Shown here piece after piece: positions 1 to 64,000 of a stretch of 64,000 bases of DNA (the first letter of the stretch is position 1; every line of letters starts with the position of its first letter). A model generated the notes under the pieces. It did no database searches and had not been told where the DNA came from. It saw only the letters and a list, made by a program, of their open reading frames with translations. Location of the stretch: NCBI GenBank assembly GCA_016288205.1, contig JAEEYO010000025.1, forward strand, positions 1 to 64,000, read 5' to 3'. A program made the translations under genes and the position numbers. Source of the DNA: Treponema sp. (lineage in GTDB: Bacteria > Spirochaetota > Spirochaetia > Treponematales > Treponemataceae).

Positions 1-251
1 CGGATTTCACTCAAGTTCTGCTCAATGGCCTCCCTGTAATCATGCTCGCCCTTCATGGCACAGTAACCGCCCAGGGGAATCAGGGAAAGTCTGTAATCCG
101 TTCCGCCGACTGTTTTGTGAAGAAGCACCGGCCCCATGCCGACGGAAAAAGCCTCGACTTTTACACCGACTGCCCTTGCCACAAGAAAATGTCCCAACTC
201 GTGGAAGAAAACCAAAAAACCGAGTCCCAGTATGCCCCAAACAACAGTCAT
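1..251 (-). CDS. rseP: RIP metalloprotease RseP/site-2 protease, N-terminal part (cut by window edge)
   Basis: Intramembrane zinc metalloprotease that cleaves membrane-bound regulators or leftover signal peptides in the inner membrane. The first 83 residues are visible: a hydrophobic first membrane segment carries HELGH, the zinc-binding HExxH motif with its catalytic Glu, followed by the GPVL and LIPLGGYC stretches typical of the family just after the first helix. The ATG at 249-251 shares one base with the dxr stop (TGATG), so translation is probably coupled. The rest of the protein, including the PDZ region and the second metal-ligand motif, lies beyond position 1. It is the last visible gene of the rpsB-to-rseP operon. 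Confidence 0.9.
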   Translation of the reverse strand, partial: MTVVWGILGLGFLVFFHELGHFLVARAVGVKVEAFSVGMGPVLLHKTVGGTDYRLSLIPLGGYCAMKGEHDYREAIEQNLSEI

Positions 252-1354
252 CAGTTTCCCTCCAGCAGATTTTTCCGATCCACGGCGATTTTCCTCGCAG
301 CTTTGTCCGCTTCCATCACAAGACTCAGGTCCGAGGGGCTCATGCTCCAATCATGCTCAAGTGTTTCCTCAACAATCTTCGGAATCTGAAGGAAGGAAAT
401 CCGTTTTTCAATGAAAGCCGCCACAGCCACTTCATTCGCGGCATTGAAGGCGATTGTGTATGAGTTGCCTTTTTTCGCACATTCGTAGGCAAGAGAAAGC
501 ATGGGAAAATCATCAAGACGGGGAGGAAAGAAAGTCATCTCCCTGTCAAAAAGACTGAACGGTTTCAGGTAGTTCCCGCGGATTTCAGGCCACACAAGCG
601 CGCCAAAAATGGGGTGCCTCATGTCGGGATCGCTGATTTGGGCGTACAACATTCCGTCCCTTGTCTGCACGAGCGAATGAACCAGACTCTGGGGATGAAC
701 CACGACCTTTACCGAATCCGGGGAAATGTCAAAAAGCCTGACAGCCTCAATCACCTCAAGGCCCTTGTTCGCAAGACTCGCTGAGTCCACAGTGATTTTC
801 GGTCCCATTTTCCATGTTGGATGTCTGAGTGCGTCCTCAACCGTGACTTTCTCGAGTTCTGTCCGTGTAAATGTCCTGAATGGTCCGCCGCTTGCCGTGA
901 TGATTATGGAGCTGACGTTTTTCTTTCCCGCCTGATTGATAAGATTGAATACCGCGCTGTGCTCGCTATCCACCGGGATGATTTTCGCACCGTTTTCCTC
1001 AGCGATTTTCTTAACTACCGGCCATGCCATTACGACGGTCTCTTTGTTCGCAAGCGCAAGGTCCATCCCTTTTTTGAGTACGAGAACCGAGGGAAGAAGT
1101 CCCGCCGAGCCCGCCACACCGTTTACGGCAATGTCCGCGCCGCAGTTTTCTATGAGCCGCTCAAGTCCTTCCGTTCCGTCCCTTGAAAAACAGGTTCCCC
1201 CGCATCCGAATTCCTCGCAAAGTTCCTTGAGCTTAGTTTCGTTAGTTCCAACTGACAGTCCGCATACTTCAAAACTGTCCCGCATGTTCCTTACAATGTC
1301 AAGTGTCTGGCTGCCGATAGAACCTGTACAGCCCAAAACCAAAATCTTTTTCAT
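251..1354 (-). CDS. dxr: 1-deoxy-D-xylulose 5-phosphate reductoisomerase
   Basis: Cytoplasmic NADPH enzyme converting DXP to 2-C-methyl-erythritol 4-phosphate, the committed step of the non-mevalonate isoprenoid pathway. The 367-residue length is close to the family norm of about 390. The N-terminal nucleotide-binding loop is GCTGSIG (residues 8-14), LANKE is at 101-105, and the metal/substrate motif VDSEHSA is at 128-134. It sits between cdsA (24-base gap) and rseP (one-base overlap). Isoprenoid supply fits the nearby uppS, which makes the C55 carrier from the same precursors. Confidence 0.97.
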
Positions 1355-1378
1355 CTTTCGGACCGCTCTTTTTTATTT

Positions 1379-2269
1379 TTACGATATTCCAATTCCGTAC
1401 AACAATGAAACAAGTCCATAGTATACGGGAGCCGCCATCAGTATGGAGTCAACGGAATCAAGGAGTCCGCCGCGTCCCGGAATGATTTTACCGCTGTCCT
1501 TGACACCCGAAGAACGCTTGAATACGGATTCCGCAAGATCACCGATTATTCCCGCCAAAGCGATGCAAAGTGAAACAATGATGATTTTGACAACGGAGCC
1601 TGAGAAAATCTCGGGCCAGATGTAATAGCCTATGAGTCCCGCAAGAATGGAGCCGACAAATCCGCCCAAAAAACCAGCGACACTTTTGTTGGGGCTTGCC
1701 TTTATGAGTCCCTTGTTGTTTTTGCCAAGCAACACGCCGAAAAACCAAGCCAGGCTGTCGCAAAGGAAAACTATCAGAAAGAAGATTGCGATAATCTGAC
1801 TGGAGCAGGGCAGAGATGCCTTTGTCGCCGAAGTCATGCGTGAGATAAATGTGATGAGGTAGCCCGCATAGAAAACAATAAACGCGGAGGCTGAAATCCG
1901 TCTGTTTGAGTGCGTGAAATCCGTCTGTCCGAGCACCTCGCTAACGAGAATTATCAATATGGTGATTATATATGCGTAGGTGATTATCTCCAGTCCGAAT
2001 GGAAAATGAAGCTGCGGAAAGAATGCCGGCAAAACCTGATACGCCGCCGCAACAAGCGAGGGAATTGCGGAGAGAGTTATGACCAGGGGCTTTGAAATCA
2101 GTTCTCCCTGGGTTTTAAACATATTGTAAAGTTCATTCGCGGCAAGCATTGAAGCCAACACAAAAACGATATGCAAGGGTAGATGGTTGTAAAGCGGCCA
2201 TAATACCAGCGCGATCACCAGCGGAATGCCAATAAAAAAAATCAACAGCCTCAGAATTGTCTTTTTCAT
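1379..2269 (-). CDS. cdsA: Phosphatidate cytidylyltransferase (CDP-diglyceride synthase)
   Basis: Integral inner-membrane enzyme that makes CDP-diacylglycerol from phosphatidic acid and CTP for phospholipid synthesis. The 296-residue protein is mostly hydrophobic helices, starting with a clear membrane segment at about residues 7-25. The C-terminal family signature is intact: KRSSGVKDSGKIIPGRGG followed by LLDSVDS, holding the Asp pair used for metal binding. The start overlaps the uppS stop by four bases (ATGA type). The order uppS-cdsA-dxr-rseP is common in bacteria. Confidence 0.96.
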   Translation of the reverse strand: MKKTILRLLIFFIGIPLVIALVLWPLYNHLPLHIVFVLASMLAANELYNMFKTQGELISKPLVITLSAIPSLVAAAYQVLPAFFPQLHFPFGLEIITYAYIITILIILVSEVLGQTDFTHSNRRISASAFIVFYAGYLITFISRMTSATKASLPCSSQIIAIFFLIVFLCDSLAWFFGVLLGKNNKGLIKASPNKSVAGFLGGFVGSILAGLIGYYIWPEIFSGSVVKIIIVSLCIALAGIIGDLAESVFKRSSGVKDSGKIIPGRGGLLDSVDSILMAAPVYYGLVSLLYGIGIS

Positions 2270-2994
2270 ACCGGTACTGCTCCAAATCTGCGGTTTCTCT
2301 TTTGAAAATCCGTAATATCTTTATTAAATTCTTCCGTACCGTAATCGGGCCAAAGCGTGTCGGTGAACATAAGCTCGGCATAAGCGGCCTTCCACAAAAG
2401 GAAATTGCTCAACCGGAGCTCTCCGCCGGTACGAATCAGTAAATCAACATCGGGAAGCTCTGGAATGTCAAAGCTTCCTGAAATTGATTCCTCATTGATG
2501 TCTTTTGGATTGATTTGATTTTCACCCTGGGATGCCAGAATCTTCCTTACGCCGCGCACAATCTCATCCCTGCCGCCGTAATTGATTGCGAGACAGATTG
2601 TAAGGCCCGTAAAAGATTCCGTATCGCGCTCGGAGGATTCAATGTCGTCCTGAATTTCTTTCGGCAGACCAGTTCTGTCACCGAGCAGACGCACGCGAAT
2701 CTTGTTCTCACGGTAGAATTCAAGCTCTTGTCTAAGATGTGAGTGAATAAGCCCCATGAGGAATCCCACTTCCTGCTGTGTCCGCTTCCAATTTTCCGTG
2801 GAAAAGACGTAGAGCGTGAGATATTTTATTCCCAAGTCGGACGCTGCTTTGGCAATTTCCTTCGCACGTTTCAGTCCTTCGCTGTGTCCGCTTGTTCGAG
2901 GCAAGTTTCTGTTTTTTGCCCACCTGCCGTTTCCGTCCATGATGATTGCAACATGTGTTGGAACAGCAGGTTCGTTCTTTTCTTGCAAGCCCAC
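2266..2994 (-). CDS. uppS: Undecaprenyl diphosphate synthase (cis-prenyltransferase)
   Basis: Makes the C55 lipid carrier for peptidoglycan by adding isopentenyl diphosphates in cis to farnesyl diphosphate. At 242 residues it has normal length. The catalytic Asp and phosphate-binding loop are at 20-26 (D-GNGRWA), with H-SEG at about 37-40; the C-terminal signature is RTGGELRLSNFLLWKAAYAE, with the RxG-E-RxSN substrate-binding residues present. The gene starts four bases after the frr stop and overlaps cdsA by four bases. It links isoprenoid supply (dxr) to murG in the same window. Confidence 0.97.
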   Translation of the reverse strand: MGLQEKNEPAVPTHVAIIMDGNGRWAKNRNLPRTSGHSEGLKRAKEIAKAASDLGIKYLTLYVFSTENWKRTQQEVGFLMGLIHSHLRQELEFYRENKIRVRLLGDRTGLPKEIQDDIESSERDTESFTGLTICLAINYGGRDEIVRGVRKILASQGENQINPKDINEESISGSFDIPELPDVDLLIRTGGELRLSNFLLWKAAYAELMFTDTLWPDYGTEEFNKDITDFQKRNRRFGAVPV

Positions 2995-2998
2995 GGAA

Positions 2999-3541
2999 TT
3001 AGTCCATTATCTCTTTTTCTTTGGCCTCATAGACCTTGTTGATTTCTTCTATATATTTGTCGGTCAATTTCTGAAGCTTGTCTGTTTCCTGCTTGAGCTG
3101 GTCCTCGGTGAGTTCTCCCGCTTTCTGCTGCTTTTTCAGATCATCGTTTCCGTCTCTGCGGATGTTCCTGATTGTAGTGCGGTAGTTCTCAGCTGTGGTC
3201 TTTGCCTGCTTTACGAGTTCCTTGCGGCGATCAGCTGTGAGCGGAGGAATGGAAATCCTGATGACCTTACCGTCGTTGCTGGGGTTCAGTCCGAGCTCTG
3301 CTTTCTGGATCGCCTTTTCAATGGCTGAGATTGTTGATTTGTCAAACGGAGATATTACGACCGTGCGGGCTTCCGGGATGGAGATTGTTCCCACCTGATT
3401 CAGAGGAGTAGGAGTTCCATAATAGTCAACGCGCACCTTGTCAAAAATTGAAGCGCTTGCTCTTCCTGTCCTGATTGTATTGTACTCTTCCTTGAGTGCG
3501 TTCACGGTCTTTTCCATACGGCTTTCATTGTCACCTGCCAT
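2999..3541 (-). CDS. frr: Ribosome recycling factor
   Basis: Cytoplasmic factor that, with EF-G, splits the post-termination ribosome. The ATG at 3539-3541 has a GGGGG ribosome-binding site seven bases upstream; a longer in-frame reading exists but its extra 16 residues do not fit the family. The 180-residue product carries the family core (TGRASASIFD, YYGTPTPLNQ, RKELVKQAK) and a coiled C-terminal helix. It follows tsf after about 85 bases; pyrH, which lies between tsf and frr in many bacteria, is not here. Confidence 0.96.
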   Translation of the reverse strand: MAGDNESRMEKTVNALKEEYNTIRTGRASASIFDKVRVDYYGTPTPLNQVGTISIPEARTVVISPFDKSTISAIEKAIQKAELGLNPSNDGKVIRISIPPLTADRRKELVKQAKTTAENYRTTIRNIRRDGNDDLKKQQKAGELTEDQLKQETDKLQKLTDKYIEEINKVYEAKEKEIMD

Positions 3542-3625
3542 ATTTGTCCCCCTAAAAATGCTAAAATTGTAGCGGCCCGCAAAATGCATCCGTGAAATTC
3601 CGAAGCACCGCAGACCGCTTAAGGT

Positions 3626-4459
3626 TTACTTTCCAAGAATCAGAAGCGCGATGTCACCGAACTCAAGTTTGGCTCCAACGTCTTTTCCAACTTCATCAAG
3701 TTTCGCAGCGACAGTCTTTTTGTCGTCCTTTACGAACATCTGGTCTACGAAACAGATTTCAGAAAGATGCTTCTTGATTTTTCCAGCAAGGATTCCTTCC
3801 TTTACATTGTCTGGCTTTGAGGCAACCTTCTCGTCATTGCTCATCTGAACGCGGAAGATTTCCTTCTGCTCGTCAATATATGATGCAGGAACATCAGTCT
3901 GCTTGATGTATGCGGGTGTGAATGCGGCAAGGTGCATGCAGCAGTCCTTTGCGAATTCCTTAACCTTGTCATCTGTTGAACCCTTTACGATTGTAATGGC
4001 AGCAGATTTCTTGTCTGAGTGGATGTAGATTCCAGAAACGGCGTTGTCGGGCACGTTGAAAATCTGCACCTTGCTTACAGACATATTCTCTCTTGTTCTT
4101 GTAGCGAAATCAAGAAGAACGTCGGAAAGCTCCTTCTCAACGGATGTGTAGTTCTTCTCGAAAATGAGGTCAAGAATCTTCTCACCGGCGGCAACGAATT
4201 CTTCGTTGTTTGCAACAAAGTCGGTCTCACAAACAAGCTCTGCCACGGCAATCTTGTTTCCAACCTGTCTGATGAAAATGCGTCCCTCGCTGGTTGCCCT
4301 TTCTGAGCGCTTTGCGACGGCTGCAAGTCCCTTTTCCTTAAGAAGCTTTGCGGCTTCATCGAAATTTCCGTCAGTCTCCACGAGGGCCTTTTTGCAGTCC
4401 ATCATTCCTGCACCTGTTGCCTCGCGCAATTCCTTTACCTGAGCAGCTGAAATAGCCAT
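3626..4459 (-). CDS. tsf: Elongation factor Ts
   Basis: Nucleotide exchange factor for EF-Tu. It begins MAISAAQVKELREATGAGMM, with the UBA-like N-terminal domain and the TGAGMMDCKKAL signature; the second signature (ETDFVANNEEF) contacts EF-Tu. The ATG at 4457-4459 has a GGAG site nine bases upstream. An upstream in-frame start would add 17 basic residues that do not belong to the family. Length is 277 residues. It follows rpsB, from which it is separated by a hairpin at 4496-4523. Confidence 0.97.
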   Translation of the reverse strand: MAISAAQVKELREATGAGMMDCKKALVETDGNFDEAAKLLKEKGLAAVAKRSERATSEGRIFIRQVGNKIAVAELVCETDFVANNEEFVAAGEKILDLIFEKNYTSVEKELSDVLLDFATRTRENMSVSKVQIFNVPDNAVSGIYIHSDKKSAAITIVKGSTDDKVKEFAKDCCMHLAAFTPAYIKQTDVPASYIDEQKEIFRVQMSNDEKVASKPDNVKEGILAGKIKKHLSEICFVDQMFVKDDKKTVAAKLDEVGKDVGAKLEFGDIALLILGK

Positions 4460-4486
4460 TTTATATACTCCAGTTAAATTAGATTT

Positions 4487-4523
4487 CAAAAAGCGCTGAT
4501 TAATCCGCATTTGGACTAATCAG
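4487..4523 (-). terminator. Hairpin with short U-run between rpsB and tsf (possible attenuator)
   Basis: Read on the minus strand the stem is CTGATTAGTCC, loop AAATGC, then GGATTAATCAG: 11 pairs including one G-U. It begins 9 bases after the rpsB stop, and a run of five T follows within five bases of the stem. This could lower read-through from rpsB into tsf or be an RNA processing site. The U-run is short, so full termination is doubtful. Confidence 0.5.
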
Positions 4524-4531
4524 CTCTCAAA

Positions 4532-5404
4532 TTATTTTGAGTAAACCTTATCCTCGTCGATCAGGTCGTCCTCGTCATGTCTGTTTGCTTCCAGATCCTC
4601 TTCCTTTTCCTCGGTGGGAGTGTAGTTAGAATAGTCAACAATCTCCTCGTCCTCGCGCTTTGTGGAAGCGTCTGTAGTAACTTCATCCTCGTCGCCAAGA
4701 GTCTCAATGATCTTGAGTCCCTGCTCGTTGTCAGCTTCAATCACGGCGTTTGCAATGATAGATGTGAAGAGGCTGATTGCGCGGATTGCGTCATCGTTAC
4801 CTGGAATGGGGAAGTCAATTCCCTCAGGGTTGCAGTTTGTGTCAACGATTGCGATGATCGGGATACCCATGCGGCGGGCTTCCTTAACGGCAATCTGCTC
4901 TTTGTGTGTGTCAATGATAAAGATTGCTCCCGGCAGTTCCTTCATTTCCTTGACACCACCGTAGTTCTTCTGGAGCTTTTCCTTTTCCTTGAGGAGGGCA
5001 GCGACTTCCTTCTTTGTGAGGTTGTCGAAAGTTCCGTCAACTTCCATCTTCTCAATCTTCTTGAGGCGAAGCAATGATTTTTTGATTGTTGTAAAGTTTG
5101 TGAGTGTACCACCCAGCCAGCGGTTGTTTACATAGAACTGTCCGCAGCGCTCAGCTTCCTTCTGGATAGCCTGCTGTGCCTGCTTTTTTGTTCCTACGAA
5201 CAGGACTGATTTACCTGCTGAGGCTACCTTGCGAATCTCATCATAGCTGTCTTTGATTGCTGTGATTGTCTTCTGCAAATCGATGATGTGAATACCGTTG
5301 CGCTCTGCGAAGATATACTTCTTCATGCGCGGGTCCCAACGCTTTACCTGGTGTCCGAAATGTACTCCAGACTCCAGAAGGCTCTTCATGGTTACTACTG
5401 CCAT
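4532..5404 (-). CDS. rpsB: 30S ribosomal protein S2 with long acidic C-terminal tail
   Basis: Small-subunit ribosomal protein. It starts [19 protein letters not shown] at the ATG 5402-5404, with a GGAG site seven bases upstream; the five residues before it in the longer reading are not family-like. The core matches S2 throughout ([44 protein letters not shown]). At 290 residues it is about 50 longer than the usual bacterial S2: after roughly residue 240 comes an Asp/Glu-rich tail (for example [16 protein letters not shown]). It heads the translation block; maf lies 174 bases upstream. Confidence 0.97.
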
Positions 5405-5420
5405 GATCAACTCCTTCACC

Positions 5421-5445
5421 GGAAACAGAGGATTTCCCCGTTTCC
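5421..5445 (-). promoter_or_regulatory. Hairpin in the rpsB leader just upstream of the ribosome-binding site
   Basis: On the minus strand GGAAAC and GTTTCC pair around an inner, partly paired GGGGA/TCCTC segment, ending about 4 bases before the GAAGGAG site of rpsB. S2 is known to repress its own mRNA through leader structures in several bacteria; whether this hairpin does so here is inference. The rest of the 5446-5577 leader shows no other structure I would defend. Confidence 0.3.
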
Positions 5446-5577
5446 ACCTGACCTTTTACTCGTGACCTGTTCTCAGGCCCGGAAGATTTCGTAACAAAGG
5501 ACAAATGCGAACCGCACGACCTTTGCCCGGCAAGACATGAACCGCGATTCTAAATCTACAATTCAAAATCCTCGGTT

Positions 5578-6168
5578 TTATTCAATAAGTGAATAGCCTT
5601 GCTCTTTCAGCATATCATATAATTCAAATAATGGCAAGCCCATAATGCTGCTTTCTGTACCTTCAATTTTTGAAATAAAGCACGACGCAAATCCCTGGAT
5701 TCTGTAGGCTCCGGCCGCTCCATGCCATTCTCCGGTACTGATATACCATTCTATTTCTTCATCTGATATGGAATTAAAGTATACAATGTTCTTTGATGTG
5801 CGACATGTGATGCTGCGTTTTCTTCCATTATATAGGGCGATTCCTGTTGTTACCAGATGTTTTTTTCCTTGGAATTTTTTTATAAAATCAAATGCCTCGT
5901 CCTGATTTGCGGGTTTTCCATAGATTTTTTCCTCAAAAATGATGGAAGTGTCCGCTCCTAAAATCCACGGTGTCTCATTTCCTTCAGGAAGTCCGTCGAT
6001 GGTCGCCTGAACTTTTTTTTCCGCAATGTACTCAGATGCTTTCTCAATCTCTATTTCTGGGGGAGCTACCTCACTTATATCCGCCGGCATTGCGATGAAA
6101 GGGATGTTGAGCATTTTGAGTATTTGCTGCCTGCGTGGTGAGGCCGATGCCAAGATTATGGGTTCCAT
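5578..6168 (-). CDS. maf: Maf-family nucleoside triphosphate pyrophosphatase
   Basis: Cytoplasmic house-cleaning hydrolase that converts dTTP/UTP or modified nucleotides to monophosphates. The N-terminal substrate loop LASASPRRQQIL (residues 6-17) is the family hallmark, and the catalytic/metal Asp region GADTSI follows at about residue 69. Length 196 fits. It is read toward rpsB, but a 174-base gap makes a separate rpsB promoter possible. Which nucleotides it prefers cannot be told from the sequence. Confidence 0.93.
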   Translation of the reverse strand: MEPIILASASPRRQQILKMLNIPFIAMPADISEVAPPEIEIEKASEYIAEKKVQATIDGLPEGNETPWILGADTSIIFEEKIYGKPANQDEAFDFIKKFQGKKHLVTTGIALYNGRKRSITCRTSKNIVYFNSISDEEIEWYISTGEWHGAAGAYRIQGFASCFISKIEGTESSIMGLPLFELYDMLKEQGYSLIE

Positions 6169-6219
6169 ATTTCCTCCGACAGTCTCCTTTTGGTACTGCT
6201 AAATAAATTTTTTGCGATG

Positions 6220-6248
6220 TTGACAAACTCTTCGATTGTGGATATTAT
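6220..6248 (+). promoter_or_regulatory. Sigma-70 promoter of tRNA-Arg
   Basis: TTGACA (6220-6225), 17-base spacer, TATTAT (6243-6248). The tRNA begins 22 bases after the -10 box. Confidence 0.85.
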
Positions 6249-6270
6249 GAAAACAACCATATTATGGTAT

Positions 6271-6344
6271 GGGAGATTAGCTCAATTGGATAGAGTGTTG
6301 GCCTCCGGAGCCGAAGGTTGTGGGTTCGAATCCCGTATCTCCCG
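6271..6344 (+). tRNA. tRNA-Arg, anticodon CCG
   Basis: A 74-base cloverleaf: acceptor stem GGGAGAT/ATCTCCC, D arm GCTC with AATTGGATA loop, anticodon stem TTGGC/GCCGA enclosing CTCCGGA, so the anticodon is CCG reading CGG, and a T arm with TTCGAAT. The T stem has two G-U pairs. No CCA is encoded, so the 3' end must be added by the CCA-adding enzyme. Confidence 0.95.
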
Positions 6345-6351
6345 AATATGG

Positions 6352-6389
6352 AAAACGGACATCTTTTTAGGGATGCCCGTTTTTTTTGT
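6352..6389 (+). terminator. Rho-independent terminator of tRNA-Arg
   Basis: ACGGACATC and GATGCCCGT form a nine-position stem with one mismatch around a T/A-rich loop, followed directly by eight T. It closes the one-gene tRNA unit and lies just before the convergent gene ending at 6409. Confidence 0.85.
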
Positions 6390-6408
6390 TTCGTCTGCTT
6401 ATTTCTTT

Positions 6409-7092
6409 TTAGCGGCCCTGAAGACTGCGGAGAAGGTCATAAGCCTTTGTGCGTACAGTTGTGGCAAAGCGATAGTTTGCTGCGATGGCTGCGATTGACT
6501 CGATCATTGGAGCGCGGTCAGTAACAGTGTCAGCAAGCTTCTCATAAGCAAACAGGATTTCAAGAGCAAGGGAGCTTGAGGGGTTCAGTGCTGCATATCT
6601 TCTCTGCACGAACTCAATGGCTCCGACAACCTCATCACCTTCGTTAAGTCCGATGTCTCCAAGTGCATGTACGGCAGCGGCAACTACCATAGACTCCGTG
6701 TCATCCTGGATAATCTGAACCAATGTGTCCTTGGCTTCCTCTGTGGCAACCTGTCCGAGCAGCTCACATGCCTTTCTGCGGATGTCAGGATAGTTGTTCA
6801 TCAAGCGACCATTTGTGCGTGCTTTTTTTGTAACTCCCTCTCCTGCAAGGCTTCTCATGGCAGCAATCATGTCAGGGCTAGTGCGTCCTTCTCCGACTGC
6901 ATTCTCCAAATACTGAAGAGCAAGCAGCTTGTTGTCATACTCCGGAGATGCGCTGAGCTCAGAGATGATTACATCTTCCACGCTGCTCATGTACTCGTCT
7001 TCGACTGTTGTTTCTGTCCTTGACTGTGCGAATGCAGCTCCTGCCATAGCCAGACACAATACTCCGGCTGTGAAAACCTTTGATACTTTCAT
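6409..7092 (-). CDS. Exported HEAT-repeat protein
   Basis: A 227-residue protein with a clean signal peptide (basic start, hydrophobic core, cut after AFA at about residue 22). The mature part is all-helical with HEAT-like units, for example PDIRRKACELLGQVATEEA and AAAVHALGDIGLNEGDE, which resemble the repeat pattern of PBS-lyase HEAT scaffolds. It is therefore probably a periplasmic binding or scaffold protein; no catalytic motif is visible. An AGGAGG site stands eight bases before the ATG. The next gene upstream on the same strand also codes for an exported protein. Function unknown. Confidence 0.85.
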   Translation of the reverse strand: MKVSKVFTAGVLCLAMAGAAFAQSRTETTVEDEYMSSVEDVIISELSASPEYDNKLLALQYLENAVGEGRTSPDMIAAMRSLAGEGVTKKARTNGRLMNNYPDIRRKACELLGQVATEEAKDTLVQIIQDDTESMVVAAAVHALGDIGLNEGDEVVGAIEFVQRRYAALNPSSSLALEILFAYEKLADTVTDRAPMIESIAAIAANYRFATTVRTKAYDLLRSLQGR

Positions 7093-7206
7093 TTATCAGT
7101 TCCTCCTGGTTTATACATGGGAAACGATTTCCTGCGTCTGCAGGGACTGCGTAAGAGCCGGATTTCCGTTCCCCATTCAATATTCTAATACATTATCAAT
7201 AAAAAA

Positions 7207-8175
7207 TCAATCTGAAATTGGCGGTAAATGCAATTTCCACGTATCATCAGACGATTTTTTAAAGTAATAGTATACAGTGTCAACATCGCCATTCACCTGA
7301 ACGGCTTTTACGGTTTTTCTGTCCTCGTAGCGAATCTCATCAATCCTACGTCCATTCCTTGCCGGTATGAAGACATACTTGAAATAATCTTCAAGATTTC
7401 GGAGTGTGAGACCTTTGACAGGGAGACGGTTCTCCGCTTTCTGGAGATTTGTCCTCTTGGTCCAGTACTGTGCGCTGGCCCCGTCAACATATTTCAGCCA
7501 TGACTTGTAATCACGGTTTTTCATCACGTCATTAAGCTTGTCAATTATGGCCAAAATGTCTTTTTTGTCTTCTTCAAAAACCTCCTTGGAAATATCTGGT
7601 GCGGCAGAACCGACGGATCTTGCGTATTCAGCTTCTTTTGCAGCGTCCTTGGGCTCCTCTTTCTTTGCAGGAGCTTTTTCCTCAACTTTCGGCTGAGGCT
7701 CAGCAGGTTTCGGTGTTTCCTTAACCACCGGCTTTTCCGGCTCCTGTTTTTTGGGAGTCTCTTTCGGCTCAGGTTCCTTGACCTTAGGAGTCTCCTTTGG
7801 CTTCGGCGGCTCCTTCCACGTTGCGTTCTTCGGTGGAGGAGGTAACTCCGGTATTACTGCGCTGGCCTTTGGAGAAGTCTCAACTACAGGCGGTTCGGGA
7901 GCTGCGGGTCCTTCGCCAGGAATTACAGAGCTTTCATTTGAATACGCTGACTGCACATCCTTTCCGGTAGTCTTAGGCTCTTGAGCCACTTGAGTCTCTT
8001 GCTTCAAAGGGCGTTCCTTTGATTTTCGGCTGAAAATATCATACTTGTCATAGGAATTTACGGACGCGCCAATTCCTGATGAGCCTTGATCTGCCACACT
8101 TTGGTGCGGACAACAAATCATAAGGAAAAAAACAGCGGCATATAAATGTCTTATAAAGAATCTTCTCTTTCCCAT
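7207..8175 (-). CDS. Exported protein with Pro/Lys/Glu-rich linker, function unknown
   Basis: The 322-residue product has an N-terminal signal peptide with likely cleavage after SVA at about residue 28; a lipoprotein reading of the two Cys in the hydrophobic core is possible but lacks a proper lipobox. Residues of about 95-170 form a low-complexity Pro-Lys-Glu linker (repeats such as KETPKPAEPQPKVEEK). A folded C-terminal domain of about 120 residues follows (from KKDILAIIDKLNDVM to the end), rich in Trp and Tyr. This is the layout of a periplasmic protein tethered through a flexible spacer. It is divergent from rpmF. Confidence 0.8.
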   Translation of the reverse strand: MGKRRFFIRHLYAAVFFLMICCPHQSVADQGSSGIGASVNSYDKYDIFSRKSKERPLKQETQVAQEPKTTGKDVQSAYSNESSVIPGEGPAAPEPPVVETSPKASAVIPELPPPPKNATWKEPPKPKETPKVKEPEPKETPKKQEPEKPVVKETPKPAEPQPKVEEKAPAKKEEPKDAAKEAEYARSVGSAAPDISKEVFEEDKKDILAIIDKLNDVMKNRDYKSWLKYVDGASAQYWTKRTNLQKAENRLPVKGLTLRNLEDYFKYVFIPARNGRRIDEIRYEDRKTVKAVQVNGDVDTVYYYFKKSSDDTWKLHLPPISD

Positions 8176-8327
8176 AAGGCTATTTTACTCCATTCCGTGT
8201 CTTTTAGTCAAATCCATTCAGTAAACAATATTTAAGGCGATATTGTTACAATTCATTTTTTTGATAGACTTTTCTATAAATTTCGGTATAAATATCAGCC
8301 GAGATGCCAAAATTTACACATTTGCTC

Positions 8328-8357
8328 TTGACATATTTTCGATTTTTTTTATATAAT
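8328..8357 (+). promoter_or_regulatory. Promoter P1 upstream of rpmF
   Basis: TTGACA (8328-8333), 18-base spacer, TATAAT (8352-8357). Confidence 0.75.
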
Positions 8358-8358
8358 C

Positions 8359-8388
8359 TTGACATGAAATGGGAATCTGTAGTAATAT
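8359..8388 (+). promoter_or_regulatory. Promoter P2 upstream of rpmF
   Basis: A second TTGACA (8359-8364) begins two bases after the -10 box of P1; an 18-base spacer leads to TAATAT (8383-8388). The two boxes form tandem promoters for the rpmF-acpP unit. The rest of the 260-base gap to the divergent gene shows no other element. Confidence 0.6.
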
Positions 8389-8435
8389 AAACACGTTATA
8401 CAGACGACTAAAATTTTATAGCGAGGTTACATATT

Positions 8436-8624
8436 ATGGCAGTACCTAGATCGAAAACATCGAAAGCCGTGACCAAGAGAAGACGCGGTGTTAACATGCA
8501 TCTTGCAACGCCAAATCTTGTTGCTTGCAGCAATTGTGGCAACTTGATTATGCAGCATCATGTTTGCCCCAAATGCGGTTTCTATCGCGGACGACAGGTT
8601 ATTACTCCAGAAGTGAATGGTTAA
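8436..8624 (+). CDS. rpmF: 50S ribosomal protein L32
   Basis: A 62-residue large-subunit protein beginning MAVPRSKTSKAVTKRRRG, the standard L32 start. Two Cys pairs (CSNC and CPKC, with a Gly-rich return GFYRGRQV) indicate the zinc-binding form. A GAGGT site lies nine bases upstream. rpmF next to fatty acid genes is a widespread arrangement; here it precedes acpP by 52 bases. Confidence 0.97.
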   Translation: MAVPRSKTSKAVTKRRRGVNMHLATPNLVACSNCGNLIMQHHVCPKCGFYRGRQVITPEVNG

Positions 8625-8676
8625 TAGCCGGGTGAAGGACACAAGCCTTCGATAAACGACAAATTAGGAGACTATT

Positions 8677-8922
8677 ATGGACACAAATGATGAACTTTTC
8701 TTAAAGCTTAAGGATTTGATTTCAAGCCAGTTTGAGCTTGAGCCTGAGAAGGTAACTCCAGAGGCAACATTCCGCGGAGACTTGGGAGCAGACAGCTTGG
8801 ACACATACGAGCTTCTTTATGCCCTTGAGTCAGAGATCGGAGTAAAGATTCCTGAGGATGTAGTAAACAACTTCGTAAAGGTTGAGGATGTTTACAACTA
8901 CCTGAAGTCTCAGGGAAAATAA
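8677..8922 (+). CDS. acpP: Acyl carrier protein
   Basis: An 81-residue acidic carrier of growing acyl chains. Ser40 within GADSLDTYEL is the 4'-phosphopantetheine attachment site. AGGAG stands six bases before the ATG. It is followed by a terminator and then rnc, an order (rpmF, acpP, rnc) I remember from T. pallidum. Confidence 0.97.
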   Translation: MDTNDELFLKLKDLISSQFELEPEKVTPEATFRGDLGADSLDTYELLYALESEIGVKIPEDVVNNFVKVEDVYNYLKSQGK

Positions 8923-8983
8923 GGGTTTTGTTCCCGGGTGTCCATTGCTTTCGCGCTAGATTAATCCGGGACGCTCTGTTTGT

Positions 8984-9022
8984 CTTGAAAAGCACGGTAT
9001 TTTTTGCTGTGCTTTTTTTTAT
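8984..9022 (+). terminator. Rho-independent terminator after acpP
   Basis: AAAAGCAC pairs with GTGCTTTT across a T-rich loop, and eight T follow. The rnc ATG is only about 15 bases beyond the T run, so rnc transcripts must either read through this hairpin or start elsewhere; I see no good promoter in between. Confidence 0.7.
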
Positions 9023-9036
9023 TTTTGGATTTTACC

Positions 9037-9804
9037 ATGAATAACAGCGATACAAAAATCAGCTCAGTGCCCAGCAAATCTTTGAAAGTTGCGCCGGAAA
9101 GAAAAAAGGAGCTTCTTGAATTTTGTTCCAATCTTGGCATAAACTTTAAAAATCTAAATCTTTTGGATCTTGCCTTCCATCACCGGTCATTTTCAAACGA
9201 AAGCACAGAATTCTTCCATTATAATAACGAAAGACTTGAGTTTTTGGGTGATTCCGTCCTTGGGCTTGTTACCGCGGATTTTCTCTACAACGACATGGCC
9301 GGAAATCCTGAGGGAGATTTGGCGAAGATAAAGTCGAACGTCGTAAGCGAAAAGTCCCTTGCTCCGATCGCGCTTAACAAAATGCACATTGACCGCTACC
9401 TTGTTTTGGGAAAGGGCGAGGAACTTACCGGCGGACGGCAAAAGGCCGCGATTCTTGCTGATGCTGTGGAGGCCGTAATTGGGGCTCTTTACCTTGACTC
9501 GGGATATGATGAGGCGAGAAAACTTGTCCTTGAGCTGATTGTGCCGGAAATCAGGAAAGTGCAGCAGGATAAGGGAAACCGCGATCACAAGAGTCTGCTT
9601 CAGGAATACTATCAGAAAAAAAGCAAGGAATGTCCGGTTTACGAGCTGGTAAAAAAATCCGGGCCTGACCACGACAGAACTTTTTGGGTCACTGTGCATC
9701 TTGGAAACGAATCTTACGGACCGGAATCAGGAAAGAGCAAAAAATCAGCCGAGCAGAACGCCGCGAGAAAGGCCTGTGTCGCCCTGGGAGTGGAAAGGGA
9801 CTGA
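9037..9804 (+). CDS. rnc: Ribonuclease III
   Basis: Double-strand-specific endoribonuclease for rRNA and mRNA processing. The catalytic signature NERLEFLGDSVLG is at 64-76, with the acidic residues for metal binding intact; a second acidic site (LADAVEAVIGALYLDSGY) follows at about 145-162, and a double-stranded RNA-binding domain fills the C terminus (SLLQEYYQK to AARKAC). I use ATG 9037 (255 residues); the 11 extra residues of the longer reading would be encoded by the terminator hairpin. The ribosome-binding site is weak, which may matter because RNase III levels are often limited. Confidence 0.95.
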   Translation: MNNSDTKISSVPSKSLKVAPERKKELLEFCSNLGINFKNLNLLDLAFHHRSFSNESTEFFHYNNERLEFLGDSVLGLVTADFLYNDMAGNPEGDLAKIKSNVVSEKSLAPIALNKMHIDRYLVLGKGEELTGGRQKAAILADAVEAVIGALYLDSGYDEARKLVLELIVPEIRKVQQDKGNRDHKSLLQEYYQKKSKECPVYELVKKSGPDHDRTFWVTVHLGNESYGPESGKSKKSAEQNAARKACVALGVERD

Positions 9805-9848
9805 TTTTGCCCTTGAAGTAAATTCCTTTTTGCGGTAAAGTAAAGCGT

Positions 9849-10775
9849 ATGAATATGGAAGCTTTTGTGCTTGGTTGCGGTGGAATGATGCCGCTTCCTT
9901 ACAGGCACTGTACATCTGTGCTGCTGAGACGTGACGGAGACCTTTTTCTTTTTGACGGCGGGGAGGGTACCCAGGTTTCGCTCAGACGGCTGAATCTTAA
10001 ATGGAAAAAAATAAACGCAATTTTTGTTTCCCACACACATGCAGACCACGTGACCGGACTTCCCGGAATCCTCATGCTTTCTTCTCAGGTGGAGCGTTCA
10101 GAGCCACTTTACATTTACGGACCTCCGAAAATCAAGGAATACATAGAGACCAGCCGGCGTGTGCTTGACATGTACATCAACTATCCGATTGAAGTGCATG
10201 AGATTGAGGCTCCCTGTGTGGTTTACGGCGGTGACGGATTTTACGTGCGCGCATTTCCCCTTGAGCACACCAAGACCTGCGTGGGATATACGCTTGAGGA
10301 GCTTGACAGACCGGGTGTGTTTAATCCTGAGGAAGCCGAGAGACTTCATGTTCCGCGGGGGCCTCTTTGGGGCAAACTGCAGAAGGGTGAGAAAGTCCTG
10401 AATACGGACGGCGTTGAGGTGAGTCCTGAGCAGGTTGTCGGCAAGGCAAGGCAGGGACGCAAATTCAGCTATGTTACCGACACGCTTTATCTTCCGAGCA
10501 TTGCGAACGAGGTGCGTGGCTCCGACCTCCTGATTTGCGAGGGCATGTTTGCTGATGACTGCGAGGATCAGGCCAGGGCAAAAAAACACATGACCGCAAG
10601 GCAATCCGCGACCATAGCGAGAGACGCGGACGTAAAAAGGCTGGGACTGATTCACTACAGCCCGAGGTACACCGACAGGGATTTGGAGCTGCTTCTCTCC
10701 CAGGCAAAAGAAGTGTTCCCGCGTGCCGAACTTACCAAGGACAGAAAAAAATTCGAGATACCGTATGTTGACTGA
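9849..10775 (+). CDS. rnz: Ribonuclease Z (tRNA 3'-end endonuclease)
   Basis: Metallo-beta-lactamase-fold nuclease that trims tRNA precursors at the discriminator base. The zinc motif SHTHADHVTGLPG starts at residue 61, PLEHTKTCVGY is the family loop, and the late HYSPRYTDRD gives the last His ligand. The 308-residue length is typical. tRNAs in this window lack an encoded CCA, the situation in which RNase Z followed by CCA addition is needed. The 3' end overlaps the following ABC gene by 11 bases. A second in-frame ATG at 9855 is a possible alternative start. Confidence 0.94.
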   Translation: MNMEAFVLGCGGMMPLPYRHCTSVLLRRDGDLFLFDGGEGTQVSLRRLNLKWKKINAIFVSHTHADHVTGLPGILMLSSQVERSEPLYIYGPPKIKEYIETSRRVLDMYINYPIEVHEIEAPCVVYGGDGFYVRAFPLEHTKTCVGYTLEELDRPGVFNPEEAERLHVPRGPLWGKLQKGEKVLNTDGVEVSPEQVVGKARQGRKFSYVTDTLYLPSIANEVRGSDLLICEGMFADDCEDQARAKKHMTARQSATIARDADVKRLGLIHYSPRYTDRDLELLLSQAKEVFPRAELTKDRKKFEIPYVD

Positions 10776-11511
10776 TATTTCAAAAGGAATAAAAGTAGAG
10801 CATTTCACAAAGATTTATGGAAAGGGCAGCTCAATCTGCGAGGCATGTTCCGACGTGGATTTTGTCGCCCTGCCCGGAAAAGTTACCGGAATCCTTGGAC
10901 CGAACGGAGCGGGGAAGTCAACTCTACTAAAGGCAATCTGCGGAATCCATTACGGAACGTCGGGAAGCGTGGAAGTCTGCGGTCTTGGCGATATGATGGA
11001 AATCCGCCGAATGACAGGCTATGTTCCGGAGAGTCCCAGGCTTGAAAAATGGATGACGGTGAGGGAGGCTGTGTTTCAGGAGGCTAAACTTCACTGTGCG
11101 TCGGACGAGAGGGAGATCGCTTCCCTTGTGGACAATGCCCTGAAGATTGCGGAGCTTCATGATGTTGCGGACAAAAAAATCAGTACGCTTTCAAAAGGAT
11201 ATGTGCAGAGAACCAGCCTTGCGCACGCCCTGGGATTTAATCCTGCCGTCCTTGTGATGGATGAGTATTCCGGTGGACTTGATCCCGCCCAGATTGTGAA
11301 AATCAGAAAGGCCATAAAAAAACTTGCGGAAAGGAAAACCGTCGTTCTTTCGACCCACCACATTGAGGATGCCGTGTCCATCTGCGACTCCATTTACATA
11401 ATGAGCCGTGGAAAGATTGCCGCGCATGGATCGGTGGATGAAATCCTTGCGATGACGAAGAAAAAGACTCTTGAGCAGGCGTTCCTGTTCCTTACCGAGG
11501 GGGAAGACTGA
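10765..11511 (+). CDS. ABC transporter ATP-binding protein (GldA-like)
   Basis: Cytoplasmic ATPase subunit of 248 residues. Walker A is GPNGAGKST (45-53), the ABC signature LSKGYVQRTSLA begins at 142, and Walker B VLVMDEYSGGLDP begins at 162; STHHIEDA supplies the switch His. It is of the ABC-2/GldA/NatA kind. The start overlaps the rnz stop by 11 bases and the stop overlaps the next gene by one base (TGATG), so it is surely co-translated with the fused permease. The substrate is unknown; gliding motility is only a family association and is not implied here. Confidence 0.9.
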   Translation: MLTDISKGIKVEHFTKIYGKGSSICEACSDVDFVALPGKVTGILGPNGAGKSTLLKAICGIHYGTSGSVEVCGLGDMMEIRRMTGYVPESPRLEKWMTVREAVFQEAKLHCASDEREIASLVDNALKIAELHDVADKKISTLSKGYVQRTSLAHALGFNPAVLVMDEYSGGLDPAQIVKIRKAIKKLAERKTVVLSTHHIEDAVSICDSIYIMSRGKIAAHGSVDEILAMTKKKTLEQAFLFLTEGED

Positions 11512-13751
11512 TGGGAAAGCTTTACAAAAAATATCTTTTCAAGCTGATTGCAAATCCCTTCGCTTATTTGGCGTGCTTCATTTTTTCCGTACTCGCCATG
11601 TTGCAGTTTTTAGTCATGCAGCATTTTTTCAGCGACGCGGGCTCAACGGACCTGCACAGATTTTTTACAGGCATTCCGTACATCTCAATCCTGATTATCC
11701 CAGCGTTGGGTTCCATGCTTGCTTTTTCCGATGACGAGCTCTCTCTACCTTTCAGCGCGTTCTCCGTGTCCTTCGCAAAGATTTTGTCGCTTCTTTCTGT
11801 GCTCGCTTTCTCCCTCGCGCTTACGTTTCTGCTTCCCGTGGCGGTCTCGTCTTTCGGTGACGTGGACATCCCTCCGCTCATCTGTTCCTATTTTTCCATG
11901 CTTCTTTTTTTGGCGGCATCTTCCGCACTGACTGTATTCCTATATACGTGCATTGAAAATCCGGGAGCTGCATTTGTGCTTACGTCCCTTGTTCTTGCGG
12001 CGACAAACAGCATCCACCTGCTCGGCTCCTATGTTCCGCTCTCATCCGCACTCGCATCCCTTTGCAAATGGCTCTCATTCGCCTGGCATTTTGACGCTGC
12101 CGGAAAGGGAATCCTTGACACAAGGGACCTGATTTTCTACATCTCATCCGCAGTCATTCTGGGACTTGCCGCCGCATGGATGATTGAAAAAAAACGCGGG
12201 TACGGATCGTCCTTCGGTAAAAAGATTGCAGCCCTTGTTTTCTGCGCTTTCATTTTGCTTTCCCTTGACTCGTCCAGAATCTACGGAAGGCTTGACTTAA
12301 GCTCTGGAAAAAAATTCACCGTGAGTCCTTTCAGCCGTCAGCTGCTTTCCGAAGTTGAGGACTCCATGACGATTACCTATTACAGGAGCGCGGAACTGAA
12401 AAATTTTTATCCCCAGGTGAGGGATGTTTCGGAATATCTTCAGGACTACGCTTCCTATTCAAAAAACGTGAGTTTCAAGGTCGTGGATCCTGCAAAAGAG
12501 AATGCGGAAAAGCGGCTTGAGAATTTTGGAATCAGCTCCCAGGCAATCCGCTCCACCGGAAAAAACACTGAGGCTTACACAAAGGTCTATTCCGCTGTGG
12601 TCGTGAATTACCACGGAAAAAATGAGATTATACCATTTATCCTTTCGGTCAACACGCTTGAGTACGATCTTGCGGGAAGGATCCAGTCACTTGTTCGCGG
12701 TAAGGACAGAATCGTGCAGGTCGTCGTGGGCAACGGTCTTAAACTGGACGAGGATTATGCCTATGTAAAACCGTGGCTTGAGGCTCATGGATTTACCGTG
12801 GTGCAGACCAATCTTCCGTCGGAAATTGCGGAGGGAAAAAACAATGTGTTTACGCTCTATCCTTCGCTTCCGCTTGTCGTGTTCGGGACGGCACTTTTCA
12901 CCCAGGAGGATGCCCAGGCACTTTTGACCTACATACAGGGCGGTGGAAAAGTTTTCCTTGCGATGGCCCCTTACAATATTGACGTGAAAAAAACATGGTC
13001 GGTAATTGACGTGGTGGATTATGTTCGCTATGAAATCCAATCGTTGGGTTTATATTTCAGGGAGTCGATTACGGCCGATGAGAACTGTTTCAGGATGAGC
13101 CTTTATTCGGAGCAGAACGGAGCTGGCGGGGCAAAGTCCGAGTTCGTGGACTACAGCTTGTGGCCGGAGCTTCCTGAGCAAAAAAATGCCCCCGACGGAA
13201 TGGTGATTCACTGGCCATGTGCGATAGACATTGAGACAGAGTTTTCCGAGAATCCTGATTTTATCCCGGAGCAGCATCTGGTGACATCAAAAAAAGCCTG
13301 GCAGTACAAAAAGACCGACGGAAAATATGAGACGAATCCCTTTGCGACTCCCCTTAAAGCCGAGGACGGAGATGAAAGCGGACAGTTTTGCGTGAGTGCC
13401 CTGCTCAGAAAAAAGGGGGATGAAAATCCTTCTGCAATAGTTTTCGGCGACCAATATGCGTTTGCAAGCGGTATGATCGGATATTCATCATCACAGTCTT
13501 CGGTGGACACGAGGAGCCTTGAGTTTTTGAGCGACAGTATGCTTTCGTTGAACGGAGAGCAAAAGGTTCTGGATTTGAAAAACGGCAGGCAGCGGAATTC
13601 GGGACTTTATAAAAAGAGCCTTGATGAAATCTACTCAAGCCGCCATGGTGTTTTTGCCCTGCTTGTGATTGTACCGGCTTTGATTCTTTTTTCCATTGCG
13701 TTGATTGTTCATCTGAGACGCAGAAAGTTCAACCAATCCGGCAGAAAGTGA
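11511..13751 (+). CDS. ABC permease fused to GldG-like periplasmic domain
   Basis: A 746-residue membrane protein. Residues 1 to about 225 hold about six hydrophobic helices like an ABC-2/GldF permease. Another helix (about 235-252) leads into a long extracytoplasmic domain starting RLDLSSGKKFTVSPFSRQLL, the layout of GldG-type proteins, which precedes a C-terminal helix (about 713-735) and a basic tail LRRRKF. Thus GldF and GldG appear joined in one chain. The following gene encodes a DUF4340-like protein, a frequent partner of such systems. Together with the ATPase this looks like a complete envelope ABC complex of unknown cargo. Confidence 0.82.
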   Translation: MGKLYKKYLFKLIANPFAYLACFIFSVLAMLQFLVMQHFFSDAGSTDLHRFFTGIPYISILIIPALGSMLAFSDDELSLPFSAFSVSFAKILSLLSVLAFSLALTFLLPVAVSSFGDVDIPPLICSYFSMLLFLAASSALTVFLYTCIENPGAAFVLTSLVLAATNSIHLLGSYVPLSSALASLCKWLSFAWHFDAAGKGILDTRDLIFYISSAVILGLAAAWMIEKKRGYGSSFGKKIAALVFCAFILLSLDSSRIYGRLDLSSGKKFTVSPFSRQLLSEVEDSMTITYYRSAELKNFYPQVRDVSEYLQDYASYSKNVSFKVVDPAKENAEKRLENFGISSQAIRSTGKNTEAYTKVYSAVVVNYHGKNEIIPFILSVNTLEYDLAGRIQSLVRGKDRIVQVVVGNGLKLDEDYAYVKPWLEAHGFTVVQTNLPSEIAEGKNNVFTLYPSLPLVVFGTALFTQEDAQALLTYIQGGGKVFLAMAPYNIDVKKTWSVIDVVDYVRYEIQSLGLYFRESITADENCFRMSLYSEQNGAGGAKSEFVDYSLWPELPEQKNAPDGMVIHWPCAIDIETEFSENPDFIPEQHLVTSKKAWQYKKTDGKYETNPFATPLKAEDGDESGQFCVSALLRKKGDENPSAIVFGDQYAFASGMIGYSSSQSSVDTRSLEFLSDSMLSLNGEQKVLDLKNGRQRNSGLYKKSLDEIYSSRHGVFALLVIVPALILFSIALIVHLRRRKFNQSGRK

Positions 13752-13761
13752 GGTGGTGGAA

Positions 13762-14607
13762 ATGAATAAAAAACGTTGGCTTATTGCCATGCTTTCGGTA
13801 AATGCCTTGCTCCTCTTGATTTTCATCCTGTCGTTTTTGTCCGCCGGAAATGTGGAAAAGAAAAAATCAGTGCAGACGGCTCTTTTGAATCTGAACAAAA
13901 TCCCTGACATAAGGAGCATAGAATTCTCCGGGGACGGGCAGAGCGTGATTCTTGAGAAAAGAGGAAACGTGTGGATCGGAAGCGATTCTGCGAGTGGAAG
14001 CTTGTGGCCTGCCGATTTACAGACCGTCGCAAATTTCATTGAAAAATTCGCGGATGTCATAACGGTTTACGAGCGAGCGTCATCAGAGGAGGATTGGAAA
14101 AAATTCCTGCTTGATGAAAAAAATGCCTTTCAAGTGTGCATTAAAAATCAGGACGGGGAGGCAATCTCAAATCTCTTTTTCGGGATGACGGATTCGCTCT
14201 CACAAAGAATATATTTTAGGGCGGGGAGTGGAAAATCAGTCTATGAGACACAGGCTGCAATGTCGTCTTTTTTGAATGCGTCGGCTGCTTTTTGGTGCGA
14301 CCCCTTTGTTTATCCCCAGGCGATTACCGGGTATGAGAGAACCAAGGAGGAATCACTTTTGAGACACGGACAGCTCGTTGAATTTGACTCATCCGGTTTG
14401 GAGCCTTACTGGACTTTTGTGAAACGTCTTGAAAACGGAAGCTCGTGCTCGTTCAATGTATATAAAAATGAAGAGGATTATACCGTCATTCCAAAGCTCA
14501 TTCCCGGTCCCGCGTTTTCTGATGAGGATGTAACCGCATTGAGGGAAATAAACTACAAGTACAACATGAGCCAATGGACTTTCGAGCGATTTCTGGAGGA
14601 AAGATAA
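13762..14607 (+). CDS. DUF4340-like membrane-anchored protein
   Basis: A 281-residue protein with one N-terminal membrane anchor (about residues 6-26) and the rest outside. The segment IRSIEFSGDGQSVILEKRGNVW is the kind of beta-rich start seen in DUF4340 proteins, which commonly neighbour GldA/GldFG-like ABC genes. I use ATG 13762 with AGGTGG five bases upstream; GTG 13753 is in frame but unlikely. It begins 10 bases after the permease stop. The role is unknown, presumably in the same envelope complex. Confidence 0.75.
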   Translation: MNKKRWLIAMLSVNALLLLIFILSFLSAGNVEKKKSVQTALLNLNKIPDIRSIEFSGDGQSVILEKRGNVWIGSDSASGSLWPADLQTVANFIEKFADVITVYERASSEEDWKKFLLDEKNAFQVCIKNQDGEAISNLFFGMTDSLSQRIYFRAGSGKSVYETQAAMSSFLNASAAFWCDPFVYPQAITGYERTKEESLLRHGQLVEFDSSGLEPYWTFVKRLENGSSCSFNVYKNEEDYTVIPKLIPGPAFSDEDVTALREINYKYNMSQWTFERFLEER

Positions 14608-14608
14608 T

Positions 14609-16015
14609 ATGGAATACAAGAGGAGTGCCGCAGATGATTTTCGTGAGTGGGCCGACAGATTTTTAAATTTTGAAAAGACACCGGAGAAGAATATCTTTTG
14701 GCTTGACACGATGAATTTTCTTTGCGAAAGGCTGGGGCATCCTGAAAGAAAATGCCGATCATTCCATGTGGCTGGCTCCAAGGGCAAGGGTTCCATTTCC
14801 ATTATGATTGCGAAAATCCTTGAGGAGGCCGGATTCAAGACCGGAGTTTACAGTTCCCCGCACATCTCCGATTTCCGCGAGAGAGTCGCTACGTCACGAG
14901 GATTTTTTGATGACGACATTTATTCAAGGGCATCGGAAAACGTGATTCGGACCGTGCAGGATTCTTTGGATGATTTACCAGCGAAAAGACCCGTCACTTG
15001 GTTTGAGCTTGTCACATTGTTCGCCATGGAATGTTTCAAAACCGCAGGATGTGACTGGTCGGTCTATGAGGTGGGACTTGGCGGACGGCTGGACTCCACA
15101 AATGTTATTTTGCCAGAATGTTCTTGCATCAGTACGATTGAGCTTGAGCACACAGAGTTTCTTGGCGATACTTTAGAAAAGATTGCTTTTGAAAAGGGCG
15201 GGATAATAAAAACCGGGGTTCCAGTGGTTGTCGCTCCACAGTCAGCGGATTCCGTAAAAGATGTGTTTAGGAAAATCGCTCTTGAAAAGGGAGCTGAGTT
15301 GATTTTTGCCGATGAAGCCGTGAAAGTTTCTGAGCTTGTGTACAAAAACAGAATGAGCTCAGTCTACAAAACAAAACTTGATGACAAAGATTCTAGCTCC
15401 GGGATGGAAATCTGCCTTGAGTCTGATTATTTTTCACGCCCAATAAGAACAAAACTTCGGATGCCTGGTGACTTTCAGGCTTGGAATGCGGCTCTTGCAT
15501 CTCTTGCGGTTAAGAAGGTTTATCCCGAGCTGGATGAAAAAATCATTGAGGCGGGGCTTTCCAAGGCATCTCTTCCGGGCAGGTTTGAGGTGATTGAATC
15601 CCCGAAAGAATTTCCGGGACTTCCGTTTGTGGTTTTGGACGGTGCTCATACGGAAAGGAGCGTAAAATTCACGCTTTCGACGTTCTCAAAACTTTTTGGT
15701 GATAAAATACCGGCTCATTTACTTTTTGCATGTGCCGCAGACAAAGATGCAGTGCATATCGCAAGATGTTTTTCAGGTCGATTCAGCCGCATAACGCTAA
15801 CCAAACCGGGAAATACAAAGGCTTCTAATCTCCCGGGACTTGCAGACGCATTTGATAGCGCCGGAGAGAAATTCACAATGAACGAAAACTATGCAGAGGC
15901 TATTGAGGACGCTTTTTCATCCGCCGCACGCGAGGGAGTTCCGCTTCTCATAACAGGCTCCTTCTATCTTCTTGCCGAGGTAAAAGATTTGCTTTCACGA
16001 AAAAACGTGGTATGA
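14609..16015 (+). CDS. folC: Folylpolyglutamate synthase / dihydrofolate synthase
   Basis: ATP-dependent ligase adding glutamate to dihydropteroate or folates, Mur-ligase family. The P-loop GSKGKGS is at 56-62, followed by SSPHISDFRERV, and VVLDGAHTERS marks the ligase C-terminal domain. Length 468 is slightly over the usual 430. GGAGG lies nine bases upstream, and the gene begins two bases after the DUF4340-like stop, although the functions seem unrelated. Whether it has both synthase activities is not decidable here. Confidence 0.93.
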   Translation: MEYKRSAADDFREWADRFLNFEKTPEKNIFWLDTMNFLCERLGHPERKCRSFHVAGSKGKGSISIMIAKILEEAGFKTGVYSSPHISDFRERVATSRGFFDDDIYSRASENVIRTVQDSLDDLPAKRPVTWFELVTLFAMECFKTAGCDWSVYEVGLGGRLDSTNVILPECSCISTIELEHTEFLGDTLEKIAFEKGGIIKTGVPVVVAPQSADSVKDVFRKIALEKGAELIFADEAVKVSELVYKNRMSSVYKTKLDDKDSSSGMEICLESDYFSRPIRTKLRMPGDFQAWNAALASLAVKKVYPELDEKIIEAGLSKASLPGRFEVIESPKEFPGLPFVVLDGAHTERSVKFTLSTFSKLFGDKIPAHLLFACAADKDAVHIARCFSGRFSRITLTKPGNTKASNLPGLADAFDSAGEKFTMNENYAEAIEDAFSSAAREGVPLLITGSFYLLAEVKDLLSRKNVV

Positions 16016-16060
16016 TTTTGCGGAAAACGATTCAGCAATCTGCTTTGCACGCTCGTCGCA
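16013..16060 (-). pseudogene. Remnant of the 3' end of an Rpn-family gene
   Basis: On the minus strand this stretch reads DERAKQIAESFSAK, closely like the intact Rpn protein's end (ERVKQIAQSLSVKA) at 16213-16251; at DNA level about 27 of 34 aligned bases agree. No more of the gene is recognisable upstream. It abuts or slightly overlaps the folC stop. It looks like the tail of a second, deleted copy, with the intact gene standing about 200 bases away in the same orientation. Confidence 0.6.
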
Positions 16061-16139
16061 AGCTAAGCTTGCTCTTCAAGTTTTTGTTTGGTCGCAAAGC
16101 TCCCATTTTCCACTTTGTGGAAAAACACAAAAACTTGCG
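16058..16139. repeat. Cluster of inverted repeats between Rpn remnant and intact Rpn gene
   Basis: A 15-base palindrome GCAAGCTAAGCTTGC lies at 16058-16072. CAAGTTTTTGT (about 16077-16087) is matched by ACAAAAACTTG (about 16126-16136), and GGTCGCAA (about 16089) by TTGCGACC. Between them TTTTCCACTTTGTGGAAAA is a further hairpin. The whole is not explained by the flanking genes; a terminator or a small mobile repeat are both possible. Confidence 0.6.
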
Positions 16140-16209
16140 ACCAGAGCCAATTTTAATCCATTTTATCTCAACGGATCTCTCCTCGTTATTCCATGCCCAC
16201 CATGAATCT

Positions 16210-17046
16210 TTATGCTTTTACGGAAAGAGACTGAGCAATCTGTTTCACACGCTCCAAGGGGAGTCCGATGCATCTTGCGACCTTTTCTGGTGAGTCGCCT
16301 TCCCGAAGGAAGTTCTCCGCATCCTCCAGGGCTTTTTCTTCCACGCCACGCTCTTTTCCCTCCTCAAACGAGATGTCCTTTTCCTCATCTATTGTCTGCT
16401 GCCAGGTCATATATTGTTTCCTCCATTCCATGTTTTTCCGGGCGAAGAATACTTTTTCTTCTATGGATTTCGTGAAATCGCTGTCGGCATTCTGGTTCAC
16501 TAGAAACTTGAAAAAGGCTTTCTCCTCGTCATTTTCCATTTTATCATATTTGGACGAGTTGAAAAAGAGCTTGTAGGCTCCGTCGTTTAATTTTATTTCT
16601 TTTCCATCTTTCAGGCACTTGTTCTCGAAGGAATATAGCGGAAGGTTCTCGTTGAACGGGTCGTCCAAACACAGAAAGATTACATAAGAATCCTTGAGCC
16701 TACTGTAATTCTCACCACGAGAAAGGTTGTCCATGTCAATTATGCTTTGGTAATACCGCGCCCTTTTAGGTAGATTTGCTTTTAGCGTTGTCTGGATCTC
16801 CAAGTCAAAGATTCTGTTTTCATCCTTGGTGTAGACGTCGAACCTCACGCTTTTGGCATCGGGGGCTTCCTGCAGCGTATGTTCAGAATGTGGCATTTCA
16901 AGTTTCTCAATCTTGATGTGTAACAAGATTTCCAGCAGGCGACGACAGATCTCAGGCTCGCTTTCCATGATTTTGCAGAACATGAAGTTGTTCGCAAATG
17001 TAAGCTCTTCCCATGCGGGGGACTTTTTGACTTCTTTTCTTGTCAT
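16210..17046 (-). CDS. Rpn family recombination-promoting nuclease / PD-(D/E)XK putative transposase
   Basis: A 278-residue protein of the Rpn/PDDEXK_2 kind. The nuclease core is visible: RFDVYTKDENRIFDLEIQTT, giving Asp70 and the D-x-E-x-Q triad at 81-85, then RARYYQSIID and a hydrophobic strand (YVIFLCLDD). The C-terminal part is charged and helical with ERGVEEKALEDAENFL and ends in a short helical motif (VKQIAQSL). Rpn proteins of E. coli are DNA endonucleases that stimulate RecA-independent recombination. Such genes are often multicopy in Treponema-like genomes. GAGGAAAA stands upstream of the ATG. Confidence 0.9.
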   Translation of the reverse strand: MTRKEVKKSPAWEELTFANNFMFCKIMESEPEICRRLLEILLHIKIEKLEMPHSEHTLQEAPDAKSVRFDVYTKDENRIFDLEIQTTLKANLPKRARYYQSIIDMDNLSRGENYSRLKDSYVIFLCLDDPFNENLPLYSFENKCLKDGKEIKLNDGAYKLFFNSSKYDKMENDEEKAFFKFLVNQNADSDFTKSIEEKVFFARKNMEWRKQYMTWQQTIDEEKDISFEEGKERGVEEKALEDAENFLREGDSPEKVARCIGLPLERVKQIAQSLSVKA

Positions 17047-17162
17047 TTAGTTTTTCCTCTATATTATAATAGGACACGGATCTTCGCCACGGTAAACAAA
17101 ATGACAAATTTTTTTTAAATTTTCTAAACCAAACTAAGGTTGATGTGAAAAAAATCTAAGGT

Positions 17163-18323
17163 TCACTGTCCAACAAATACCCGGGGAACCCTTCTGGTGA
17201 GGACTGTGGTGATTTCGTAGGAGATTGTGCCGGTAAGTGATGCGAGTTCGTCGGCTGTCATGGCGGCACCGTCTTCTTTTGAGCCGAAAAGCACAACGCG
17301 GTCCCATCTTTTTACGTCGGAGTCATTGCCCAGATCCACCATGCACTGATCCATGCAGATTCTGCCCCGCACCGGATATGCTTTTCCGTTTACGCCGACT
17401 TTGATTCCTGCGGCCGCAAATCTTCTGACAAATCCGTCGCCGTAACCTACCGGGAGAACCGCAATGTCGGTGTCGCTCTGTGCAATCCATGTCCTTCCGT
17501 ATCCCACGCTCATACCGGCTTTGAAATGTCTTATGGCGGAGACTTCGGTTTCGAGCGTCATCACCGGGCGAAGGTCTATCGGAGTACCTTTTTCGCTCAG
17601 GTATTTTTCGCTCACTTCATCCGCATAATAACCGTAGACGATGATTCCGGGCCGCACCATGTCAAGGTGTGTTTCGGGCAAGTCAAGGGTGGCGGCAGAG
17701 TTTGCGGCGTGGCAGATTCCGGGATTCAGACCTCTCTTCCTGATTGACTCGATGGCATTCTGGAGACGGGAGAACTGGAGTTTTGTGTATTCCACGGAGT
17801 CGCTTTTCTTTGAGTCGCTGAGGGCAAAGTGAGTCATGGTTCCTTCCTGCACGAGGGAGCCTGACTTTGCAATGCATTCAGCCATGTCCGCGGCTTCTTC
17901 CGGCATGCAACCGATTCTTCCCATCCCTGTATCCACGGCAAGATGGACTTTAAAAACTGATTTTCCCTGCTTTTTTGCCTCATCCGCAAACAGATTGATG
18001 TATTCCTTGTCGAAAACAAAGGGCGTGATGTCGTGCTTTACGGCCTCAGGGATTTCCTCAGGGGTACATAGGCTGAAAAGGAGGATCGGGGCGGTGATTC
18101 CGTGTTGCCTGAGCTCAAGTCCTTCGTCAACGCATGCCACGGCAAGGTATTCGACTCCACATTCCAAGGCTGCTTTTGCACATTCCACGCTTCCATGCCC
18201 ATAAGCGTCAGCCTTTACCGGTATGCACATCTTTGTTCCCGGCTTCGTGAATGCCCTGATTGCCTTGATATTGTGCTTGAAATTTTCCAAATGAATTATA
18301 GCTCTGGTTGCCCTCATTTTCAT
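17163..18323 (-). CDS. alr: Alanine racemase
   Basis: PLP enzyme producing D-alanine for peptidoglycan. The PLP lysine is Lys37 in PVKADAYGHG; the second catalytic residue, Tyr, is in SVGYGRTW in the C-terminal beta domain; RGRICMDQCMVD is a further signature. The 386-residue length is normal. Starts at 18323 or 18317 are equally plausible. It is divergent from the decarboxylase gene across 183 bases in which I see no confident promoter. Confidence 0.96.
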   Translation of the reverse strand: MKMRATRAIIHLENFKHNIKAIRAFTKPGTKMCIPVKADAYGHGSVECAKAALECGVEYLAVACVDEGLELRQHGITAPILLFSLCTPEEIPEAVKHDITPFVFDKEYINLFADEAKKQGKSVFKVHLAVDTGMGRIGCMPEEAADMAECIAKSGSLVQEGTMTHFALSDSKKSDSVEYTKLQFSRLQNAIESIRKRGLNPGICHAANSAATLDLPETHLDMVRPGIIVYGYYADEVSEKYLSEKGTPIDLRPVMTLETEVSAIRHFKAGMSVGYGRTWIAQSDTDIAVLPVGYGDGFVRRFAAAGIKVGVNGKAYPVRGRICMDQCMVDLGNDSDVKRWDRVVLFGSKEDGAAMTADELASLTGTISYEITTVLTRRVPRVFVGQ

Positions 18324-18506
18324 CGACCTGATAAATTAGTTTCTATAGATTCTAATCAAATGCGAAAAATTTGCAAGGGGTAGACCGTCCGAAAAAAAAT
18401 TTTAAAAAATTTCCATATTTCTATAGCACCGCATGGGGATTTGTGATATATTTTTCGCAGTAGGACAGTTTTTCCGTCCGGTGAAGAATTTTTAGAGGGG
18501 TTTTGG

Positions 18507-19712
18507 ATGTTCAATCGGGATGAATTTGTTTCAGACATGAGATGGAAGCGTTTTCTTGAGGCTTCGGAGGATTTTCCCACTCCGAATATCTTTATTGACC
18601 TGTCCACTATCAGGCAGAGATTCGTTCAGGTGAAGGATGCTTTTCCCTACGCGCATTTTTATTATGCGGTGAAGGCTAATCCGGGAGTTCCTGTGCTCAG
18701 GCTTCTTGATGAGATGGGCTCCAATTTTGACATCGCCTCACGCTATGAGCTGGATCTGGTTCTTTCGCTCGGGATTTCTCCTGACAGGGTTTCTTACGGC
18801 AACACAATCAAAAAGGCCGCCGACGTGGAGTATTTTTATTCAAAGGGCGTGCGTATGTTCGCGACAGATTCCAAGGAGGATTTGAAGAACATCGCCAAGT
18901 ATGCTCCCGGCTCAAGGGTTTATGTGCGGATTTTGGTGGAGAACTCTTCGACCGCAGACTGGCCTCTTTCCCGGAAATTCGGATGCCACCCGGATATGGC
19001 TTATGACCTTTTGGTTCAGGCCCGTGATTCCGGTCTTACTCCTTATGGCATTTCATTCCATGTAGGAAGCCAGCAGAGGGATATTGGTCAGTGGAACGAT
19101 GCGATTGCCAAGACGAAGTATCTTTTTGAGTCGCTTGCGGATGAGGAGGAAATCCGTCTTTCCATGATCAACATGGGCGGTGGTTTCCCTGCGCGCTACA
19201 TTCAGCCTACCAACGAGCTTTGTGACTATGCCTCCGAGATTACGCGGTACCTGCACGATGACTTTGGCGATGACATTCCGATGATTGTTTTTGAGCCGGG
19301 TCGTTCCATGGTGGGTGACAGCGGAATCCTTACTTCGGAGGTCGTGCTGATTTCACGCAAGAACAATACGGCCTTGCAGAGATGGGTTTACTTGGACGCG
19401 GGCAAATTCAACGGTCTGATTGAGACGCTGGATGAGTCAATCAAGTATCCCGTTATTACGACCAAGGACGGAGGTAAGGAAGGTGAGGTTATCCTTGCGG
19501 GTCCCACCTGCGACAGTGCCGACATCATGTATGAGGATTTCAAGTACAGACTTCCTGTGGACCTTAAGATCGGGGACAAAGTGTACTGGCTTTCCGCGGG
19601 CGCATATACACAGACTTACGCTTCGGTGAGCTTCAACGGATTCCCCCCGATTCAGGCATACTACATTACCGACAACGGAATAGAGGATGCCGCCGGAAAC
19701 AAGGTTCGGTAA
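18507..19712 (+). CDS. Ornithine/lysine decarboxylase (fold type III PLP enzyme)
   Basis: Decarboxylates ornithine and/or lysine to putrescine or cadaverine. Lys56 in YYAVKANPG binds PLP; HVGSQ, NMGGGFPARY and FEPGRSMVG line the cofactor site; GPTCDSAD near residue 330 carries the cross-subunit Cys typical of ODC-like enzymes. Length 401 matches bacterial lysine/ornithine decarboxylases rather than DapDC-type LysA, which has different C-terminal motifs. GAGGGG lies upstream of the ATG. Substrate choice cannot be told by eye. No polyamine gene is adjacent. Confidence 0.88.
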   Translation: MFNRDEFVSDMRWKRFLEASEDFPTPNIFIDLSTIRQRFVQVKDAFPYAHFYYAVKANPGVPVLRLLDEMGSNFDIASRYELDLVLSLGISPDRVSYGNTIKKAADVEYFYSKGVRMFATDSKEDLKNIAKYAPGSRVYVRILVENSSTADWPLSRKFGCHPDMAYDLLVQARDSGLTPYGISFHVGSQQRDIGQWNDAIAKTKYLFESLADEEEIRLSMINMGGGFPARYIQPTNELCDYASEITRYLHDDFGDDIPMIVFEPGRSMVGDSGILTSEVVLISRKNNTALQRWVYLDAGKFNGLIETLDESIKYPVITTKDGGKEGEVILAGPTCDSADIMYEDFKYRLPVDLKIGDKVYWLSAGAYTQTYASVSFNGFPPIQAYYITDNGIEDAAGNKVR

Positions 19713-19730
19713 GTTTTTTTCTAAGCAATT

Positions 19731-21125
19731 TTACGGCTTGATTTTCTGATTCCAGATCCGGAGGGCGACTTCAAGGAGTTTTTCCTTTTCGTTCATCTCT
19801 GGGGAATCAGTTACGGTTTCAAAAAGCTCCCTCAGGATTATTCCCATGGATTTTCCTGCGGGGATGCCGATTTTTGCAAGGTCGTTTCCGCTTACCGCAA
19901 GATCCCTCATGCTCATGGCGGATTTTTCAGCTACAGTTTTTTCCACGCGCTTCCTGAATTCGGCAAGCAGATTGAATTCAGGGCTACAGTCAGAAAGGGG
20001 ACAGTTGTGCATTCCGTGGATGTCGGCGAGTCTGAGCTGCATTAAATCCTCGAAATTTTCCAGGCCCACGCGGATAATGAATCTTCTCACGGCAGCATCG
20101 CTCCAGTCCGGAGTATAGAAAAACATGTGCTCCTTTACGAGGTGAGTCACTTTCTTTATGGTCTCGTTGGGGAATTTCAGCTTCCTCATGGATTTCTCCG
20201 CTTTTTCCGCCGAAATGACCTCATGCTTGTGAAAATGAATGAGTTCGCATCCATCCTTGATTTCGGTCTTGCGTGCCTCGGGTTTTCCTATGTCATGATA
20301 AAATGCCGCGAGCGCAACCAAAAGATTATCCCTCGGGGAGCCGTCCACAGCGTAAAAAAGATGATCCGCCACGTCAAAATCATGGAATCCGCGTCCGTCG
20401 TGCTGCGTACAACCACGGCATGGCTTAAACTCGGGGATGAAAATGTCCAGGATTCCAGTTTCCTCAAGCAGTTTAAGGCACACGCTGGGACTCTGGCACG
20501 TGAGCATACGGCAAAACTCGTCGCGGAACCTTTCAACGGAGATTCCAGAGGTAATGCGAAGGACATCCTCATTTTTCATTGCATCCAGGGTCTCCGGGTC
20601 TATGGAAAATCCGAGCTGCCCCGCAAATCGCACCGCACGCACAGGCCTGAGACCGTCCTCGCTGAACCTGTCAAATGGAGATCCCACCGTCCTGATAATC
20701 CGGCGCTTTATGTCCTCACGTCCTCCGAATGGATCCACAAGCTTTCCTGTCCCGAGTTCCGCAGCAATCGCATTGATTGTAAAATCCCTGCGCGAAAGAT
20801 CCTCCTCAATGCTGTCAGCATAGCTTATCTTGTCCGGGTGTCTTCCATCGCTGTACCCCGATTCCGCCCTGAATGTGGTGGTCTCAATCTCATGTCCGAA
20901 AATGTGTATGGTGACAGTACCGTGCGCAATGCCAGTTGGAATGACTTTATGGAAGATTTTCATCACTTGCTCAGGTCTCGCGTTTGTGGCAAGATCCCAG
21001 TCATGCATTGATTTGTTTCTGAGAGAATCACGGACAGCCCCGCCCACGAGATAGGTCTTGAATCCGTTTTTTTCGAAAATCTGGTTGACTTTCTTCAAAT
21101 CTGAAGGAATATTTATGGAATCCAT
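19731..21125 (-). CDS. cca: CCA tRNA nucleotidyltransferase with HD domain
   Basis: Adds or repairs the 3' CCA of tRNAs. The nucleotidyltransferase head has GGAVRD at 28-33 and the catalytic DxD in HDWDLAT (42-44), then RRDFTINAIA and RFAGQLGF. An HD-type phosphohydrolase domain follows (FYHDIGKPEARK, later HLVKEHMFF). I start at ATG 21125 (464 residues); the upstream reading adds 21 residues unlike the family. Its ribosome-binding site is weak. It must serve the tRNAs of this genome, since none of the three here encodes CCA. Confidence 0.94.
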   Translation of the reverse strand: MDSINIPSDLKKVNQIFEKNGFKTYLVGGAVRDSLRNKSMHDWDLATNARPEQVMKIFHKVIPTGIAHGTVTIHIFGHEIETTTFRAESGYSDGRHPDKISYADSIEEDLSRRDFTINAIAAELGTGKLVDPFGGREDIKRRIIRTVGSPFDRFSEDGLRPVRAVRFAGQLGFSIDPETLDAMKNEDVLRITSGISVERFRDEFCRMLTCQSPSVCLKLLEETGILDIFIPEFKPCRGCTQHDGRGFHDFDVADHLFYAVDGSPRDNLLVALAAFYHDIGKPEARKTEIKDGCELIHFHKHEVISAEKAEKSMRKLKFPNETIKKVTHLVKEHMFFYTPDWSDAAVRRFIIRVGLENFEDLMQLRLADIHGMHNCPLSDCSPEFNLLAEFRKRVEKTVAEKSAMSMRDLAVSGNDLAKIGIPAGKSMGIILRELFETVTDSPEMNEKEKLLEVALRIWNQKIKP

Positions 21126-21182
21126 GCTATAATTGTATATCGCTAATATTGAATATACCTTAAAAGTATTCTTGGAGGATTT

Positions 21183-21896
21183 ATGCACATTGTGGTCTTT
21201 ACCGGGGGAGAGTCGCCCTTGCCGAAGGATGCGGAATCATATTTCAAAAATATGCCCGATGTGGATTTAGTGATCGCAGCAGATTCCGGACTTGATTGCG
21301 CAGAGACATACCGCACATATTTTCATGGAACGCGTGATTTTACCCCGGACAGAATCATAGGAGACATGGACAGCCTGAGGGACAAATCCTTGCTTGAAAA
21401 ATATGCCGGGGCAGGAACCGAAGTGCTCAGCCGGGACAAAGACTACACCGACACGGAACTCGCGTTGCAGCTGGCAGTATCCTTGTGCGAGGATAGAAAA
21501 AAGGACCTGATTACGCTTGTTGGCGGGAACGGCGGACGTGCGGACCATTTTCTTGGAATCTACGAGACTTTTTCCTTTGATTTTCATGCGGACGTATGGC
21601 TTTGCGGAACCCAGGCGGTCTGTTACCTTGGAGACGGATGCTCGCTTGAGATTTCTGGCCTTGGACTTGAGGACTGTCTTTCCATTGCAAGGACGGCCGG
21701 AGGATTTTCCGATGGACATGTGGAAAGCGAGGGGCTTGAGTGGGGAAGCGCCGTGATGCGTAAAAAAGGGATGCCAAGCATTTCAAACAGAATTTCGGAG
21801 GATTTTTACAAGCGCGGAAAAGCGGTCCGTCTTTCGGCAAGTGGCGACATTTTTCTTGTGTTCATCCCTATCGGGGCTTCCGTAATCCGTGGCTGA
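21183..21896 (+). CDS. thiN: Thiamine pyrophosphokinase
   Basis: Transfers pyrophosphate from ATP to thiamine to give the active cofactor. Motifs are AADSGLDCA (about 32-40), RIIGDMDSL (about 57-65), RDKDYTDTELAL (about 84-95) and GGNGGRADHFLG (about 113-124), which form the metal and ATP site. Length 237 is normal. GGAGG lies five bases before ATG, and the gene is divergent from cca across 57 bases that must hold both promoters. Confidence 0.93.
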   Translation: MHIVVFTGGESPLPKDAESYFKNMPDVDLVIAADSGLDCAETYRTYFHGTRDFTPDRIIGDMDSLRDKSLLEKYAGAGTEVLSRDKDYTDTELALQLAVSLCEDRKKDLITLVGGNGGRADHFLGIYETFSFDFHADVWLCGTQAVCYLGDGCSLEISGLGLEDCLSIARTAGGFSDGHVESEGLEWGSAVMRKKGMPSISNRISEDFYKRGKAVRLSASGDIFLVFIPIGASVIRG

Positions 21897-21915
21897 TAGT
21901 AATATTCGTATGGCC

Positions 21916-22275
21916 CTATAGACCGGATGAGAGGAAAATTACGGCATAGACGGTTGAAAAAAGGACTATGGACAGAATCAGGACAACAAGATAGGAAAAA
22001 ATTGAAAACAGATAGCGGAGTTTGAAATAAACAAAAAAAAGCAGTATGCTCAGAAAGATACCGAAAATGCTCAGGAGTGCGAGGACTATGGCGTTTATGG
22101 AGCACCATTGCAGGATGAACCTCTGTGAGCTGTCCAAAAGCTGCTGCACGCCGCCAAAAAGGTACAGCAAAAAGGATGAGAGCGTCACAAGTATGTAAAA
22201 CGCCGTGCCCCTGCTGGTCAGCCTGAAGAGAAATGTGGTTCTGTAATTTTTTTTGTCCTCAGATTTTTTTTCCAT
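21916..22275 (-). CDS. Small membrane protein of unknown function
   Basis: A 119-residue protein with a charged start (MEKKSEDKKNYR) and three hydrophobic helices at about 24-42, 62-84 and 90-115. No motif is recognised. It is convergent with thiN (19-base gap) and divergent from the SPFH-like gene. Confidence 0.65.
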   Translation of the reverse strand: MEKKSEDKKNYRTTFLFRLTSRGTAFYILVTLSSFLLYLFGGVQQLLDSSQRFILQWCSINAIVLALLSIFGIFLSILLFFVYFKLRYLFSIFSYLVVLILSIVLFSTVYAVIFLSSGL

Positions 22276-22328
22276 AAATCCCCGTCATGTAAACACCCAA
22301 AAAGTCGGTGAAAACAAGTTTTTAGATG

Positions 22329-22358
22329 TTGCCAAAACATTGTAAATTATACTATAAT
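22329..22358 (+). promoter_or_regulatory. Promoter of the SPFH-like gene
   Basis: TTGCCA (22329-22334), 18-base spacer, TATAAT (22353-22358), 64 bases before the ATG. Confidence 0.55.
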
Positions 22359-22421
22359 ATTGGAAAATAATCGAGAGATAAATGCTGCATTTTCACAAAA
22401 AAGCGGCATGGATGGATTTTA

Positions 22422-23264
22422 ATGAAAGCAAAACGTTTTTTTTGGAATGTTTTCCTCCTTTTGGTATTCGGTGCCGTAGTATTTTTCATCGGATGGGTTT
22501 CCTTTCTCGTGAAGGACGGAACCTGTTGCATAATGACTTCCAAGACCAGCGGCGTATACGGCGGTCCCATCAAGTACGGAGAGTTTCTTTGGAGATGGGA
22601 GCGTCTTCTTCCGACCAACGTTACCCTGACTTCCTACAAGCTCAAGGACTATTCCTACGTGCGCTCTGTGTCCGGGGAGCTTCCTTCGTCGGAACTTTAC
22701 AGCAGGCAGATTGATCCTCGTCCTGATTTTTCCTACGACGTGACTTTGAACCTCAAGATGTCCATTTCTCCCGAGGAGATTTACAGGCTGGCATCCGAGG
22801 GTAAGCTTTCCGGCGGGGATGTCGCTTTGGACGAATATATGGATAGCATGTCACGGCTTGCCTCAAGTCTCATCGTTGCAAGAATGATTGAGCGGGAGAA
22901 ACTTGTTGACAGGGAACTTCCGATTTCGGGTGTGCTCGACGACAATTTCGTCAGGCAGTGCGTGGATTCCCGTCGCTCGGATTTCCATGGAATCACCTTC
23001 GATTTTGTGGAAGTCCAGTCAGCGAAAATTCCCGACATTGAGGTTTATAATCTTGCCAAGGAGACTTTCCGCACATGTCAGGAGGAGACCGAGGCGGCTT
23101 TAAGACAAAGAGCGCAGGAGCAGGCCACGAATCTTCTTGAGGCAAACGCAAACATGGCACAGCTTGAGCAGTTCGCGTCCCTTTTGCAAAAATATCCTCA
23201 GCTCGGAGACCTTGCCAAAACCGACAATTTCGTGGAGATTATGAACAGGATTCTGGTTCAGTAG
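22422..23264 (+). CDS. SPFH/band-7-like membrane-anchored protein
   Basis: A 280-residue protein with one N-terminal membrane helix (about 7-29) followed by a beta-rich part beginning GVYGGPIKYGEFLWRWERLLP, which resembles the start of an SPFH (prohibitin-type) domain, and a C-terminal helical, Glu/Gln/Ala-rich region (ETEAALRQRAQEQATNLLEANANMAQ) suited to oligomerisation. This is a family guess from layout; a search is needed to be sure. Such proteins organise membrane complexes or proteases. It precedes aroH by 12 bases, in a likely operon with no obvious shared function. Confidence 0.6.
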   Translation: MKAKRFFWNVFLLLVFGAVVFFIGWVSFLVKDGTCCIMTSKTSGVYGGPIKYGEFLWRWERLLPTNVTLTSYKLKDYSYVRSVSGELPSSELYSRQIDPRPDFSYDVTLNLKMSISPEEIYRLASEGKLSGGDVALDEYMDSMSRLASSLIVARMIEREKLVDRELPISGVLDDNFVRQCVDSRRSDFHGITFDFVEVQSAKIPDIEVYNLAKETFRTCQEETEAALRQRAQEQATNLLEANANMAQLEQFASLLQKYPQLGDLAKTDNFVEIMNRILVQ

Positions 23265-23276
23265 CGGGGGAGTTAA

Positions 23277-23681
23277 ATGAGCGAAAAAAGACTATACGGC
23301 ATCAGGGGAGCGACTTGCACCGAAAATACCCCGGAATCCATAATAAAAAACGTGGGGGAGCTTTGCAGGACCCTCTTTTTGACCAACAAGCTTGAGACTT
23401 CCGACATCGTGAGCGTGCAGTTTACGGTGACACCGGACATTGACGCGATGAATCCTGCCACAGCGCTAAGAAAAGCCGGGGACGTAGGACTTGACACATC
23501 CGTAATCCCCTTGTTCTGCAGCCAGGAGCCGGTCACCAAAGGAATGCCGAAATCCGTCATAAGAACTATGGTCACGGCATATATGGAGCAGGGAGCAAAA
23601 CCTGTGGGAGCCTATGTGAATGGCGCACAGATTTTAAGACCTGATCTTGCCTCAAAACATCCGACGGACGGGACAAAGTAA
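23277..23681 (+). CDS. aroH: Chorismate mutase, AroH type
   Basis: Monofunctional trimeric chorismate mutase converting chorismate to prephenate. It begins with YGIRGATCTENTPESI and continues with VSVQFTVTPDIDAMNPA, the hallmarks of the small beta-alpha-barrel-like AroH family. Length 134 fits (Bacillus AroH is 127). The Arg of GIRGAT is the expected active-site residue. GGGGG lies a few bases upstream. No other aromatic pathway gene is nearby. Confidence 0.92.
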   Translation: MSEKRLYGIRGATCTENTPESIIKNVGELCRTLFLTNKLETSDIVSVQFTVTPDIDAMNPATALRKAGDVGLDTSVIPLFCSQEPVTKGMPKSVIRTMVTAYMEQGAKPVGAYVNGAQILRPDLASKHPTDGTK

Positions 23682-23686
23682 CTGAT

Positions 23687-25288
23687 ATGAGAATCTGGGT
23701 GGTTTCCCGCGAGTATGCTGGAATTGCGGAGGCGGGCGGTGTAAAAAATGTCTCATGCTCTCTTTCCGAAAGCCTTGTGAAATTGGGTCACGAGGTGATT
23801 GTGTTTATGCCGTGTTATGCATGCACCGATTTTTCCAGGCTTGAGACTTGTACCGAGGACTCTGACGGTGGACTTGAGGTGAACTCTGACGGAAGGACAT
23901 TCAAAATCTGCTGCAGGAACGGAACCTTGGGCGGAGTGAAGTTTGTGTTCTTTGAGAACGCAATTTTCGGTGAAAAACAGGCCGTCTACACCTACACAAA
24001 AAGCGAGGAAAAAATCAATCCATGCCACTGTCACGGTATGGGGCACGCAGATTCTCCCCTGATAAACTCCGTGTTTCAAAAATCAGTGGTCGCATACTGG
24101 AAAAAATCCGGGTCCGCTCCAGACATAATACACTGCCAGGACGCAACTGCCGCATTGGTTCCCACATTTATGGAAGATTTGTGCAAGCGTAGTCCTGATG
24201 CCGCAGATTTTTACCGCAACACAAAATGCGTGGTCACTATACATAATGCTGGTCCCGGATATCACCATGATTTTGCCTCGCTCGATGATGCCGCAAGATT
24301 CACGGGGCTTCCCGAGGACGTTTTGCGCTCCGGACTCTCTGCCACAGGCCGCACGGTGGAGCCATTTTTGCTCGCGTCATCCACATCATGCATAACTACC
24401 GTCTCACCCGAATATGCGAGGGAAATAGAGCTTGGAAGTACGGACACGGCGGGTCTTTCGGAGGGATTCAGAAATCGCGGAGTAAAAATCCTTGGAATAA
24501 CCAACGGAATTGACGTCTCCCGCTACAGTCCTCAGGATAAGACCTGCTCTCTTCTTCCTTTTGAATACAATCCCGAGAAAAAAGACTTCGAGGGAAAGCT
24601 CCTTTGCCGCAAAGACTTCCTTGAAAAATACGCGGGCCCTGAGTGCGCCTCATCCAGTATTTTCAACGACATTGAGCAGTACGGACATCTTGACAGGGAA
24701 AAGGGGGAGGAAATCTACATAGCGTACCACGGACGTGTTGTGAGCCAGAAGGGAATCTCGGTTTTGGCAAAGGCGGCGGACATCCTGCTTGGTGAAAAGC
24801 TTCCGGTCAGGTTTATCTTCATCGGGCAGGGACAGAGCGACCTTGAAAAGGAACTGATGCAGCTTTCGCTTAAACACGAGGGAAAATCAATCTATTTCCG
24901 TGGATATGACCGTTCCCTCTCCAGAATGTGCATAGCAGTCTCCGATTTTGCGGTCTTCCCGAGCTTTTTTGAGCCATGCGGACTTGAGGACATGATCGCC
25001 CAGATTTTCGGAACCATACCAGTAGCCCATGCCACCGGCGGACTCTGCAAGATAATCGACGACGAAACAGGATTCCTCTACAAAAACAACACGCCGGAAG
25101 AACTTGCCGCAACCCTCTATTCCCTCGTGAAGATTAAGTACTGTGCGGGCGGGAACATCTTCAACAACATGATTTCCTTTGCAGCTTCCTATGTCCGCAA
25201 AAATTTCTCCTGGCTGCATGTGGCCGAAAACAGCTATATTCCGCTCTATGAGTCCCTGATTGGCTCAGGAGGAAAGAAGCAAAAATAA
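23687..25288 (+). CDS. glgA: Glycogen synthase (ADP-glucose starch synthase, GT5)
   Basis: Extends alpha-1,4-glucan chains from ADP-glucose. The N-terminal loop AEAGGVKNVSCSLSESL replaces the more usual KTGGL start; further matches are ITNGIDVSRYSP, YHGRVVSQKGISVLAKA and the late donor-site region SFFEPCGLEDMIAQIFGTIPVAHATGGL. The 533-residue length is slightly above average. It pairs with glgC at 44.7 kb to make glycogen. Its last 24 bases overlap the convergent CPBP gene. Confidence 0.93.
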   Translation: MRIWVVSREYAGIAEAGGVKNVSCSLSESLVKLGHEVIVFMPCYACTDFSRLETCTEDSDGGLEVNSDGRTFKICCRNGTLGGVKFVFFENAIFGEKQAVYTYTKSEEKINPCHCHGMGHADSPLINSVFQKSVVAYWKKSGSAPDIIHCQDATAALVPTFMEDLCKRSPDAADFYRNTKCVVTIHNAGPGYHHDFASLDDAARFTGLPEDVLRSGLSATGRTVEPFLLASSTSCITTVSPEYAREIELGSTDTAGLSEGFRNRGVKILGITNGIDVSRYSPQDKTCSLLPFEYNPEKKDFEGKLLCRKDFLEKYAGPECASSSIFNDIEQYGHLDREKGEEIYIAYHGRVVSQKGISVLAKAADILLGEKLPVRFIFIGQGQSDLEKELMQLSLKHEGKSIYFRGYDRSLSRMCIAVSDFAVFPSFFEPCGLEDMIAQIFGTIPVAHATGGLCKIIDDETGFLYKNNTPEELAATLYSLVKIKYCAGGNIFNNMISFAASYVRKNFSWLHVAENSYIPLYESLIGSGGKKQK

Positions 25289-25945
25289 GGTCTGGATTGA
25301 GTTGTAGATGAGGTGGGAGCAGAATCCTGCCCAAATTCCCCCGGATTTTTTGTAGCAGAGCCGCAGGATGATTCCGCACACAAAGGCATTCAGCACGGCC
25401 ATGACCCCGAGGTAGAGATGTCCCAGAGCAAAAAGTGTCACGCAAATCAGCTCCAGGGGGATTTCGAGCTTCTTTTTTCCAATCAGGCTGAGAAGCGTTT
25501 CAGGTAAAAACTCTCTGTAGATTGCCTCCTCATAAAACGCTCCCGACGCAAGGTTGAGGAAAAAAATCATCCCGGGTAAAATGCCGTCTGGAATGGAGCT
25601 TACCCCGACAGACTGCACCTTGAAAACCACGGACAATGCCATGAACACTGCCTCGCAAATCATCAGGAAACCGAGTGCTATGGCCCACCATGCGAGTCCT
25701 GAGAAAATCCGCTTTTTCCTGTCAATCTTGCCGTCTTTTCTTCCGTTTTCCGAGCGACTTTCATCAAAGCGGACATACTGTACGTGCAGGAAGATTGCTA
25801 TCAGCAGCTGCAGCAAAATCTGGATGGAAAAGGCTCCTCCACCGGCAATTACGGCTCCTTCCTCAATTTTGGGTGTAAAAATCGGCGGAATGACGAGAAA
25901 AATTAAAATTATTACAAATTCTAGCGAAAGATATTTTTTTTTCAT
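25265..25945 (-). CDS. CPBP-family intramembrane metalloprotease
   Basis: A 226-residue multi-pass membrane protein of the CAAX-processing/bacteriocin-processing family. It has the motif EEAIYREFL (EExxxR, with acid residues for metal and catalysis), then FALGHLYLG and FCSHLIYNS with the two His. Known members process prenylated proteins or bacteriocins, but most bacterial members have no assigned substrate. The 3' end overlaps glgA tail to tail by 24 bases. Confidence 0.85.
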   Translation of the reverse strand: MKKKYLSLEFVIILIFLVIPPIFTPKIEEGAVIAGGGAFSIQILLQLLIAIFLHVQYVRFDESRSENGRKDGKIDRKKRIFSGLAWWAIALGFLMICEAVFMALSVVFKVQSVGVSSIPDGILPGMIFFLNLASGAFYEEAIYREFLPETLLSLIGKKKLEIPLELICVTLFALGHLYLGVMAVLNAFVCGIILRLCYKKSGGIWAGFCSHLIYNSIQTLFLLLSS

Positions 25946-26050
25946 GTGATTTATGCTATAATTTATCCGTAAATATAATATAGAGGGAAGTCCTACTTTC
26001 AGCTTTAAACCTCATTGAACATTATACTGAAAAGGGAAAGAGAGGTCAAT

Positions 26051-27373
26051 TTGAATATCTTCATTGCGCTTTTAATAACGGTTGCCATAATTGCTCTGGT
26101 CGCAAGGCTTTATGTTTTGAACGACAAAAAAATACAATTTTTCGCGAAGGGGCTTGACTCAAATTTCAAATTCGCTGAAATCAGCACCCTCTGGAAACTT
26201 TCAAAGAAAGCCAAGCTGGAGAATCCCATATCACTTTATGTCTCTCTCAACGAGTTCAACAATTGCATTCTCAAGTATATAGAAGACGAAAAGGCGAAAG
26301 GTACCGACAAGAGCTATCAGACGCAGCAGTTTTTGACCAAGCTCTATGACTACCGCACAAGAATCGCTCTGGACACCGACGGAAAGAGGGGACTTGAGAG
26401 CACAAAGAGCCTGAATGTCGGACAAAGACTCAGGATTATCCTTCCCGGAAAAGGCGTTTTCTCCGCAAAGCTCCTTTCAAACGGACGAGAGCTGGTTGTT
26501 ACCCGCCCGGTTCAGGAGGACAAGAAAAATCACCGCTTCCACATGCCCGAATGTGAGATGTGGATTGGACACAGCGTGAGCATATATTTCTGGCGCAAGG
26601 GTGACGCGGGATATGCCTTTGACACGACCGTCTTTGAGGCGGGAATCTTCCAGGGACACGACTGTTTGTTTATGAGGCACAGCGACAAGCTTGACCGAAT
26701 CCAGAAGCGACAGTCAATCAGATGCGAGTGCAATGTCTATGCCCAGATGTACATGATAAAAAATGCCGTGGTCGATTACAATTCGGTAAACACCGAGGAA
26801 GGCTACAGATGTCTTCTTGAGGACATAAGCGAGGACGGCGCCCTGATCAGGATCGGAGGCATGGGAAAGGCCAATGTCCAGATTAAGCTCCAGTTTACGC
26901 TGAACGACACATTCATAATGATGTACGGTGTAATCCGTGCGGTGGAATACAACAAAGAGATTGAGCAGTCAAGGCTCCATTTTGAGTGTACGCACATTGA
27001 CCCGGCCATGAAAAATGCGGTCCTGAGCTATGTCTACGCCGTAATTCCGCAGGATCAGAAAGAAAAGAGCGAGGCAATCCGGGAAAGCGAGAATGACAGC
27101 AAAGAGGAAGCCCAGATTCCGCAGCAGTCCGCCGAGGAAATTGTCCGTTCCGCAGAGAAGAACGTTGAGGACGCTTCAAAGACAGTGCAGCATGCTCAGG
27201 AAGCGGAAAGCCAGAAAAATCAGGAGGAGCAGTCTCAGGAGCATCAGGAAGAGGAAAAAACAGAAGCGGACGGCGGCTCAACTTATTTCGGCATGGGCGG
27301 AGTCGGCGCTTTTAATCCGAACGATGTGATCAGGCCGGAGGGTTCCGTGAGCGACTATCTTGCCAGAAAATAG
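26051..27373 (+). CDS. PilZ-domain protein with N-terminal membrane helix
   Basis: A 440-residue protein anchored by one helix at about residues 2-22. The middle carries a YcgR-N-like beta region and then a PilZ domain: KRQSIRCECN (RxxxR type) at about 219 and DISEDG (D-x-S-x-x-G) at 258-263, the residues that bind cyclic di-GMP. The tail (about 345-415) is Glu/Gln-rich and low-complexity. A TTG start at 26051 fits best, with AGAGG about six bases upstream; the upstream TTG at 26015 lacks a site. Likely a c-di-GMP receptor at the membrane, acting on motility or the envelope. Confidence 0.8.
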   Translation: MNIFIALLITVAIIALVARLYVLNDKKIQFFAKGLDSNFKFAEISTLWKLSKKAKLENPISLYVSLNEFNNCILKYIEDEKAKGTDKSYQTQQFLTKLYDYRTRIALDTDGKRGLESTKSLNVGQRLRIILPGKGVFSAKLLSNGRELVVTRPVQEDKKNHRFHMPECEMWIGHSVSIYFWRKGDAGYAFDTTVFEAGIFQGHDCLFMRHSDKLDRIQKRQSIRCECNVYAQMYMIKNAVVDYNSVNTEEGYRCLLEDISEDGALIRIGGMGKANVQIKLQFTLNDTFIMMYGVIRAVEYNKEIEQSRLHFECTHIDPAMKNAVLSYVYAVIPQDQKEKSEAIRESENDSKEEAQIPQQSAEEIVRSAEKNVEDASKTVQHAQEAESQKNQEEQSQEHQEEEKTEADGGSTYFGMGGVGAFNPNDVIRPEGSVSDYLARK

Positions 27374-27499
27374 CCCGGTGACTCTGAAGATTTAGATATT
27401 TTGGAGATTGCGATAAAAAATCACCAAAAATTCTAAAAAAATCTGCAAAAAAATGTCCAAAACTCAAAAACGGGGAATATTATTCTTTGAAGGTGAAAA

Positions 27500-28774
27500 A
27501 TGCTCAAGAAGATTCTCCGCTATCTCAGAAATCCGGTCGTTTTGTCCGCGATTATCTGTGCCATTCTGATTTACACCGGGCTTGTTCCAGTACGAAGGTC
27601 AAATCCGTTCAGGTCCGCCATTTTATTGGAAAAAATCTCTTCAATTTCCGGGCAGATTGCTACTAACCCAAGCAGGTGCGGAAGCGGAAAATTCTACAGC
27701 ACAAGAGTCAGAATCTCAAGCGTGAGGGCAAAAGAGGGCTACGTGAACTTTTCATCTCTTGCCTCGGGGGAGCTTGACGTGCGCATTCCTTCGAGGATTG
27801 TTGAGTCTGTTTATCCCGGAAAGCTTTATTCGCTGAACCGAAACTCCGTGCTGATTGAAAACGGTGAGCTCGTGACATTATGCGGCCGTTGGTCTGAAAA
27901 ACTGGGCTCTTTTTATGTGGATTCCGTGGATTATTTGGGCTACGAGCAAACCTTACTCGGTCGGATAAGACATTTCCGTGCGATGTGCCGGCTCATTTTC
28001 AAAAGGCTCCTTTACTCATGGTCATCGGCTGGCGGACTGATTCTTTCATTGCTCTCCGGCTCAAGGGAATATCTGGAGGAGGGGCTTGGTGAGAGTTTCC
28101 GAAATGCAGGTCTCTCGCACATACTTGCACTCAGCGGAATGCATCTTTCATTCTTCTCATCTCTCGCCGGTGGACTTGGAAAGACGCTTGGCGGAAAACG
28201 CGTTTCTCTTTTCGCACAGTTTTTCGGCATCCTTTTTTTCGTGTGGTTCGCGGGACTCTCTCCATCACTTTTCCGTGCTCTCCTTTGTTCGCTGATTTCT
28301 CTTCTTGCAAAGACGGTCTTTTGTGCCAAAGTAAAAATGATCGAAGTTCTGTGCGGCGCATTTTTAATCCATGCCATTCTCATTCCCGGAGATTTGTTCA
28401 GCGCGGCATTTCTTCTTTCATACGGAGCCCTCGGCGGCATATTGCTTTTTGCTGATTTTATCAACTGTGCCATAAGTCCCTTCATCCCGCCACAGTTTTC
28501 CTCGTCGCTTTCCGCTTCAATGGGCGCTCAGACGGCCACAGCACCTATCTGTGCAAAGATGTTCGGCACACTTACTCCGATCGGCATTGTCTCCACGGTT
28601 TTTGTCTCCCCGCTTATAAGCATTTTTTTGACTCTCTCGCTTATTTTTATCATTTTAAGCCTCGCAATCCCTTTTCTTTCACCCCTGTTTGGTAGTATAA
28701 TGGGAATAATCTATTCGGTGATTGTCTGGTGCGTGAGAATTTTTGCCAGCGTCCCGTCCATAGATTTAAATTAG
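27500..28774 (+). CDS. ComEC/Rec2-like competence channel protein
   Basis: A 424-residue multi-pass protein. After an extracytoplasmic region (residues 30-150) comes the competence domain with the motif NAGLSHILALSGMHLSFF and successive membrane helices; ASMGAQTATAPI is another conserved stretch. The family channel imports single-stranded DNA. The C-terminal metallo-beta-lactamase domain present in full ComEC (typically 700 or more residues) is absent, and no comEA lies nearby. The preceding 126 bases are A-rich with no other feature. GAAGGTG precedes the ATG. Confidence 0.85.
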   Translation: MLKKILRYLRNPVVLSAIICAILIYTGLVPVRRSNPFRSAILLEKISSISGQIATNPSRCGSGKFYSTRVRISSVRAKEGYVNFSSLASGELDVRIPSRIVESVYPGKLYSLNRNSVLIENGELVTLCGRWSEKLGSFYVDSVDYLGYEQTLLGRIRHFRAMCRLIFKRLLYSWSSAGGLILSLLSGSREYLEEGLGESFRNAGLSHILALSGMHLSFFSSLAGGLGKTLGGKRVSLFAQFFGILFFVWFAGLSPSLFRALLCSLISLLAKTVFCAKVKMIEVLCGAFLIHAILIPGDLFSAAFLLSYGALGGILLFADFINCAISPFIPPQFSSSLSASMGAQTATAPICAKMFGTLTPIGIVSTVFVSPLISIFLTLSLIFIILSLAIPFLSPLFGSIMGIIYSVIVWCVRIFASVPSIDLN

Positions 28775-28796
28775 GAAAGCAATTTCGGAGGATTTC

Positions 28797-29690
28797 ATGA
28801 AGCACCCGGATTACAACTCACCGGCAGAACTAAAGTCATTTCTTGAGGAAAACGGAATGGCCATGCAGAAAAAATTCGGGCAGAATTTTATGATAAATCC
28901 TACGGCACGAAAGCGCATTGTAGATTCCCTTGAGCTGAGCGAAGGACAGTCAGTTTGGGAAGTCGGACCGGGACTCGGATGCATGACAGAGGAAATCCTT
29001 TCACGTGGAGCCAGATTGACCGCATTTGAGATTGACAGGGGATTCGCTTCTTTGCTGCACGGATTCTTTGAGAATGAGGAGAAAAATCAGCGTTTCAGCA
29101 TTGTCGAGGGAGATGTCCTGAAAAATTGGAAGGGGCAGATTGAAAAAAACAAGCCGGAGAAATTGTTCGGAAATCTTCCATATAATATTGCAGCCACATT
29201 CATAGCCGACACAGTTTCCGAGGGAGTGACTTTCGATTCTTGTGTTTTTACGGTTCAAAAGGAAGTCGCGGAAAGGATGGTCGCAAAACCCGGCTCAAAG
29301 AATTACTCCGTCTTTTCGGTTCTTTGCCAGTGGAAGTATGACGTGTGCGCGGGAATAGAGCTTGCACCCGGAAATTTCTGGCCACGGCCAAATGTTGCGT
29401 CAGAATCCGTGCTCATGAAAAAAAAGGCTGGATTGGAATCTTCCACGGATCATACCACGGTTCCTAACGCGGACTCAAAGGCTTTTGTTCAGCTGGTTCA
29501 TGCATTGTTTTCAAGCCGACGTAAGACCCTGCAGAACAACATCAAGCCCATCATGCCCCAAGGACTTTCCACGGAAGATTTGTTTACGCAAGCAGGAATC
29601 AGCGGAAGCGAGAGAGCCGAAAATTTGAATGTCGGTCAATTTGAGCGTTTGACTGAGCTCTTAGTTTTGGCCAGAAACCAACGCAAATAG
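28797..29690 (+). CDS. rsmA: 16S rRNA (adenine1518/1519-N6) dimethyltransferase
   Basis: SAM-dependent enzyme that dimethylates two adenosines near the 3' end of 16S rRNA (KsgA). Motifs: KKFGQNFMIN (25-34), the SAM loop WEVGPGLGCMTEE (54-66), and NLPYN at 126-130 for the target adenine. Length 297 is usual. The C terminus LFSSRRKTLQNN is the standard KsgA tail. GGAGG lies seven bases before ATG. Confidence 0.96.
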   Translation: MKHPDYNSPAELKSFLEENGMAMQKKFGQNFMINPTARKRIVDSLELSEGQSVWEVGPGLGCMTEEILSRGARLTAFEIDRGFASLLHGFFENEEKNQRFSIVEGDVLKNWKGQIEKNKPEKLFGNLPYNIAATFIADTVSEGVTFDSCVFTVQKEVAERMVAKPGSKNYSVFSVLCQWKYDVCAGIELAPGNFWPRPNVASESVLMKKKAGLESSTDHTTVPNADSKAFVQLVHALFSSRRKTLQNNIKPIMPQGLSTEDLFTQAGISGSERAENLNVGQFERLTELLVLARNQRK

Positions 29691-29716
29691 ATGTGAGATT
29701 TTTACAGGAGATAAAA

Positions 29717-30442
29717 ATGGGTAACAGTACGATTGCCGAAAGATTGCAGGAAATTAAGGATCAGATAAAAAATGCGGAGATTGCCTCTGGCCGTAAGGAA
29801 GGATGCGTGAGACTCTGCGCAGTAAGTAAATTCCATCCTCTTGAATCCGTGGTTGAGGCCATGCGTGCAAATCAATTCTTGTTCGGTGAAAACCGCGTGC
29901 AGGAAGCATTCGAAAAATTCACAGAAATCCGGGAGCGTTTTTCCCCGGAAGAAAATAAGGCTGAGCTTCATATAATCGGAAGCCTGCAGAGCAACAAAGT
30001 GAAAAAAGCAGTCTCCATTGCGTCCTGCATTCAGTCGGTGGACAGGGAAGAGCTGCTTGCCGAAATTGAGAAACAATGCGCGAAACTTGAGAAGGACATA
30101 GAAATCTATTTCGAGCTTCACACGGGCGAAGATTCCAAGGCTGGATACGAAAGTCTGGATGCTCTTTTGAAGTCGGTGGAGCTCTGTGCCAAGGGAAATT
30201 TCCCTCATATAAAACCGCGCGGACTTATGACCATGGCTCCCTTTGTGGATGACGAGGCAAGAATAAGAAAATCATTCTCACTTCTCAGGGAGGCAAAGGA
30301 AAAAATCAATTCGGAATTCCCGTCCCTTGAAATCACTGAGCTGAGCATGGGAATGAGCGGAGACTTTAAGATTGCCATTGAAGAGGGAAGCACGATGGTC
30401 AGAATTGGAACTGCAATTTTCGGTGAGCGGGAGTATAAATGA
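29717..30442 (+). CDS. YggS-family PLP homeostasis protein
   Basis: Single-domain alanine-racemase-like fold that binds pyridoxal phosphate and buffers its level. Lys38 in AVSKFHP binds the cofactor; FGENRVQEAFEKF and HIIGSLQSNKVKKAV are standard; LSMGMSGDFKIAI near the end binds phosphate. I start at ATG 29717 with AGGAG upstream (241 residues). It begins 26 bases after rsmA and overlaps the next gene by four bases. Confidence 0.93.
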   Translation: MGNSTIAERLQEIKDQIKNAEIASGRKEGCVRLCAVSKFHPLESVVEAMRANQFLFGENRVQEAFEKFTEIRERFSPEENKAELHIIGSLQSNKVKKAVSIASCIQSVDREELLAEIEKQCAKLEKDIEIYFELHTGEDSKAGYESLDALLKSVELCAKGNFPHIKPRGLMTMAPFVDDEARIRKSFSLLREAKEKINSEFPSLEITELSMGMSGDFKIAIEEGSTMVRIGTAIFGEREYK

Positions 30443-30981
30443 GAAAATTCTTTCTTATGCTTTCCGTCATGCTGATTTTCACAGGAGCCGTCCATGCGGA
30501 GGAATCCGATGCGGAAAAAACAGATGAAATAGAATTTCCTCAATGGGCGCTGGATTTGCGTCGTGCAGAGATAGTCGGTTTTGGCTCCATGCCATTTACC
30601 ACAATCAGCGTGACTTTTTTCTACGGCGTGTACAAATATTTCAGCGGTGAAAGCAACTCATTTCCGAATCCATTTGACAAAAACACTTCTTATGACAAGC
30701 ACGAGATTTTTTCCATACTTGGTCTTTCATTTGGAATCAGTGCCGTAATTGCGCTGGCTGATTTTATTATTATAAAAGTCAAAAGATGGCAGGACCGGGA
30801 CAGGCTGAAAAAAATTCAGACAAATGAAATCATAACCGTGGTTCCGGCCACAGAGGAAGAGATACGAAATTTCAAGCAGCAGATGAACATTGATGACGGT
30901 GGCTCTTCGGAAAGCGATGCCGAGGATGAGACCGAGGGAAAACAGCCGTCTGAAGAAGATGATGCGGGAGGTGGAGCCTGA
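30439..30981 (+). CDS. Exported membrane protein, function unknown
   Basis: A 180-residue protein with a signal peptide (cleavage near VHA at about 20), a short lumenal part, hydrophobic stretches (about 43-62 and 92-112) and an acidic C-terminal tail (after residue 150, SESDAEDETEGKQPSEED). No motif recognised. It overlaps yggS by four bases and is followed by the pseudouridine synthase after one base, so it belongs to the rsmA-yggS-rluD unit. Confidence 0.72.
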   Translation: MRKFFLMLSVMLIFTGAVHAEESDAEKTDEIEFPQWALDLRRAEIVGFGSMPFTTISVTFFYGVYKYFSGESNSFPNPFDKNTSYDKHEIFSILGLSFGISAVIALADFIIIKVKRWQDRDRLKKIQTNEIITVVPATEEEIRNFKQQMNIDDGGSSESDAEDETEGKQPSEEDDAGGGA

Positions 30982-30982
30982 C

Positions 30983-31963
30983 ATGCCATATTTCAGTGTG
31001 ACTGTTCCTGAGGGCTTTAACGAAACCCAACGTTTGGATTCCTACATTGCGTCTCTTCCGAACGGGATGAACCGAAGCAAGCTGAAAAGCGGTGTGACGG
31101 AAATCCTTGTGAATGGAAAAAAGCAGAAAATCTCATACAAGGTTAAGGCCGGCGACAAGATTGACATAGAGTGGGAAGAGAATATTCCCACTGACATTGA
31201 GGGTGAGGATATTCCGCTTGACATAATCTACGAGGACGATGATGTTTGCGTAGTGGACAAAAAGCAGGGCATGGTGACTCATCCGGCTTGCGGAAACTGG
31301 AACGGAACCCTTGTCAACGCGCTTTTGTTTCACTGGGGACGCGAAAAAATCCCTCAGATAAAAGAAGGTAGTGCGAGCGAAATCCTTGCGAGGAGAAGAC
31401 CCGGCATAGTCCACCGGCTTGACAAAGACACATCGGGAATCATAATCACTGCAAAAAACAGGGACGCGGAGGAGTGGCTTCAGGCACAGTTTCGCCATCA
31501 CAAGGGAATTGTAAAGGAATACATCGCAATCTGTTTCGGGCGACCAAGGCAGAGAAGCGGAACCATAATCACACAGATTGTCAGGGATCCGAAAAATCGG
31601 AGACGCTTTAAGGCTGTGACAGAGACAAGCGAGGGAAAAAGGGCAGTGACACATTACAGGTGCATTGCATGTTACGGCGAGTATTCCTTGATGCGGATTC
31701 GGATTGCGACCGGAAGGACTCACCAAATCAGAGTGCACATGAAGTACTTGAACTGTCCCATCCTTGGCGATGAGATTTACTTTAAGCCGGAGAAACTTTT
31801 TCCAAAAGCCACGCTGATGCTCCATGCACGGATGCTGAAAATCAAGCTGCCAGGAAAAACTGAGCTTTCCACATTCAAAAGTCGCACCCCCGAAAGATTT
31901 TTGAAAGTCCTCAGCTCGCTTCACAAATCATTCAAAAAAACAATCCTTTCGGAGAACCCATGA
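30983..31963 (+). CDS. RluA/RluD-family 23S rRNA pseudouridine synthase
   Basis: Converts specific uridines to pseudouridine. A short S4-like N-terminal part (RLDSYIA...SGVTEILVNGKKQK) precedes the catalytic domain with HRLDKDTSG at 144-152, Asp147 being catalytic. I start at ATG 30983, with GGAGG upstream; the upstream reading overlaps the previous gene and has no family match. It has 326 residues. The exact target (RluD-like or other) is not decided by sequence alone. Confidence 0.9.
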   Translation: MPYFSVTVPEGFNETQRLDSYIASLPNGMNRSKLKSGVTEILVNGKKQKISYKVKAGDKIDIEWEENIPTDIEGEDIPLDIIYEDDDVCVVDKKQGMVTHPACGNWNGTLVNALLFHWGREKIPQIKEGSASEILARRRPGIVHRLDKDTSGIIITAKNRDAEEWLQAQFRHHKGIVKEYIAICFGRPRQRSGTIITQIVRDPKNRRRFKAVTETSEGKRAVTHYRCIACYGEYSLMRIRIATGRTHQIRVHMKYLNCPILGDEIYFKPEKLFPKATLMLHARMLKIKLPGKTELSTFKSRTPERFLKVLSSLHKSFKKTILSENP

Positions 31964-32688
31964 TGGAAGGAATTGAGATAATTCATGAGCCAAATGCTGC
32001 GGAACCTTTTTTGGTACTGAACAAGGCAAGCGGGCTTCCTAGCGCACCCATAAAAAATTCTCCTGACTCGGCTTTTACCAGGGCTCTGGAGCTTTATCCT
32101 GAACTCGAAAAAGTCAGCGGAAGAAAAATTGAGGAGCACGGTTTGGTCCACAGGATTGACACAGCGACTTCAGGGCTCCTTTTGATTGCGGCAAATCAAG
32201 ATTTTTACGAGTGGATTCTAAAATGCCAGGAGCAGGGACGGTTTATAAAATCCTACACGGCGTTCTGCCAGGAGCTTTCCATTGAGGATGATTCTTTTCC
32301 GCCGCTTCATGATGATGTGCACGAGGATTTGATTCAAAAAGGATTTGCAATGGTAAGCTCAAAGTTCCGCTATTTCGGCAAGGACAGAAAGCTTGTGCGT
32401 CCAGTATGCCCGTGGAGCAGTCCTGCAGCCATAAAAAAGGCCGAAAAATATGAGTACAGCACGGAGCTCAGGCTGATTGAAAAAAAAGGAGCGCAATTCA
32501 AATTTGAGGCAAGCATTTCCAGAGGATTTAAGCATCAGGTGAGGTGTCATCTTTGTTGGTGCGGATTTCCAATCCTCGGTGACGCGGACTACACCCCACA
32601 TGCGGAAGGTCCCATGCAGTTTTTCGCCTCAGGATTTCATTTCCCCATGCCCGACGGTAGGGAAGCTGTGTTTTCGATAAAAGGCTGA
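31960..32688 (+). CDS. Second RluA-family pseudouridine synthase
   Basis: A 242-residue catalytic domain without an S4 domain. LVLNKASGLPSAP and HRIDTATSG (64-72, catalytic Asp67) are the family motifs; GFKHQVRCHL and GDADY close the fold. It overlaps the preceding synthase by four bases, giving two co-translated paralogues. Shorter than RluD, it may be a tRNA or rRNA enzyme of the RluA kind with a different target. Confidence 0.87.
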   Translation: MMEGIEIIHEPNAAEPFLVLNKASGLPSAPIKNSPDSAFTRALELYPELEKVSGRKIEEHGLVHRIDTATSGLLLIAANQDFYEWILKCQEQGRFIKSYTAFCQELSIEDDSFPPLHDDVHEDLIQKGFAMVSSKFRYFGKDRKLVRPVCPWSSPAAIKKAEKYEYSTELRLIEKKGAQFKFEASISRGFKHQVRCHLCWCGFPILGDADYTPHAEGPMQFFASGFHFPMPDGREAVFSIKG

Positions 32689-32742
32689 GAGTGTGCAGAT
32701 TAGTTATTCATAACAAAGAATATGCAGATATTATAAAATAAA

Positions 32743-32768
32743 AAAACGCCCCAGTTTGGAGCGTTCGC
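32743..32768 (-). terminator. Rho-independent terminator of tRNA-Leu
   Basis: On the minus strand AACGCTCC pairs with GGGGCGTT (one G-U) around AAACT, followed by a T run. Confidence 0.85.
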
Positions 32769-32770
32769 AT

Positions 32771-32854
32771 TGCCCGGAACAAGACTTGAACTTGCACACC
32801 ATTACTGGCTCTAGTACCTGAAACTAGCGTGTCTACCAATTCCACCATCCGGGC
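32771..32854 (-). tRNA. tRNA-Leu, anticodon CAG
   Basis: An 84-base class II tRNA with acceptor GCCCGGA, anticodon stem CTAGT/ACTAG around TTCAGGT (anticodon CAG, reading CUG), a long variable arm and a T arm with TTCAAGT. No encoded CCA. Confidence 0.94.
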
Positions 32855-32879
32855 ATACTTTCTATTTGAAAGTGTTTAT

Positions 32880-32908
32880 ATAATATCAAAATCAGTCTTT
32901 TTTGTCAA
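32880..32908 (-). promoter_or_regulatory. Sigma-70 promoter of tRNA-Leu
   Basis: Read on the minus strand: TTGACA (32908-32903), 17-base spacer, TATTAT (32885-32880). Confidence 0.85.
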
Positions 32909-32948
32909 TAGATTAAGCAAGTATTTTTCGATTATTTCTGATTTGAAA

Positions 32949-33338
32949 TTATTTGAACATATAGATGAACATAACTATAAGTCCGGCCAAAACAATCAGG
33001 CTTGAAACCAGCAGCCAAAGGGGAGTGTCTTCGCTAAGGGCTCTTGCGCCGGAAGTTCCGAAACCGAATGTTCTGGAAGGGCTTTTTCTAGATTTCTTTG
33101 CAATCTTATTTTTTTGTGCCTTTACCGGTTGTTCTTCCCCCCTCATTTCAGATTCTGAGACAGCGTAATGACATACCGGGCAGCCTTTTTTAAATTCAGA
33201 GACGGAACCCGTGTGTCCGCAGTTTGGACATCGCACAGCAGAAAAAAACTTTCCGCAGTGGGGGCAGAAACGAGCTTTTGATGCTACTTCAGCCCCACAG
33301 TTCTCACAGAAATATTTGGCATTCTTTTTTGACGCCAT
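32949..33338 (-). CDS. Small double-zinc-ribbon membrane protein
   Basis: A 129-residue protein with four CxxC pairs at Cys11/14, 25/28, 37/40 and 53/56, that is, two zinc-ribbon units, then a basic Lys-rich linker and one C-terminal membrane helix (about 107-127). The zinc ribbons would face the cytoplasm. Its start overlaps the stop of the next upstream gene by one base (TAATG). Function not known; zinc-ribbon tail-anchored proteins of this layout are common but uncharacterised. Confidence 0.8.
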   Translation of the reverse strand: MASKKNAKYFCENCGAEVASKARFCPHCGKFFSAVRCPNCGHTGSVSEFKKGCPVCHYAVSESEMRGEEQPVKAQKNKIAKKSRKSPSRTFGFGTSGARALSEDTPLWLLVSSLIVLAGLIVMFIYMFK

Positions 33339-34330
33339 TACTCTAAAGGCTCCGTTTCCAGATTGTTAACCGTGTACTTATAAATCTGCCAGATTCCATC
33401 GCGCTGTCTTACATAGTAGGTGTATTCCTTGAGCTGAACATAGTTTGCCTCTCTGAACTTCTCAAGCACCTGTACAGTTCCCTGAGTCTGTGAATAAGTT
33501 GTATTCTGAATCTCAAAGGTGTAGGGGATGGCAACAATATCTGTGTCGATTCTGCTCTTCTGCAAATCAGCCTTGAACTGCTGCAGCATCTCAGATCTCT
33601 CGTCTGCGCTTGAAGCATTGTAGCGGCGGCTTCTTGTAGGATTGTTCTTGAGAATCGCCTCAAGATCCATATAAAGGAAGAATTTGTCCCATGTGCTCTG
33701 CTGTCTTGCAATGATTGTCTGCTCAACAACCTTATCCGGGCTGATTTCCTCTGCCTGAAGCATTACGCCGGAACCGCTTTCGACCGGAACATATCTGGAT
33801 GCGGATGCAAGAGGTGAGGGTCTTACTTCAAGAGTGAGCCTCTTTGAAACAAGAGTCGTGTTCTTCTTGCGGTAAAGCTCCGGATAGAAAGTCACAGTAA
33901 CATAGTAGATAGACGCTTCCTTAATGTCCAAATAATCCTTGAGGTTTTCCACGAAGGAATATTCCTCACCAGGCTCAAGGGCAATCTCCCTGAAATATAC
34001 AGTCTGGTCAGTCTCACGCTTTCTGCGGAGTTTTTCGGTTTTCTCAAGCTCAATGTTCTTTACGTTCACGGCTTTGAAATCCATGCTGAACATCCTGTCA
34101 TCCGCGAGTTTGAACCGGAGGGTGTCAGGGCTTGTGTTCCTGATTGTTACATGAACATTTACCGGATTGTCATCTGCGTTACCGGGATAGTACAATGTTC
34201 TATTGTAGAATTTTGCCTCAATCTGCGCATTATCAACACTTGCAGCTGTAGTTGCGACGTAATTCTGTGCAGAAATGCTCTGTGCAAAAACCGTAAAAAA
34301 TGCTATAATCGATAAAAGCGTTCGTTTCAC
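33338..34330 (-). CDS. Exported protein of unknown function (beta-rich)
   Basis: A 330-residue protein with a signal peptide (cleaved near SISA, about residue 23). The mature part shows an immunoglobulin-like beta stretch (YYPGNADDNPVNVHVTIRNTSPDTLRF). The C-terminal half (TFEIQNTTYSQTQGTVQVLEKFREA to DGIWQIYKY) resembles a cone of the NTF2/SnoaL sort, a guess by eye only. GTG at 34330 is preceded by GGGAG at six bases; TTG 34336 is a weaker option. It is divergent from mfd and co-translated with the zinc-ribbon gene. Confidence 0.75.
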   Translation of the reverse strand: MKRTLLSIIAFFTVFAQSISAQNYVATTAASVDNAQIEAKFYNRTLYYPGNADDNPVNVHVTIRNTSPDTLRFKLADDRMFSMDFKAVNVKNIELEKTEKLRRKRETDQTVYFREIALEPGEEYSFVENLKDYLDIKEASIYYVTVTFYPELYRKKNTTLVSKRLTLEVRPSPLASASRYVPVESGSGVMLQAEEISPDKVVEQTIIARQQSTWDKFFLYMDLEAILKNNPTRSRRYNASSADERSEMLQQFKADLQKSRIDTDIVAIPYTFEIQNTTYSQTQGTVQVLEKFREANYVQLKEYTYYVRQRDGIWQIYKYTVNNLETEPLE

Positions 34331-34440
34331 GACCAACTCCCGTCTGAGTTTTCAGACTTGTTTACTGATCTAACCCAGACCCTGATTTTTTTTCAAGGTC
34401 TAAAAAGCATTTAAAAAAATGCTATTTGTTATTATATCGG

Positions 34441-37400
34441 ATGAAAATGAAAAATACATTATCAACAAATTCACTAATTCCCCTAATCTCTTCCTGGACC
34501 GAAATGCGAGCGTCCATTGAATCCATTGCCGGAGAAGGAGGCAGATTTCCTCTCACGGTAAGCGGTCTCAACGGCAGCCTTCCCGGATTTTTTATAGCAG
34601 AATATATGAAGAAAAAATTCTTCCAGGCACTGCATGAAAAACAATATAATGGAAGAATAATTACAGGAAATGAAGATTTTTTGATTATAACTCCCACCCA
34701 AAAGGACGCGGATGAGTGTGAAAGCGATTTACAGACCATACTTGGCGATTCTGCGGAGCTGATAATGATTCCGTGGTGGGACATGCTTCCGTACAGGGCT
34801 GCCGGTAAAGGCGCGTCGGTTTTCGGAAAAAGGGCAGGTGCGCTCTCAAAACTCTCGGAACACACTGGATCCGGAAAACAGAGGGTTTTCATCGCTTCTC
34901 AAAGGGCATTTCTTACGCCGCTCCCACCTCCGTCATATATCCGCGGGCTTATTCAAAAGATAAGAAAAGGCCAGACCCTGAGTCTCACGGATTTTTCCGA
35001 CCAGCTTTCCTCACTCGGCTACCTGAGAGTTCCAAAGGTCTGTGTCCGGGGTGAATTTTCGGTCCGTGGAGAGGTAATCGATGTTTTCATGCCTTGCGAG
35101 GAGCACCCCAACCGAATAGTCTTCGATTTTGACGAAATCTCCCAGATAAAGTATTTTGACACAGAGACCCAGGCATCCCTGAGCAATACCGACAGCCTGC
35201 TGGTTTATCCCATGAAAGAGGTCGTGTGGACGGACGAGCTTACATCGGTTCTTGAGCAGAAGCTGAGCCGCATTGAAGAATCCGGAATAGTGAACAATTT
35301 TGCCGAGTATGATCAAAACCGTCGTTCCGCAGGCTCATCCAGAGTGAGTAAAAATGAACCGGCTGAAAATGAGGCGGACATTGGAAGCGAAGAGGGTGCT
35401 GAAAACATTTCCAACGATGACGTCTACCTTGCGCTCACCGACAAGGCAAAAAGCGAAAAAGAAAGAATCCTCTCGGAACTTTACGTGAACCATGAGACGG
35501 AGGGCGAGGAACTTTTTTACGGAATCCTCTGGGACCGACAGTTTTCACTCATAGACTATATCAAGGAATCCACGCTGATTTTCTGCATGGATTTTGACAG
35601 GCTTGTGAACAGCGCGGGACTTTTGCTTACCGAATACAAGAACTCATTCAGGATGGCAAGGCAAACTCTTCCGGTTCTTCCCCCGAAATTGATGTTACTT
35701 GATTTTGACACGCTGATTGAAAATCATCCCATGTCGGTAAAATTCCGCTCCATAAACACAATGGAAATAAGCTCCAAAAAAGAATCCGCTGAATCCGACC
35801 TGATTGAATTCCATACCGAAGCCGCAATGAGCTTCCTGGGAAACATCAATTATCTTAAGGAGCAGCTGAATGAAAAACAAGCTGACGGCTGGACAATCTG
35901 CATTTTTGCCGACAACCCGAACCAGGCGCTTCGTATCTCGGAGGTCGTAAAGGAATTCAAGGAACCGGAAGACCCAGGACTTAAGCCTCTGCAAGTTTTC
36001 CCGAGCCCGCTCACAGAGGGATTCGCCATCTCCAGTGAAAAAATCCTTGTAATTCAGGAAAACGAGATTTTCGGCCGTAAAAAAGCCGCTCCAAAATCCA
36101 TGCGCAAGGCTAAATCCAAGCCGATTGAAACCTTCGTCGATCTTACGCCGGGAGATTTTATTGTCCATGTGAATTACGGAATCGGACTCTTCAAGGGAAT
36201 CGAACGAATCAAGGCGATGGGTACCGAAAGGGATTACATCAAGCTGGCGTATGCGGGGGAGGAGTATGTCTTTGTTCCCATTGAGCAGGTAAATCTTGTG
36301 CAGCGGTATATCGGCGGGGAAAGTGAACATGTGACGCTTGACAAAATCGGCTCAAAGAGTTGGAACAGCAGAAAGGCAAAGGTAAAGCAGAAAGTCGAGG
36401 AGATTGCGGAAAAACTGATTGACCTTTATTCCAAGCGTCAGGCTTCCCGCGGATTTCCATTTCCCAAGGACACCGAATGGCAGGCAGCTTTTGAGGCGGC
36501 ATTTCCCTACGAGGACACTCCCGACCAGTTCAACGCAACTCAGGACATCAAGGCGGATATGGAAAAACCGGTTCCGATGGACCGTCTTGTTTGCGGCGAC
36601 GTGGGTTACGGAAAGACAGAGATTGCCATGCGTTCTGCATTTAAAGCCGTGATGGGTGGAAAACAGGTCGCATTTCTTGCACCGACCACAATCCTTGCCG
36701 AGCAGCATTTTGAAAACTGCACTGAGAGATTTAGAAATTTCCCGGTACGCATTGCACAGCTCTCACGCTTTGTTCTTCCGGCCGAGCAGAAAAAAATCAT
36801 CGCACAATTAAAGGAAGGAAAAATAGACATTCTTGTAGGAACCCACCGAATCTTGCAGAAGGACATAATCTACAAGGATTTGGGGCTGATGATTATTGAC
36901 GAGGAGCAGAGATTCGGCGTAAAGGACAAGGAAAAGCTCAAGGAGATAAAAACCAACATTGACTGTCTTGCCCTGAGCGCCACACCCATTCCGCGTACAC
37001 TGCACATGAGCCTCCTGAAAATCCGCGACATGTCCCTTTTGACGACACCGCCTCAGAACCGTCAGCCCATTGAGACTACGATTGACAGCTATTCCGAGGA
37101 AAAAGTTGCGGAGGCCATCCGTCGTGAGGTGGACAGGGGCGGTCAGGTTTTCTTCTTGCACAACCGCGTGGAAACTTTGATGGAGGTAAAATCCAAGCTT
37201 GAGAGGCTTCTTCCCGAGATGCTGATTGACGTTGCTCACGGACAGATGACCAGCGACGAGCTTGACGATATTTTCCACCGCTTCAAGATGGGAGGATTCC
37301 ATATCCTTGTTGCGACCACAATCATTGAGAACGGAATTGACATCCCGAATGTGAACACAATCATAATCGACCGAGCGGATATGTTCGGCGTGAGCCAGCT

Positions 37401-38136
37401 CTATCAGCTTCGTGGCCGTGTGGGACGCAGCGACAGAAAAGCTTACGCATACCTTTTTTATCCCGAGAACAAGTCTCTTTCCGAAGTTGCAATGAAGCGT
37501 CTCCAGGTCATCTCTGATTTTACCGAGCTTGGAAGCGGATTCAAGATTGCGATGAAGGACATGGAGATTCGAGGGGCAGGAAATCTTTTGGGAAAAGACC
37601 AGAGCGGAGAAGTGTGCGCCGTTGGATTTGAGATGTATCTGAACCTTCTTAATTCAGCCATTGAAAGATTGCAATCCAGCAACTGGCAGGCACCGAATGA
37701 AGTTCTCCTTGAGCTTGATTACTCCGGCTTTATTCCCGACTCATACATTCCCGACGCACAGACAAAAATGGAGCTGTACAAAAAGATTGCGAACATCAAA
37801 TCTTCCGATGAGCTTGAGGCGGTGCATGAGGAAATGTTCGACAGATTTGGTCCCGTCCCAGAGGAAGTCAACAGTCTTTTGGGCATGGCAAACATCCGCA
37901 TCTTGTGCGCAAAACTTGGAATCCAGTCACTGATTGAAAGGAACAAAAACGTCACAGCAGAATTCTCGGACATAAGCAGAATCAGCTTTGACAAACTTAC
38001 GAACCTTATCCGCATGTTCCCGAAATCCGTGCACCCCAATCCCACGAATCCGAACCACATTGTGATGAAGACTGAATCCGTGGATTTGAAGACCAAGTGC
38101 GAGTTCATAAAGGACAAGCTGGAGAGATTGATGTAA
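34441..38136 (+). CDS. mfd: Transcription-repair coupling factor
   Basis: Removes RNA polymerase stalled at lesions and recruits UvrA; 1231 residues, within the family range of about 1150. The N-terminal UvrB-like part includes RGEFSVRGEVIDVFMP. The RNAP-interacting stretch TPGDFIVHVNYGIGLFKG is followed by the RecG-like helicase with Walker A GDVGYGKTE (about 719-727), DEEQRFG (about 820), SATPIPRTL and QLRGRVGRS. A low-complexity acidic insert occurs at about 300-330. I start at ATG 34441; ATG 34447 is also possible, and neither has a strong ribosome-binding site. Confidence 0.96.
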   Translation: MKMKNTLSTNSLIPLISSWTEMRASIESIAGEGGRFPLTVSGLNGSLPGFFIAEYMKKKFFQALHEKQYNGRIITGNEDFLIITPTQKDADECESDLQTILGDSAELIMIPWWDMLPYRAAGKGASVFGKRAGALSKLSEHTGSGKQRVFIASQRAFLTPLPPPSYIRGLIQKIRKGQTLSLTDFSDQLSSLGYLRVPKVCVRGEFSVRGEVIDVFMPCEEHPNRIVFDFDEISQIKYFDTETQASLSNTDSLLVYPMKEVVWTDELTSVLEQKLSRIEESGIVNNFAEYDQNRRSAGSSRVSKNEPAENEADIGSEEGAENISNDDVYLALTDKAKSEKERILSELYVNHETEGEELFYGILWDRQFSLIDYIKESTLIFCMDFDRLVNSAGLLLTEYKNSFRMARQTLPVLPPKLMLLDFDTLIENHPMSVKFRSINTMEISSKKESAESDLIEFHTEAAMSFLGNINYLKEQLNEKQADGWTICIFADNPNQALRISEVVKEFKEPEDPGLKPLQVFPSPLTEGFAISSEKILVIQENEIFGRKKAAPKSMRKAKSKPIETFVDLTPGDFIVHVNYGIGLFKGIERIKAMGTERDYIKLAYAGEEYVFVPIEQVNLVQRYIGGESEHVTLDKIGSKSWNSRKAKVKQKVEEIAEKLIDLYSKRQASRGFPFPKDTEWQAAFEAAFPYEDTPDQFNATQDIKADMEKPVPMDRLVCGDVGYGKTEIAMRSAFKAVMGGKQVAFLAPTTILAEQHFENCTERFRNFPVRIAQLSRFVLPAEQKKIIAQLKEGKIDILVGTHRILQKDIIYKDLGLMIIDEEQRFGVKDKEKLKEIKTNIDCLALSATPIPRTLHMSLLKIRDMSLLTTPPQNRQPIETTIDSYSEEKVAEAIRREVDRGGQVFFLHNRVETLMEVKSKLERLLPEMLIDVAHGQMTSDELDDIFHRFKMGGFHILVATTIIENGIDIPNVNTIIIDRADMFGVSQLYQLRGRVGRSDRKAYAYLFYPENKSLSEVAMKRLQVISDFTELGSGFKIAMKDMEIRGAGNLLGKDQSGEVCAVGFEMYLNLLNSAIERLQSSNWQAPNEVLLELDYSGFIPDSYIPDAQTKMELYKKIANIKSSDELEAVHEEMFDRFGPVPEEVNSLLGMANIRILCAKLGIQSLIERNKNVTAEFSDISRISFDKLTNLIRMFPKSVHPNPTNPNHIVMKTESVDLKTKCEFIKDKLERLM

Positions 38137-38217
38137 ATAGTCTCCATAGGCAGAATCGGAACACAGATCGATCAGTTCAAGGTGTAAGTCTGGACTTATG
38201 GTAAACTGGCATAATAA

Positions 38218-38246
38218 TTGACACGTTTTATCTAATTCAGTAAAAT
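38218..38246 (+). promoter_or_regulatory. Promoter of the secreted protein gene at 38283
   Basis: TTGACA (38218-38223), 17-base spacer, TAAAAT (38241-38246); the ATG follows 36 bases on. It lies within 146 bases after mfd. Confidence 0.7.
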
Positions 38247-38282
38247 ATTTTTAAAAATTTTTTATTTATGGAGAAAAGTTCT

Positions 38283-39305
38283 ATGAAAAAATTTAATTCG
38301 GCTCTTTTGGCTTGTGTTTCGCTTGCATTTGCTGCGACAAATGTCTATTCCCAGGATCAATCTCTGGCTCCTAAAAGATACCTTTCTGAGTGTGTTTCTA
38401 TCAGGAGCGGAGAAAAATCCTTCAACATTACAAAAAATCAGAATATCCTTTTGAATGATTGTGCCTTTGACATTTTTGTGGACAAAATCACCGCGGATGA
38501 AGCTGTTTATCTCTTCGCCTATCACAATGAGGATTTTATGAACAAATATCAGCTCCCCATCAAAACCGATGAGACTGAAATGTTTTGCCCGGGCTCAGGA
38601 CTTGCGGAATCCGTTTTGGATCCGGAGAAGGGGTATTCACTCAGCATAAACAACCCGTCAACCTTTCATTATCTTCACGAGCCAAGAAGGCTTAACAACG
38701 AAAATTCCTGTGTGATTCCTGTTCGAAAAATTACAGACCCTACAGGAAAGTTTTCCGGTAAAATATATTTTTCACTCTTCGTGGATTACAACAATGATTC
38801 TGTCATAGATGAGAATGAATACTCCACGTTCGTGATTTCTTTTTCACCGCTTGTGACATTTGATTCGAATGATTTTTCAAACGAGAACAGGGGATATGTT
38901 TCCTCGATGGGATTTACTGTAAAAAGAGAGAATTACAGCAATGCGAGTTTTCAGACATACAAAATAACAAGCGAAAAAGGCTTTGAGAAATTTGTTAGGC
39001 AGACAAAAAAGAATTTTTCCGGCAAGACCCCGAAAGATTATTTCAATCACCTTTTTGACCAGAAGAACATGGATGACTGCGATATCTATCTTGTAATGGC
39101 TCCGAATAACATGTCTTTCATTAACAACCCATTCAAGATTATTGGAAATAACGCATTGATTTTTGAGGTCGAGGAAGTTTCAACGGATAAAACACCGGTT
39201 TCATTGCGCGTAATAAGAAAAGCAAAAAGCGAGCCGGATTTTCAGATTTCGTTCTATTCCGACGGTAAAATAATTCCCGCGAAGGTTAAAACCCTCAGCA
39301 AATAG
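38283..39305 (+). CDS. Secreted protein of unknown function
   Basis: A 340-residue protein with a signal peptide (MKKFNSALLACVSLAFAATN, cut near VYSQ at about 24) and no further membrane segment, so it is probably periplasmic. It is rich in Asn, Ser, Asp and aromatic residues and looks beta-rich. The segment FVDYNNDSVIDENEY resembles a single EF-hand/dockerin-like Ca2+ loop, noted by eye. ATG 38283 has GGAG about ten bases upstream. Single-gene unit. Confidence 0.75.
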   Translation: MKKFNSALLACVSLAFAATNVYSQDQSLAPKRYLSECVSIRSGEKSFNITKNQNILLNDCAFDIFVDKITADEAVYLFAYHNEDFMNKYQLPIKTDETEMFCPGSGLAESVLDPEKGYSLSINNPSTFHYLHEPRRLNNENSCVIPVRKITDPTGKFSGKIYFSLFVDYNNDSVIDENEYSTFVISFSPLVTFDSNDFSNENRGYVSSMGFTVKRENYSNASFQTYKITSEKGFEKFVRQTKKNFSGKTPKDYFNHLFDQKNMDDCDIYLVMAPNNMSFINNPFKIIGNNALIFEVEEVSTDKTPVSLRVIRKAKSEPDFQISFYSDGKIIPAKVKTLSK

Positions 39306-39323
39306 ATTTATCTATGATTGCCC

Positions 39324-39355
39324 TGAGATTCCCGCATCGGTGTGCGGGAATCTCA
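39324..39355. terminator. Perfect 13-bp hairpin between convergent genes
   Basis: TGAGATTCCCGCA (39324-39336), loop TCGGTG, TGCGGGAATCTCA (39343-39355) pair perfectly. It has no T-run on either side, so it is either a bidirectional transcription-stabilising element or a repeat unit; the single copy here does not decide. Confidence 0.65.
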
Positions 39356-39417
39356 CACCAAGGGGGGTATTGTGGCACAAAAACAAGTAGACAGAATCCC
39401 CCTTATAGTAAGTAACC

Positions 39418-40608
39418 TCAGAGCCCCCTTGCCCAGGCGTATGTGCTCAGGTATGGATCGGGTTTTACGGCTTCTTTTGATGCCCAGATTTCGTCTATGG
39501 TTCCATCCTCGTTAATTTTTCCAATGCGGATGGTCTTTGAAAGATGCTGATTTCCACCGTCTATGGTGACTGTACCTTCAGGTGCCTGGAATGAAAGTCC
39601 CTTTGCCGCAATACGCACTGGTTCCACGTCAAATGTTCCGGCTTTTTCACATGCCATCGCCCAAAGATGCACGGCAATGTACGCGGCCTCAATCGGATCT
39701 CCTGTCTTTTGTGTCTCACCGTATGTATCCTTGTAGGCCCTCACGAATCTGTCGTTCTCAGGAGTGTTTGTAGTCTGATAATAATTCCATGTCACCAGGT
39801 TTCCGGCAATGTATTCCGCCCCAATGTTATCAACCTCGGCTTCCGTAATTGAAAAGCTCATGACGGGAATCTCATCAGGGGTGACGTTTGACTCACGCAG
39901 CTGCCTGAAAAAAGTAATGTTGGAATCTCCGTTCAATGTGTTGACGATTACATCCGGTCTTGCCTTTTTGATCTCTTCTATTATACTCCAGAAATTCTTG
40001 TGTCCCAGCTCCACGTATTCTTCACCTACACACACTCCGCCAATGTCCTTGAGCTGAGCGTTGATGATTTTATTCGCCGTCCGCGGGAAAACATAATCGC
40101 TTCCAACAAGGAAAAATTTCTTTCCGAAATGCTCCGCACAATAATCAATCGCGGGAACTACCTGCTGATTTGGAGCCGCACCCATGTACATGATGTTTGG
40201 GCTGGCCTCTATTCCCTCGTACTGAACCGGATACCACAGAAGACCATACCTTTCCTCAAAAATATCCTTTACGGCCTTGCGTGAGTCAGATGTCCAGCAT
40301 CCGAATACAGTCGCGACCTTCTCATCACCAAGCAGTATCTCTGCCTTCCGCGCAAAAACATCAGGATCGCTTTCCCCATCCTCCTGAACAGGAATTATCT
40401 GCTTGCCAAGAACACCACCCGCGGCATTTATCTCATTTATAGCCATAAGCTCGGCATCGCGCACGGGAACCTCGCTAATACTCATAGTCCCGGTCAGAGA
40501 ATGTAACAGACCTACTTTTACAGTATTGTCCGGTTTCTCTTTCTTGCACCCGATAAACCCAAATGCAAACACTGCCGAAGCGAATGCAATCATTATTGTT
40601 TTCTTCAT
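39418..40608 (-). CDS. UrtA/AmiC-like ABC substrate-binding lipoprotein
   Basis: A 396-residue lipoprotein (FGFIGC, Cys21) of the urea/short-chain amide binding group. VGLLHSLTGTMSISE, the Trp/Tyr-rich GLLWYPVQYEG and MYMGAAPNQQ are close to UrtA. No urtBCDE permease or ATPase genes flank it, so transport through a linked system cannot be assumed. GGGGGA lies 12 bases upstream. The next gene on the same strand, 96 bases upstream, is a large sensor cyclase, hinting at a sensing role (inference). Confidence 0.85.
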   Translation of the reverse strand: MKKTIMIAFASAVFAFGFIGCKKEKPDNTVKVGLLHSLTGTMSISEVPVRDAELMAINEINAAGGVLGKQIIPVQEDGESDPDVFARKAEILLGDEKVATVFGCWTSDSRKAVKDIFEERYGLLWYPVQYEGIEASPNIMYMGAAPNQQVVPAIDYCAEHFGKKFFLVGSDYVFPRTANKIINAQLKDIGGVCVGEEYVELGHKNFWSIIEEIKKARPDVIVNTLNGDSNITFFRQLRESNVTPDEIPVMSFSITEAEVDNIGAEYIAGNLVTWNYYQTTNTPENDRFVRAYKDTYGETQKTGDPIEAAYIAVHLWAMACEKAGTFDVEPVRIAAKGLSFQAPEGTVTIDGGNQHLSKTIRIGKINEDGTIDEIWASKEAVKPDPYLSTYAWARGL

Positions 40609-40704
40609 AAGTTCAAAATCCCCCCAAAAGTGTCATTTATTGAAGAATGTCTTCTATATTTTATCTTATCATGTATACTTTTGTATTCAGTGTCGTCTAC
40701 AATA

Positions 40705-43700
40705 TTAGACAACTTCATAAGTCGTCATAAGTCCCTTGCCCTTTATATCGCATTCCATCGGGGATGTAAACGAAACTCCGCTGTCCTTCAAATGCTCGAA
40801 CACAGATTCCGATACCCTTATGCGTCCCGGGGAACTTGCTGTTTCCATGCGGCTTGCAACATTCACTGTATTTCCCCACACGTCATAGAGGAATTTCGTC
40901 TTACCGATTACACCGGCGTTCACAGGTCCGCAGTTAAGGCCAATTCTCATGTTGAACGGAATCTTCGCGGTTTTGTTGTATTCAGCCAAATCTTCAAACA
41001 TTCCTTTGGCAAAGGCCATCATTATGTGCGCATGATTTTTGTTTGGAGTCGGAAGACCGCATGCGGCCATGTAAGCGTCACCGATGGTCTTGATTTTTTC
41101 AACTCCCATTGCCTTTGCCCTGTCATCAAAGCGACTGAACAAATCATTGAGCGCGTTTACAATCTCCTCGGCGGTATGCCCGCTGGATGTTTTTGTAAAG
41201 CTCACGATGTCGGAAAAAAGTATGGTCACGTCGGAGAAATTCTCTCCTATTGAGTGCACCTCATCTTTTAGCTCCTCCGCAATCTTGTCCGGAAGAATGG
41301 CACGCAGCAGGTGGTCAGACTTGTCCTTCTCATGTTGAAGTTCCGCCGTCCTGACCTTAACCATTTTTTCAAGTCTTTCATTTTCCTTGATTATGGCCCG
41401 CTGCTTTCTATAGAAGATCATTACCACGGTTCCAAGGAAAACCACAGCACAAATAATCCAGAAAATCGGCATTTGGTAGAAATATGGCTTCTGTATGAAA
41501 ATTGTGCTCTCAGCCTGCTCAGACATCAGTCCCTCACCGTTGATTGCGCTTACATAAAATGTGTGCTTTCCCGGCTTTAGGTTCGTGTAAGAAAGCGTCC
41601 TGTTTGAATTCGGCGTGCTGAATTTGTCCTCGAAATTTGTAAGCTGGTGTGTAAACATGATTCTTTCCGGAGCGTCAAAACTCAATCCTGTGAATTTGAT
41701 TTCCACACGCTTGGTTCCCGGTTTCAAATCAATCTGCTCAACGGAATTTTTGTAAACCATGTCATCCACAGTGATGCTCTCAATGCAAACCAAGGGTCTT
41801 ATTGGAGCTGCATTTTTCTTCAGGGCATCGTATACGGCAAATCCATCTACCATCGCAAACCACATGCGTCCGCGCGAATCACAAATGCAGACTGCAGTTG
41901 AAGTGGGGCCGTCGGAATCAAGTCCGTCATTCCTGTTGTAATATTTTGCACTGATTGTCTTTCTGTGACCTAGCACAACTTCCTGCAATTCATAAAATGG
42001 TACGGATGCAATTCCATAGTTGCTGGTGAACCAAATGTCTCCTTCCGTATCTGGAATCAGCTGGAAGACTGAGTTCGTCGCAAGCCCGTGTTCCGAAGTG
42101 ATTATAAAAGATTCCTTCGGGCAACCTGTCAGGCTGTCATACGCAGGACAATACGTAATGCCGGAGCCGGTACAAATCCAATACGCCCCCTCCTTGTCCT
42201 GTATGATTTTGAAAACGACGTCTCCAGAAAGCCCGTTGAATGAGTTGTATTCCGCTATGATTTTCTCATCCTTGAACAGATAAATTCCTCCGCCGTCAGT
42301 TCCGGCCCAGACCACGCCCCTCTGATCCTGATACAAGCACATGACATATTCGTTTACAAGCCCGTCCGACTGCTTGAAATTTTTTATGCTGCCGTCACTG
42401 TGTATGATGCTGAGCCCCGTCGTGGTTCCGACATACAGCTCCCCTTTAGTCCCCTCAATGGCCACTCTGACGCGGTTTCCTGCAAGTCCGTTATCTGTGG
42501 TCCAGTTCCGTAAATTCTCAACGCTGCCGTCTCCGCCGCACCGAATCTGACCTAAATTCGAGTAGCAGCTTACGAGCACATCTCCGTTTCCGGCGACACC
42601 TACATGCCTGATTCTGATTCCGTTCGTAAAATCCGTGAGCCCGTTGCTGATTTCTCCGGAATTGTCGTAGCACTTCACTCCGTTGTCAGTACCAATCCAC
42701 ACGAGGCCGTTTTTTCCTTCCGCAATGGCATTTGACGCTCCGTTGAATTTCGTCATGCTGAACCGCCCGTGGGTGAGCTTTCCAATTCCGTTACGGTCAG
42801 TGGCAAACCAGAGATTACCTTCCCTGTCAGCGACTATCTTGTTGATTTTTGCAATGCTGGTCTCGCTGTCCTTGTATTCGTAGAATTTTCCGTCGTTGTA
42901 GACAACCACACCCTTTTCGGTGCCGAACCACAAAGTTCCGTCCTTTGCGACATAATTAGCCCATGTGGGTGATGTGTCAAGCCTTGTTCCGGTATGCAGC
43001 ATCTCGGCCTTTCCGTCGCTCATCTTCACAAGTCCCTGGGTTGAAAGTCCCACCCAGAAATTTCCCTGCAAATCCTGACAGATTGAAGTGACCAGATAAT
43101 TTCCGAATTGATCCAGCTCAGGTCGCGTGCGGAAAAGACCGTCGGAAAATAGGAAGAGACCTTTTTCAGCTCCTGAAATCAACCACATTCTTCCGCCGGA
43201 GTCACGGAACAAACTGATTGCGATAACACCCTTTGAAACCGTTCCAGCCTCGAACTGGGGAGTCATCATCTTTCCGTCCGGGGTTATGAACACGACACCA
43301 GATGCCGTTCCCACCCAGATGTTGCCGTTTTTATCCTCGCAAAGAGCGCGAACAGAGTTGTTAGGAAGTCCGCTTTCCGTCGTATAGCATTTGTTTCCGC
43401 TTGCTGAAATCTTCTGCAGTCCCTCGCCATTGGAGCCGAGCCACAAGTCGCCCCTAGAGTCCTCAAGGATTGCGCGTACAGATATAAAGCCCAGACCGTT
43501 TTCAGAATTACGCCTCAGAGTGGTGAATTCAATTCCGTCAAAGCGCACCAGTCCCTCGTAGGTTCCGATGTTGATGTACCCGTCCTTTGTCTGGAGAATG
43601 TCGGTGGCCGTGGTTCCCGTCATTCCGCCGAAGTTATTCCAGTTGCGGTACACATAATTGTCAAAGAATGAATTATCCGCAAAAACCGAAGTACAAAAAA

Positions 43701-43746
43701 TAAGTGAAACAAATATAGATAAAAATCCAATGCGTTTTTTACTCAT
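40705..43746 (-). CDS. Periplasmic propeller-sensor adenylate cyclase
   Basis: A 1013-residue transmembrane enzyme. After a signal sequence (about 1-23) comes a long run of regulator-propeller repeats (Reg_prop, about 35-640; for example ILEDSRGDLWLGSNGEGL), then a Y_Y_Y-type beta domain ending TFYVSAINGEG, one membrane helix (about 755-778, IFWIICAVVFLGTVVMIFY) and a class III cyclase catalytic domain (about 830-1013). LFSDIVSFTK binds metal; KIKTIGDAYMA (Lys) and YDVWGNTVNVASRME (Asp) fit ATP rather than GTP as substrate. It probably makes cAMP in response to an outside signal read by the propellers. Confidence 0.92.
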   Translation of the reverse strand: MSKKRIGFLSIFVSLIFCTSVFADNSFFDNYVYRNWNNFGGMTGTTATDILQTKDGYINIGTYEGLVRFDGIEFTTLRRNSENGLGFISVRAILEDSRGDLWLGSNGEGLQKISASGNKCYTTESGLPNNSVRALCEDKNGNIWVGTASGVVFITPDGKMMTPQFEAGTVSKGVIAISLFRDSGGRMWLISGAEKGLFLFSDGLFRTRPELDQFGNYLVTSICQDLQGNFWVGLSTQGLVKMSDGKAEMLHTGTRLDTSPTWANYVAKDGTLWFGTEKGVVVYNDGKFYEYKDSETSIAKINKIVADREGNLWFATDRNGIGKLTHGRFSMTKFNGASNAIAEGKNGLVWIGTDNGVKCYDNSGEISNGLTDFTNGIRIRHVGVAGNGDVLVSCYSNLGQIRCGGDGSVENLRNWTTDNGLAGNRVRVAIEGTKGELYVGTTTGLSIIHSDGSIKNFKQSDGLVNEYVMCLYQDQRGVVWAGTDGGGIYLFKDEKIIAEYNSFNGLSGDVVFKIIQDKEGAYWICTGSGITYCPAYDSLTGCPKESFIITSEHGLATNSVFQLIPDTEGDIWFTSNYGIASVPFYELQEVVLGHRKTISAKYYNRNDGLDSDGPTSTAVCICDSRGRMWFAMVDGFAVYDALKKNAAPIRPLVCIESITVDDMVYKNSVEQIDLKPGTKRVEIKFTGLSFDAPERIMFTHQLTNFEDKFSTPNSNRTLSYTNLKPGKHTFYVSAINGEGLMSEQAESTIFIQKPYFYQMPIFWIICAVVFLGTVVMIFYRKQRAIIKENERLEKMVKVRTAELQHEKDKSDHLLRAILPDKIAEELKDEVHSIGENFSDVTILFSDIVSFTKTSSGHTAEEIVNALNDLFSRFDDRAKAMGVEKIKTIGDAYMAACGLPTPNKNHAHIMMAFAKGMFEDLAEYNKTAKIPFNMRIGLNCGPVNAGVIGKTKFLYDVWGNTVNVASRMETASSPGRIRVSESVFEHLKDSGVSFTSPMECDIKGKGLMTTYEVV

Positions 43747-43831
43747 ACTTATAGATTATAGAATATGCAAGAAGATTTTTCAATGATTTTTTATGGGAAG
43801 TCCCCAAAAAAATAATTTGTTTTATGGAAAT

Positions 43832-43860
43832 AAAAAAAGACCCCCAAATCTGGAGGTCTT
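43832..43860 (-). terminator. Rho-independent terminator of tRNA-Phe
   Basis: Minus-strand AAGACCTCC pairs with GGGGGTCTT around AGATTT, followed by a T run. Confidence 0.85.
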
Positions 43861-43862
43861 AG

Positions 43863-43935
43863 TGCCAGCGGTCAGAGTTGAACTGACGACATAAGGATTT
43901 TCAGTCCTCCGCTCTACCAACTGAGCTACACCGGC
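43863..43935 (-). tRNA. tRNA-Phe, anticodon GAA
   Basis: A 73-base cloverleaf with acceptor GCCGGTG, D arm GCTC, anticodon loop CTGAAAA (anticodon GAA) and T arm with TTCAACT. No encoded CCA. Confidence 0.96.
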
Positions 43936-43962
43936 ATTACGTCATTGCTTAACGTTGAATAC

Positions 43963-43991
43963 ACTATATTCTTTTCAGCAAAAAATGTCAA
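43963..43991 (-). promoter_or_regulatory. Sigma-70 promoter of tRNA-Phe
   Basis: Minus-strand TTGACA (43991-43986), 17-base spacer, TATAGT (43968-43963). The 44000-44130 stretch between it and hup is A/T-rich with no other feature seen. Confidence 0.85.
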
Positions 43992-44137
43992 TATCAAAAT
44001 GCAAATTTTTTAAAAAATTTTTATTTTTTCTTATTCAACCAGATTGCGCCGCGAAATCTGCCCGAAATTCATGTATTTTTTTGCGAAAAATACTAAAAAA
44101 TTTCTTTTTTGGACTGGAAATTCTGAAATAAAAGCGA

Positions 44138-44143
44138 TATAAT
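44138..44143 (+). promoter_or_regulatory. -10 box for hup
   Basis: TATAAT, 49 bases before the ATG. The -35 is weak (TGGAAA at 17 bases). Confidence 0.45.
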
Positions 44144-44191
44144 GGTGCTTAGGTTTTTTCGGAAACCAAACTACACTCATGGAGATCTTAT

Positions 44192-44491
44192 ATGACAAAA
44201 GTAGAATTGGTAGATGCCATCGCAACTGATACGGGCCTCTCAAAGAAAGACAGCGAGGCAGCGTTGAAGTCCTTTGTTGACAATGTTAGCAAGGCTTTGG
44301 TTCGCGGAGACAAAGTTCAGCTCGTAGGATTTGGAACTTTCTCTGTTGGAGAGAGGAAAGCACGCACAGGACGCAACCCAGCGACTGGAGAGGAAATCAA
44401 GATTCCAGCTTCAAAGGCTCCAAAGTTCAGTGCAGGAAAAGCTCTTAAGGACGCTGTTAACAAGAACAAGGGCAAAGGCAAGAAGAAATAA
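44192..44491 (+). CDS. hup: HU-family DNA-binding protein
   Basis: A 99-residue nucleoid protein. VGFGTFSVGERKARTGRNPATGE is the HU arm region with the GRNP tip that bends DNA. It starts MTKVELVDAIATDTG and ends in a Lys-rich tail (NKNKGKGKKK). It is monocistronic, with a terminator downstream. Confidence 0.95.
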   Translation: MTKVELVDAIATDTGLSKKDSEAALKSFVDNVSKALVRGDKVQLVGFGTFSVGERKARTGRNPATGEEIKIPASKAPKFSAGKALKDAVNKNKGKGKKK

Positions 44492-44519
44492 TTTTTGCAT
44501 CACCAACACTTGAAACAGA

Positions 44520-44571
44520 ATAGCCGTTCCAGGAAGCCGAGTCGCTCCAAAAGGGACGGTTATTTTTTTTG
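44520..44571 (+). terminator. Terminator after hup
   Basis: AGCCGTTCC pairs with GGGACGGTT (mismatch and wobble tolerated) across a 20-base loop, followed by a run of T. Confidence 0.65.
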
Positions 44572-44619
44572 CTTTTTTTATTTTCAATAAATTTTTTTTA
44601 ATATAAAAAACATTTTTTC

Positions 44620-44648
44620 TTGCAAATTACGGAATGTGGATTTATAAT
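44620..44648 (+). promoter_or_regulatory. Promoter of glgC
   Basis: TTGCAA (44620-44625), 17-base spacer, TATAAT (44643-44648). Confidence 0.75.
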
Positions 44649-44728
44649 AATAGAATAAAGACGGCGAAGCCATTTGATTTTGTGACATTCGCTGCATTAG
44701 ATTGATTCATTTGGAGGAATGTAAGAAT

Positions 44729-46024
44729 ATGGGAATTCAAAAATCTGAAGAACCAAGAGTACTGGCAATTATTCTCGGAGGCGGAAAAGGAACAAGATTG
44801 TATCCGCTCACAAAGGAGAGATCAAAACCCGCAGTTCCATTTGGTGGAAAATACCGCATAGTGGACATACCGATTTCAAACTGTATCAACAGCGGATATA
44901 AGAAGATTTATTTGCTGACCCAGTTCAACTCAGCGTCATTGCACCTGCACATCATCAACTCATACAACTTCGACCGCTTCAGCCGTGGTTTCGTAGAGAT
45001 TCTCGCAGCCGAGCAGACCCTGGAGCACTCGGGATGGTACGAGGGAACCGCCGATGCAGTACGCAAAAACATGGCACACTTCCGCGCACAGCACCCCACA
45101 CACTACATCATCCTTTCCGGAGACCAGCTCTACCGCATGGACCTCAGAAAATTCATGGATGAGCACATCGCTTCCGGTGCGGACATCACCATTGCGGCAA
45201 AGGCAGTCAACCGCCACGACGCATCCGGCTTCGGAATCATGCGTGTGGATGACTCAAATAAAATCACCGCGTTCATGGAAAAACCTGCCAAGGAAATGAA
45301 CATTGACGACTGGAAGATTCCAGAGAAATCACGCGGAAAGGATCTGCCTGCACAGCTTGAGTATCTTGCGTCCATGGGTATTTACATTTTCAATGCCGAT
45401 ACAATGGAAGAAATGCTCAACAATGACAACAACGACTTCGGTAAGGAAATCATCCCTGAGGCAATCAAGACAAAGAAAGTCAACAGCTTTATCTTCAACG
45501 GATATTGGGAAGACATCGGAACAATCAGCTCCTTCTACAATGCGACGCTTGACCTCACCGACCCGGTGCCCCAGTTCAACTTCTACGACGAGGACAAGCC
45601 AATTTACACACACATGCGCAATCTTCCTCCGAGCAAAATCAACAACGCTACCCTCCAGTCATCACTTGCGAGCGAAGGATGCGTAATCACCAACTCAAGG
45701 ATTGAGCATTCCGTAATCGGTGTTCGCTCCATCATCAACGAGGGCTGCGACCTGAACGGCGTTATCATGATGGGTGCCGACTTCTATGAGAACGAGCATG
45801 AAAAGAAGGAGAACGCAAGGAAGGACATTCCGAACATTGGAATCGGAAAGGGATGCAAAATCAACAAGGCGATCATCGACAAGAATGCGAAGATTGGAGA
45901 CAACTGCTGCATAAACGTAAACGGTCGCACCTATGAGGACGGAGACCACGGACTCTTCTTCAGCTCCGACGGAATCATCGTCATCAAGAAGTTTGCGGTC
46001 ATTCCACCGGGAACAGTCATTTAA
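44729..46024 (+). CDS. glgC: Glucose-1-phosphate adenylyltransferase
   Basis: Makes ADP-glucose, the donor for glgA. GGGKGTRLYPLT binds the nucleotide, FGGKYRIVDIPISNC is the substrate signature, and the left-handed beta-helix follows at the C terminus (SRIEHSVIGVRSIINEGC). ATG 44729 has GGAGG 11 bases upstream. The 431-residue length is family-typical. In other bacteria fructose-1,6-bisphosphate activates this enzyme; whether so here cannot be seen. Confidence 0.95.
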   Translation: MGIQKSEEPRVLAIILGGGKGTRLYPLTKERSKPAVPFGGKYRIVDIPISNCINSGYKKIYLLTQFNSASLHLHIINSYNFDRFSRGFVEILAAEQTLEHSGWYEGTADAVRKNMAHFRAQHPTHYIILSGDQLYRMDLRKFMDEHIASGADITIAAKAVNRHDASGFGIMRVDDSNKITAFMEKPAKEMNIDDWKIPEKSRGKDLPAQLEYLASMGIYIFNADTMEEMLNNDNNDFGKEIIPEAIKTKKVNSFIFNGYWEDIGTISSFYNATLDLTDPVPQFNFYDEDKPIYTHMRNLPPSKINNATLQSSLASEGCVITNSRIEHSVIGVRSIINEGCDLNGVIMMGADFYENEHEKKENARKDIPNIGIGKGCKINKAIIDKNAKIGDNCCINVNGRTYEDGDHGLFFSSDGIIVIKKFAVIPPGTVI

Positions 46025-46052
46025 TTTCAATTACATCCTGATTTGGATTCAC

Positions 46053-46091
46053 AGGGCTTTAAGTTGTTGTTATACAATGGCTTAAAGCTCT
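46053..46091. repeat. Inverted repeat at the left boundary of the AT-rich module
   Basis: AGGGCTTTAAG (46053-46063) and CTTAAAGCTCT (46081-46091), an 11-base stem with one G-U and a 17-base gap. It lies just where GC-richer DNA gives way to AT-rich DNA. It could be a glgC terminator without T-run. Confidence 0.6.
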
Positions 46092-46100
46092 AGTTTGCCA

Positions 46101-46826
46101 ATGATATGGATTAAAAAATTTGTTTTGCTCAATAAATACTTGCTAAAAGATGGACGACATGTTATGACTCCTGCTCATAAGGATGGAACGGAAAATAAAA
46201 TTACTGATTTTGAAAATTTCTCATTTACAGATAGTGAGGATTCTGTTTTCATTGAACTTTCTGGTGAGAATTTAAAAAAAGAACAAAAAAAATTTAATGA
46301 AATAGCCGAAAAAATCATAATTGAAGCCACAGAATCAGGCTTCTTTAAAAAGGATTTTTTGCCCTATTTTTCTGAAAAAATTCGAAGCATTACTCAGGTT
46401 GGATTTTCATATCGAGATCCTTTTAATAAAAATGACTGTTTGACACTAGAAGAGAAAAAGAATTTAAATCTTAATACTCGAGCAAAGTATTCTCGCGAGT
46501 TAATAGACGGTTTGACTGAAAAAGGAATCACAGCAGCAAAAAATCAAAATTTTATTGAGGACATGTTTTTAAGAAATTTTCATAATGTTTCCAGAAAATG
46601 TGAGCTCGAACAACTAAAGGAAACGGGACTTAAATACGTCATAATATCCAATTGCAATGATGAACGTGATTGTAAAGCTGTAGGACTATTAAAGAAAAGA
46701 TGGCTAATTGATGAAGTTCCAGAACTTCCACTTCCAGAGTGTAATGCAGAATATTGTAGATGTATATATATGGCTGATACAAATGAATTATGCAGTTTAA
46801 ATATAAAAAGGAGAAATGAAAAATGA
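46101..46826 (+). CDS. Unknown protein with C-terminal Cys cluster (head-morphogenesis-like pattern)
   Basis: A 241-residue protein, first gene of the AT-rich module. The middle is helical and charged. The last 60 residues carry CNDERDC (Cys185, Cys191) and LPECNAEYCRC (Cys214, 219, 221); this Asp-x-Arg-x-Cys then Pro...Cys-x-Cys layout resembles the tail of phage Mu F / SPP1 gp7-like head proteins, where it binds metal, but no rest of that family is visible. No membrane segment. The start is ambiguous, because no clear ribosome-binding site precedes ATG 46101. It overlaps the next gene by four bases (ATGA). Confidence 0.6.
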   Translation: MIWIKKFVLLNKYLLKDGRHVMTPAHKDGTENKITDFENFSFTDSEDSVFIELSGENLKKEQKKFNEIAEKIIIEATESGFFKKDFLPYFSEKIRSITQVGFSYRDPFNKNDCLTLEEKKNLNLNTRAKYSRELIDGLTEKGITAAKNQNFIEDMFLRNFHNVSRKCELEQLKETGLKYVIISNCNDERDCKAVGLLKKRWLIDEVPELPLPECNAEYCRCIYMADTNELCSLNIKRRNEK

Positions 46827-47893
46827 GTATTTATGAAAAAAAAGACTTAATCCCTCAAACTTTTTCTCAGAAGTTATTTAAAAAACAGCCAAAACAAAAT
46901 TATTTAATTGAACTCGAAAATCTATTTTATGAAAAAGAAGATTCTATTCTCTCTCTAGATATATCAGAGATTGAAAATCTAAAGAAAAAATACAAAATTA
47001 ATGATAAAATGTTTCTATATGAAAGAGAAGTTTTGTTAGATAAATTTATCTCCAAATGCTTAAGGAATGAAAGACTATCTGCAACAGAGAAGGAAGAGCT
47101 TTCTCATCTTGAAAAAATGTTAAACATACCAGAGGATTATTTAAATAAACGAATCTCTGACGAAGGGAAAAAAATTTTCAAGAAAAAGGTCCAACATGTT
47201 ATCGCAGATAACAAAATTGAAAATTCTGAAAAAGAAGAATTGGATATTTTGAAAAAAGAGTTTAATATTTCCCAAAATGACTACAATGAGATTTTAAGCT
47301 CTGAAGTATCTGCAAAAATCAAAGAATATCTAAGGCCTATTTTTGCAAAACGACGTATGTCGCCCGAAGAAGAAAATAAATTCAATGAAATGCTTGCCGA
47401 TATGCATGTAAATCCAGGTGATATCAAACAAAGCCTTTCAAAATTCAGAAAATACTGGGATATTGAAAATATTGATCTTCCTCCAATAGAGTCTCCAATA
47501 AATATTCAAAAAAATGAAAATTTATTTTTCTATGCAAAAGTTGAGTGGTTTGAAGAACGTGTAAAAACAAAATATGTTTCTTATGGTGGTATTGGAGTAA
47601 AATTCAAAATTTGTAAGGGAGTATATTTAAGAGCTGGATCAATAGCACCAACTTATAATACTGAGCACTATTTAAAACTTATTGATGTTGGAACACTTTA
47701 TTTCACCAACAAAAGAATTATATTTATTGGAAATCATGGAAATAAAACAATCCCATTCTCAAAGATTTTGGCTTTTACTCCATATTCTAATGGTATTGGA
47801 ATTGATAAAGAAACTGGTAAAAAGCCATTTATAAAATATGAAGACTCTGAATTAATGGGTATATATCTTGCCAGATTATTAAAGGATTCGTAA
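46823..47893 (+). CDS. Helical-repeat protein with PH-like C-terminal domain
   Basis: A 356-residue protein. Residues of about 50-210 show helical pairs of a TerB-like kind repeated (LSATEKEELSHLEKMLNI, then KIENSEKEELDILKKEFNI, then RMSPEEENKFNEMLADMHV), spaced about 65 residues. The C-terminal 90 residues (GTLYFTNKRIIFIGNHGNKTIPFSKILAF) fit a bacterial PH/GRAM-like domain. No membrane helix. The gene is sandwiched between its partners: ATGA overlap before, zero gap after. The function is not known; a role coupling the channel to a signal is inference. Confidence 0.65.
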   Translation: MSIYEKKDLIPQTFSQKLFKKQPKQNYLIELENLFYEKEDSILSLDISEIENLKKKYKINDKMFLYEREVLLDKFISKCLRNERLSATEKEELSHLEKMLNIPEDYLNKRISDEGKKIFKKKVQHVIADNKIENSEKEELDILKKEFNISQNDYNEILSSEVSAKIKEYLRPIFAKRRMSPEEENKFNEMLADMHVNPGDIKQSLSKFRKYWDIENIDLPPIESPINIQKNENLFFYAKVEWFEERVKTKYVSYGGIGVKFKICKGVYLRAGSIAPTYNTEHYLKLIDVGTLYFTNKRIIFIGNHGNKTIPFSKILAFTPYSNGIGIDKETGKKPFIKYEDSELMGIYLARLLKDS

Positions 47894-48709
47894 ATGGAAT
47901 ACAGTAAAATAAAAAAACGTATATTTGAAATTATAGAACCAAGCGATGAAAAGGACGTTCCAAGCAAGGTTTTTGATATTTGTCTGATTGTTTTAGTTCT
48001 CATAAATGTTTGCCTAGTAATAGCAGATACATTTAATCTACCTGAAAAAATAAAAAAAATTTCGTATTATGTTGAAATTGTTTCAGTTATAATCTTTACA
48101 ATAGAATATATTTTACGTATCTGGACATCAGATTTTCTTTTTCCTAGCAAAAAATGGTTCGTTGCAAAACTAAAATATATCTTTTCATTTTTAGCCATAA
48201 TAGATTTACTGGCAATTTTACCATTCTATCTGCCATTCTTGATTACAATAGATCTTAGAGTTTTAAGAATGTTAAGAATTATAAGATTATTCAGAGTCTT
48301 TAAAATCAATAGATATACAAATGCTCTTTCATCCATTGTAAAAGTTTTTAAAAGCAAACAAAACGAATTATTATCATCAATTTTCATTGTAATATTATTA
48401 ATGATTGTTGCATCAGTCATAATGTACAGTGTAGAAAACAAGGCACAGCCTGAAGTTTTTAGAAATGCATTTGATGCATTATGGTGGGCGCTTGCAACAT
48501 TAACAACAGTTGGCTATGGAGATATTTATCCAGTTACAGTTTTAGGAAAAATTCTTAGTGCAATAATTGCAATTTTAGGCATAGGATTAGTAGCAGTTCC
48601 AACGGGTATTATTTCAGCCGGTTTTATGGAAAACATGTCAGATTCTAAAAAAACTGAAGACGATGAAATAAAATATTGCCCATATTGCGGGAAAGAAATC
48701 AAAGTATAA
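47894..48709 (+). CDS. Voltage-gated K+ channel with C-terminal zinc-ribbon stub
   Basis: A 271-residue six-helix channel subunit. The S4 helix has a positive residue at every third position from Arg122 to Arg140 (seven charges). The selectivity filter TTVGYGD is at 204-210, and the pore helices flank it. The end is CPYCGKEI (Cys262/265), a half zinc ribbon. It immediately follows the PH-like gene (no gap). Known family role: K+ conduction set by membrane voltage; physiological role here unknown. Confidence 0.92.
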   Translation: MEYSKIKKRIFEIIEPSDEKDVPSKVFDICLIVLVLINVCLVIADTFNLPEKIKKISYYVEIVSVIIFTIEYILRIWTSDFLFPSKKWFVAKLKYIFSFLAIIDLLAILPFYLPFLITIDLRVLRMLRIIRLFRVFKINRYTNALSSIVKVFKSKQNELLSSIFIVILLMIVASVIMYSVENKAQPEVFRNAFDALWWALATLTTVGYGDIYPVTVLGKILSAIIAILGIGLVAVPTGIISAGFMENMSDSKKTEDDEIKYCPYCGKEIKV

Positions 48710-48722
48710 AAGACAGTTTTTC

Positions 48723-49295
48723 CTACACCTCAAGAAAATCACACAAAAGTTTGTATGACTCCACCACCTGCCGGGTTTTGTCGGTCGCGACTTTTTGAAG
48801 CACGGGGTTTTCATTGTATTTGTCTGGATGGTAGTACTTGATTTTTTCCTTGTATGCCTTTTTGACATCATCTGGGGTGGCGGATGTCTCAATCCCCAAG
48901 AGTCGGTAAGCGCGCTCAAGTTCCGGGGTCAATTTTTTATAGATGAAATTTTTCGGCCGGTATGCGGTCTCATTAAAGCCGGAGTCGAATCCGTCGCTCC
49001 CTACATGGTAAACGGTGGCACCCTGTAATGGCCGCCTGTACTCGGGTCCCTTGCTCCCGGATTTTGCCTTGGGGATCTCATTTTCAGAAGAGTCCTTTTC
49101 CTGATTTTCGTCTTCCGACTCAAGCGTAGTGTCTGAATCAGTCTCAGCCCCGGTGTTTTCCGTGTCCTCTGTTTTTTCCGCCGCCTGAGATTTTTCATCC
49201 TCCTTGAAATCCCTTTCAATCTTTACGAATTTCACGGAGCCAGCCTCAAGTGTTTCGCTCAAAAGTTCACCGAGCCTGTCATACATCGTGGACAT
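48723..49295 (-). CDS. Protein with C-terminal J domain
   Basis: A 190-residue protein; the J domain occupies about residues 125-190 with YYHPDKY carrying HPD, and lies at the C terminus. The first half is acidic, low-complexity (SESDSDTT-like runs). It may recruit DnaK to a partner. It overlaps the response regulator gene by one base (TGATG), so it belongs to the NtrBC operon. No Cys zinc or G/F region of DnaJ is seen. Confidence 0.85.
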   Translation of the reverse strand: MSTMYDRLGELLSETLEAGSVKFVKIERDFKEDEKSQAAEKTEDTENTGAETDSDTTLESEDENQEKDSSENEIPKAKSGSKGPEYRRPLQGATVYHVGSDGFDSGFNETAYRPKNFIYKKLTPELERAYRLLGIETSATPDDVKKAYKEKIKYYHPDKYNENPVLQKVATDKTRQVVESYKLLCDFLEV

Positions 49296-50656
49296 CAGTC
49301 GCCCTCCCCGCCGCTAATTTTCCATTCATCCAATTTACGGTGCAGGGTCTTGCGTCCTATTCCCAGGATTTCCGCGGTCTTTGATTTGTTGTTTCCGTTT
49401 GCGGCAAGAGTTCCCTCCACGATGATTTTTTCCGCCTCGTCAAGCGTAATGCCCATCGGAATCTCAATGCAGGAGACACCGGATCTTCGGCTCACAGTCG
49501 GCGGCAGGTCCTCAAGTTTGATTTCATCTCCACCGCACATGACCACGGCACTTTCCATGCAGTTCCTGAGCTCGCGGATATTTCCCGGCCAGTTGTATTC
49601 ATACATTGCAGCCTTCGCCCTGTTTTCCACCGACTTAATGTGCTTTCCGTTCTCGCGGTTGAACTCTTCAAGAAAGCCTGAAATCAAAAGAGGAATGTCG
49701 TCCCTTCTTTCACGCAGCGGCGGAACATGGATATGAATCACGTTGAGCCTGTAGTACAAATCTTCGCGGAATCTTCCGGCCTTGACTTCCTCCTCAAGAT
49801 TTCGGTTTGTGGCGGCAATTACACGCACGTCCACCTCAAGGGTCTGCTCCCCGCCCACACGCTCAAATTTCTTTTCCTGCAGCACGCGGAGGATTTTTAT
49901 CTGCACGTTCTGATTGATTTCACCAATCTCGTCAAGGAAGATGGAGCCACCGTGGGCAAGCTCAAAGCGTCCCTTCTGCATTTTGTCGGCACCTGTAAAC
50001 GCTCCTTTTTCATGCCCGAACAGCTCGCTTTCAAGAAGTGTCTCGCTCAGGGCAGCACAGTGCACTTTGACAAGGCTGTTGTCCTTTCGCCCTGAAAGAT
50101 TGTGAATCGCATTCGCCACAAGTTCCTTACCCACTCCGCTTTCGCCCGTAATCAAAACGCTGGCCTTCGTATCCGCGACCTTTCGAATCATCTCCTGCAT
50201 TTTCTGCATGGCGGATGAAGTTCCAATCATGCCTTTGAGGGTCTGGGTCTCCTCAAGCTTCTGCCTAAGCTCCTGATGTTGAAGACTCATCTCACGTCCG
50301 GCAAGGGCTCGTTTTACAATCAGGGTGAGCTGGTCAAGGTTCAATGGCTTGGTGAGAAAATCGTAGGCTCCATGGCGCATCGCATCAACGGCGGCATCAA
50401 TGCTTCCGTGTCCTGTCAGAATGATTACGGGGATTCCTGGTGTCTCGGCCGTCACTTTCGCAAGCACTTCCTCACCGCTGATTCCGGGCATCCTGAGGTC
50501 GGTAATCACCAAATCAATGTCGCCTTTTTCAATCAGCGAAAGTCCCTCCTCCCCTGTGGCGGCCGTCTTTACGTTGTAGTCCTCCATCTCGAAATTCGCC
50601 GCAAGACCGTCGCGTATATTTTTCTCATCGTCAATAATCAGCAAGGTAAACTTCAT
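49295..50656 (-). CDS. Sigma-54-dependent response regulator, NtrC type
   Basis: A 453-residue regulator: receiver domain with phospho-acceptor Asp53 ([11 protein letters not shown]), AAA+ domain with Walker A GESGVGKE (171-178) and the sigma-54 contact GAFTGA (218-223), and a Fis-type helix-turn-helix at the C terminus ([19 protein letters not shown]). It therefore needs sigma-54 (RpoN), which is not in this window. Target genes cannot be told. It overlaps the kinase gene by four bases. Confidence 0.93.
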
Positions 50657-51918
50657 GCCTTCTCATCCTCCCTGCCGCCGGAATTGTCCTCAAGCAACAT
50701 CACGTTTTTCTGTGGAATCGGGAGCGTGATTGTAAAAACAGTTCCCTTTCCAAGGTCCGACTTCACCGAAATGTCCCCCTGAAATTCCTTGATGATTTTG
50801 TAAACCATCGTCATTCCCAGTCCAGTGCCCGTCGCCTTGGTCGTGTAGTACGGCTCAAAAATCCTTGATGTGGTCTCGTCGTCCATGCCGCAACCGTTGT
50901 CCGAAAAAATGAGCTTGTATTTGTCGTCCGAAAAAGCGGATTCAATCAGCACGGATGCGGAAAAATCAGCTTCATCACTCTTTTTCTTTTTGCTTTCCAA
51001 GGCCGCAATCGCATTCTGGGCAAGATTGATCAATACCTCGCGGAAGAGCTTTTCATCAAGCAGGACACGCACGGAGGATTTTTGCAGTTTTGTTTCCAGG
51101 GTGATTTTCTTGCTCTCAAACTCAGGACGAAAAAAATCCGCGAAGCTTTCAATGAGTGAATCCGGGGACGCAAGCTGCATGTTCGCCTGTACCGGACGCA
51201 CCGCCACAAGAAAATTGACCACAATTTTATTCAGACTGTCAATCTCCTCGTTGATTACCGAAATGTAGTCCTCCATGAATTTTTCTTTGGGCAACATTCC
51301 GTCCCCAGCGCGGGATTTTGCGACTGCCTTTTGGAGAAGCTGTATGTGAATGCTGATTGCGCCAAGCGGATTTTTTATTTCATGTGCGACTGATGCGGCA
51401 AGATTCGTAAGGCTCGCAAGGGATTCCATTCTGTGAAGCAGGATTTCCGAGCGGCGTTTTTCCGTAACATCATCGGCGGTAATGACCCACCCGGTAATCT
51501 CCGTTTTCGTAACGTCATCAGCCGTGGAGATTTTTTCAACCAGGGGCAGGACCGAAACCGTAACGAATTTAAAATGATCTCCGACCGCAACCGAAAATTC
51601 CTCGCTCACGTTGGACTTCATTTCCCTTGCGCATCCCTCAAGATACGAAGCAATGTCCACGTCCTCAATCAGCTCCCAGACATAATAGTCGGACTTTCTT
51701 TCCAGAATCCTCGGGTTAAGCGGGATGAGTCTTTCGGCGGCTTTGTTTGTCTGCAAAAGGTGCCAGTCCTTGTCAACCACGGCAAGCCCTGTGGAAAGGC
51801 TTTCAAGTATTGAATCATAACGGTCGTTGTCGGAAATCAGCTTCTTTACGATTTTTTCCGCGTGCTCGTGGGTAAGCTTCGGAAATTTTTTCAGTACGTT
51901 TTTGTTAAAGTCATTCAT
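50653..51918 (-). CDS. NtrB-type PAS sensor histidine kinase
   Basis: A 421-residue soluble kinase with a PAS-like region (about 35-150, LSTGLAVVDKDWHLLQTNKAA), phospho-acceptor His179 in VAHEIKNPL, and a HATPase domain with NLAQNAIAA, DNGCGM and TGLGMTM. No membrane helix, so it reads a cytoplasmic signal. It partners the regulator downstream, whose start overlaps its stop (ATGA). Confidence 0.92.
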   Translation of the reverse strand: MNDFNKNVLKKFPKLTHEHAEKIVKKLISDNDRYDSILESLSTGLAVVDKDWHLLQTNKAAERLIPLNPRILERKSDYYVWELIEDVDIASYLEGCAREMKSNVSEEFSVAVGDHFKFVTVSVLPLVEKISTADDVTKTEITGWVITADDVTEKRRSEILLHRMESLASLTNLAASVAHEIKNPLGAISIHIQLLQKAVAKSRAGDGMLPKEKFMEDYISVINEEIDSLNKIVVNFLVAVRPVQANMQLASPDSLIESFADFFRPEFESKKITLETKLQKSSVRVLLDEKLFREVLINLAQNAIAALESKKKKSDEADFSASVLIESAFSDDKYKLIFSDNGCGMDDETTSRIFEPYYTTKATGTGLGMTMVYKIIKEFQGDISVKSDLGKGTVFTITLPIPQKNVMLLEDNSGGREDEKA

Positions 51919-51933
51919 TGAAAGCTTCCTTAT

Positions 51934-53199
51934 TTACTCCTCTGAAAGTGAGTTCTGTACAATGTCCTTCAATATGCCTCCGTGAGTGCGGTTCACCTGC
52001 ATGATGCTCCTCGTAAGTTCCTCAAGGCAAGCCATCACGTTCTGATTGTAGACATTCACGTTGTTGCAGCTTTCCCTGAGCACATCAGTTATTTCTGCGG
52101 ATGCGGCCACACCGGCGGCAGAGTTCAGGAGGGGCTTTTGACACTCCGCAATCTCCTCCATAAATATTTTAAACAGCTCACCCGGCTTAAAGTTACCGCA
52201 CACCGACATGATTGCAGGGATGTTCGGCACGTGACCTTCCGCGGCAGATTTGAAAAAGATCCTCGCATTCAGCCTGACGTTTTCAGGACTTACCGGAAGA
52301 TGCGACTGAAGGAACGTGTTGATGTGGGACGGCATTGGTCCGCCGTAAGTTATGGGGTCATAGTGGAACACACGCTTTATGACTTCCTGCTGAGACTTGA
52401 TGTTTCTGTTAAAAAATGTGTATGTCCTTACTCTAGAAAGAATTGTCGGAAGCATGGCACCACGGCGGTCCGTTGTAAGAATGAACATAGTGTCCTCAGG
52501 CGGCTCCTCCAGGATTTTGAGCAGGGCATTTCTGGAACTGTCCGCCATTTTGTCCGCATGCTCAATTATAAGGACTTTTTTTCCAGCGTTCGAGCTCAAA
52601 TGCGCCCAGTAAGAAAAATTCCTGATTTGCAGGACCGGAAGCGACTGATAGAGATAGGATCCCTCAAGCTTTTCACAGTCCTTGCCCACGCTGTCCAGGA
52701 TTTTTTCAAGCTCATCACCCTCAGGAAGCACTCTTTCCGGGGAAATCTCCTCAAGAGCCTCGCTGATTGACTGAAGGAGCGGTGAAAATTTCGAAAGCTT
52801 GTCATCATCCTGCCAGAGAATGGGACTGAAGCGGACGGTGAGTTTTCGTACCGCCCTGAGATAGAGATAACGCGCCGCGTCCACATGGCTTGTGTTCCGT
52901 GCGTTCTGTGTGAGCAATGTATTTCGTGCGGCAGCAATTTCCAACGTTCGGTTTCCGGAGCCGACAATCAGAAGCGAGGGACTGAGAAGTGCTTTGTGCA
53001 TCAAGCAGCTTTCACAACGGCAGTTCCAGTCTCCCTTTGGATTTTCCCTGCATGCCATTACACGTGCAAGCTCCAAAGCGCAGGTGAGTTTGCCGGAAGA
53101 CGCGGGGCCTGAAAACAAAATGGATCCAGGAAGCCTGTCATTTGCAATGTCCTCCGTAAGCAAGTCCGATGCACTTTGGTAGAGCACGTTCTCAAACAT
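51934..53199 (-). CDS. holB: DNA polymerase III delta-prime-like clamp loader subunit
   Basis: AAA+ clamp-loader subunit. Walker A-like GPASSGKL is at 31-38 and a Cys-rich element C50...C60-C62-C65 fits a zinc finger of delta-prime/gamma. ATG 53199 has GGGGG five bases upstream; a TTG at 53211 is in frame but not needed. Length 421 is more than the typical 330. The start overlaps the cvpA stop by eight bases. Confidence 0.85.
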   Translation of the reverse strand: MFENVLYQSASDLLTEDIANDRLPGSILFSGPASSGKLTCALELARVMACRENPKGDWNCRCESCLMHKALLSPSLLIVGSGNRTLEIAAARNTLLTQNARNTSHVDAARYLYLRAVRKLTVRFSPILWQDDDKLSKFSPLLQSISEALEEISPERVLPEGDELEKILDSVGKDCEKLEGSYLYQSLPVLQIRNFSYWAHLSSNAGKKVLIIEHADKMADSSRNALLKILEEPPEDTMFILTTDRRGAMLPTILSRVRTYTFFNRNIKSQQEVIKRVFHYDPITYGGPMPSHINTFLQSHLPVSPENVRLNARIFFKSAAEGHVPNIPAIMSVCGNFKPGELFKIFMEEIAECQKPLLNSAAGVAASAEITDVLRESCNNVNVYNQNVMACLEELTRSIMQVNRTHGGILKDIVQNSLSEE

Positions 53200-53707
53200 G
53201 AAGTCCCCCAAGAACGGAACCGATTGCGGAAACCTCCTCCTTTTTTAAGCTTGAGATGCTCGGCAGGAAGGGACTCAAAAGACCATAGAAAAAGCTTCTC
53301 TCACAAACCGAGGAAAGATCAAAGAAGGGCTGCCAGCTGATTACGAAAAGTATGAAAAATATGATTGCCGCGCCTTCCGCCACACCGAACAGAAAACCCA
53401 ACGCTCGGTTTAGTCCGCCCATGACCTGATTCTCAAAAAATTTGGAGAGGATTGCCTGCACCAATTTTGTTATAAGGAACACGGCCACGAAAATGGCAAG
53501 AAAAGCAACGAGGGAACGGAAAATCGGTTTTGCAATGACACCCTCAAACAGAGCCGACGCAGGCTTGTAGAAAAGAAATGACGCAATCACCGAAAGCACA
53601 GGAGCAGCCTTGTCGAAAACCGAATCAACAAAGCCCTTCACCACTCCCATGATGATGCAAAAAACCAATATTCCAAGAAAAAAATAGTCAATAATAGGAA
53701 GATTCAT
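53192..53707 (-). CDS. CvpA family membrane protein
   Basis: A 171-residue four-helix membrane protein. It starts NLPIIDYFFLGILVFCIIMG, the usual CvpA beginning, and GGLNRALGFLFGVAEGA is conserved in the family. Named from colicin V production, function in spirochaetes not established. It overlaps murG by four bases and holB by eight. Confidence 0.85.
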   Translation of the reverse strand: MNLPIIDYFFLGILVFCIIMGVVKGFVDSVFDKAAPVLSVIASFLFYKPASALFEGVIAKPIFRSLVAFLAIFVAVFLITKLVQAILSKFFENQVMGGLNRALGFLFGVAEGAAIIFFILFVISWQPFFDLSSVCERSFFYGLLSPFLPSISSLKKEEVSAIGSVLGGLHV

Positions 53708-54855
53708 TTTACTAACCCATCCAAAATAATTTCAGCAATCTGCTTTGCCGGGAAAAATGACGCGCACAATTTACCGCAGCCATCCGAAAGCCCCTTTCTC
53801 TTCTCAGGATTCAAAAGCTCCTCAAGATTTTTCCTCATGTTCTCAGCGTTGACCTCGTCCCCAATCAGAGTCATTGCGGCACCCTTTTCCTGAAAGAATT
53901 TCGCATTGTCAACCTGATCACCCCTTGTACCAGAGCCACAGAGCGGAACAAGCAGCATGGGTTTACGGCACACGGCACATTCCCAAAGTGAGTTCGCCCC
54001 AGCCCTTGAGAGCACCACGTCCGCAGCCTGTACCACGGATGGCATCTCGGCATAAATGAACTCGTAGGGATGATAATCCTTCCGTTTTTCAGCAAAGAGT
54101 CCCGGATTTTCCTCGGCGAACCTTTTGCCGGTCTGATGCACAACAATGAAACGCTCGCAAAGCCAGTCAAGGTTTTCCACAACCAGCGTATTGATTTGCA
54201 AGGCACCAAGGCTTCCTCCCAAAATCAAAAGAACGGGCTTCTCATGTTCCTTCGGGATTCCAAGAAAATCAAGGCCCGCCGAACTGTGATCCTCATAAAA
54301 TACGGGACGCACCGGATTTCCGGTAACAAGGCATTTATCTTTTTGCTGCTCCTTGAAAAATTTCCGGGTCTCATCATAAGAAAGGAGAATATTCTTTGCT
54401 CCCCCGCTGTTCAATCTTGTGGCAAGTCCCGGGGTAAAATCACACTCATGGGTGTAATATGGAATCCTAAGCGATTTGGCCGCCCTGCACGGTGGTACGG
54501 AGACAAATCCCCCCTTTGAAAAGAGACAGTCCGGCTTCAAGTTTTTGAGTATCTTCTTGGATTTGAAATATCCTGAGGCGATTCTGAAAAGGTCACGAAG
54601 ATTTTCCAGAGAAAAATAGCGACGGAGTTTTCCGCATGGTATTCCAAAAAATCCGTTTAAGCTTCCTCCGCATGAGGTCAGATTTTTTTCCACAATCTCA
54701 CGGTCAATGCCGCTCTCATTTCCAATCCAGTCTATCTCAAGCTCCAGATTTTTTTCTGCTGCCAGAGAGGCAAGTGCATCTGCTACGGCTATTCCGGGGT
54801 AAATGTGTCCTCCGGATCCCCCGCCAGCAAATGCAATCTTAATTTTTTTGCACAT
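53704..54855 (-). CDS. murG: UDP-N-acetylglucosamine--lipid I transferase
   Basis: Adds GlcNAc to lipid I on the inner membrane face to make lipid II. GGGSGGH (11-17) binds the diphosphate, and LILGGSLGALQIN and the late ALVLSRAGANSLWE-like SRAGANSLWECA bind the donor. 383 residues, family-typical. Confidence 0.96.
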   Translation of the reverse strand: MCKKIKIAFAGGGSGGHIYPGIAVADALASLAAEKNLELEIDWIGNESGIDREIVEKNLTSCGGSLNGFFGIPCGKLRRYFSLENLRDLFRIASGYFKSKKILKNLKPDCLFSKGGFVSVPPCRAAKSLRIPYYTHECDFTPGLATRLNSGGAKNILLSYDETRKFFKEQQKDKCLVTGNPVRPVFYEDHSSAGLDFLGIPKEHEKPVLLILGGSLGALQINTLVVENLDWLCERFIVVHQTGKRFAEENPGLFAEKRKDYHPYEFIYAEMPSVVQAADVVLSRAGANSLWECAVCRKPMLLVPLCGSGTRGDQVDNAKFFQEKGAAMTLIGDEVNAENMRKNLEELLNPEKRKGLSDGCGKLCASFFPAKQIAEIILDGLVK

Positions 54856-54857
54856 AA

Positions 54858-55784
54858 TTATTTTTCCTTCGGCGGATATTTTTCCATTATTTCCACGATC
54901 GCGGCTTTTTTGAACAGGCCTGCATATTTTCGCGCGCTCATTCCCATGCTGTCCGGCAAATCAGGATCAGCACCGTTGTCAAGAAGGAGCTTCACAATCT
55001 TTTCGTCACCGTTTCCCACGGCAAGAACCAGAATCGGCTGACCATCGGAACTCACCACGTTAAGGCCCGCCCCTTTTGAGATGTAATACTCCGTCAGCGC
55101 ATAATTCTTTCGCCAAACAGCGTCCATAACCGCAGTATAGCCCCTGTCACCAGAGATGCTGTTTACGTCGGCACCGAGCCCAATCAGCCACTCCACCTGA
55201 TCCATGTGCTCTGCCCTGGTCGCAATGTTCAGCATGGGCACTCCCTCGGATGTTTTTGCGTTCACAGGCATTCCGGCATTGATGAACATCTGGCAGACAT
55301 CCTGCAGTTCCTTTTCAAGATAGTGGGCGAATGAATCGGCAGTAAACGGTATGCCCATAGTAAAAAGACTGATCAAGGAATTCCGCTCAAGCTCAATCTG
55401 CTCAAAATCATTGAATTTCTCGTCTATAAACTTCAAAAGAGTGTCAAAATCCGTAAATGAATTGAAACCAAGGGTCCTGCCGTCACGAAGCTTCTCAAAA
55501 AGATGGTCGTCCTTTTTATCATAAATCAAGAGGTTCGCCTGACTTCCCATGAGAAACCCCATCAGGAAAATGCAGTCGGAGGAGCTGAAAACAGAACTTG
55601 CGCCAATCACTATGCAATGAGTCGTTTTTTGCACCGTCCGAAAATTCTTCTGAAGCTCTTCCAGGTCCAGATTTTCAGAAATAAGGATAACATTCGGGTC
55701 TTCCCCAGTCTTGGAAAGCAGGAAGTCTTTAGCCTTATTCAATTTGTCATTATCCGAGCCGGAAGCGATTACTAACCAATTCAT
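54858..55784 (-). CDS. Ankyrin-repeat protein with unusual N-terminal domain
   Basis: A 308-residue cytoplasmic protein. Residues of about 160-300 carry ankyrin repeats (GADVNSISGDRGYTAVMDAV, GDEKIVKLLLDNGADPD). The first 125 residues form an alpha/beta region with hydrophobic strands (NWLVIASGSDND, HCIVIGASSVFSSSD, ANLLIYDKK), possibly a nucleotide-related or TIR-like fold, not recognised. It precedes murG by two bases. Ankyrin partner unknown. Confidence 0.78.
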   Translation of the reverse strand: MNWLVIASGSDNDKLNKAKDFLLSKTGEDPNVILISENLDLEELQKNFRTVQKTTHCIVIGASSVFSSSDCIFLMGFLMGSQANLLIYDKKDDHLFEKLRDGRTLGFNSFTDFDTLLKFIDEKFNDFEQIELERNSLISLFTMGIPFTADSFAHYLEKELQDVCQMFINAGMPVNAKTSEGVPMLNIATRAEHMDQVEWLIGLGADVNSISGDRGYTAVMDAVWRKNYALTEYYISKGAGLNVVSSDGQPILVLAVGNGDEKIVKLLLDNGADPDLPDSMGMSARKYAGLFKKAAIVEIMEKYPPKEK

Positions 55785-55857
55785 ACTTCAATTATACAGT
55801 ACAAAAGAGATTTTCTCAATACCAAATTGCGAAAATACGCGGACTTGAGTCAAAAAA

Positions 55858-57078
55858 TCAAATCAGGTCGCGGAGAAAGGAATTCAAAAAAAGGATTCCT
55901 TCTTTCGTGAGGAAAAATCTGTCACCGGAAATTCCGCGGGCGCATCCGCATAAGCCCTTTTCACCCAGCTCTGACCAGCCGCCGGTCTCCAGCCTTTCCT
56001 CCAGATTTCCATGCCATTTCAGTGAGGAAAAGCGTTTGTTGTACTCTGCCGCAGAGATTCCCCTCAAAGTTCGGAGTCCCATCATCAAAAACTCGTATTC
56101 CTCGGTCTCAAGGTCAAGAATCTCCTCTTCCCGGGTGTTTTTTTCCTGTCCAGTCCTGATTTCCGCACCGTCTTTCCAAAAATCACGGTATTTTTCAATG
56201 TCGCTCGTGTTTGTCCACCGAAGTCCCGGAGTTCCGCGCTCAAATGAATAGACCGATGAGCATGCTCCCGCCCCAAGTCCGATGTAGCTCTCCTGCATCC
56301 AGTAAGCCATGTTGTGACGGCTCTCGCATCCCGGAAGAGAAAAATTTGAGACCTCATACTGATTGAATCCGTTTTTTATGAGAAAGTCGCGTCCTGAAAT
56401 CCACTGGCGGTCGGCTTCATCAGCATCCCACGGCTCACCCTCGTCAATGCGTTTTGCAAGCGGCGTGCCATCTTCAATCGTGAGCGTGTACATGGAAATG
56501 TGGTCGGGTCTGTACGAGATGATTTTTTCAAGCGACGAAAGGAATGAGTCCATATTTTGCTCAGGAAGTCCCGCAATGGCATCCAGATTCAGATGTCCCT
56601 TCCACAACGATGAGACAAGCTCCAGTGCGTCCTGGGTCCTTTTTGCGCTGCATGGCCTGTGAACCGCCGAGAGAGGTGCCTGATTCATGGACTGAACGCC
56701 AAGGGACAGTCTCGTAACCCCGGATTTTTGAGCCGAAACCAACTTTTCCTCGCTCAGTGACTCGGGATTCATCTCCATGCTGATTTCTTCCGTCTGATTC
56801 TTACAGGCAGATTTTCTCAATCCAGAGACAAGGCGCTCTATCTGTGAAGGAGAAAGAAGGCTCGGAGTTCCCCCGCCGATGTAGATTGTCCTCCATGTGC
56901 TGATTCCGTATCGCGCGGCATAAAAATCAGCCTCGTTCAGCAATGCGGAAATGTACGCGTCATCCACGGAACCGCTGCATCCGACGGAAAAAAAATCGCA
57001 ATAATCACACTTGGAGCGGCAAAACGGAATGTGGACGTAGAGAGAGGCGGAATCCAGCTCGGGAAAAGAGTCTCGCAC
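55858..57078 (-). CDS. hemW: Radical SAM heme chaperone HemW-like
   Basis: A 406-residue radical SAM protein, CRSKCDYC with Cys20/24/27 for the 4Fe-4S cluster, then YIGGGTPSLL and GLPEQNMDSF. HemW transfers heme; older name coproporphyrinogen oxidase-like. GTG start at 57078 overlaps the TAG of lepB by one base (TAGTG), with no ribosome-binding site of its own, so it relies on coupling. Confidence 0.88.
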   Translation of the reverse strand: MRDSFPELDSASLYVHIPFCRSKCDYCDFFSVGCSGSVDDAYISALLNEADFYAARYGISTWRTIYIGGGTPSLLSPSQIERLVSGLRKSACKNQTEEISMEMNPESLSEEKLVSAQKSGVTRLSLGVQSMNQAPLSAVHRPCSAKRTQDALELVSSLWKGHLNLDAIAGLPEQNMDSFLSSLEKIISYRPDHISMYTLTIEDGTPLAKRIDEGEPWDADEADRQWISGRDFLIKNGFNQYEVSNFSLPGCESRHNMAYWMQESYIGLGAGACSSVYSFERGTPGLRWTNTSDIEKYRDFWKDGAEIRTGQEKNTREEEILDLETEEYEFLMMGLRTLRGISAAEYNKRFSSLKWHGNLEERLETGGWSELGEKGLCGCARGISGDRFFLTKEGILFLNSFLRDLI

Positions 57079-57773
57079 TAGAAAATCCGGATTTTATTGA
57101 AGGGGAAATATTCGAGCACGGCCTTTCCCTTGATGCGATGAGGCGATATGCAGCCCCAGAGACGGGAATCGGAGCTTTCGGTGCGGTTGTCGGCAAGTAC
57201 GAAATATTCCTCCTCACCAAGAGTGTACTCGCTCATGTTACCGGCGGCACCCATATTGTCCCATTCCACAGGAACCGAGTAGATATGCACGTTGTAGCTG
57301 CTTTCAGCCATCTCAAATTCGGTAAGGAAGAGACTCTGATCGGCAGGCTTCACGTAAAGAACGTAATCCTTCATGTAGATTGTGTCGCCCGGCAGCCCCA
57401 CCACACGGCGGAGAGACGGTTTTCCCGTAATTCTCTGTGTATAGCCGAAGGGATAAAACTGCTGAAACGTAAAAAACTCAGAAATGCGATTTATGACGGA
57501 CTTTGGGACGGAGAGCTTTTCATCATCCAGCCTGGAAAGATACACGACATCTCCGCGTTTTGGAGTACGCAGCAAGGGAGCGACGAAAACAGCGCTGTTT
57601 TTGGGGATATCCGGATCCATGGACTCCGAGCGCACCCACACGGGAAAAAGCACTAGATTTAAAAATAGGGTCAAAAATAAAATTATGGAGACCACAAGCG
57701 TCAGAAAGAACGAGATTCTTTTGTTCCTGAGCTGTCTCATCTCATACGAATAATCATATACACTGTGTTTCAT
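57078..57773 (-). CDS. lepB: Signal peptidase I, with Arg at the expected catalytic Lys
   Basis: Membrane protease that cleaves exported preproteins. One N-terminal helix (about 20-43), the nucleophile Ser51 in SESMDP, RGDVVYL, then LRRVVGLPGD (121-130) and DNRTESSDSR. In characterised enzymes the penultimate basic pair is Lys-Arg with Lys as general base; here the DNA reads Arg-Arg. Another Lys, 118 in GKPSLRR, lies four residues before. Length 231 typical. Confidence 0.88.
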   Translation of the reverse strand: MKHSVYDYSYEMRQLRNKRISFFLTLVVSIILFLTLFLNLVLFPVWVRSESMDPDIPKNSAVFVAPLLRTPKRGDVVYLSRLDDEKLSVPKSVINRISEFFTFQQFYPFGYTQRITGKPSLRRVVGLPGDTIYMKDYVLYVKPADQSLFLTEFEMAESSYNVHIYSVPVEWDNMGAAGNMSEYTLGEEEYFVLADNRTESSDSRLWGCISPHRIKGKAVLEYFPFNKIRIF

Positions 57774-57965
57774 TGTTCAAACATAATATCACATACGGGA
57801 AATGGTTTCAATAGTATAATTCCGTTTTTCTATCAGGCAAATGCCATGTCTTACGAATAAAAAATTAACTTCCGGCACATTGTCAAAACCGTAACTGGAA
57901 AGATACCGAAGTGTTTTATTCTTTGGAGGAGAATGAGAAAATCATCCCGGACTTAAAAATCTCCC

Positions 57966-57994
57966 TAGACTTTTCGGGAAAAACTGTCTATAAT
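57966..57994 (+). promoter_or_regulatory. Promoter of smpB
   Basis: TAGACT (57966-57971), 17-base spacer, TATAAT (57989-57994). It supports the start at 58020 over 58002. Confidence 0.65.
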
Positions 57995-58019
57995 ATATAT
58001 TATGGAAGAAGGTCGAAAG

Positions 58020-58463
58020 ATGATTGCACAGAATAAAAAAGCATATTTCAACTATTCTGTGGAAGAAAAAATAGAGTGCGGGATTGCGCTTGTCGGTACG
58101 GAGGTAAAATCCGTAAAGGCGGGGAATGTCTCTTTTGGTGACAGTTTCGCACTGATTGAAAAAGGAGAAGTTTGGGTACAGAATTTCCATATTTCGGAAT
58201 ACTCCTACTCTTCCATATTCAATCACAATCCCGACCGGAAGAAAAAGCTTCTTCTGCACAGGGACCAGATAAAGCGGCTCCAGCGTAAGGTTGATGAAAA
58301 AGGCATAACGCTCGTTCCGCTAGACTTCTACCTGAAAGACGGGCGCGTAAAGGTAACGCTCGGACTTTGCAAGGGAAAGAAACAGTTTGACAAGCGAGCC
58401 TCAATCAAGGAGCGTGACGTCAACAGGGATATAGCAAGGGAATTTAGAAAAGACTTACAATAG
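58020..58463 (+). CDS. smpB: SsrA-binding protein
   Basis: Carries tmRNA to stalled ribosomes. Starts MIAQNKKAYFNYSVEEKIECG with AGAAGG seven bases upstream. LVGTEVKSVKAGNVSFGDSF is the tmRNA-contacting fold and the C-terminal tail (FDKRASIKERDVNRDIARE) enters the ribosomal A site. 147 residues. No ssrA gene is seen in this window. Confidence 0.95.
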   Translation: MIAQNKKAYFNYSVEEKIECGIALVGTEVKSVKAGNVSFGDSFALIEKGEVWVQNFHISEYSYSSIFNHNPDRKKKLLLHRDQIKRLQRKVDEKGITLVPLDFYLKDGRVKVTLGLCKGKKQFDKRASIKERDVNRDIAREFRKDLQ

Positions 58464-58487
58464 TCTAATATTATGGAGGATGACCCT

Positions 58488-59330
58488 ATGTTTGAAATCT
58501 TGATGGAGAGAAAGTCAAAATTTATTCTTTCACTGATTCTGCTTTTTTCCGTCTCAAGCAGCCTGTTCGCACAGAAGACAGTTGACTTTTATGCAACGGT
58601 AACATCCTCCTCCGATACAAACACAATCAAGATGACCACGGACCTCTATTTCACCCAGTTTCAGGGGCTGGACGGCTATTTAGTGAGCGACAAACGCGAC
58701 ACAGCTTTTGGCGATGTTGTGAATCCGGGTTGCGACATAGCATTTTATGCGGAGATTCAGGAAAGCGACGGCGGATGGTCCTGCACGCTCAACGCAATCG
58801 GCAGCAAGGGACAGCACATTTCCGAGACAAGGACTTATGCCTCCTACTACAAGATACTTCTGGATGCAAAATCTTCACTTGAAAATCTGCTCAACAATGT
58901 GGCTTCCGGTGTCTCCTCCACCACGGATTCGGTTCAGGCTGAAAGCAACGAGCCTTACACTGAGGCAACGCTGGAAACTCTTGCCGGCACATGGACAGGA
59001 GAGGCCTTGGTTGACAAAGTGATAATCTTGCGGGGCGGAAACGGATTCGTAATCTTCAAAAACGGCGCGAGCATGAATGTTGCGGTCACAATCAAGGGAA
59101 GCAATGTTACGGTCGTGCAAAAGGGACGCTCCAATGCCTCTTTCCACCCGGAAATCAACAGGGAGCTTGCCTTAAAAACAGCTACGGACGCGGCACCGAT
59201 CAAATGGACCCTTACCACAATGAGCGCGGTTTCAATGAAGGGAACAAAATCAACTCTGGTTGAGGACAGCGAATCCAGCAGCGGAGTAAAAACAGCGACT
59301 CTTGACGTGGAGTGGACAAAGCAGCAGTAA
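58488..59330 (+). CDS. Secreted protein of unknown function
   Basis: A 280-residue exported protein: signal peptide cut near LFAQ (about residue 28). The mature part has Thr/Ser-rich beta-like stretches; GTWTGEALVDKVIILRGGNGFVIF looks like a lipocalin-like strand pair. ATG 58488 has GGAGG eight bases upstream; ATG 58473 overlaps that site. Twenty-four bases after smpB, likely one transcript. Confidence 0.72.
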   Translation: MFEILMERKSKFILSLILLFSVSSSLFAQKTVDFYATVTSSSDTNTIKMTTDLYFTQFQGLDGYLVSDKRDTAFGDVVNPGCDIAFYAEIQESDGGWSCTLNAIGSKGQHISETRTYASYYKILLDAKSSLENLLNNVASGVSSTTDSVQAESNEPYTEATLETLAGTWTGEALVDKVIILRGGNGFVIFKNGASMNVAVTIKGSNVTVVQKGRSNASFHPEINRELALKTATDAAPIKWTLTTMSAVSMKGTKSTLVEDSESSSGVKTATLDVEWTKQQ

Positions 59331-59332
59331 GC

Positions 59333-59905
59333 CTAGATTTTTATGGCACCTTCGCGGACCACCACTACATCGCTTCCGTCCATGCGAACTATGGTTGAGG
59401 GTACAGAGCCGTGTCTGTCACCATCGGAAACGATCAGGTCCACTTCCCGACCGAACTCCGCGACTATCTCATCAACAGTCTCAAGGACCTTTTCGCCGCT
59501 TCTGTTTACGCTGGTACTGTAAATGGGAAAACCGCACCGGGCAATCACTTCCCTGAGCCAAAAGTCACCGGGACATCGGAAGGCTACGGTCGCATTTTCA
59601 GGGGAAAGAGAGGATTTTAGGGGTACAATTATCGTGAGGGGGCCAGGCCATTTTTCAAGAAGGGACGCTGGCGGCACCAAATCTGTGTACACTTTCAAAT
59701 CATCCGGGGAAGAAATCAGCTGAATCATGGGCTTGTTTTCGTTTCTGCCCTTTATCCTGTAGATTTTTTCACCTGAGTTAAATTTTTCGGAAACAACGGA
59801 ACTGAATCCGTAGACAGTATCCGTCGGGAGAATGGCGACTCCACCGGAAGCAAGGCAGTCTGCGGCAATGCGGATAGAGTCCTGGTCTGATTTAGCGCAT
59901 ATCAT
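59333..59905 (-). CDS. tsaC: Threonylcarbamoyl-AMP synthase (YrdC/Sua5 domain)
   Basis: Makes threonylcarbamoyl-AMP for the t6A tRNA modification. ILPTDTVYGFSS and YRIKGRNENKPM (Lys52, Arg54, Lys59 motif) are diagnostic. 190 residues, no Sua5 C-terminal extension. Its start overlaps the FtsB-like stop by 14 bases; convergent with the secreted-protein gene two bases away. Confidence 0.92.
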   Translation of the reverse strand: MICAKSDQDSIRIAADCLASGGVAILPTDTVYGFSSVVSEKFNSGEKIYRIKGRNENKPMIQLISSPDDLKVYTDLVPPASLLEKWPGPLTIIVPLKSSLSPENATVAFRCPGDFWLREVIARCGFPIYSTSVNRSGEKVLETVDEIVAEFGREVDLIVSDGDRHGSVPSTIVRMDGSDVVVVREGAIKI

Positions 59906-60389
59906 ACATCGTCATTCCGTCGGAACCGGCAAGCCTCATCTTTTTCGCGCCAAGTTTCAGAGCTCCCCTCGCATAGTCAAAGAGCATGAGTATGGCGTAA
60001 AAACAAAGGAACACGATAATCCCGATTCCCTTGCAAGTCTTTTCCGGTATAAAATCAGATTCGGTGTGGCGGAGAACTGTACCCGCGTCATAAATCTGGT
60101 TTTCCTGCGGTGTAAGTCCGCTGATTTTCACAATCTTCTCGCCCTCATAGACATATCCCAGACGCTTGGCATAGCACCCCACTACTTCCATGTCCTTTTG
60201 GAGGGCAACTTTTTCAAGAGAGAGTTTGTTGTTTGTCTGCTGTATTGTGGACGCATTTGCACTGAGGAGCCGCTTCTGTTCCTGCATGTACGACGTAGCC
60301 CAAAGCCCGTCCCTGCCCCCCACGAAGGAGATCAGCACATAAAAAAGAGTCCCTGCTAAAACTGAAATCAATAATCTGCATCTTGACAT
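59892..60389 (-). CDS. FtsB/DivIC-like septum protein with extra C-terminal helix
   Basis: A 165-residue membrane protein with an N-terminal helix (about 6-22), a coiled-coil stretch (SYMQEQKRLLSANASTIQQT to KDMEVVGCYAKRLGY) as in FtsB/DivIC, and a second helix (about 118-138), not usual for FtsB. The call rests on layout and the YVYEGEKIVKI end of the coil. ATG 60389 is used; no strong ribosome-binding site. Probable role in division, inference. Confidence 0.65.
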   Translation of the reverse strand: MSRCRLLISVLAGTLFYVLISFVGGRDGLWATSYMQEQKRLLSANASTIQQTNNKLSLEKVALQKDMEVVGCYAKRLGYVYEGEKIVKISGLTPQENQIYDAGTVLRHTESDFIPEKTCKGIGIIVFLCFYAILMLFDYARGALKLGAKKMRLAGSDGMTMYDMR

Positions 60390-60497
60390 AACACTAAGAA
60401 TGTCGGTCAAAAAACTGCCCCGTATAACTAAATTTTCTCCAATAAGGTAAATTGATTTAACTGTAGAAATTTAAGAAATATGCCGATAAACAATGAA

Positions 60498-60516
60498 GGA
60501 CATAGTTTTGATGTCC
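60498..60516 (+). promoter_or_regulatory. Hairpin in the leader of the acidic-protein gene
   Basis: GGACAT (60498-60503), loop AGTTTTG, ATGTCC (60511-60516). No T-run. The other part of the 198-base gap shows no clear promoter. Confidence 0.3.
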
Positions 60517-60587
60517 AAATTTTGGCGGCTAGGAAAAAAGGATGTTTTTGAACCGCTGAAAAAAGATTCCTAAAAAGGGGTAAATTT

Positions 60588-63500
60588 ATGGAAGACGAAA
60601 AGGAAAAAAGCGATCTTGACCAGTATGGTGTATGGGTCAAAACGCCCCCTCATAATTTACAGGAAGAAACAGAAGATGCCCAGGTCAAGGAAGTCAGCGG
60701 CACCTCGGAAACAGAACCTGAAAGTGAAGTCAGTCCTGACTCATTTACACCAGATGCAATTCCTGAAACAACAGTCCCGGAAGATATGTTCATTTCATCC
60801 AATGATGCTCCTCCGCCTGCTGATTCTACAGACGTGGTTGTTCCATCCACAGATGAGGCTCCCAGTTTTGATGACGGCGAAATCTCCCTTGATGAATTCC
60901 TTGACTCAGGTGACTCATCATCCGGAGAAATCAGCATAGACAGTTTCCTTGACTCAGGCGACGGCGGTGACAAAAACTTCCAGCCGGACGGTGAAATCTC
61001 GCTTGATGACTTCCTTGACTCCTCCTCTTTTGGTGGCGGCGAGCAGGAAAACGTTACGGAAGAATACGACGAGCCTCTTGACATTGACCTCACATTTGAT
61101 GACGTTGATGTGGCTTTGGACGACAGCGCGGATGACGAAATTGAGATAAGCGACGCAACGACAGGCGAAAGTCTTGATCTAGACTCTTTCATCGCCAGTT
61201 CGGACAGCTCCGGGGATGACACCTTGGACAACTTCGACGCGATGTTTGATAATATAGAAGATTCTGCACCCAAGGCTCCTGCAGCAACGAGCTCTGCACC
61301 AGCCACGGAGAGCGAAAGCATAGACCTTTCCGAGTTCGGAATTGAGGATGACGGCGGTCCATCATTGACCACATCCGAAAGCGACGATGAAAAGCCTGTT
61401 ACGCAAACCCAGGATTACGATCTTGACGTTGGTGACGACGGATTCAGCGAATCACCGGACAGTCTTGCGAATGAAACAGAAAATGATGACATCGCTCTTG
61501 AAGTCGAGACAAAATCTGACAGCAACAAAGCCCTCAAGCCGGATGAAAAGAACCCCTATTCGGCACCGGATGAGGACTTTGACGTTGATTCCCTGCTCGA
61601 CTCCATTGAAGATGAGACATCCCCTTCCGGCTCAGAAAATCAGGCATCAGATGCTCCGATTTCGGAAAGCGCAGCGAATATCAATCTTGAGGAATCCCTT
61701 ACACCGAAGGAATCGGATGATTTGGTAAGCCCTGCATCATTTCAAATAGAGGATTCACCCAGCGAAGAGACCATCCTTGACGATGTAAAGCCTGAAAGCG
61801 AGGTTGAATCCACTGCGGATGACAGTTTTCTGGAAAAAAATGACGAAGATTTCGCTGATACACAAAATCAAGAGTTGACAGAAACGGTAGAATCGGGTGA
61901 TAATATAATATCTGATACAGAAGCTGTAACTGATTCGGATGCATCTGATTCCGATGAAGCGGTTGATTTGTATTCCTTCATGGGAGACGAGGGATTTTCG
62001 GATCCTTCCGTAGCCGAGGGAAACAGATCGTATTCACCGGAGGAGCTGGCGGAGCAGCAGAAAGAAGCTGAGAATAAAAATCAAGATTCTGAAGTCTCTG
62101 CAAGCGAAGAGGTGGATTCCGGGGAAGCTCAGGAAGATCAGACGGAAAATATTTCAGAAGAAAATGTAAACCAAGTTTCAGATGGCAACATCGAGGATCA
62201 AACAGAAGCGGGAGAAAATATGGAAGAAAATTTTGTCGATAAAGAAGTTCCTGAAGAAAATCAGGATGAAGAGCTTTTCGTAGATGCGGCAGAAGGCGGA
62301 GTCAACAACGAAGTGCTGGAGGATGATGACGTTGTTCCTTCACCCTTCTATTCCCCGCTGGTCGAAAACGAAGGTGAAAAGCAGATTGATTTTTCATCGG
62401 AAGAGACAACCGAAGAAGAGGAAGACGGAGACGCAGGATTCATTGTTGATGCCGACTCAATCGTTCAGGCCGACATGAATGACTTCGCATACGACGAAGA
62501 CTCTGGTATGTCCGTAAAATCTGACAGTGCCGATTCAGAAAGTGATTTGGAATCAACCCAAAATAACGCCATTCCAGATGCTGGAGAGGAAGATATGGAT
62601 ATAAATACCAACACAAGCAGCGAATCACCGGATACAGCCGCGCTGATGAATGAGATCGCAAAAGAACTTTCTGTTCTGCGTCAGGAAATCAACGAGTTGA
62701 AAAACGAATTCGCCGAGTTTAAGCGGAACGGTGTTGTCGCACCTTCCACAGAAAGTGCCCCCGCAGAAAAAGAAGAAAACGGATTCTTCGGAGACATGGA
62801 TGATGACGATACAATCGCGCTTAGTGGTGACGAACTGAGCAATATCCTGAGCACGGCAGATTTTACGGAAGAAGCCGCTGATGGTGAGACCGCAGTTGAG
62901 ACAGCCACAGAAAGCGAATCTGATGCCGCAAGCGAGGAAACGGTTTCTGAATCAGAGGATGGCTCTGATGAAAACTCAAGCAGAAGCATTTTCGGTTCTG
63001 TTGAGGACACCCCCGCTATTCCGGATCAGGTCAACTCATACGAGAACAATCTTCAGGTAGATTTCGCGGATGAAAATCTCCAGGAACCTGATCTGAATGA
63101 TGTGAATATTGATGTGAGCGACTCCATTAATGACGAGGAAGCAAGCGAAAGCGACGAAGCAAGTGATCTCCCCGGAGAGATTGATGTACCCAAAGCCGAC
63201 GATGACATCCTTGTGGAATCCTCAAGCTCAGATTTCATTGAAAGTGAAGAATCCGAGCCGGAAACAAGCGATTTTGAGGCACCCGCAGCCGACACAATCT
63301 CTGAGTCACAATCTTTCGACGAGCCCCAGATTGAAGAGGATGCAGGCACATCTGAATCATTTGTTTCTGAAAACGACGACATGAACGTTGAGGAAGACAA
63401 CAGCATTTCCCAGGACGAGGCCGACTATCTTTCAAAGGATGCACCTGTAGCCGAGGAAGATGAGAAGCTTGAGACCGGAATCTCCGAGGAACCTGTAAAC

Positions 63501-63884
63501 GAAGTCTTCAACAAATGGGAAAACTCAAATCCTGAAGATGAGACTCTTGAGGAACCGGCTGTTGAGGAAGACAACTTTGAAGCTCCCGCCCCCGCCGTTG
63601 AGGATAAAGTTGATGATGATGAGTTCAAGGAGCCCGTTTTTGCCGAAGCAGAGCCCGAAAGCGAACCTGAAGCCACTGTAAACATTGAGCCAGAGGAAGA
63701 AAATCCTGCCTCCGCAGCCGGCGTAAACGCGATTCCCGAAGATATGAAGGAAGAAATCAAGTCTGTCCTTGCTTACATGGACCAGCTGCTTGAAAGCCTT
63801 CCCGAAAACAAGATTGAGGAATTTGCAAAGTCAGAGCAGTTCAACACTTACAAAAAGCTTTTCAACGAGCTGGGACTCTCTTGA
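60588..63884 (+). CDS. Very acidic Ser/Asp/Glu-rich protein with internal repeats
   Basis: A 1098-residue cytoplasmic protein (no signal or membrane helix) with extreme Asp/Glu/Ser content. Three copies of GEIS[LI]D[EDS]FLDS start at residues 97, 113 and 135, and looser copies follow. A coiled-coil-like segment (about 684-710; LMNEIAKELSVLRQEINELK, then FAEFKRN) and a distinct C-terminal helix block (after about 1048, MKEEIKSVLAYMDQLLESLP) suggest folded ends with a disordered middle. The start has a weak GGGG site. Function unknown. Confidence 0.8.
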   Translation: MEDEKEKSDLDQYGVWVKTPPHNLQEETEDAQVKEVSGTSETEPESEVSPDSFTPDAIPETTVPEDMFISSNDAPPPADSTDVVVPSTDEAPSFDDGEISLDEFLDSGDSSSGEISIDSFLDSGDGGDKNFQPDGEISLDDFLDSSSFGGGEQENVTEEYDEPLDIDLTFDDVDVALDDSADDEIEISDATTGESLDLDSFIASSDSSGDDTLDNFDAMFDNIEDSAPKAPAATSSAPATESESIDLSEFGIEDDGGPSLTTSESDDEKPVTQTQDYDLDVGDDGFSESPDSLANETENDDIALEVETKSDSNKALKPDEKNPYSAPDEDFDVDSLLDSIEDETSPSGSENQASDAPISESAANINLEESLTPKESDDLVSPASFQIEDSPSEETILDDVKPESEVESTADDSFLEKNDEDFADTQNQELTETVESGDNIISDTEAVTDSDASDSDEAVDLYSFMGDEGFSDPSVAEGNRSYSPEELAEQQKEAENKNQDSEVSASEEVDSGEAQEDQTENISEENVNQVSDGNIEDQTEAGENMEENFVDKEVPEENQDEELFVDAAEGGVNNEVLEDDDVVPSPFYSPLVENEGEKQIDFSSEETTEEEEDGDAGFIVDADSIVQADMNDFAYDEDSGMSVKSDSADSESDLESTQNNAIPDAGEEDMDINTNTSSESPDTAALMNEIAKELSVLRQEINELKNEFAEFKRNGVVAPSTESAPAEKEENGFFGDMDDDDTIALSGDELSNILSTADFTEEAADGETAVETATESESDAASEETVSESEDGSDENSSRSIFGSVEDTPAIPDQVNSYENNLQVDFADENLQEPDLNDVNIDVSDSINDEEASESDEASDLPGEIDVPKADDDILVESSSSDFIESEESEPETSDFEAPAADTISESQSFDEPQIEEDAGTSESFVSENDDMNVEEDNSISQDEADYLSKDAPVAEEDEKLETGISEEPVNEVFNKWENSNPEDETLEEPAVEEDNFEAPAPAVEDKVDDDEFKEPVFAEAEPESEPEATVNIEPEEENPASAAGVNAIPEDMKEEIKSVLAYMDQLLESLPENKIEEFAKSEQFNTYKKLFNELGLS

Positions 63885-63950
63885 TTTTGTAAAATAAAAG
63901 GATTCTAAAGGCTCACAAAATGGGTTTTTAGAGATTACGCAATCTGCAAG

Positions 63951-63983
63951 GGCCGTATCCATTTTTGGGTACGGTCTTTTTTT
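63951..63983 (+). terminator. Rho-independent terminator downstream of the acidic-protein gene
   Basis: GGCCGTATCC and GGGTACGGTC pair (nearly perfect, one G-U) around ATTTTT, followed by seven T. The last 17 bases of the window hold nothing I recognise. Confidence 0.88.
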
Positions 63984-64000
63984 GTCCACATAATGCCGAT

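What the first reader, a model, noticed from the sequence alone, without database searches (positions are those of the whole stretch)
16013..17046. Remnant tail of a second Rpn gene beside an intact copy, with palindromes between
The end of the intact gene is repeated in the same direction about 200 bases away (DERAKQIAESFSAK versus ERVKQIAQSLSVKA). Between lie a 15-base perfect palindrome and nested inverted repeats. This looks like a scar of duplication followed by deletion, in keeping with Rpn-stimulated recombination.
Basis: seen in the sequence. Interest (0 to 1): 0.55.

Follow-up and report, generated by a model that had tools for sequence, protein, structure and literature searches.

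The report
Leftover spare tail beside Rpn gene
The scar next to this Treponema nuclease-toxin gene is the last piece of a spare gene ending of a kind that recurs beside related genes, sometimes in a version that differs from the ending now in use, which suggests that these genes can trade their antitoxin-bearing tails.

Summary
The end of the intact rpn gene (16210-17046, minus strand) recurs 200 bases downstream in frame (33 of 42 identical; 0 of 500 shuffles reach this), behind an 88-base palindromic element, E. The scar is the end point of a wider pattern. At C71 in the same genome, rpn and E are followed by a full "orphan tail" that starts at the ribosome-binding site of the presumed internal antitoxin (RpnS) and shares a 99% identical arm with its neighbour, but has an unrelated C-terminal module (44%). 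Tails are exchanged: the C44 gene is 87-90% identical to three siblings in the N-part, yet its module matches a distant Rpn (82%) and the C71 orphan (83%). Tail type changes at least 22 times on the N-domain tree of 76 genes. The E. coli rpnE locus shows two states: tail alpha plus orphan beta, or gene fused to beta. Downstream RpnS copies and fusions were reported in E. coli before (PMC10327210); the mismatched orphans, the tail exchange and the palindrome were not in what I read. Adjacent orphans are a minority state. Rpn-driven recombination was not tested, and the window's own remnant is dead.

The parts
16210..17046 (-). intact rpn gene (RpnL, 278 aa)
   Evidence: ORF; TIGR01784 and PF12784 above cutoffs
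16408..16424 (-). inferred internal start of the RpnS antitoxin: GGAGGAA (16418-16424) and ATG (16408-16410)
   Evidence: sequence; strong Shine-Dalgarno at this Met in 44 of 64 genes against 21 of 389 other internal ATGs; function inferred from PMC10327210
16213..16320 (-). C-terminal module of the intact gene (AENFL...SVKA)
16143..16209 (-). 3' untranslated stretch, similar to that of the C71 and C60 genes and the second C47 orphan
   Evidence: read by eye
16055..16142 (-). palindromic element E
   Evidence: window and C71 copies are each 99% identical to the same query, and further copies lie at rpn loci; fold z -3.65 with flanks
16106..16124 (.). inner palindrome of E (8-bp arms, 3-base loop)
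   Evidence: read; folded
16058..16072 (.).
   Evidence: read
16010..16054 (-). remnant: last 14 codons or so of an orphan tail, no start, stop lost, overlaps the folC stop
14609..16015 (+). folC-like gene, left neighbour (gene name recalled, not from a call)
   Evidence: ORF; beside alr in relatives
17163..18323 (-). alr-like gene, right neighbour (gene name recalled, not from a call)
   Evidence: ORF; relatives in 24 of 25 genomes searched, the own genome included

Best explanation
The window holds the decayed end of an orphan Rpn tail cassette. In its intact form such a cassette is a short ORF downstream of an rpn gene. In C71, C47 and E. coli it begins at the ribosome-binding site and ATG of the internal antitoxin RpnS; in L231, L233 and L237 the repeated stretch begins some 30 codons further upstream and includes that start. 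It repeats the gene's own sequence through the repeat helix (the 5' arm), and then in several cases carries a different C-terminal module and a different number of four-residue repeats. Homologous recombination in the shared arm would swap the tail of the toxin gene, and its built-in antitoxin, for the orphan's, and would delete what lies between; the reverse event (a new tail coming in upstream) would leave the old tail as an orphan. In the window a deletion has removed all but the last 14 or so codons of the orphan, up to the end of element E, so this copy can no longer serve. E is a palindromic repeat found with many of these tails. Shown: the anatomy, the mosaic genes, the mismatched orphans, the two states in E. 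coli. Inferred: the recombination route, antitoxin function in Treponema, any benefit of switching, and any role of E.
For: Intact counterpart: C71 rpn-E-orphan, arm 116/117 identical, module 40/90. Arm conserved but module replaced also in L231 (76/81 vs 48/96), L237 (103/105 vs 47/96), E. coli MG1655 (105/108 vs 37/60) and Ec-23 (147/153 vs 39/63). The replaced module exists elsewhere: the C71 orphan module is 83% identical to the C44 gene's; the L237 orphan module is 90% identical to that of another rpn gene on the same contig. C44 gene: N-part 87-90% to three siblings, module 48-54%, but module 82% to C29, whose N-part is 49% (codon-shuffle background 44 +/- 8, maximum 82 among 60). At least 22 changes of tail type on the N-domain tree of 76 genes with 6 types, against 27.6 (25-29) for 200 shuffles of the labels. 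Repeat region differs between gene and orphan in 7 of 8 pairs compared, by multiples of 4 aa. E. coli: 7 of 7 two-tail strains have alpha in the gene and beta in the orphan, 5 of 5 one-tail strains have beta in the gene; the alpha-orphan junction is in 3101 of 5426 genomes, the beta end in 5363.
Against: Adjacent orphans are a minority: among loci not chosen for having one, 3 of 56 relatives' genes with room downstream (plus one marginal hit) and 0 of 11 genome-collection loci, some of which are the same contigs. In L233, L172, L184 and C63 gene and orphan have the same module type. In L177 and L178 the orphan shares no clear arm with its neighbour, and in L179 only some 45 nt, so arm recombination could hardly use them. 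No switching was watched, and its direction is unknown. E. coli RpnE is annotated inactive. In the window the remnant has no arm and no start. One codon-shuffled module reached 82% identity, so identities of that size over 90 nt are not by themselves proof; the case rests on their coincidence with the N-part contrast. The tail types were cut by a threshold of my own and the tree is a quick one.
Confidence: 0.52

Rival explanations
1. Neutral duplication and decay. Tandem copies of the rpn 3' end arise by slippage or unequal crossover and rot away; the differing modules reflect fast divergence, and the orphans do nothing.
For: The window copy is plainly dead. Same-type orphans exist in L233, L172, L184 and C63. 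Adjacent orphans are uncommon.
Against: The arm stays near identical while the module drops to background in C71, L231 and L237, and the foreign module of C71 and L237 is found on other rpn genes. Differences between gene and orphan in five pairs are mostly synonymous. The beta end is present in 5363 of 5426 E. coli genomes.
Confidence: 0.22
2. Extra antitoxin. The orphan RpnS is kept because it neutralises RpnL (of the neighbour, of another locus or of an incoming element) and not as a spare tail.
For: Orphans at C71, C47, L177, L179 and E. coli rpnE have a ribosome-binding site and ATG. E. coli RpnE_S encoded downstream of rpnE is made (PMC10327210, passage read). Orphans of another type lie behind rpn genes in L177, L178 and L179.
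Against: The repeat region differs in length from the neighbour's in 7 of 8 pairs, and one added repeat abolished blocking in E. coli RpnC (PMC10327210, passage read), so most of these are predicted not to block the neighbour.
Confidence: 0.18
3. Element E drives the pattern. E is a small mobile palindrome that inserts at rpn loci; deletions that start at its end remove neighbouring DNA and leave tails abutting it.
For: E's end (CTTGCGAC) abuts rpn tail sequence at five different points: C71 and C47, C44, G005 C7, G060 C10 and the window. E also occurs away from rpn, and inside an rpn gene in G005.
Against: Mismatched orphans occur without E (L231, L237, E. coli). I saw no target duplication and no empty site for E at an rpn locus, but made no systematic search for them.
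Confidence: 0.07
4. Chance similarity in a repeat-rich intergenic stretch.
For: The repeat is short, 42-44 nt.
Against: 0 of 500 shuffles reach it, it is in codon register, and related tails lie at the same place in sibling loci.
Confidence: 0.01

Closest known systems
RpnL/RpnS toxin-antitoxin genes of E. coli, with separate downstream rpnS genes (Zhong et al. 2023 preprint, PMC10327210; parts 1-3 of 4 of the text and search passages read)
   Same: Nuclease gene with internal RpnS start and four-residue repeats; a second RpnS gene downstream; fusion of N-domain and rpnS is mentioned as one way an rpnS gene is lost.
   Different: There the downstream copies are said to cluster with their own upstream gene. 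Here some orphans carry another module type or come from another Rpn type, tails are exchanged among N-domains, and in this genome a palindromic repeat separates gene and orphan.
Orphan rhs-CT modules of Salmonella (PMC3967940; abstract and passages read)
   Same: Main gene followed by displaced C-terminal pieces with a shared stretch (95% over 522 bp there); recombination fuses main gene and orphan and changes the C-terminus.
   Different: Rhs is a delivered toxin with a separate immunity gene; here the swapped part is itself the presumed antitoxin and is very short. Experimental evidence for the fusion exists for Rhs, not here.
Small palindromic and MITE-like bacterial repeats (REP, Rickettsia palindromic elements; recalled; only a search listing seen)
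   Same: E is a short dispersed palindromic repeat, sometimes inside genes.
   Different: E is concentrated at rpn tails in this genome; no transposase or target duplication was identified.

Membership tests
Rpn family (TIGR01784 / PF12784) | profile match above curated cutoff | tested here: met
Rpn family (TIGR01784 / PF12784) | PD-(D/E)XK-type active-site residues (D..ExQ; motif recalled) | tested here: met
   75 of 82 non-redundant genes match a pattern of my own for it, the window's gene among them; own C29 and C63 are among the 7 misses
RpnL/RpnS toxin-antitoxin | internal start with ribosome-binding site for the C-terminal domain | tested here: met
   window 16408-16424; 64 of 82 genes have the Met, 44 of these 64 a strong site, against 21 of 389 control ATGs; caveat: the W-R codons TGG-AGG also make this motif
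RpnL/RpnS toxin-antitoxin | four-residue repeats of variable number in the tail | tested here: met
   gene and orphan arms differ by multiples of 4 aa in 7 of 8 pairs, 0 in the eighth
RpnL/RpnS toxin-antitoxin | tail homologous to RpnA_S (PDB 7TH0) | tested here: inconclusive
   profile of 8 Treponema tails: 7TH0 at E 0.015, second of 41; the first is 8vd6 'CAP REPEAT' at 2.2e-12, which I did not look into
RpnL/RpnS toxin-antitoxin | toxicity of RpnL and neutralisation by RpnS | not testable with these tools
   needs the bench
Orphan C-terminal cassette (Rhs-like) | downstream piece shares an arm with the main gene, then diverges to another module | tested here: met
   C71, L231, L237 and E. 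coli rpnE. Not met in L233, L172, L184 and C63 (same type) nor in L177, L178, L179 (no or little shared arm)
Orphan C-terminal cassette (Rhs-like) | main-orphan recombination in a population | tested here: inconclusive
   both states exist among 12 E. coli strains read; direction and event not observed
Orphan C-terminal cassette (Rhs-like) | window copy has an arm and a start | tested here: not met
   only about 14 codons remain; the window copy is a relic, not a working cassette
REP/MITE-like element (for E) | dispersed palindromic copies beyond one gene family | tested here: met
   17 of 98 same-genus genomes, own included; 2 of 12 own hits away from rpn
REP/MITE-like element (for E) | target-site duplication or mobilising transposase | not tested
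   none noticed in the loci read; no systematic search

The most novel reading that the evidence does not exclude
rpn loci run an orphan-cassette switch: spare RpnS tails of other specificity, kept downstream and here framed by palindromes, are swapped into the toxin gene by recombination in the shared arm. Toxin and antitoxin specificity then change in one step, and the same arrangement recurs from spirochaetes to E. coli.
Probability: 0.35. Interest if true: 0.72.

Novelty: new variant of a known kind. Interest (0 to 1): 0.5.

Why it matters
The paper that described RpnL and RpnS stresses that the two must change together and says that the mechanism of repeat change warrants further study (PMC10327210, discussion read). 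A spare tail with a shared arm gives a concrete, testable route for changing the whole tail: one crossover changes toxin and antitoxin at once. It would also explain why tail type follows the N-domain so poorly, and it makes the E. coli rpnE loci (a match in 5371 of 5426 genomes) a ready data set.

Tried and rejected
Rfam: no match in 15900-16400 up to E 1. PADLOC: no family. PDB by sequence with the whole protein: no Rpn among the 16 matches; top hit 8vd6 'CAP REPEAT' at 0.015. E as an attC-like integron site was considered and dropped: by eye it lacks the core-site sequences I recall; no test was run. E as an Rpn-specific mobile element (REP/RAYT-like) was dropped because E occurs in genomes without an Rpn match. 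E as a terminator: the scan gave none within E. The 28 loci from genome contigs showed no downstream orphan with the window's own tail as query, nor did the 11 with room under the profile. One fold (L031) was run on wrong coordinates and is not used.

Counts that need their limits told. Arm changes: one of five pairs (L172) was read in the wrong frame; one search repeats the count, but there I also began the L233 pair one codon later, which leaves out one amino-acid-changing difference (11 instead of 10 if kept); the L184 pair covers the whole tail, and the C71 pair was not in the count. Selection: L172, L177, L178, L179 and L184 were fetched because one search had already shown a tail or E beside the gene, so they are left out of the rate given (3 of 56). 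The 60 loci were picked by hand from the listed rows for room on both sides; that list was cut off by the tool. L226 (score 12.0) and L236 (truncated parent gene) are not counted. The 12 E. coli strains beside MG1655 were picked by hand from 40 listed rows. The eight pairs are those with a shared arm; C63, L177, L178 and L179 are not among them.
Full report
What is in the window. On the minus strand, 16210-17046 is an intact rpn gene of 278 codons (TIGR01784 and PF12784 above cutoff). It lies between a folC-like and an alr-like gene (names recalled). After its stop come 67 bases of 3' sequence, an 88-base palindromic element that I call E (16055-16142), and then 14 codons that repeat the end of the gene (16010-16051), running over the folC stop codon. 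The repeat is not chance: 33 of 42 bases match, in codon register, against a maximum of 29 in 500 shuffles.

The site. Of 14 same-genus loci that a search with the alr protein brought in, 11 also hold folC in the stretch; in 7 of these the two genes are convergent with at most about 135 bases between them (L248, L251, L253, L256, L259, L260, L261). In L249 the gap is about 700 bases and was not examined, in L250 (G009) it holds an unrelated ORF, and in L254 and L255 the two genes lie on one strand. So the rpn block in the window is most simply an insertion between neighbours.

The intact form of the scar. A search of the window's own genome with this protein gave 32 matches, many of them tails only. 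At C71 a sibling gene has a similar 3' sequence and an E that, like the window's, is 99% identical to the query, followed by a full short ORF that begins GAGGAACAATATATGACC, that is at the ribosome-binding site and ATG of the tail. At C47 there are two such ORFs in a row, with E before, between and after. At C60 E is cut down. At C44 an orphan tail of another Rpn type follows a more distant E copy, and after it stands a last piece of an older tail (RVKQIAESLSVKV), beginning at the same codon as the window's. The window is therefore an end product: rpn, E, and an orphan reduced to its last codons, next to the end of E.

What the tails are. In E. coli the C-terminal domain of Rpn is also made separately from an internal start and blocks the nuclease (PMC10327210, parts 1-3 of 4 read). 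In the genes collected here, 64 of 82 have a methionine at that place just after the nuclease part, and 44 of these 64 have a strong ribosome-binding site before it, against 21 of 389 other internal ATGs; the protein's W-R codons help to make this motif, so part of the excess may be protein constraint. A profile of eight tails finds the solved RpnA tail 7TH0, though only at E 0.015 and behind an unexamined repeat protein, 8vd6, at 2.2e-12.

Tails are swapped between genes. In the own genome, the C44 gene is 87-90% identical to the window, C71 and C60 genes in its N-part, but its C-terminal module is 48-54% identical to theirs, near the codon-shuffled background (44 +/- 8, maximum 82 among 60). 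The same module is 82% identical to that of C29, whose N-part is only 49% identical, and 83% identical to the C71 orphan. Over 76 genes whose module type is shared with at least one other, types change at least 22 times on a quickly built N-domain tree; six types could do with five changes, and 200 shuffles of the labels give 25-29. Tail type thus follows the N-domain only a little better than chance. The types were cut by a similarity threshold of my own.

Orphans that differ from their neighbour. In C71, L231 and L237 the arm is 94-99% identical and the module 44-50%. For L237 the foreign module sits, 90% identical, on another rpn gene of the same contig. In L233, L172 and L184 the module is of the same type, and so it is in C63. 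In L177 and L178 the orphan is of another type and shares no clear arm; in L179 it is of another type and shares some 45 nt. The repeat region differs by multiples of four residues in 7 of 8 pairs with a shared arm. Since one added repeat abolished blocking in E. coli RpnC (PMC10327210), most of these orphans are predicted not to block their neighbour. Differences between gene and orphan in five pairs are mainly synonymous (34 against 10, or 11 with the codon that I left out of L233; pN/pS 0.07). That speaks for purifying selection on at least one of the two copies; part of the divergence may be older than the orphan state.

How common it is. Counting only loci not chosen for a tail, 3 of 56 rpn genes from relatives with at least 700 bases downstream have a clear tail match that starts within 200 bases (L231, L233, L237), one more has a marginal hit, and 0 of 11 from the genome collection do (some of these are the same contigs); in the own genome 2 of 11 do. 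Upstream on the same strand within 700 bases there were three hits: the C44 orphan, and two longer ORFs of 168 and 260 residues (L233, L244), among 79 genes with that much room upstream. Reversed ORFs gave none at the threshold. Adjacent orphans are a recurring but minority state; contig breaks in tails may hide more.

A second species as a test. At rpnE of E. coli the orphan (ypaA) starts exactly at a repeated ribosome-binding site AAAAGGAGAGATTAATG. I fetched MG1655 and 12 strains picked from 40 listed; one is broken at an IS2. In 7 of 7 two-tail strains the gene ends in type alpha (...TQLTDADIPN..) and the orphan in type beta (...TQLSEADLAANNH); in 5 of 5 one-tail strains the gene ends in beta. 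The alpha-orphan junction is present in 3101 of 5426 genomes and the beta end in 5363. So one species holds both the displaced and the fused state. The fusion as such was already noted by Zhong et al.; that paper does not use the words orphan or swap in its main text. The direction of change is not shown here. K-12 RpnE is annotated inactive and was inactive in the assays of PMC5350276 (passages).

Element E. E is a family of its own: 12 hits at E<=1e-3 in the own genome, 10 at rpn genes or tails and 2 inside larger hairpin elements; hits in 17 of 98 same-genus genomes, the own one included. Of the 16 others, 14 have an Rpn match at E<=1e-3 and 2 do not. In one relative two copies lie inside an rpn gene (G005 C99). 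Its end abuts rpn tail sequence at five different points. In L179 an E-like element, and in L177 its last hairpin only, is followed by AGGAGG and an orphan start. It may be a passenger, a help to translation, or a spot where deletions start; the data do not decide. Orphans also occur without it (L231, L237, L172, E. coli), so it is not needed for the pattern.

Verdict. The more interesting point is what was duplicated: a spare antitoxin tail, in several loci of another type. I take tail exchange by recombination in the shared arm as the likeliest account (0.52), with neutral decay and extra-antitoxin readings as serious rivals. In print: among the 25 papers listed of 515, one is on RpnS and RpnL, and none of the titles and abstract starts listed (25 of 1,497; 10 of 14; 8 of 3,493; 12 of 31) describes mismatched orphan tails. 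These lists are capped and cover open-licence papers only; the published version and the supplement of Zhong et al. were not read, so I do not claim that the point is unpublished.

Noticed in passing
own genome outside the window: C50:70589-70904, C66:139889-140214, C48:23835-24090, C66:3424-3675, C32:75117-75351, C10:49753-49984 and others: A family of long hairpin elements with similar outer arms (TATAAGGCAAGTGC ... GCACTTGCCTTATA) whose middle part differs between copies; in two copies the middle holds an E-like module.
   Followed up: partly
L181 (G005 C99): Two E elements lie inside one rpn gene, one of them replacing the stretch just before the RpnS start.
   Followed up: partly
L167 (G005 C59), 680-1029: Five E-like matches in tandem between two ORFs; no Rpn match in the 1.8 kb read.
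   Followed up: no
L180 (G051 C100): Two tails of another Rpn type in tandem after a third whose upstream part I did not read, separated by a different hairpin (ATCCGTCAATTT ... AAATTGACGGAT).
   Followed up: partly
L098, L101, L102, L107 and own contigs C43, C23, C52, C3: Contigs end inside or near rpn genes or tails, as expected if these stretches are repeated; orphan counts in draft genomes may therefore be too low.
   Followed up: no
folC-alr intergenic region, L250 (G009): The intergenic site that holds the rpn block in the window holds an unrelated ORF in a relative, so it may be a favoured insertion site.
   Followed up: no
window rpn tail (alignment A1): The profile of Rpn tails matches PDB 8vd6, named only 'CAP REPEAT', at 2.2e-12 in five stretches; what that protein is was not looked into.
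   Followed up: no
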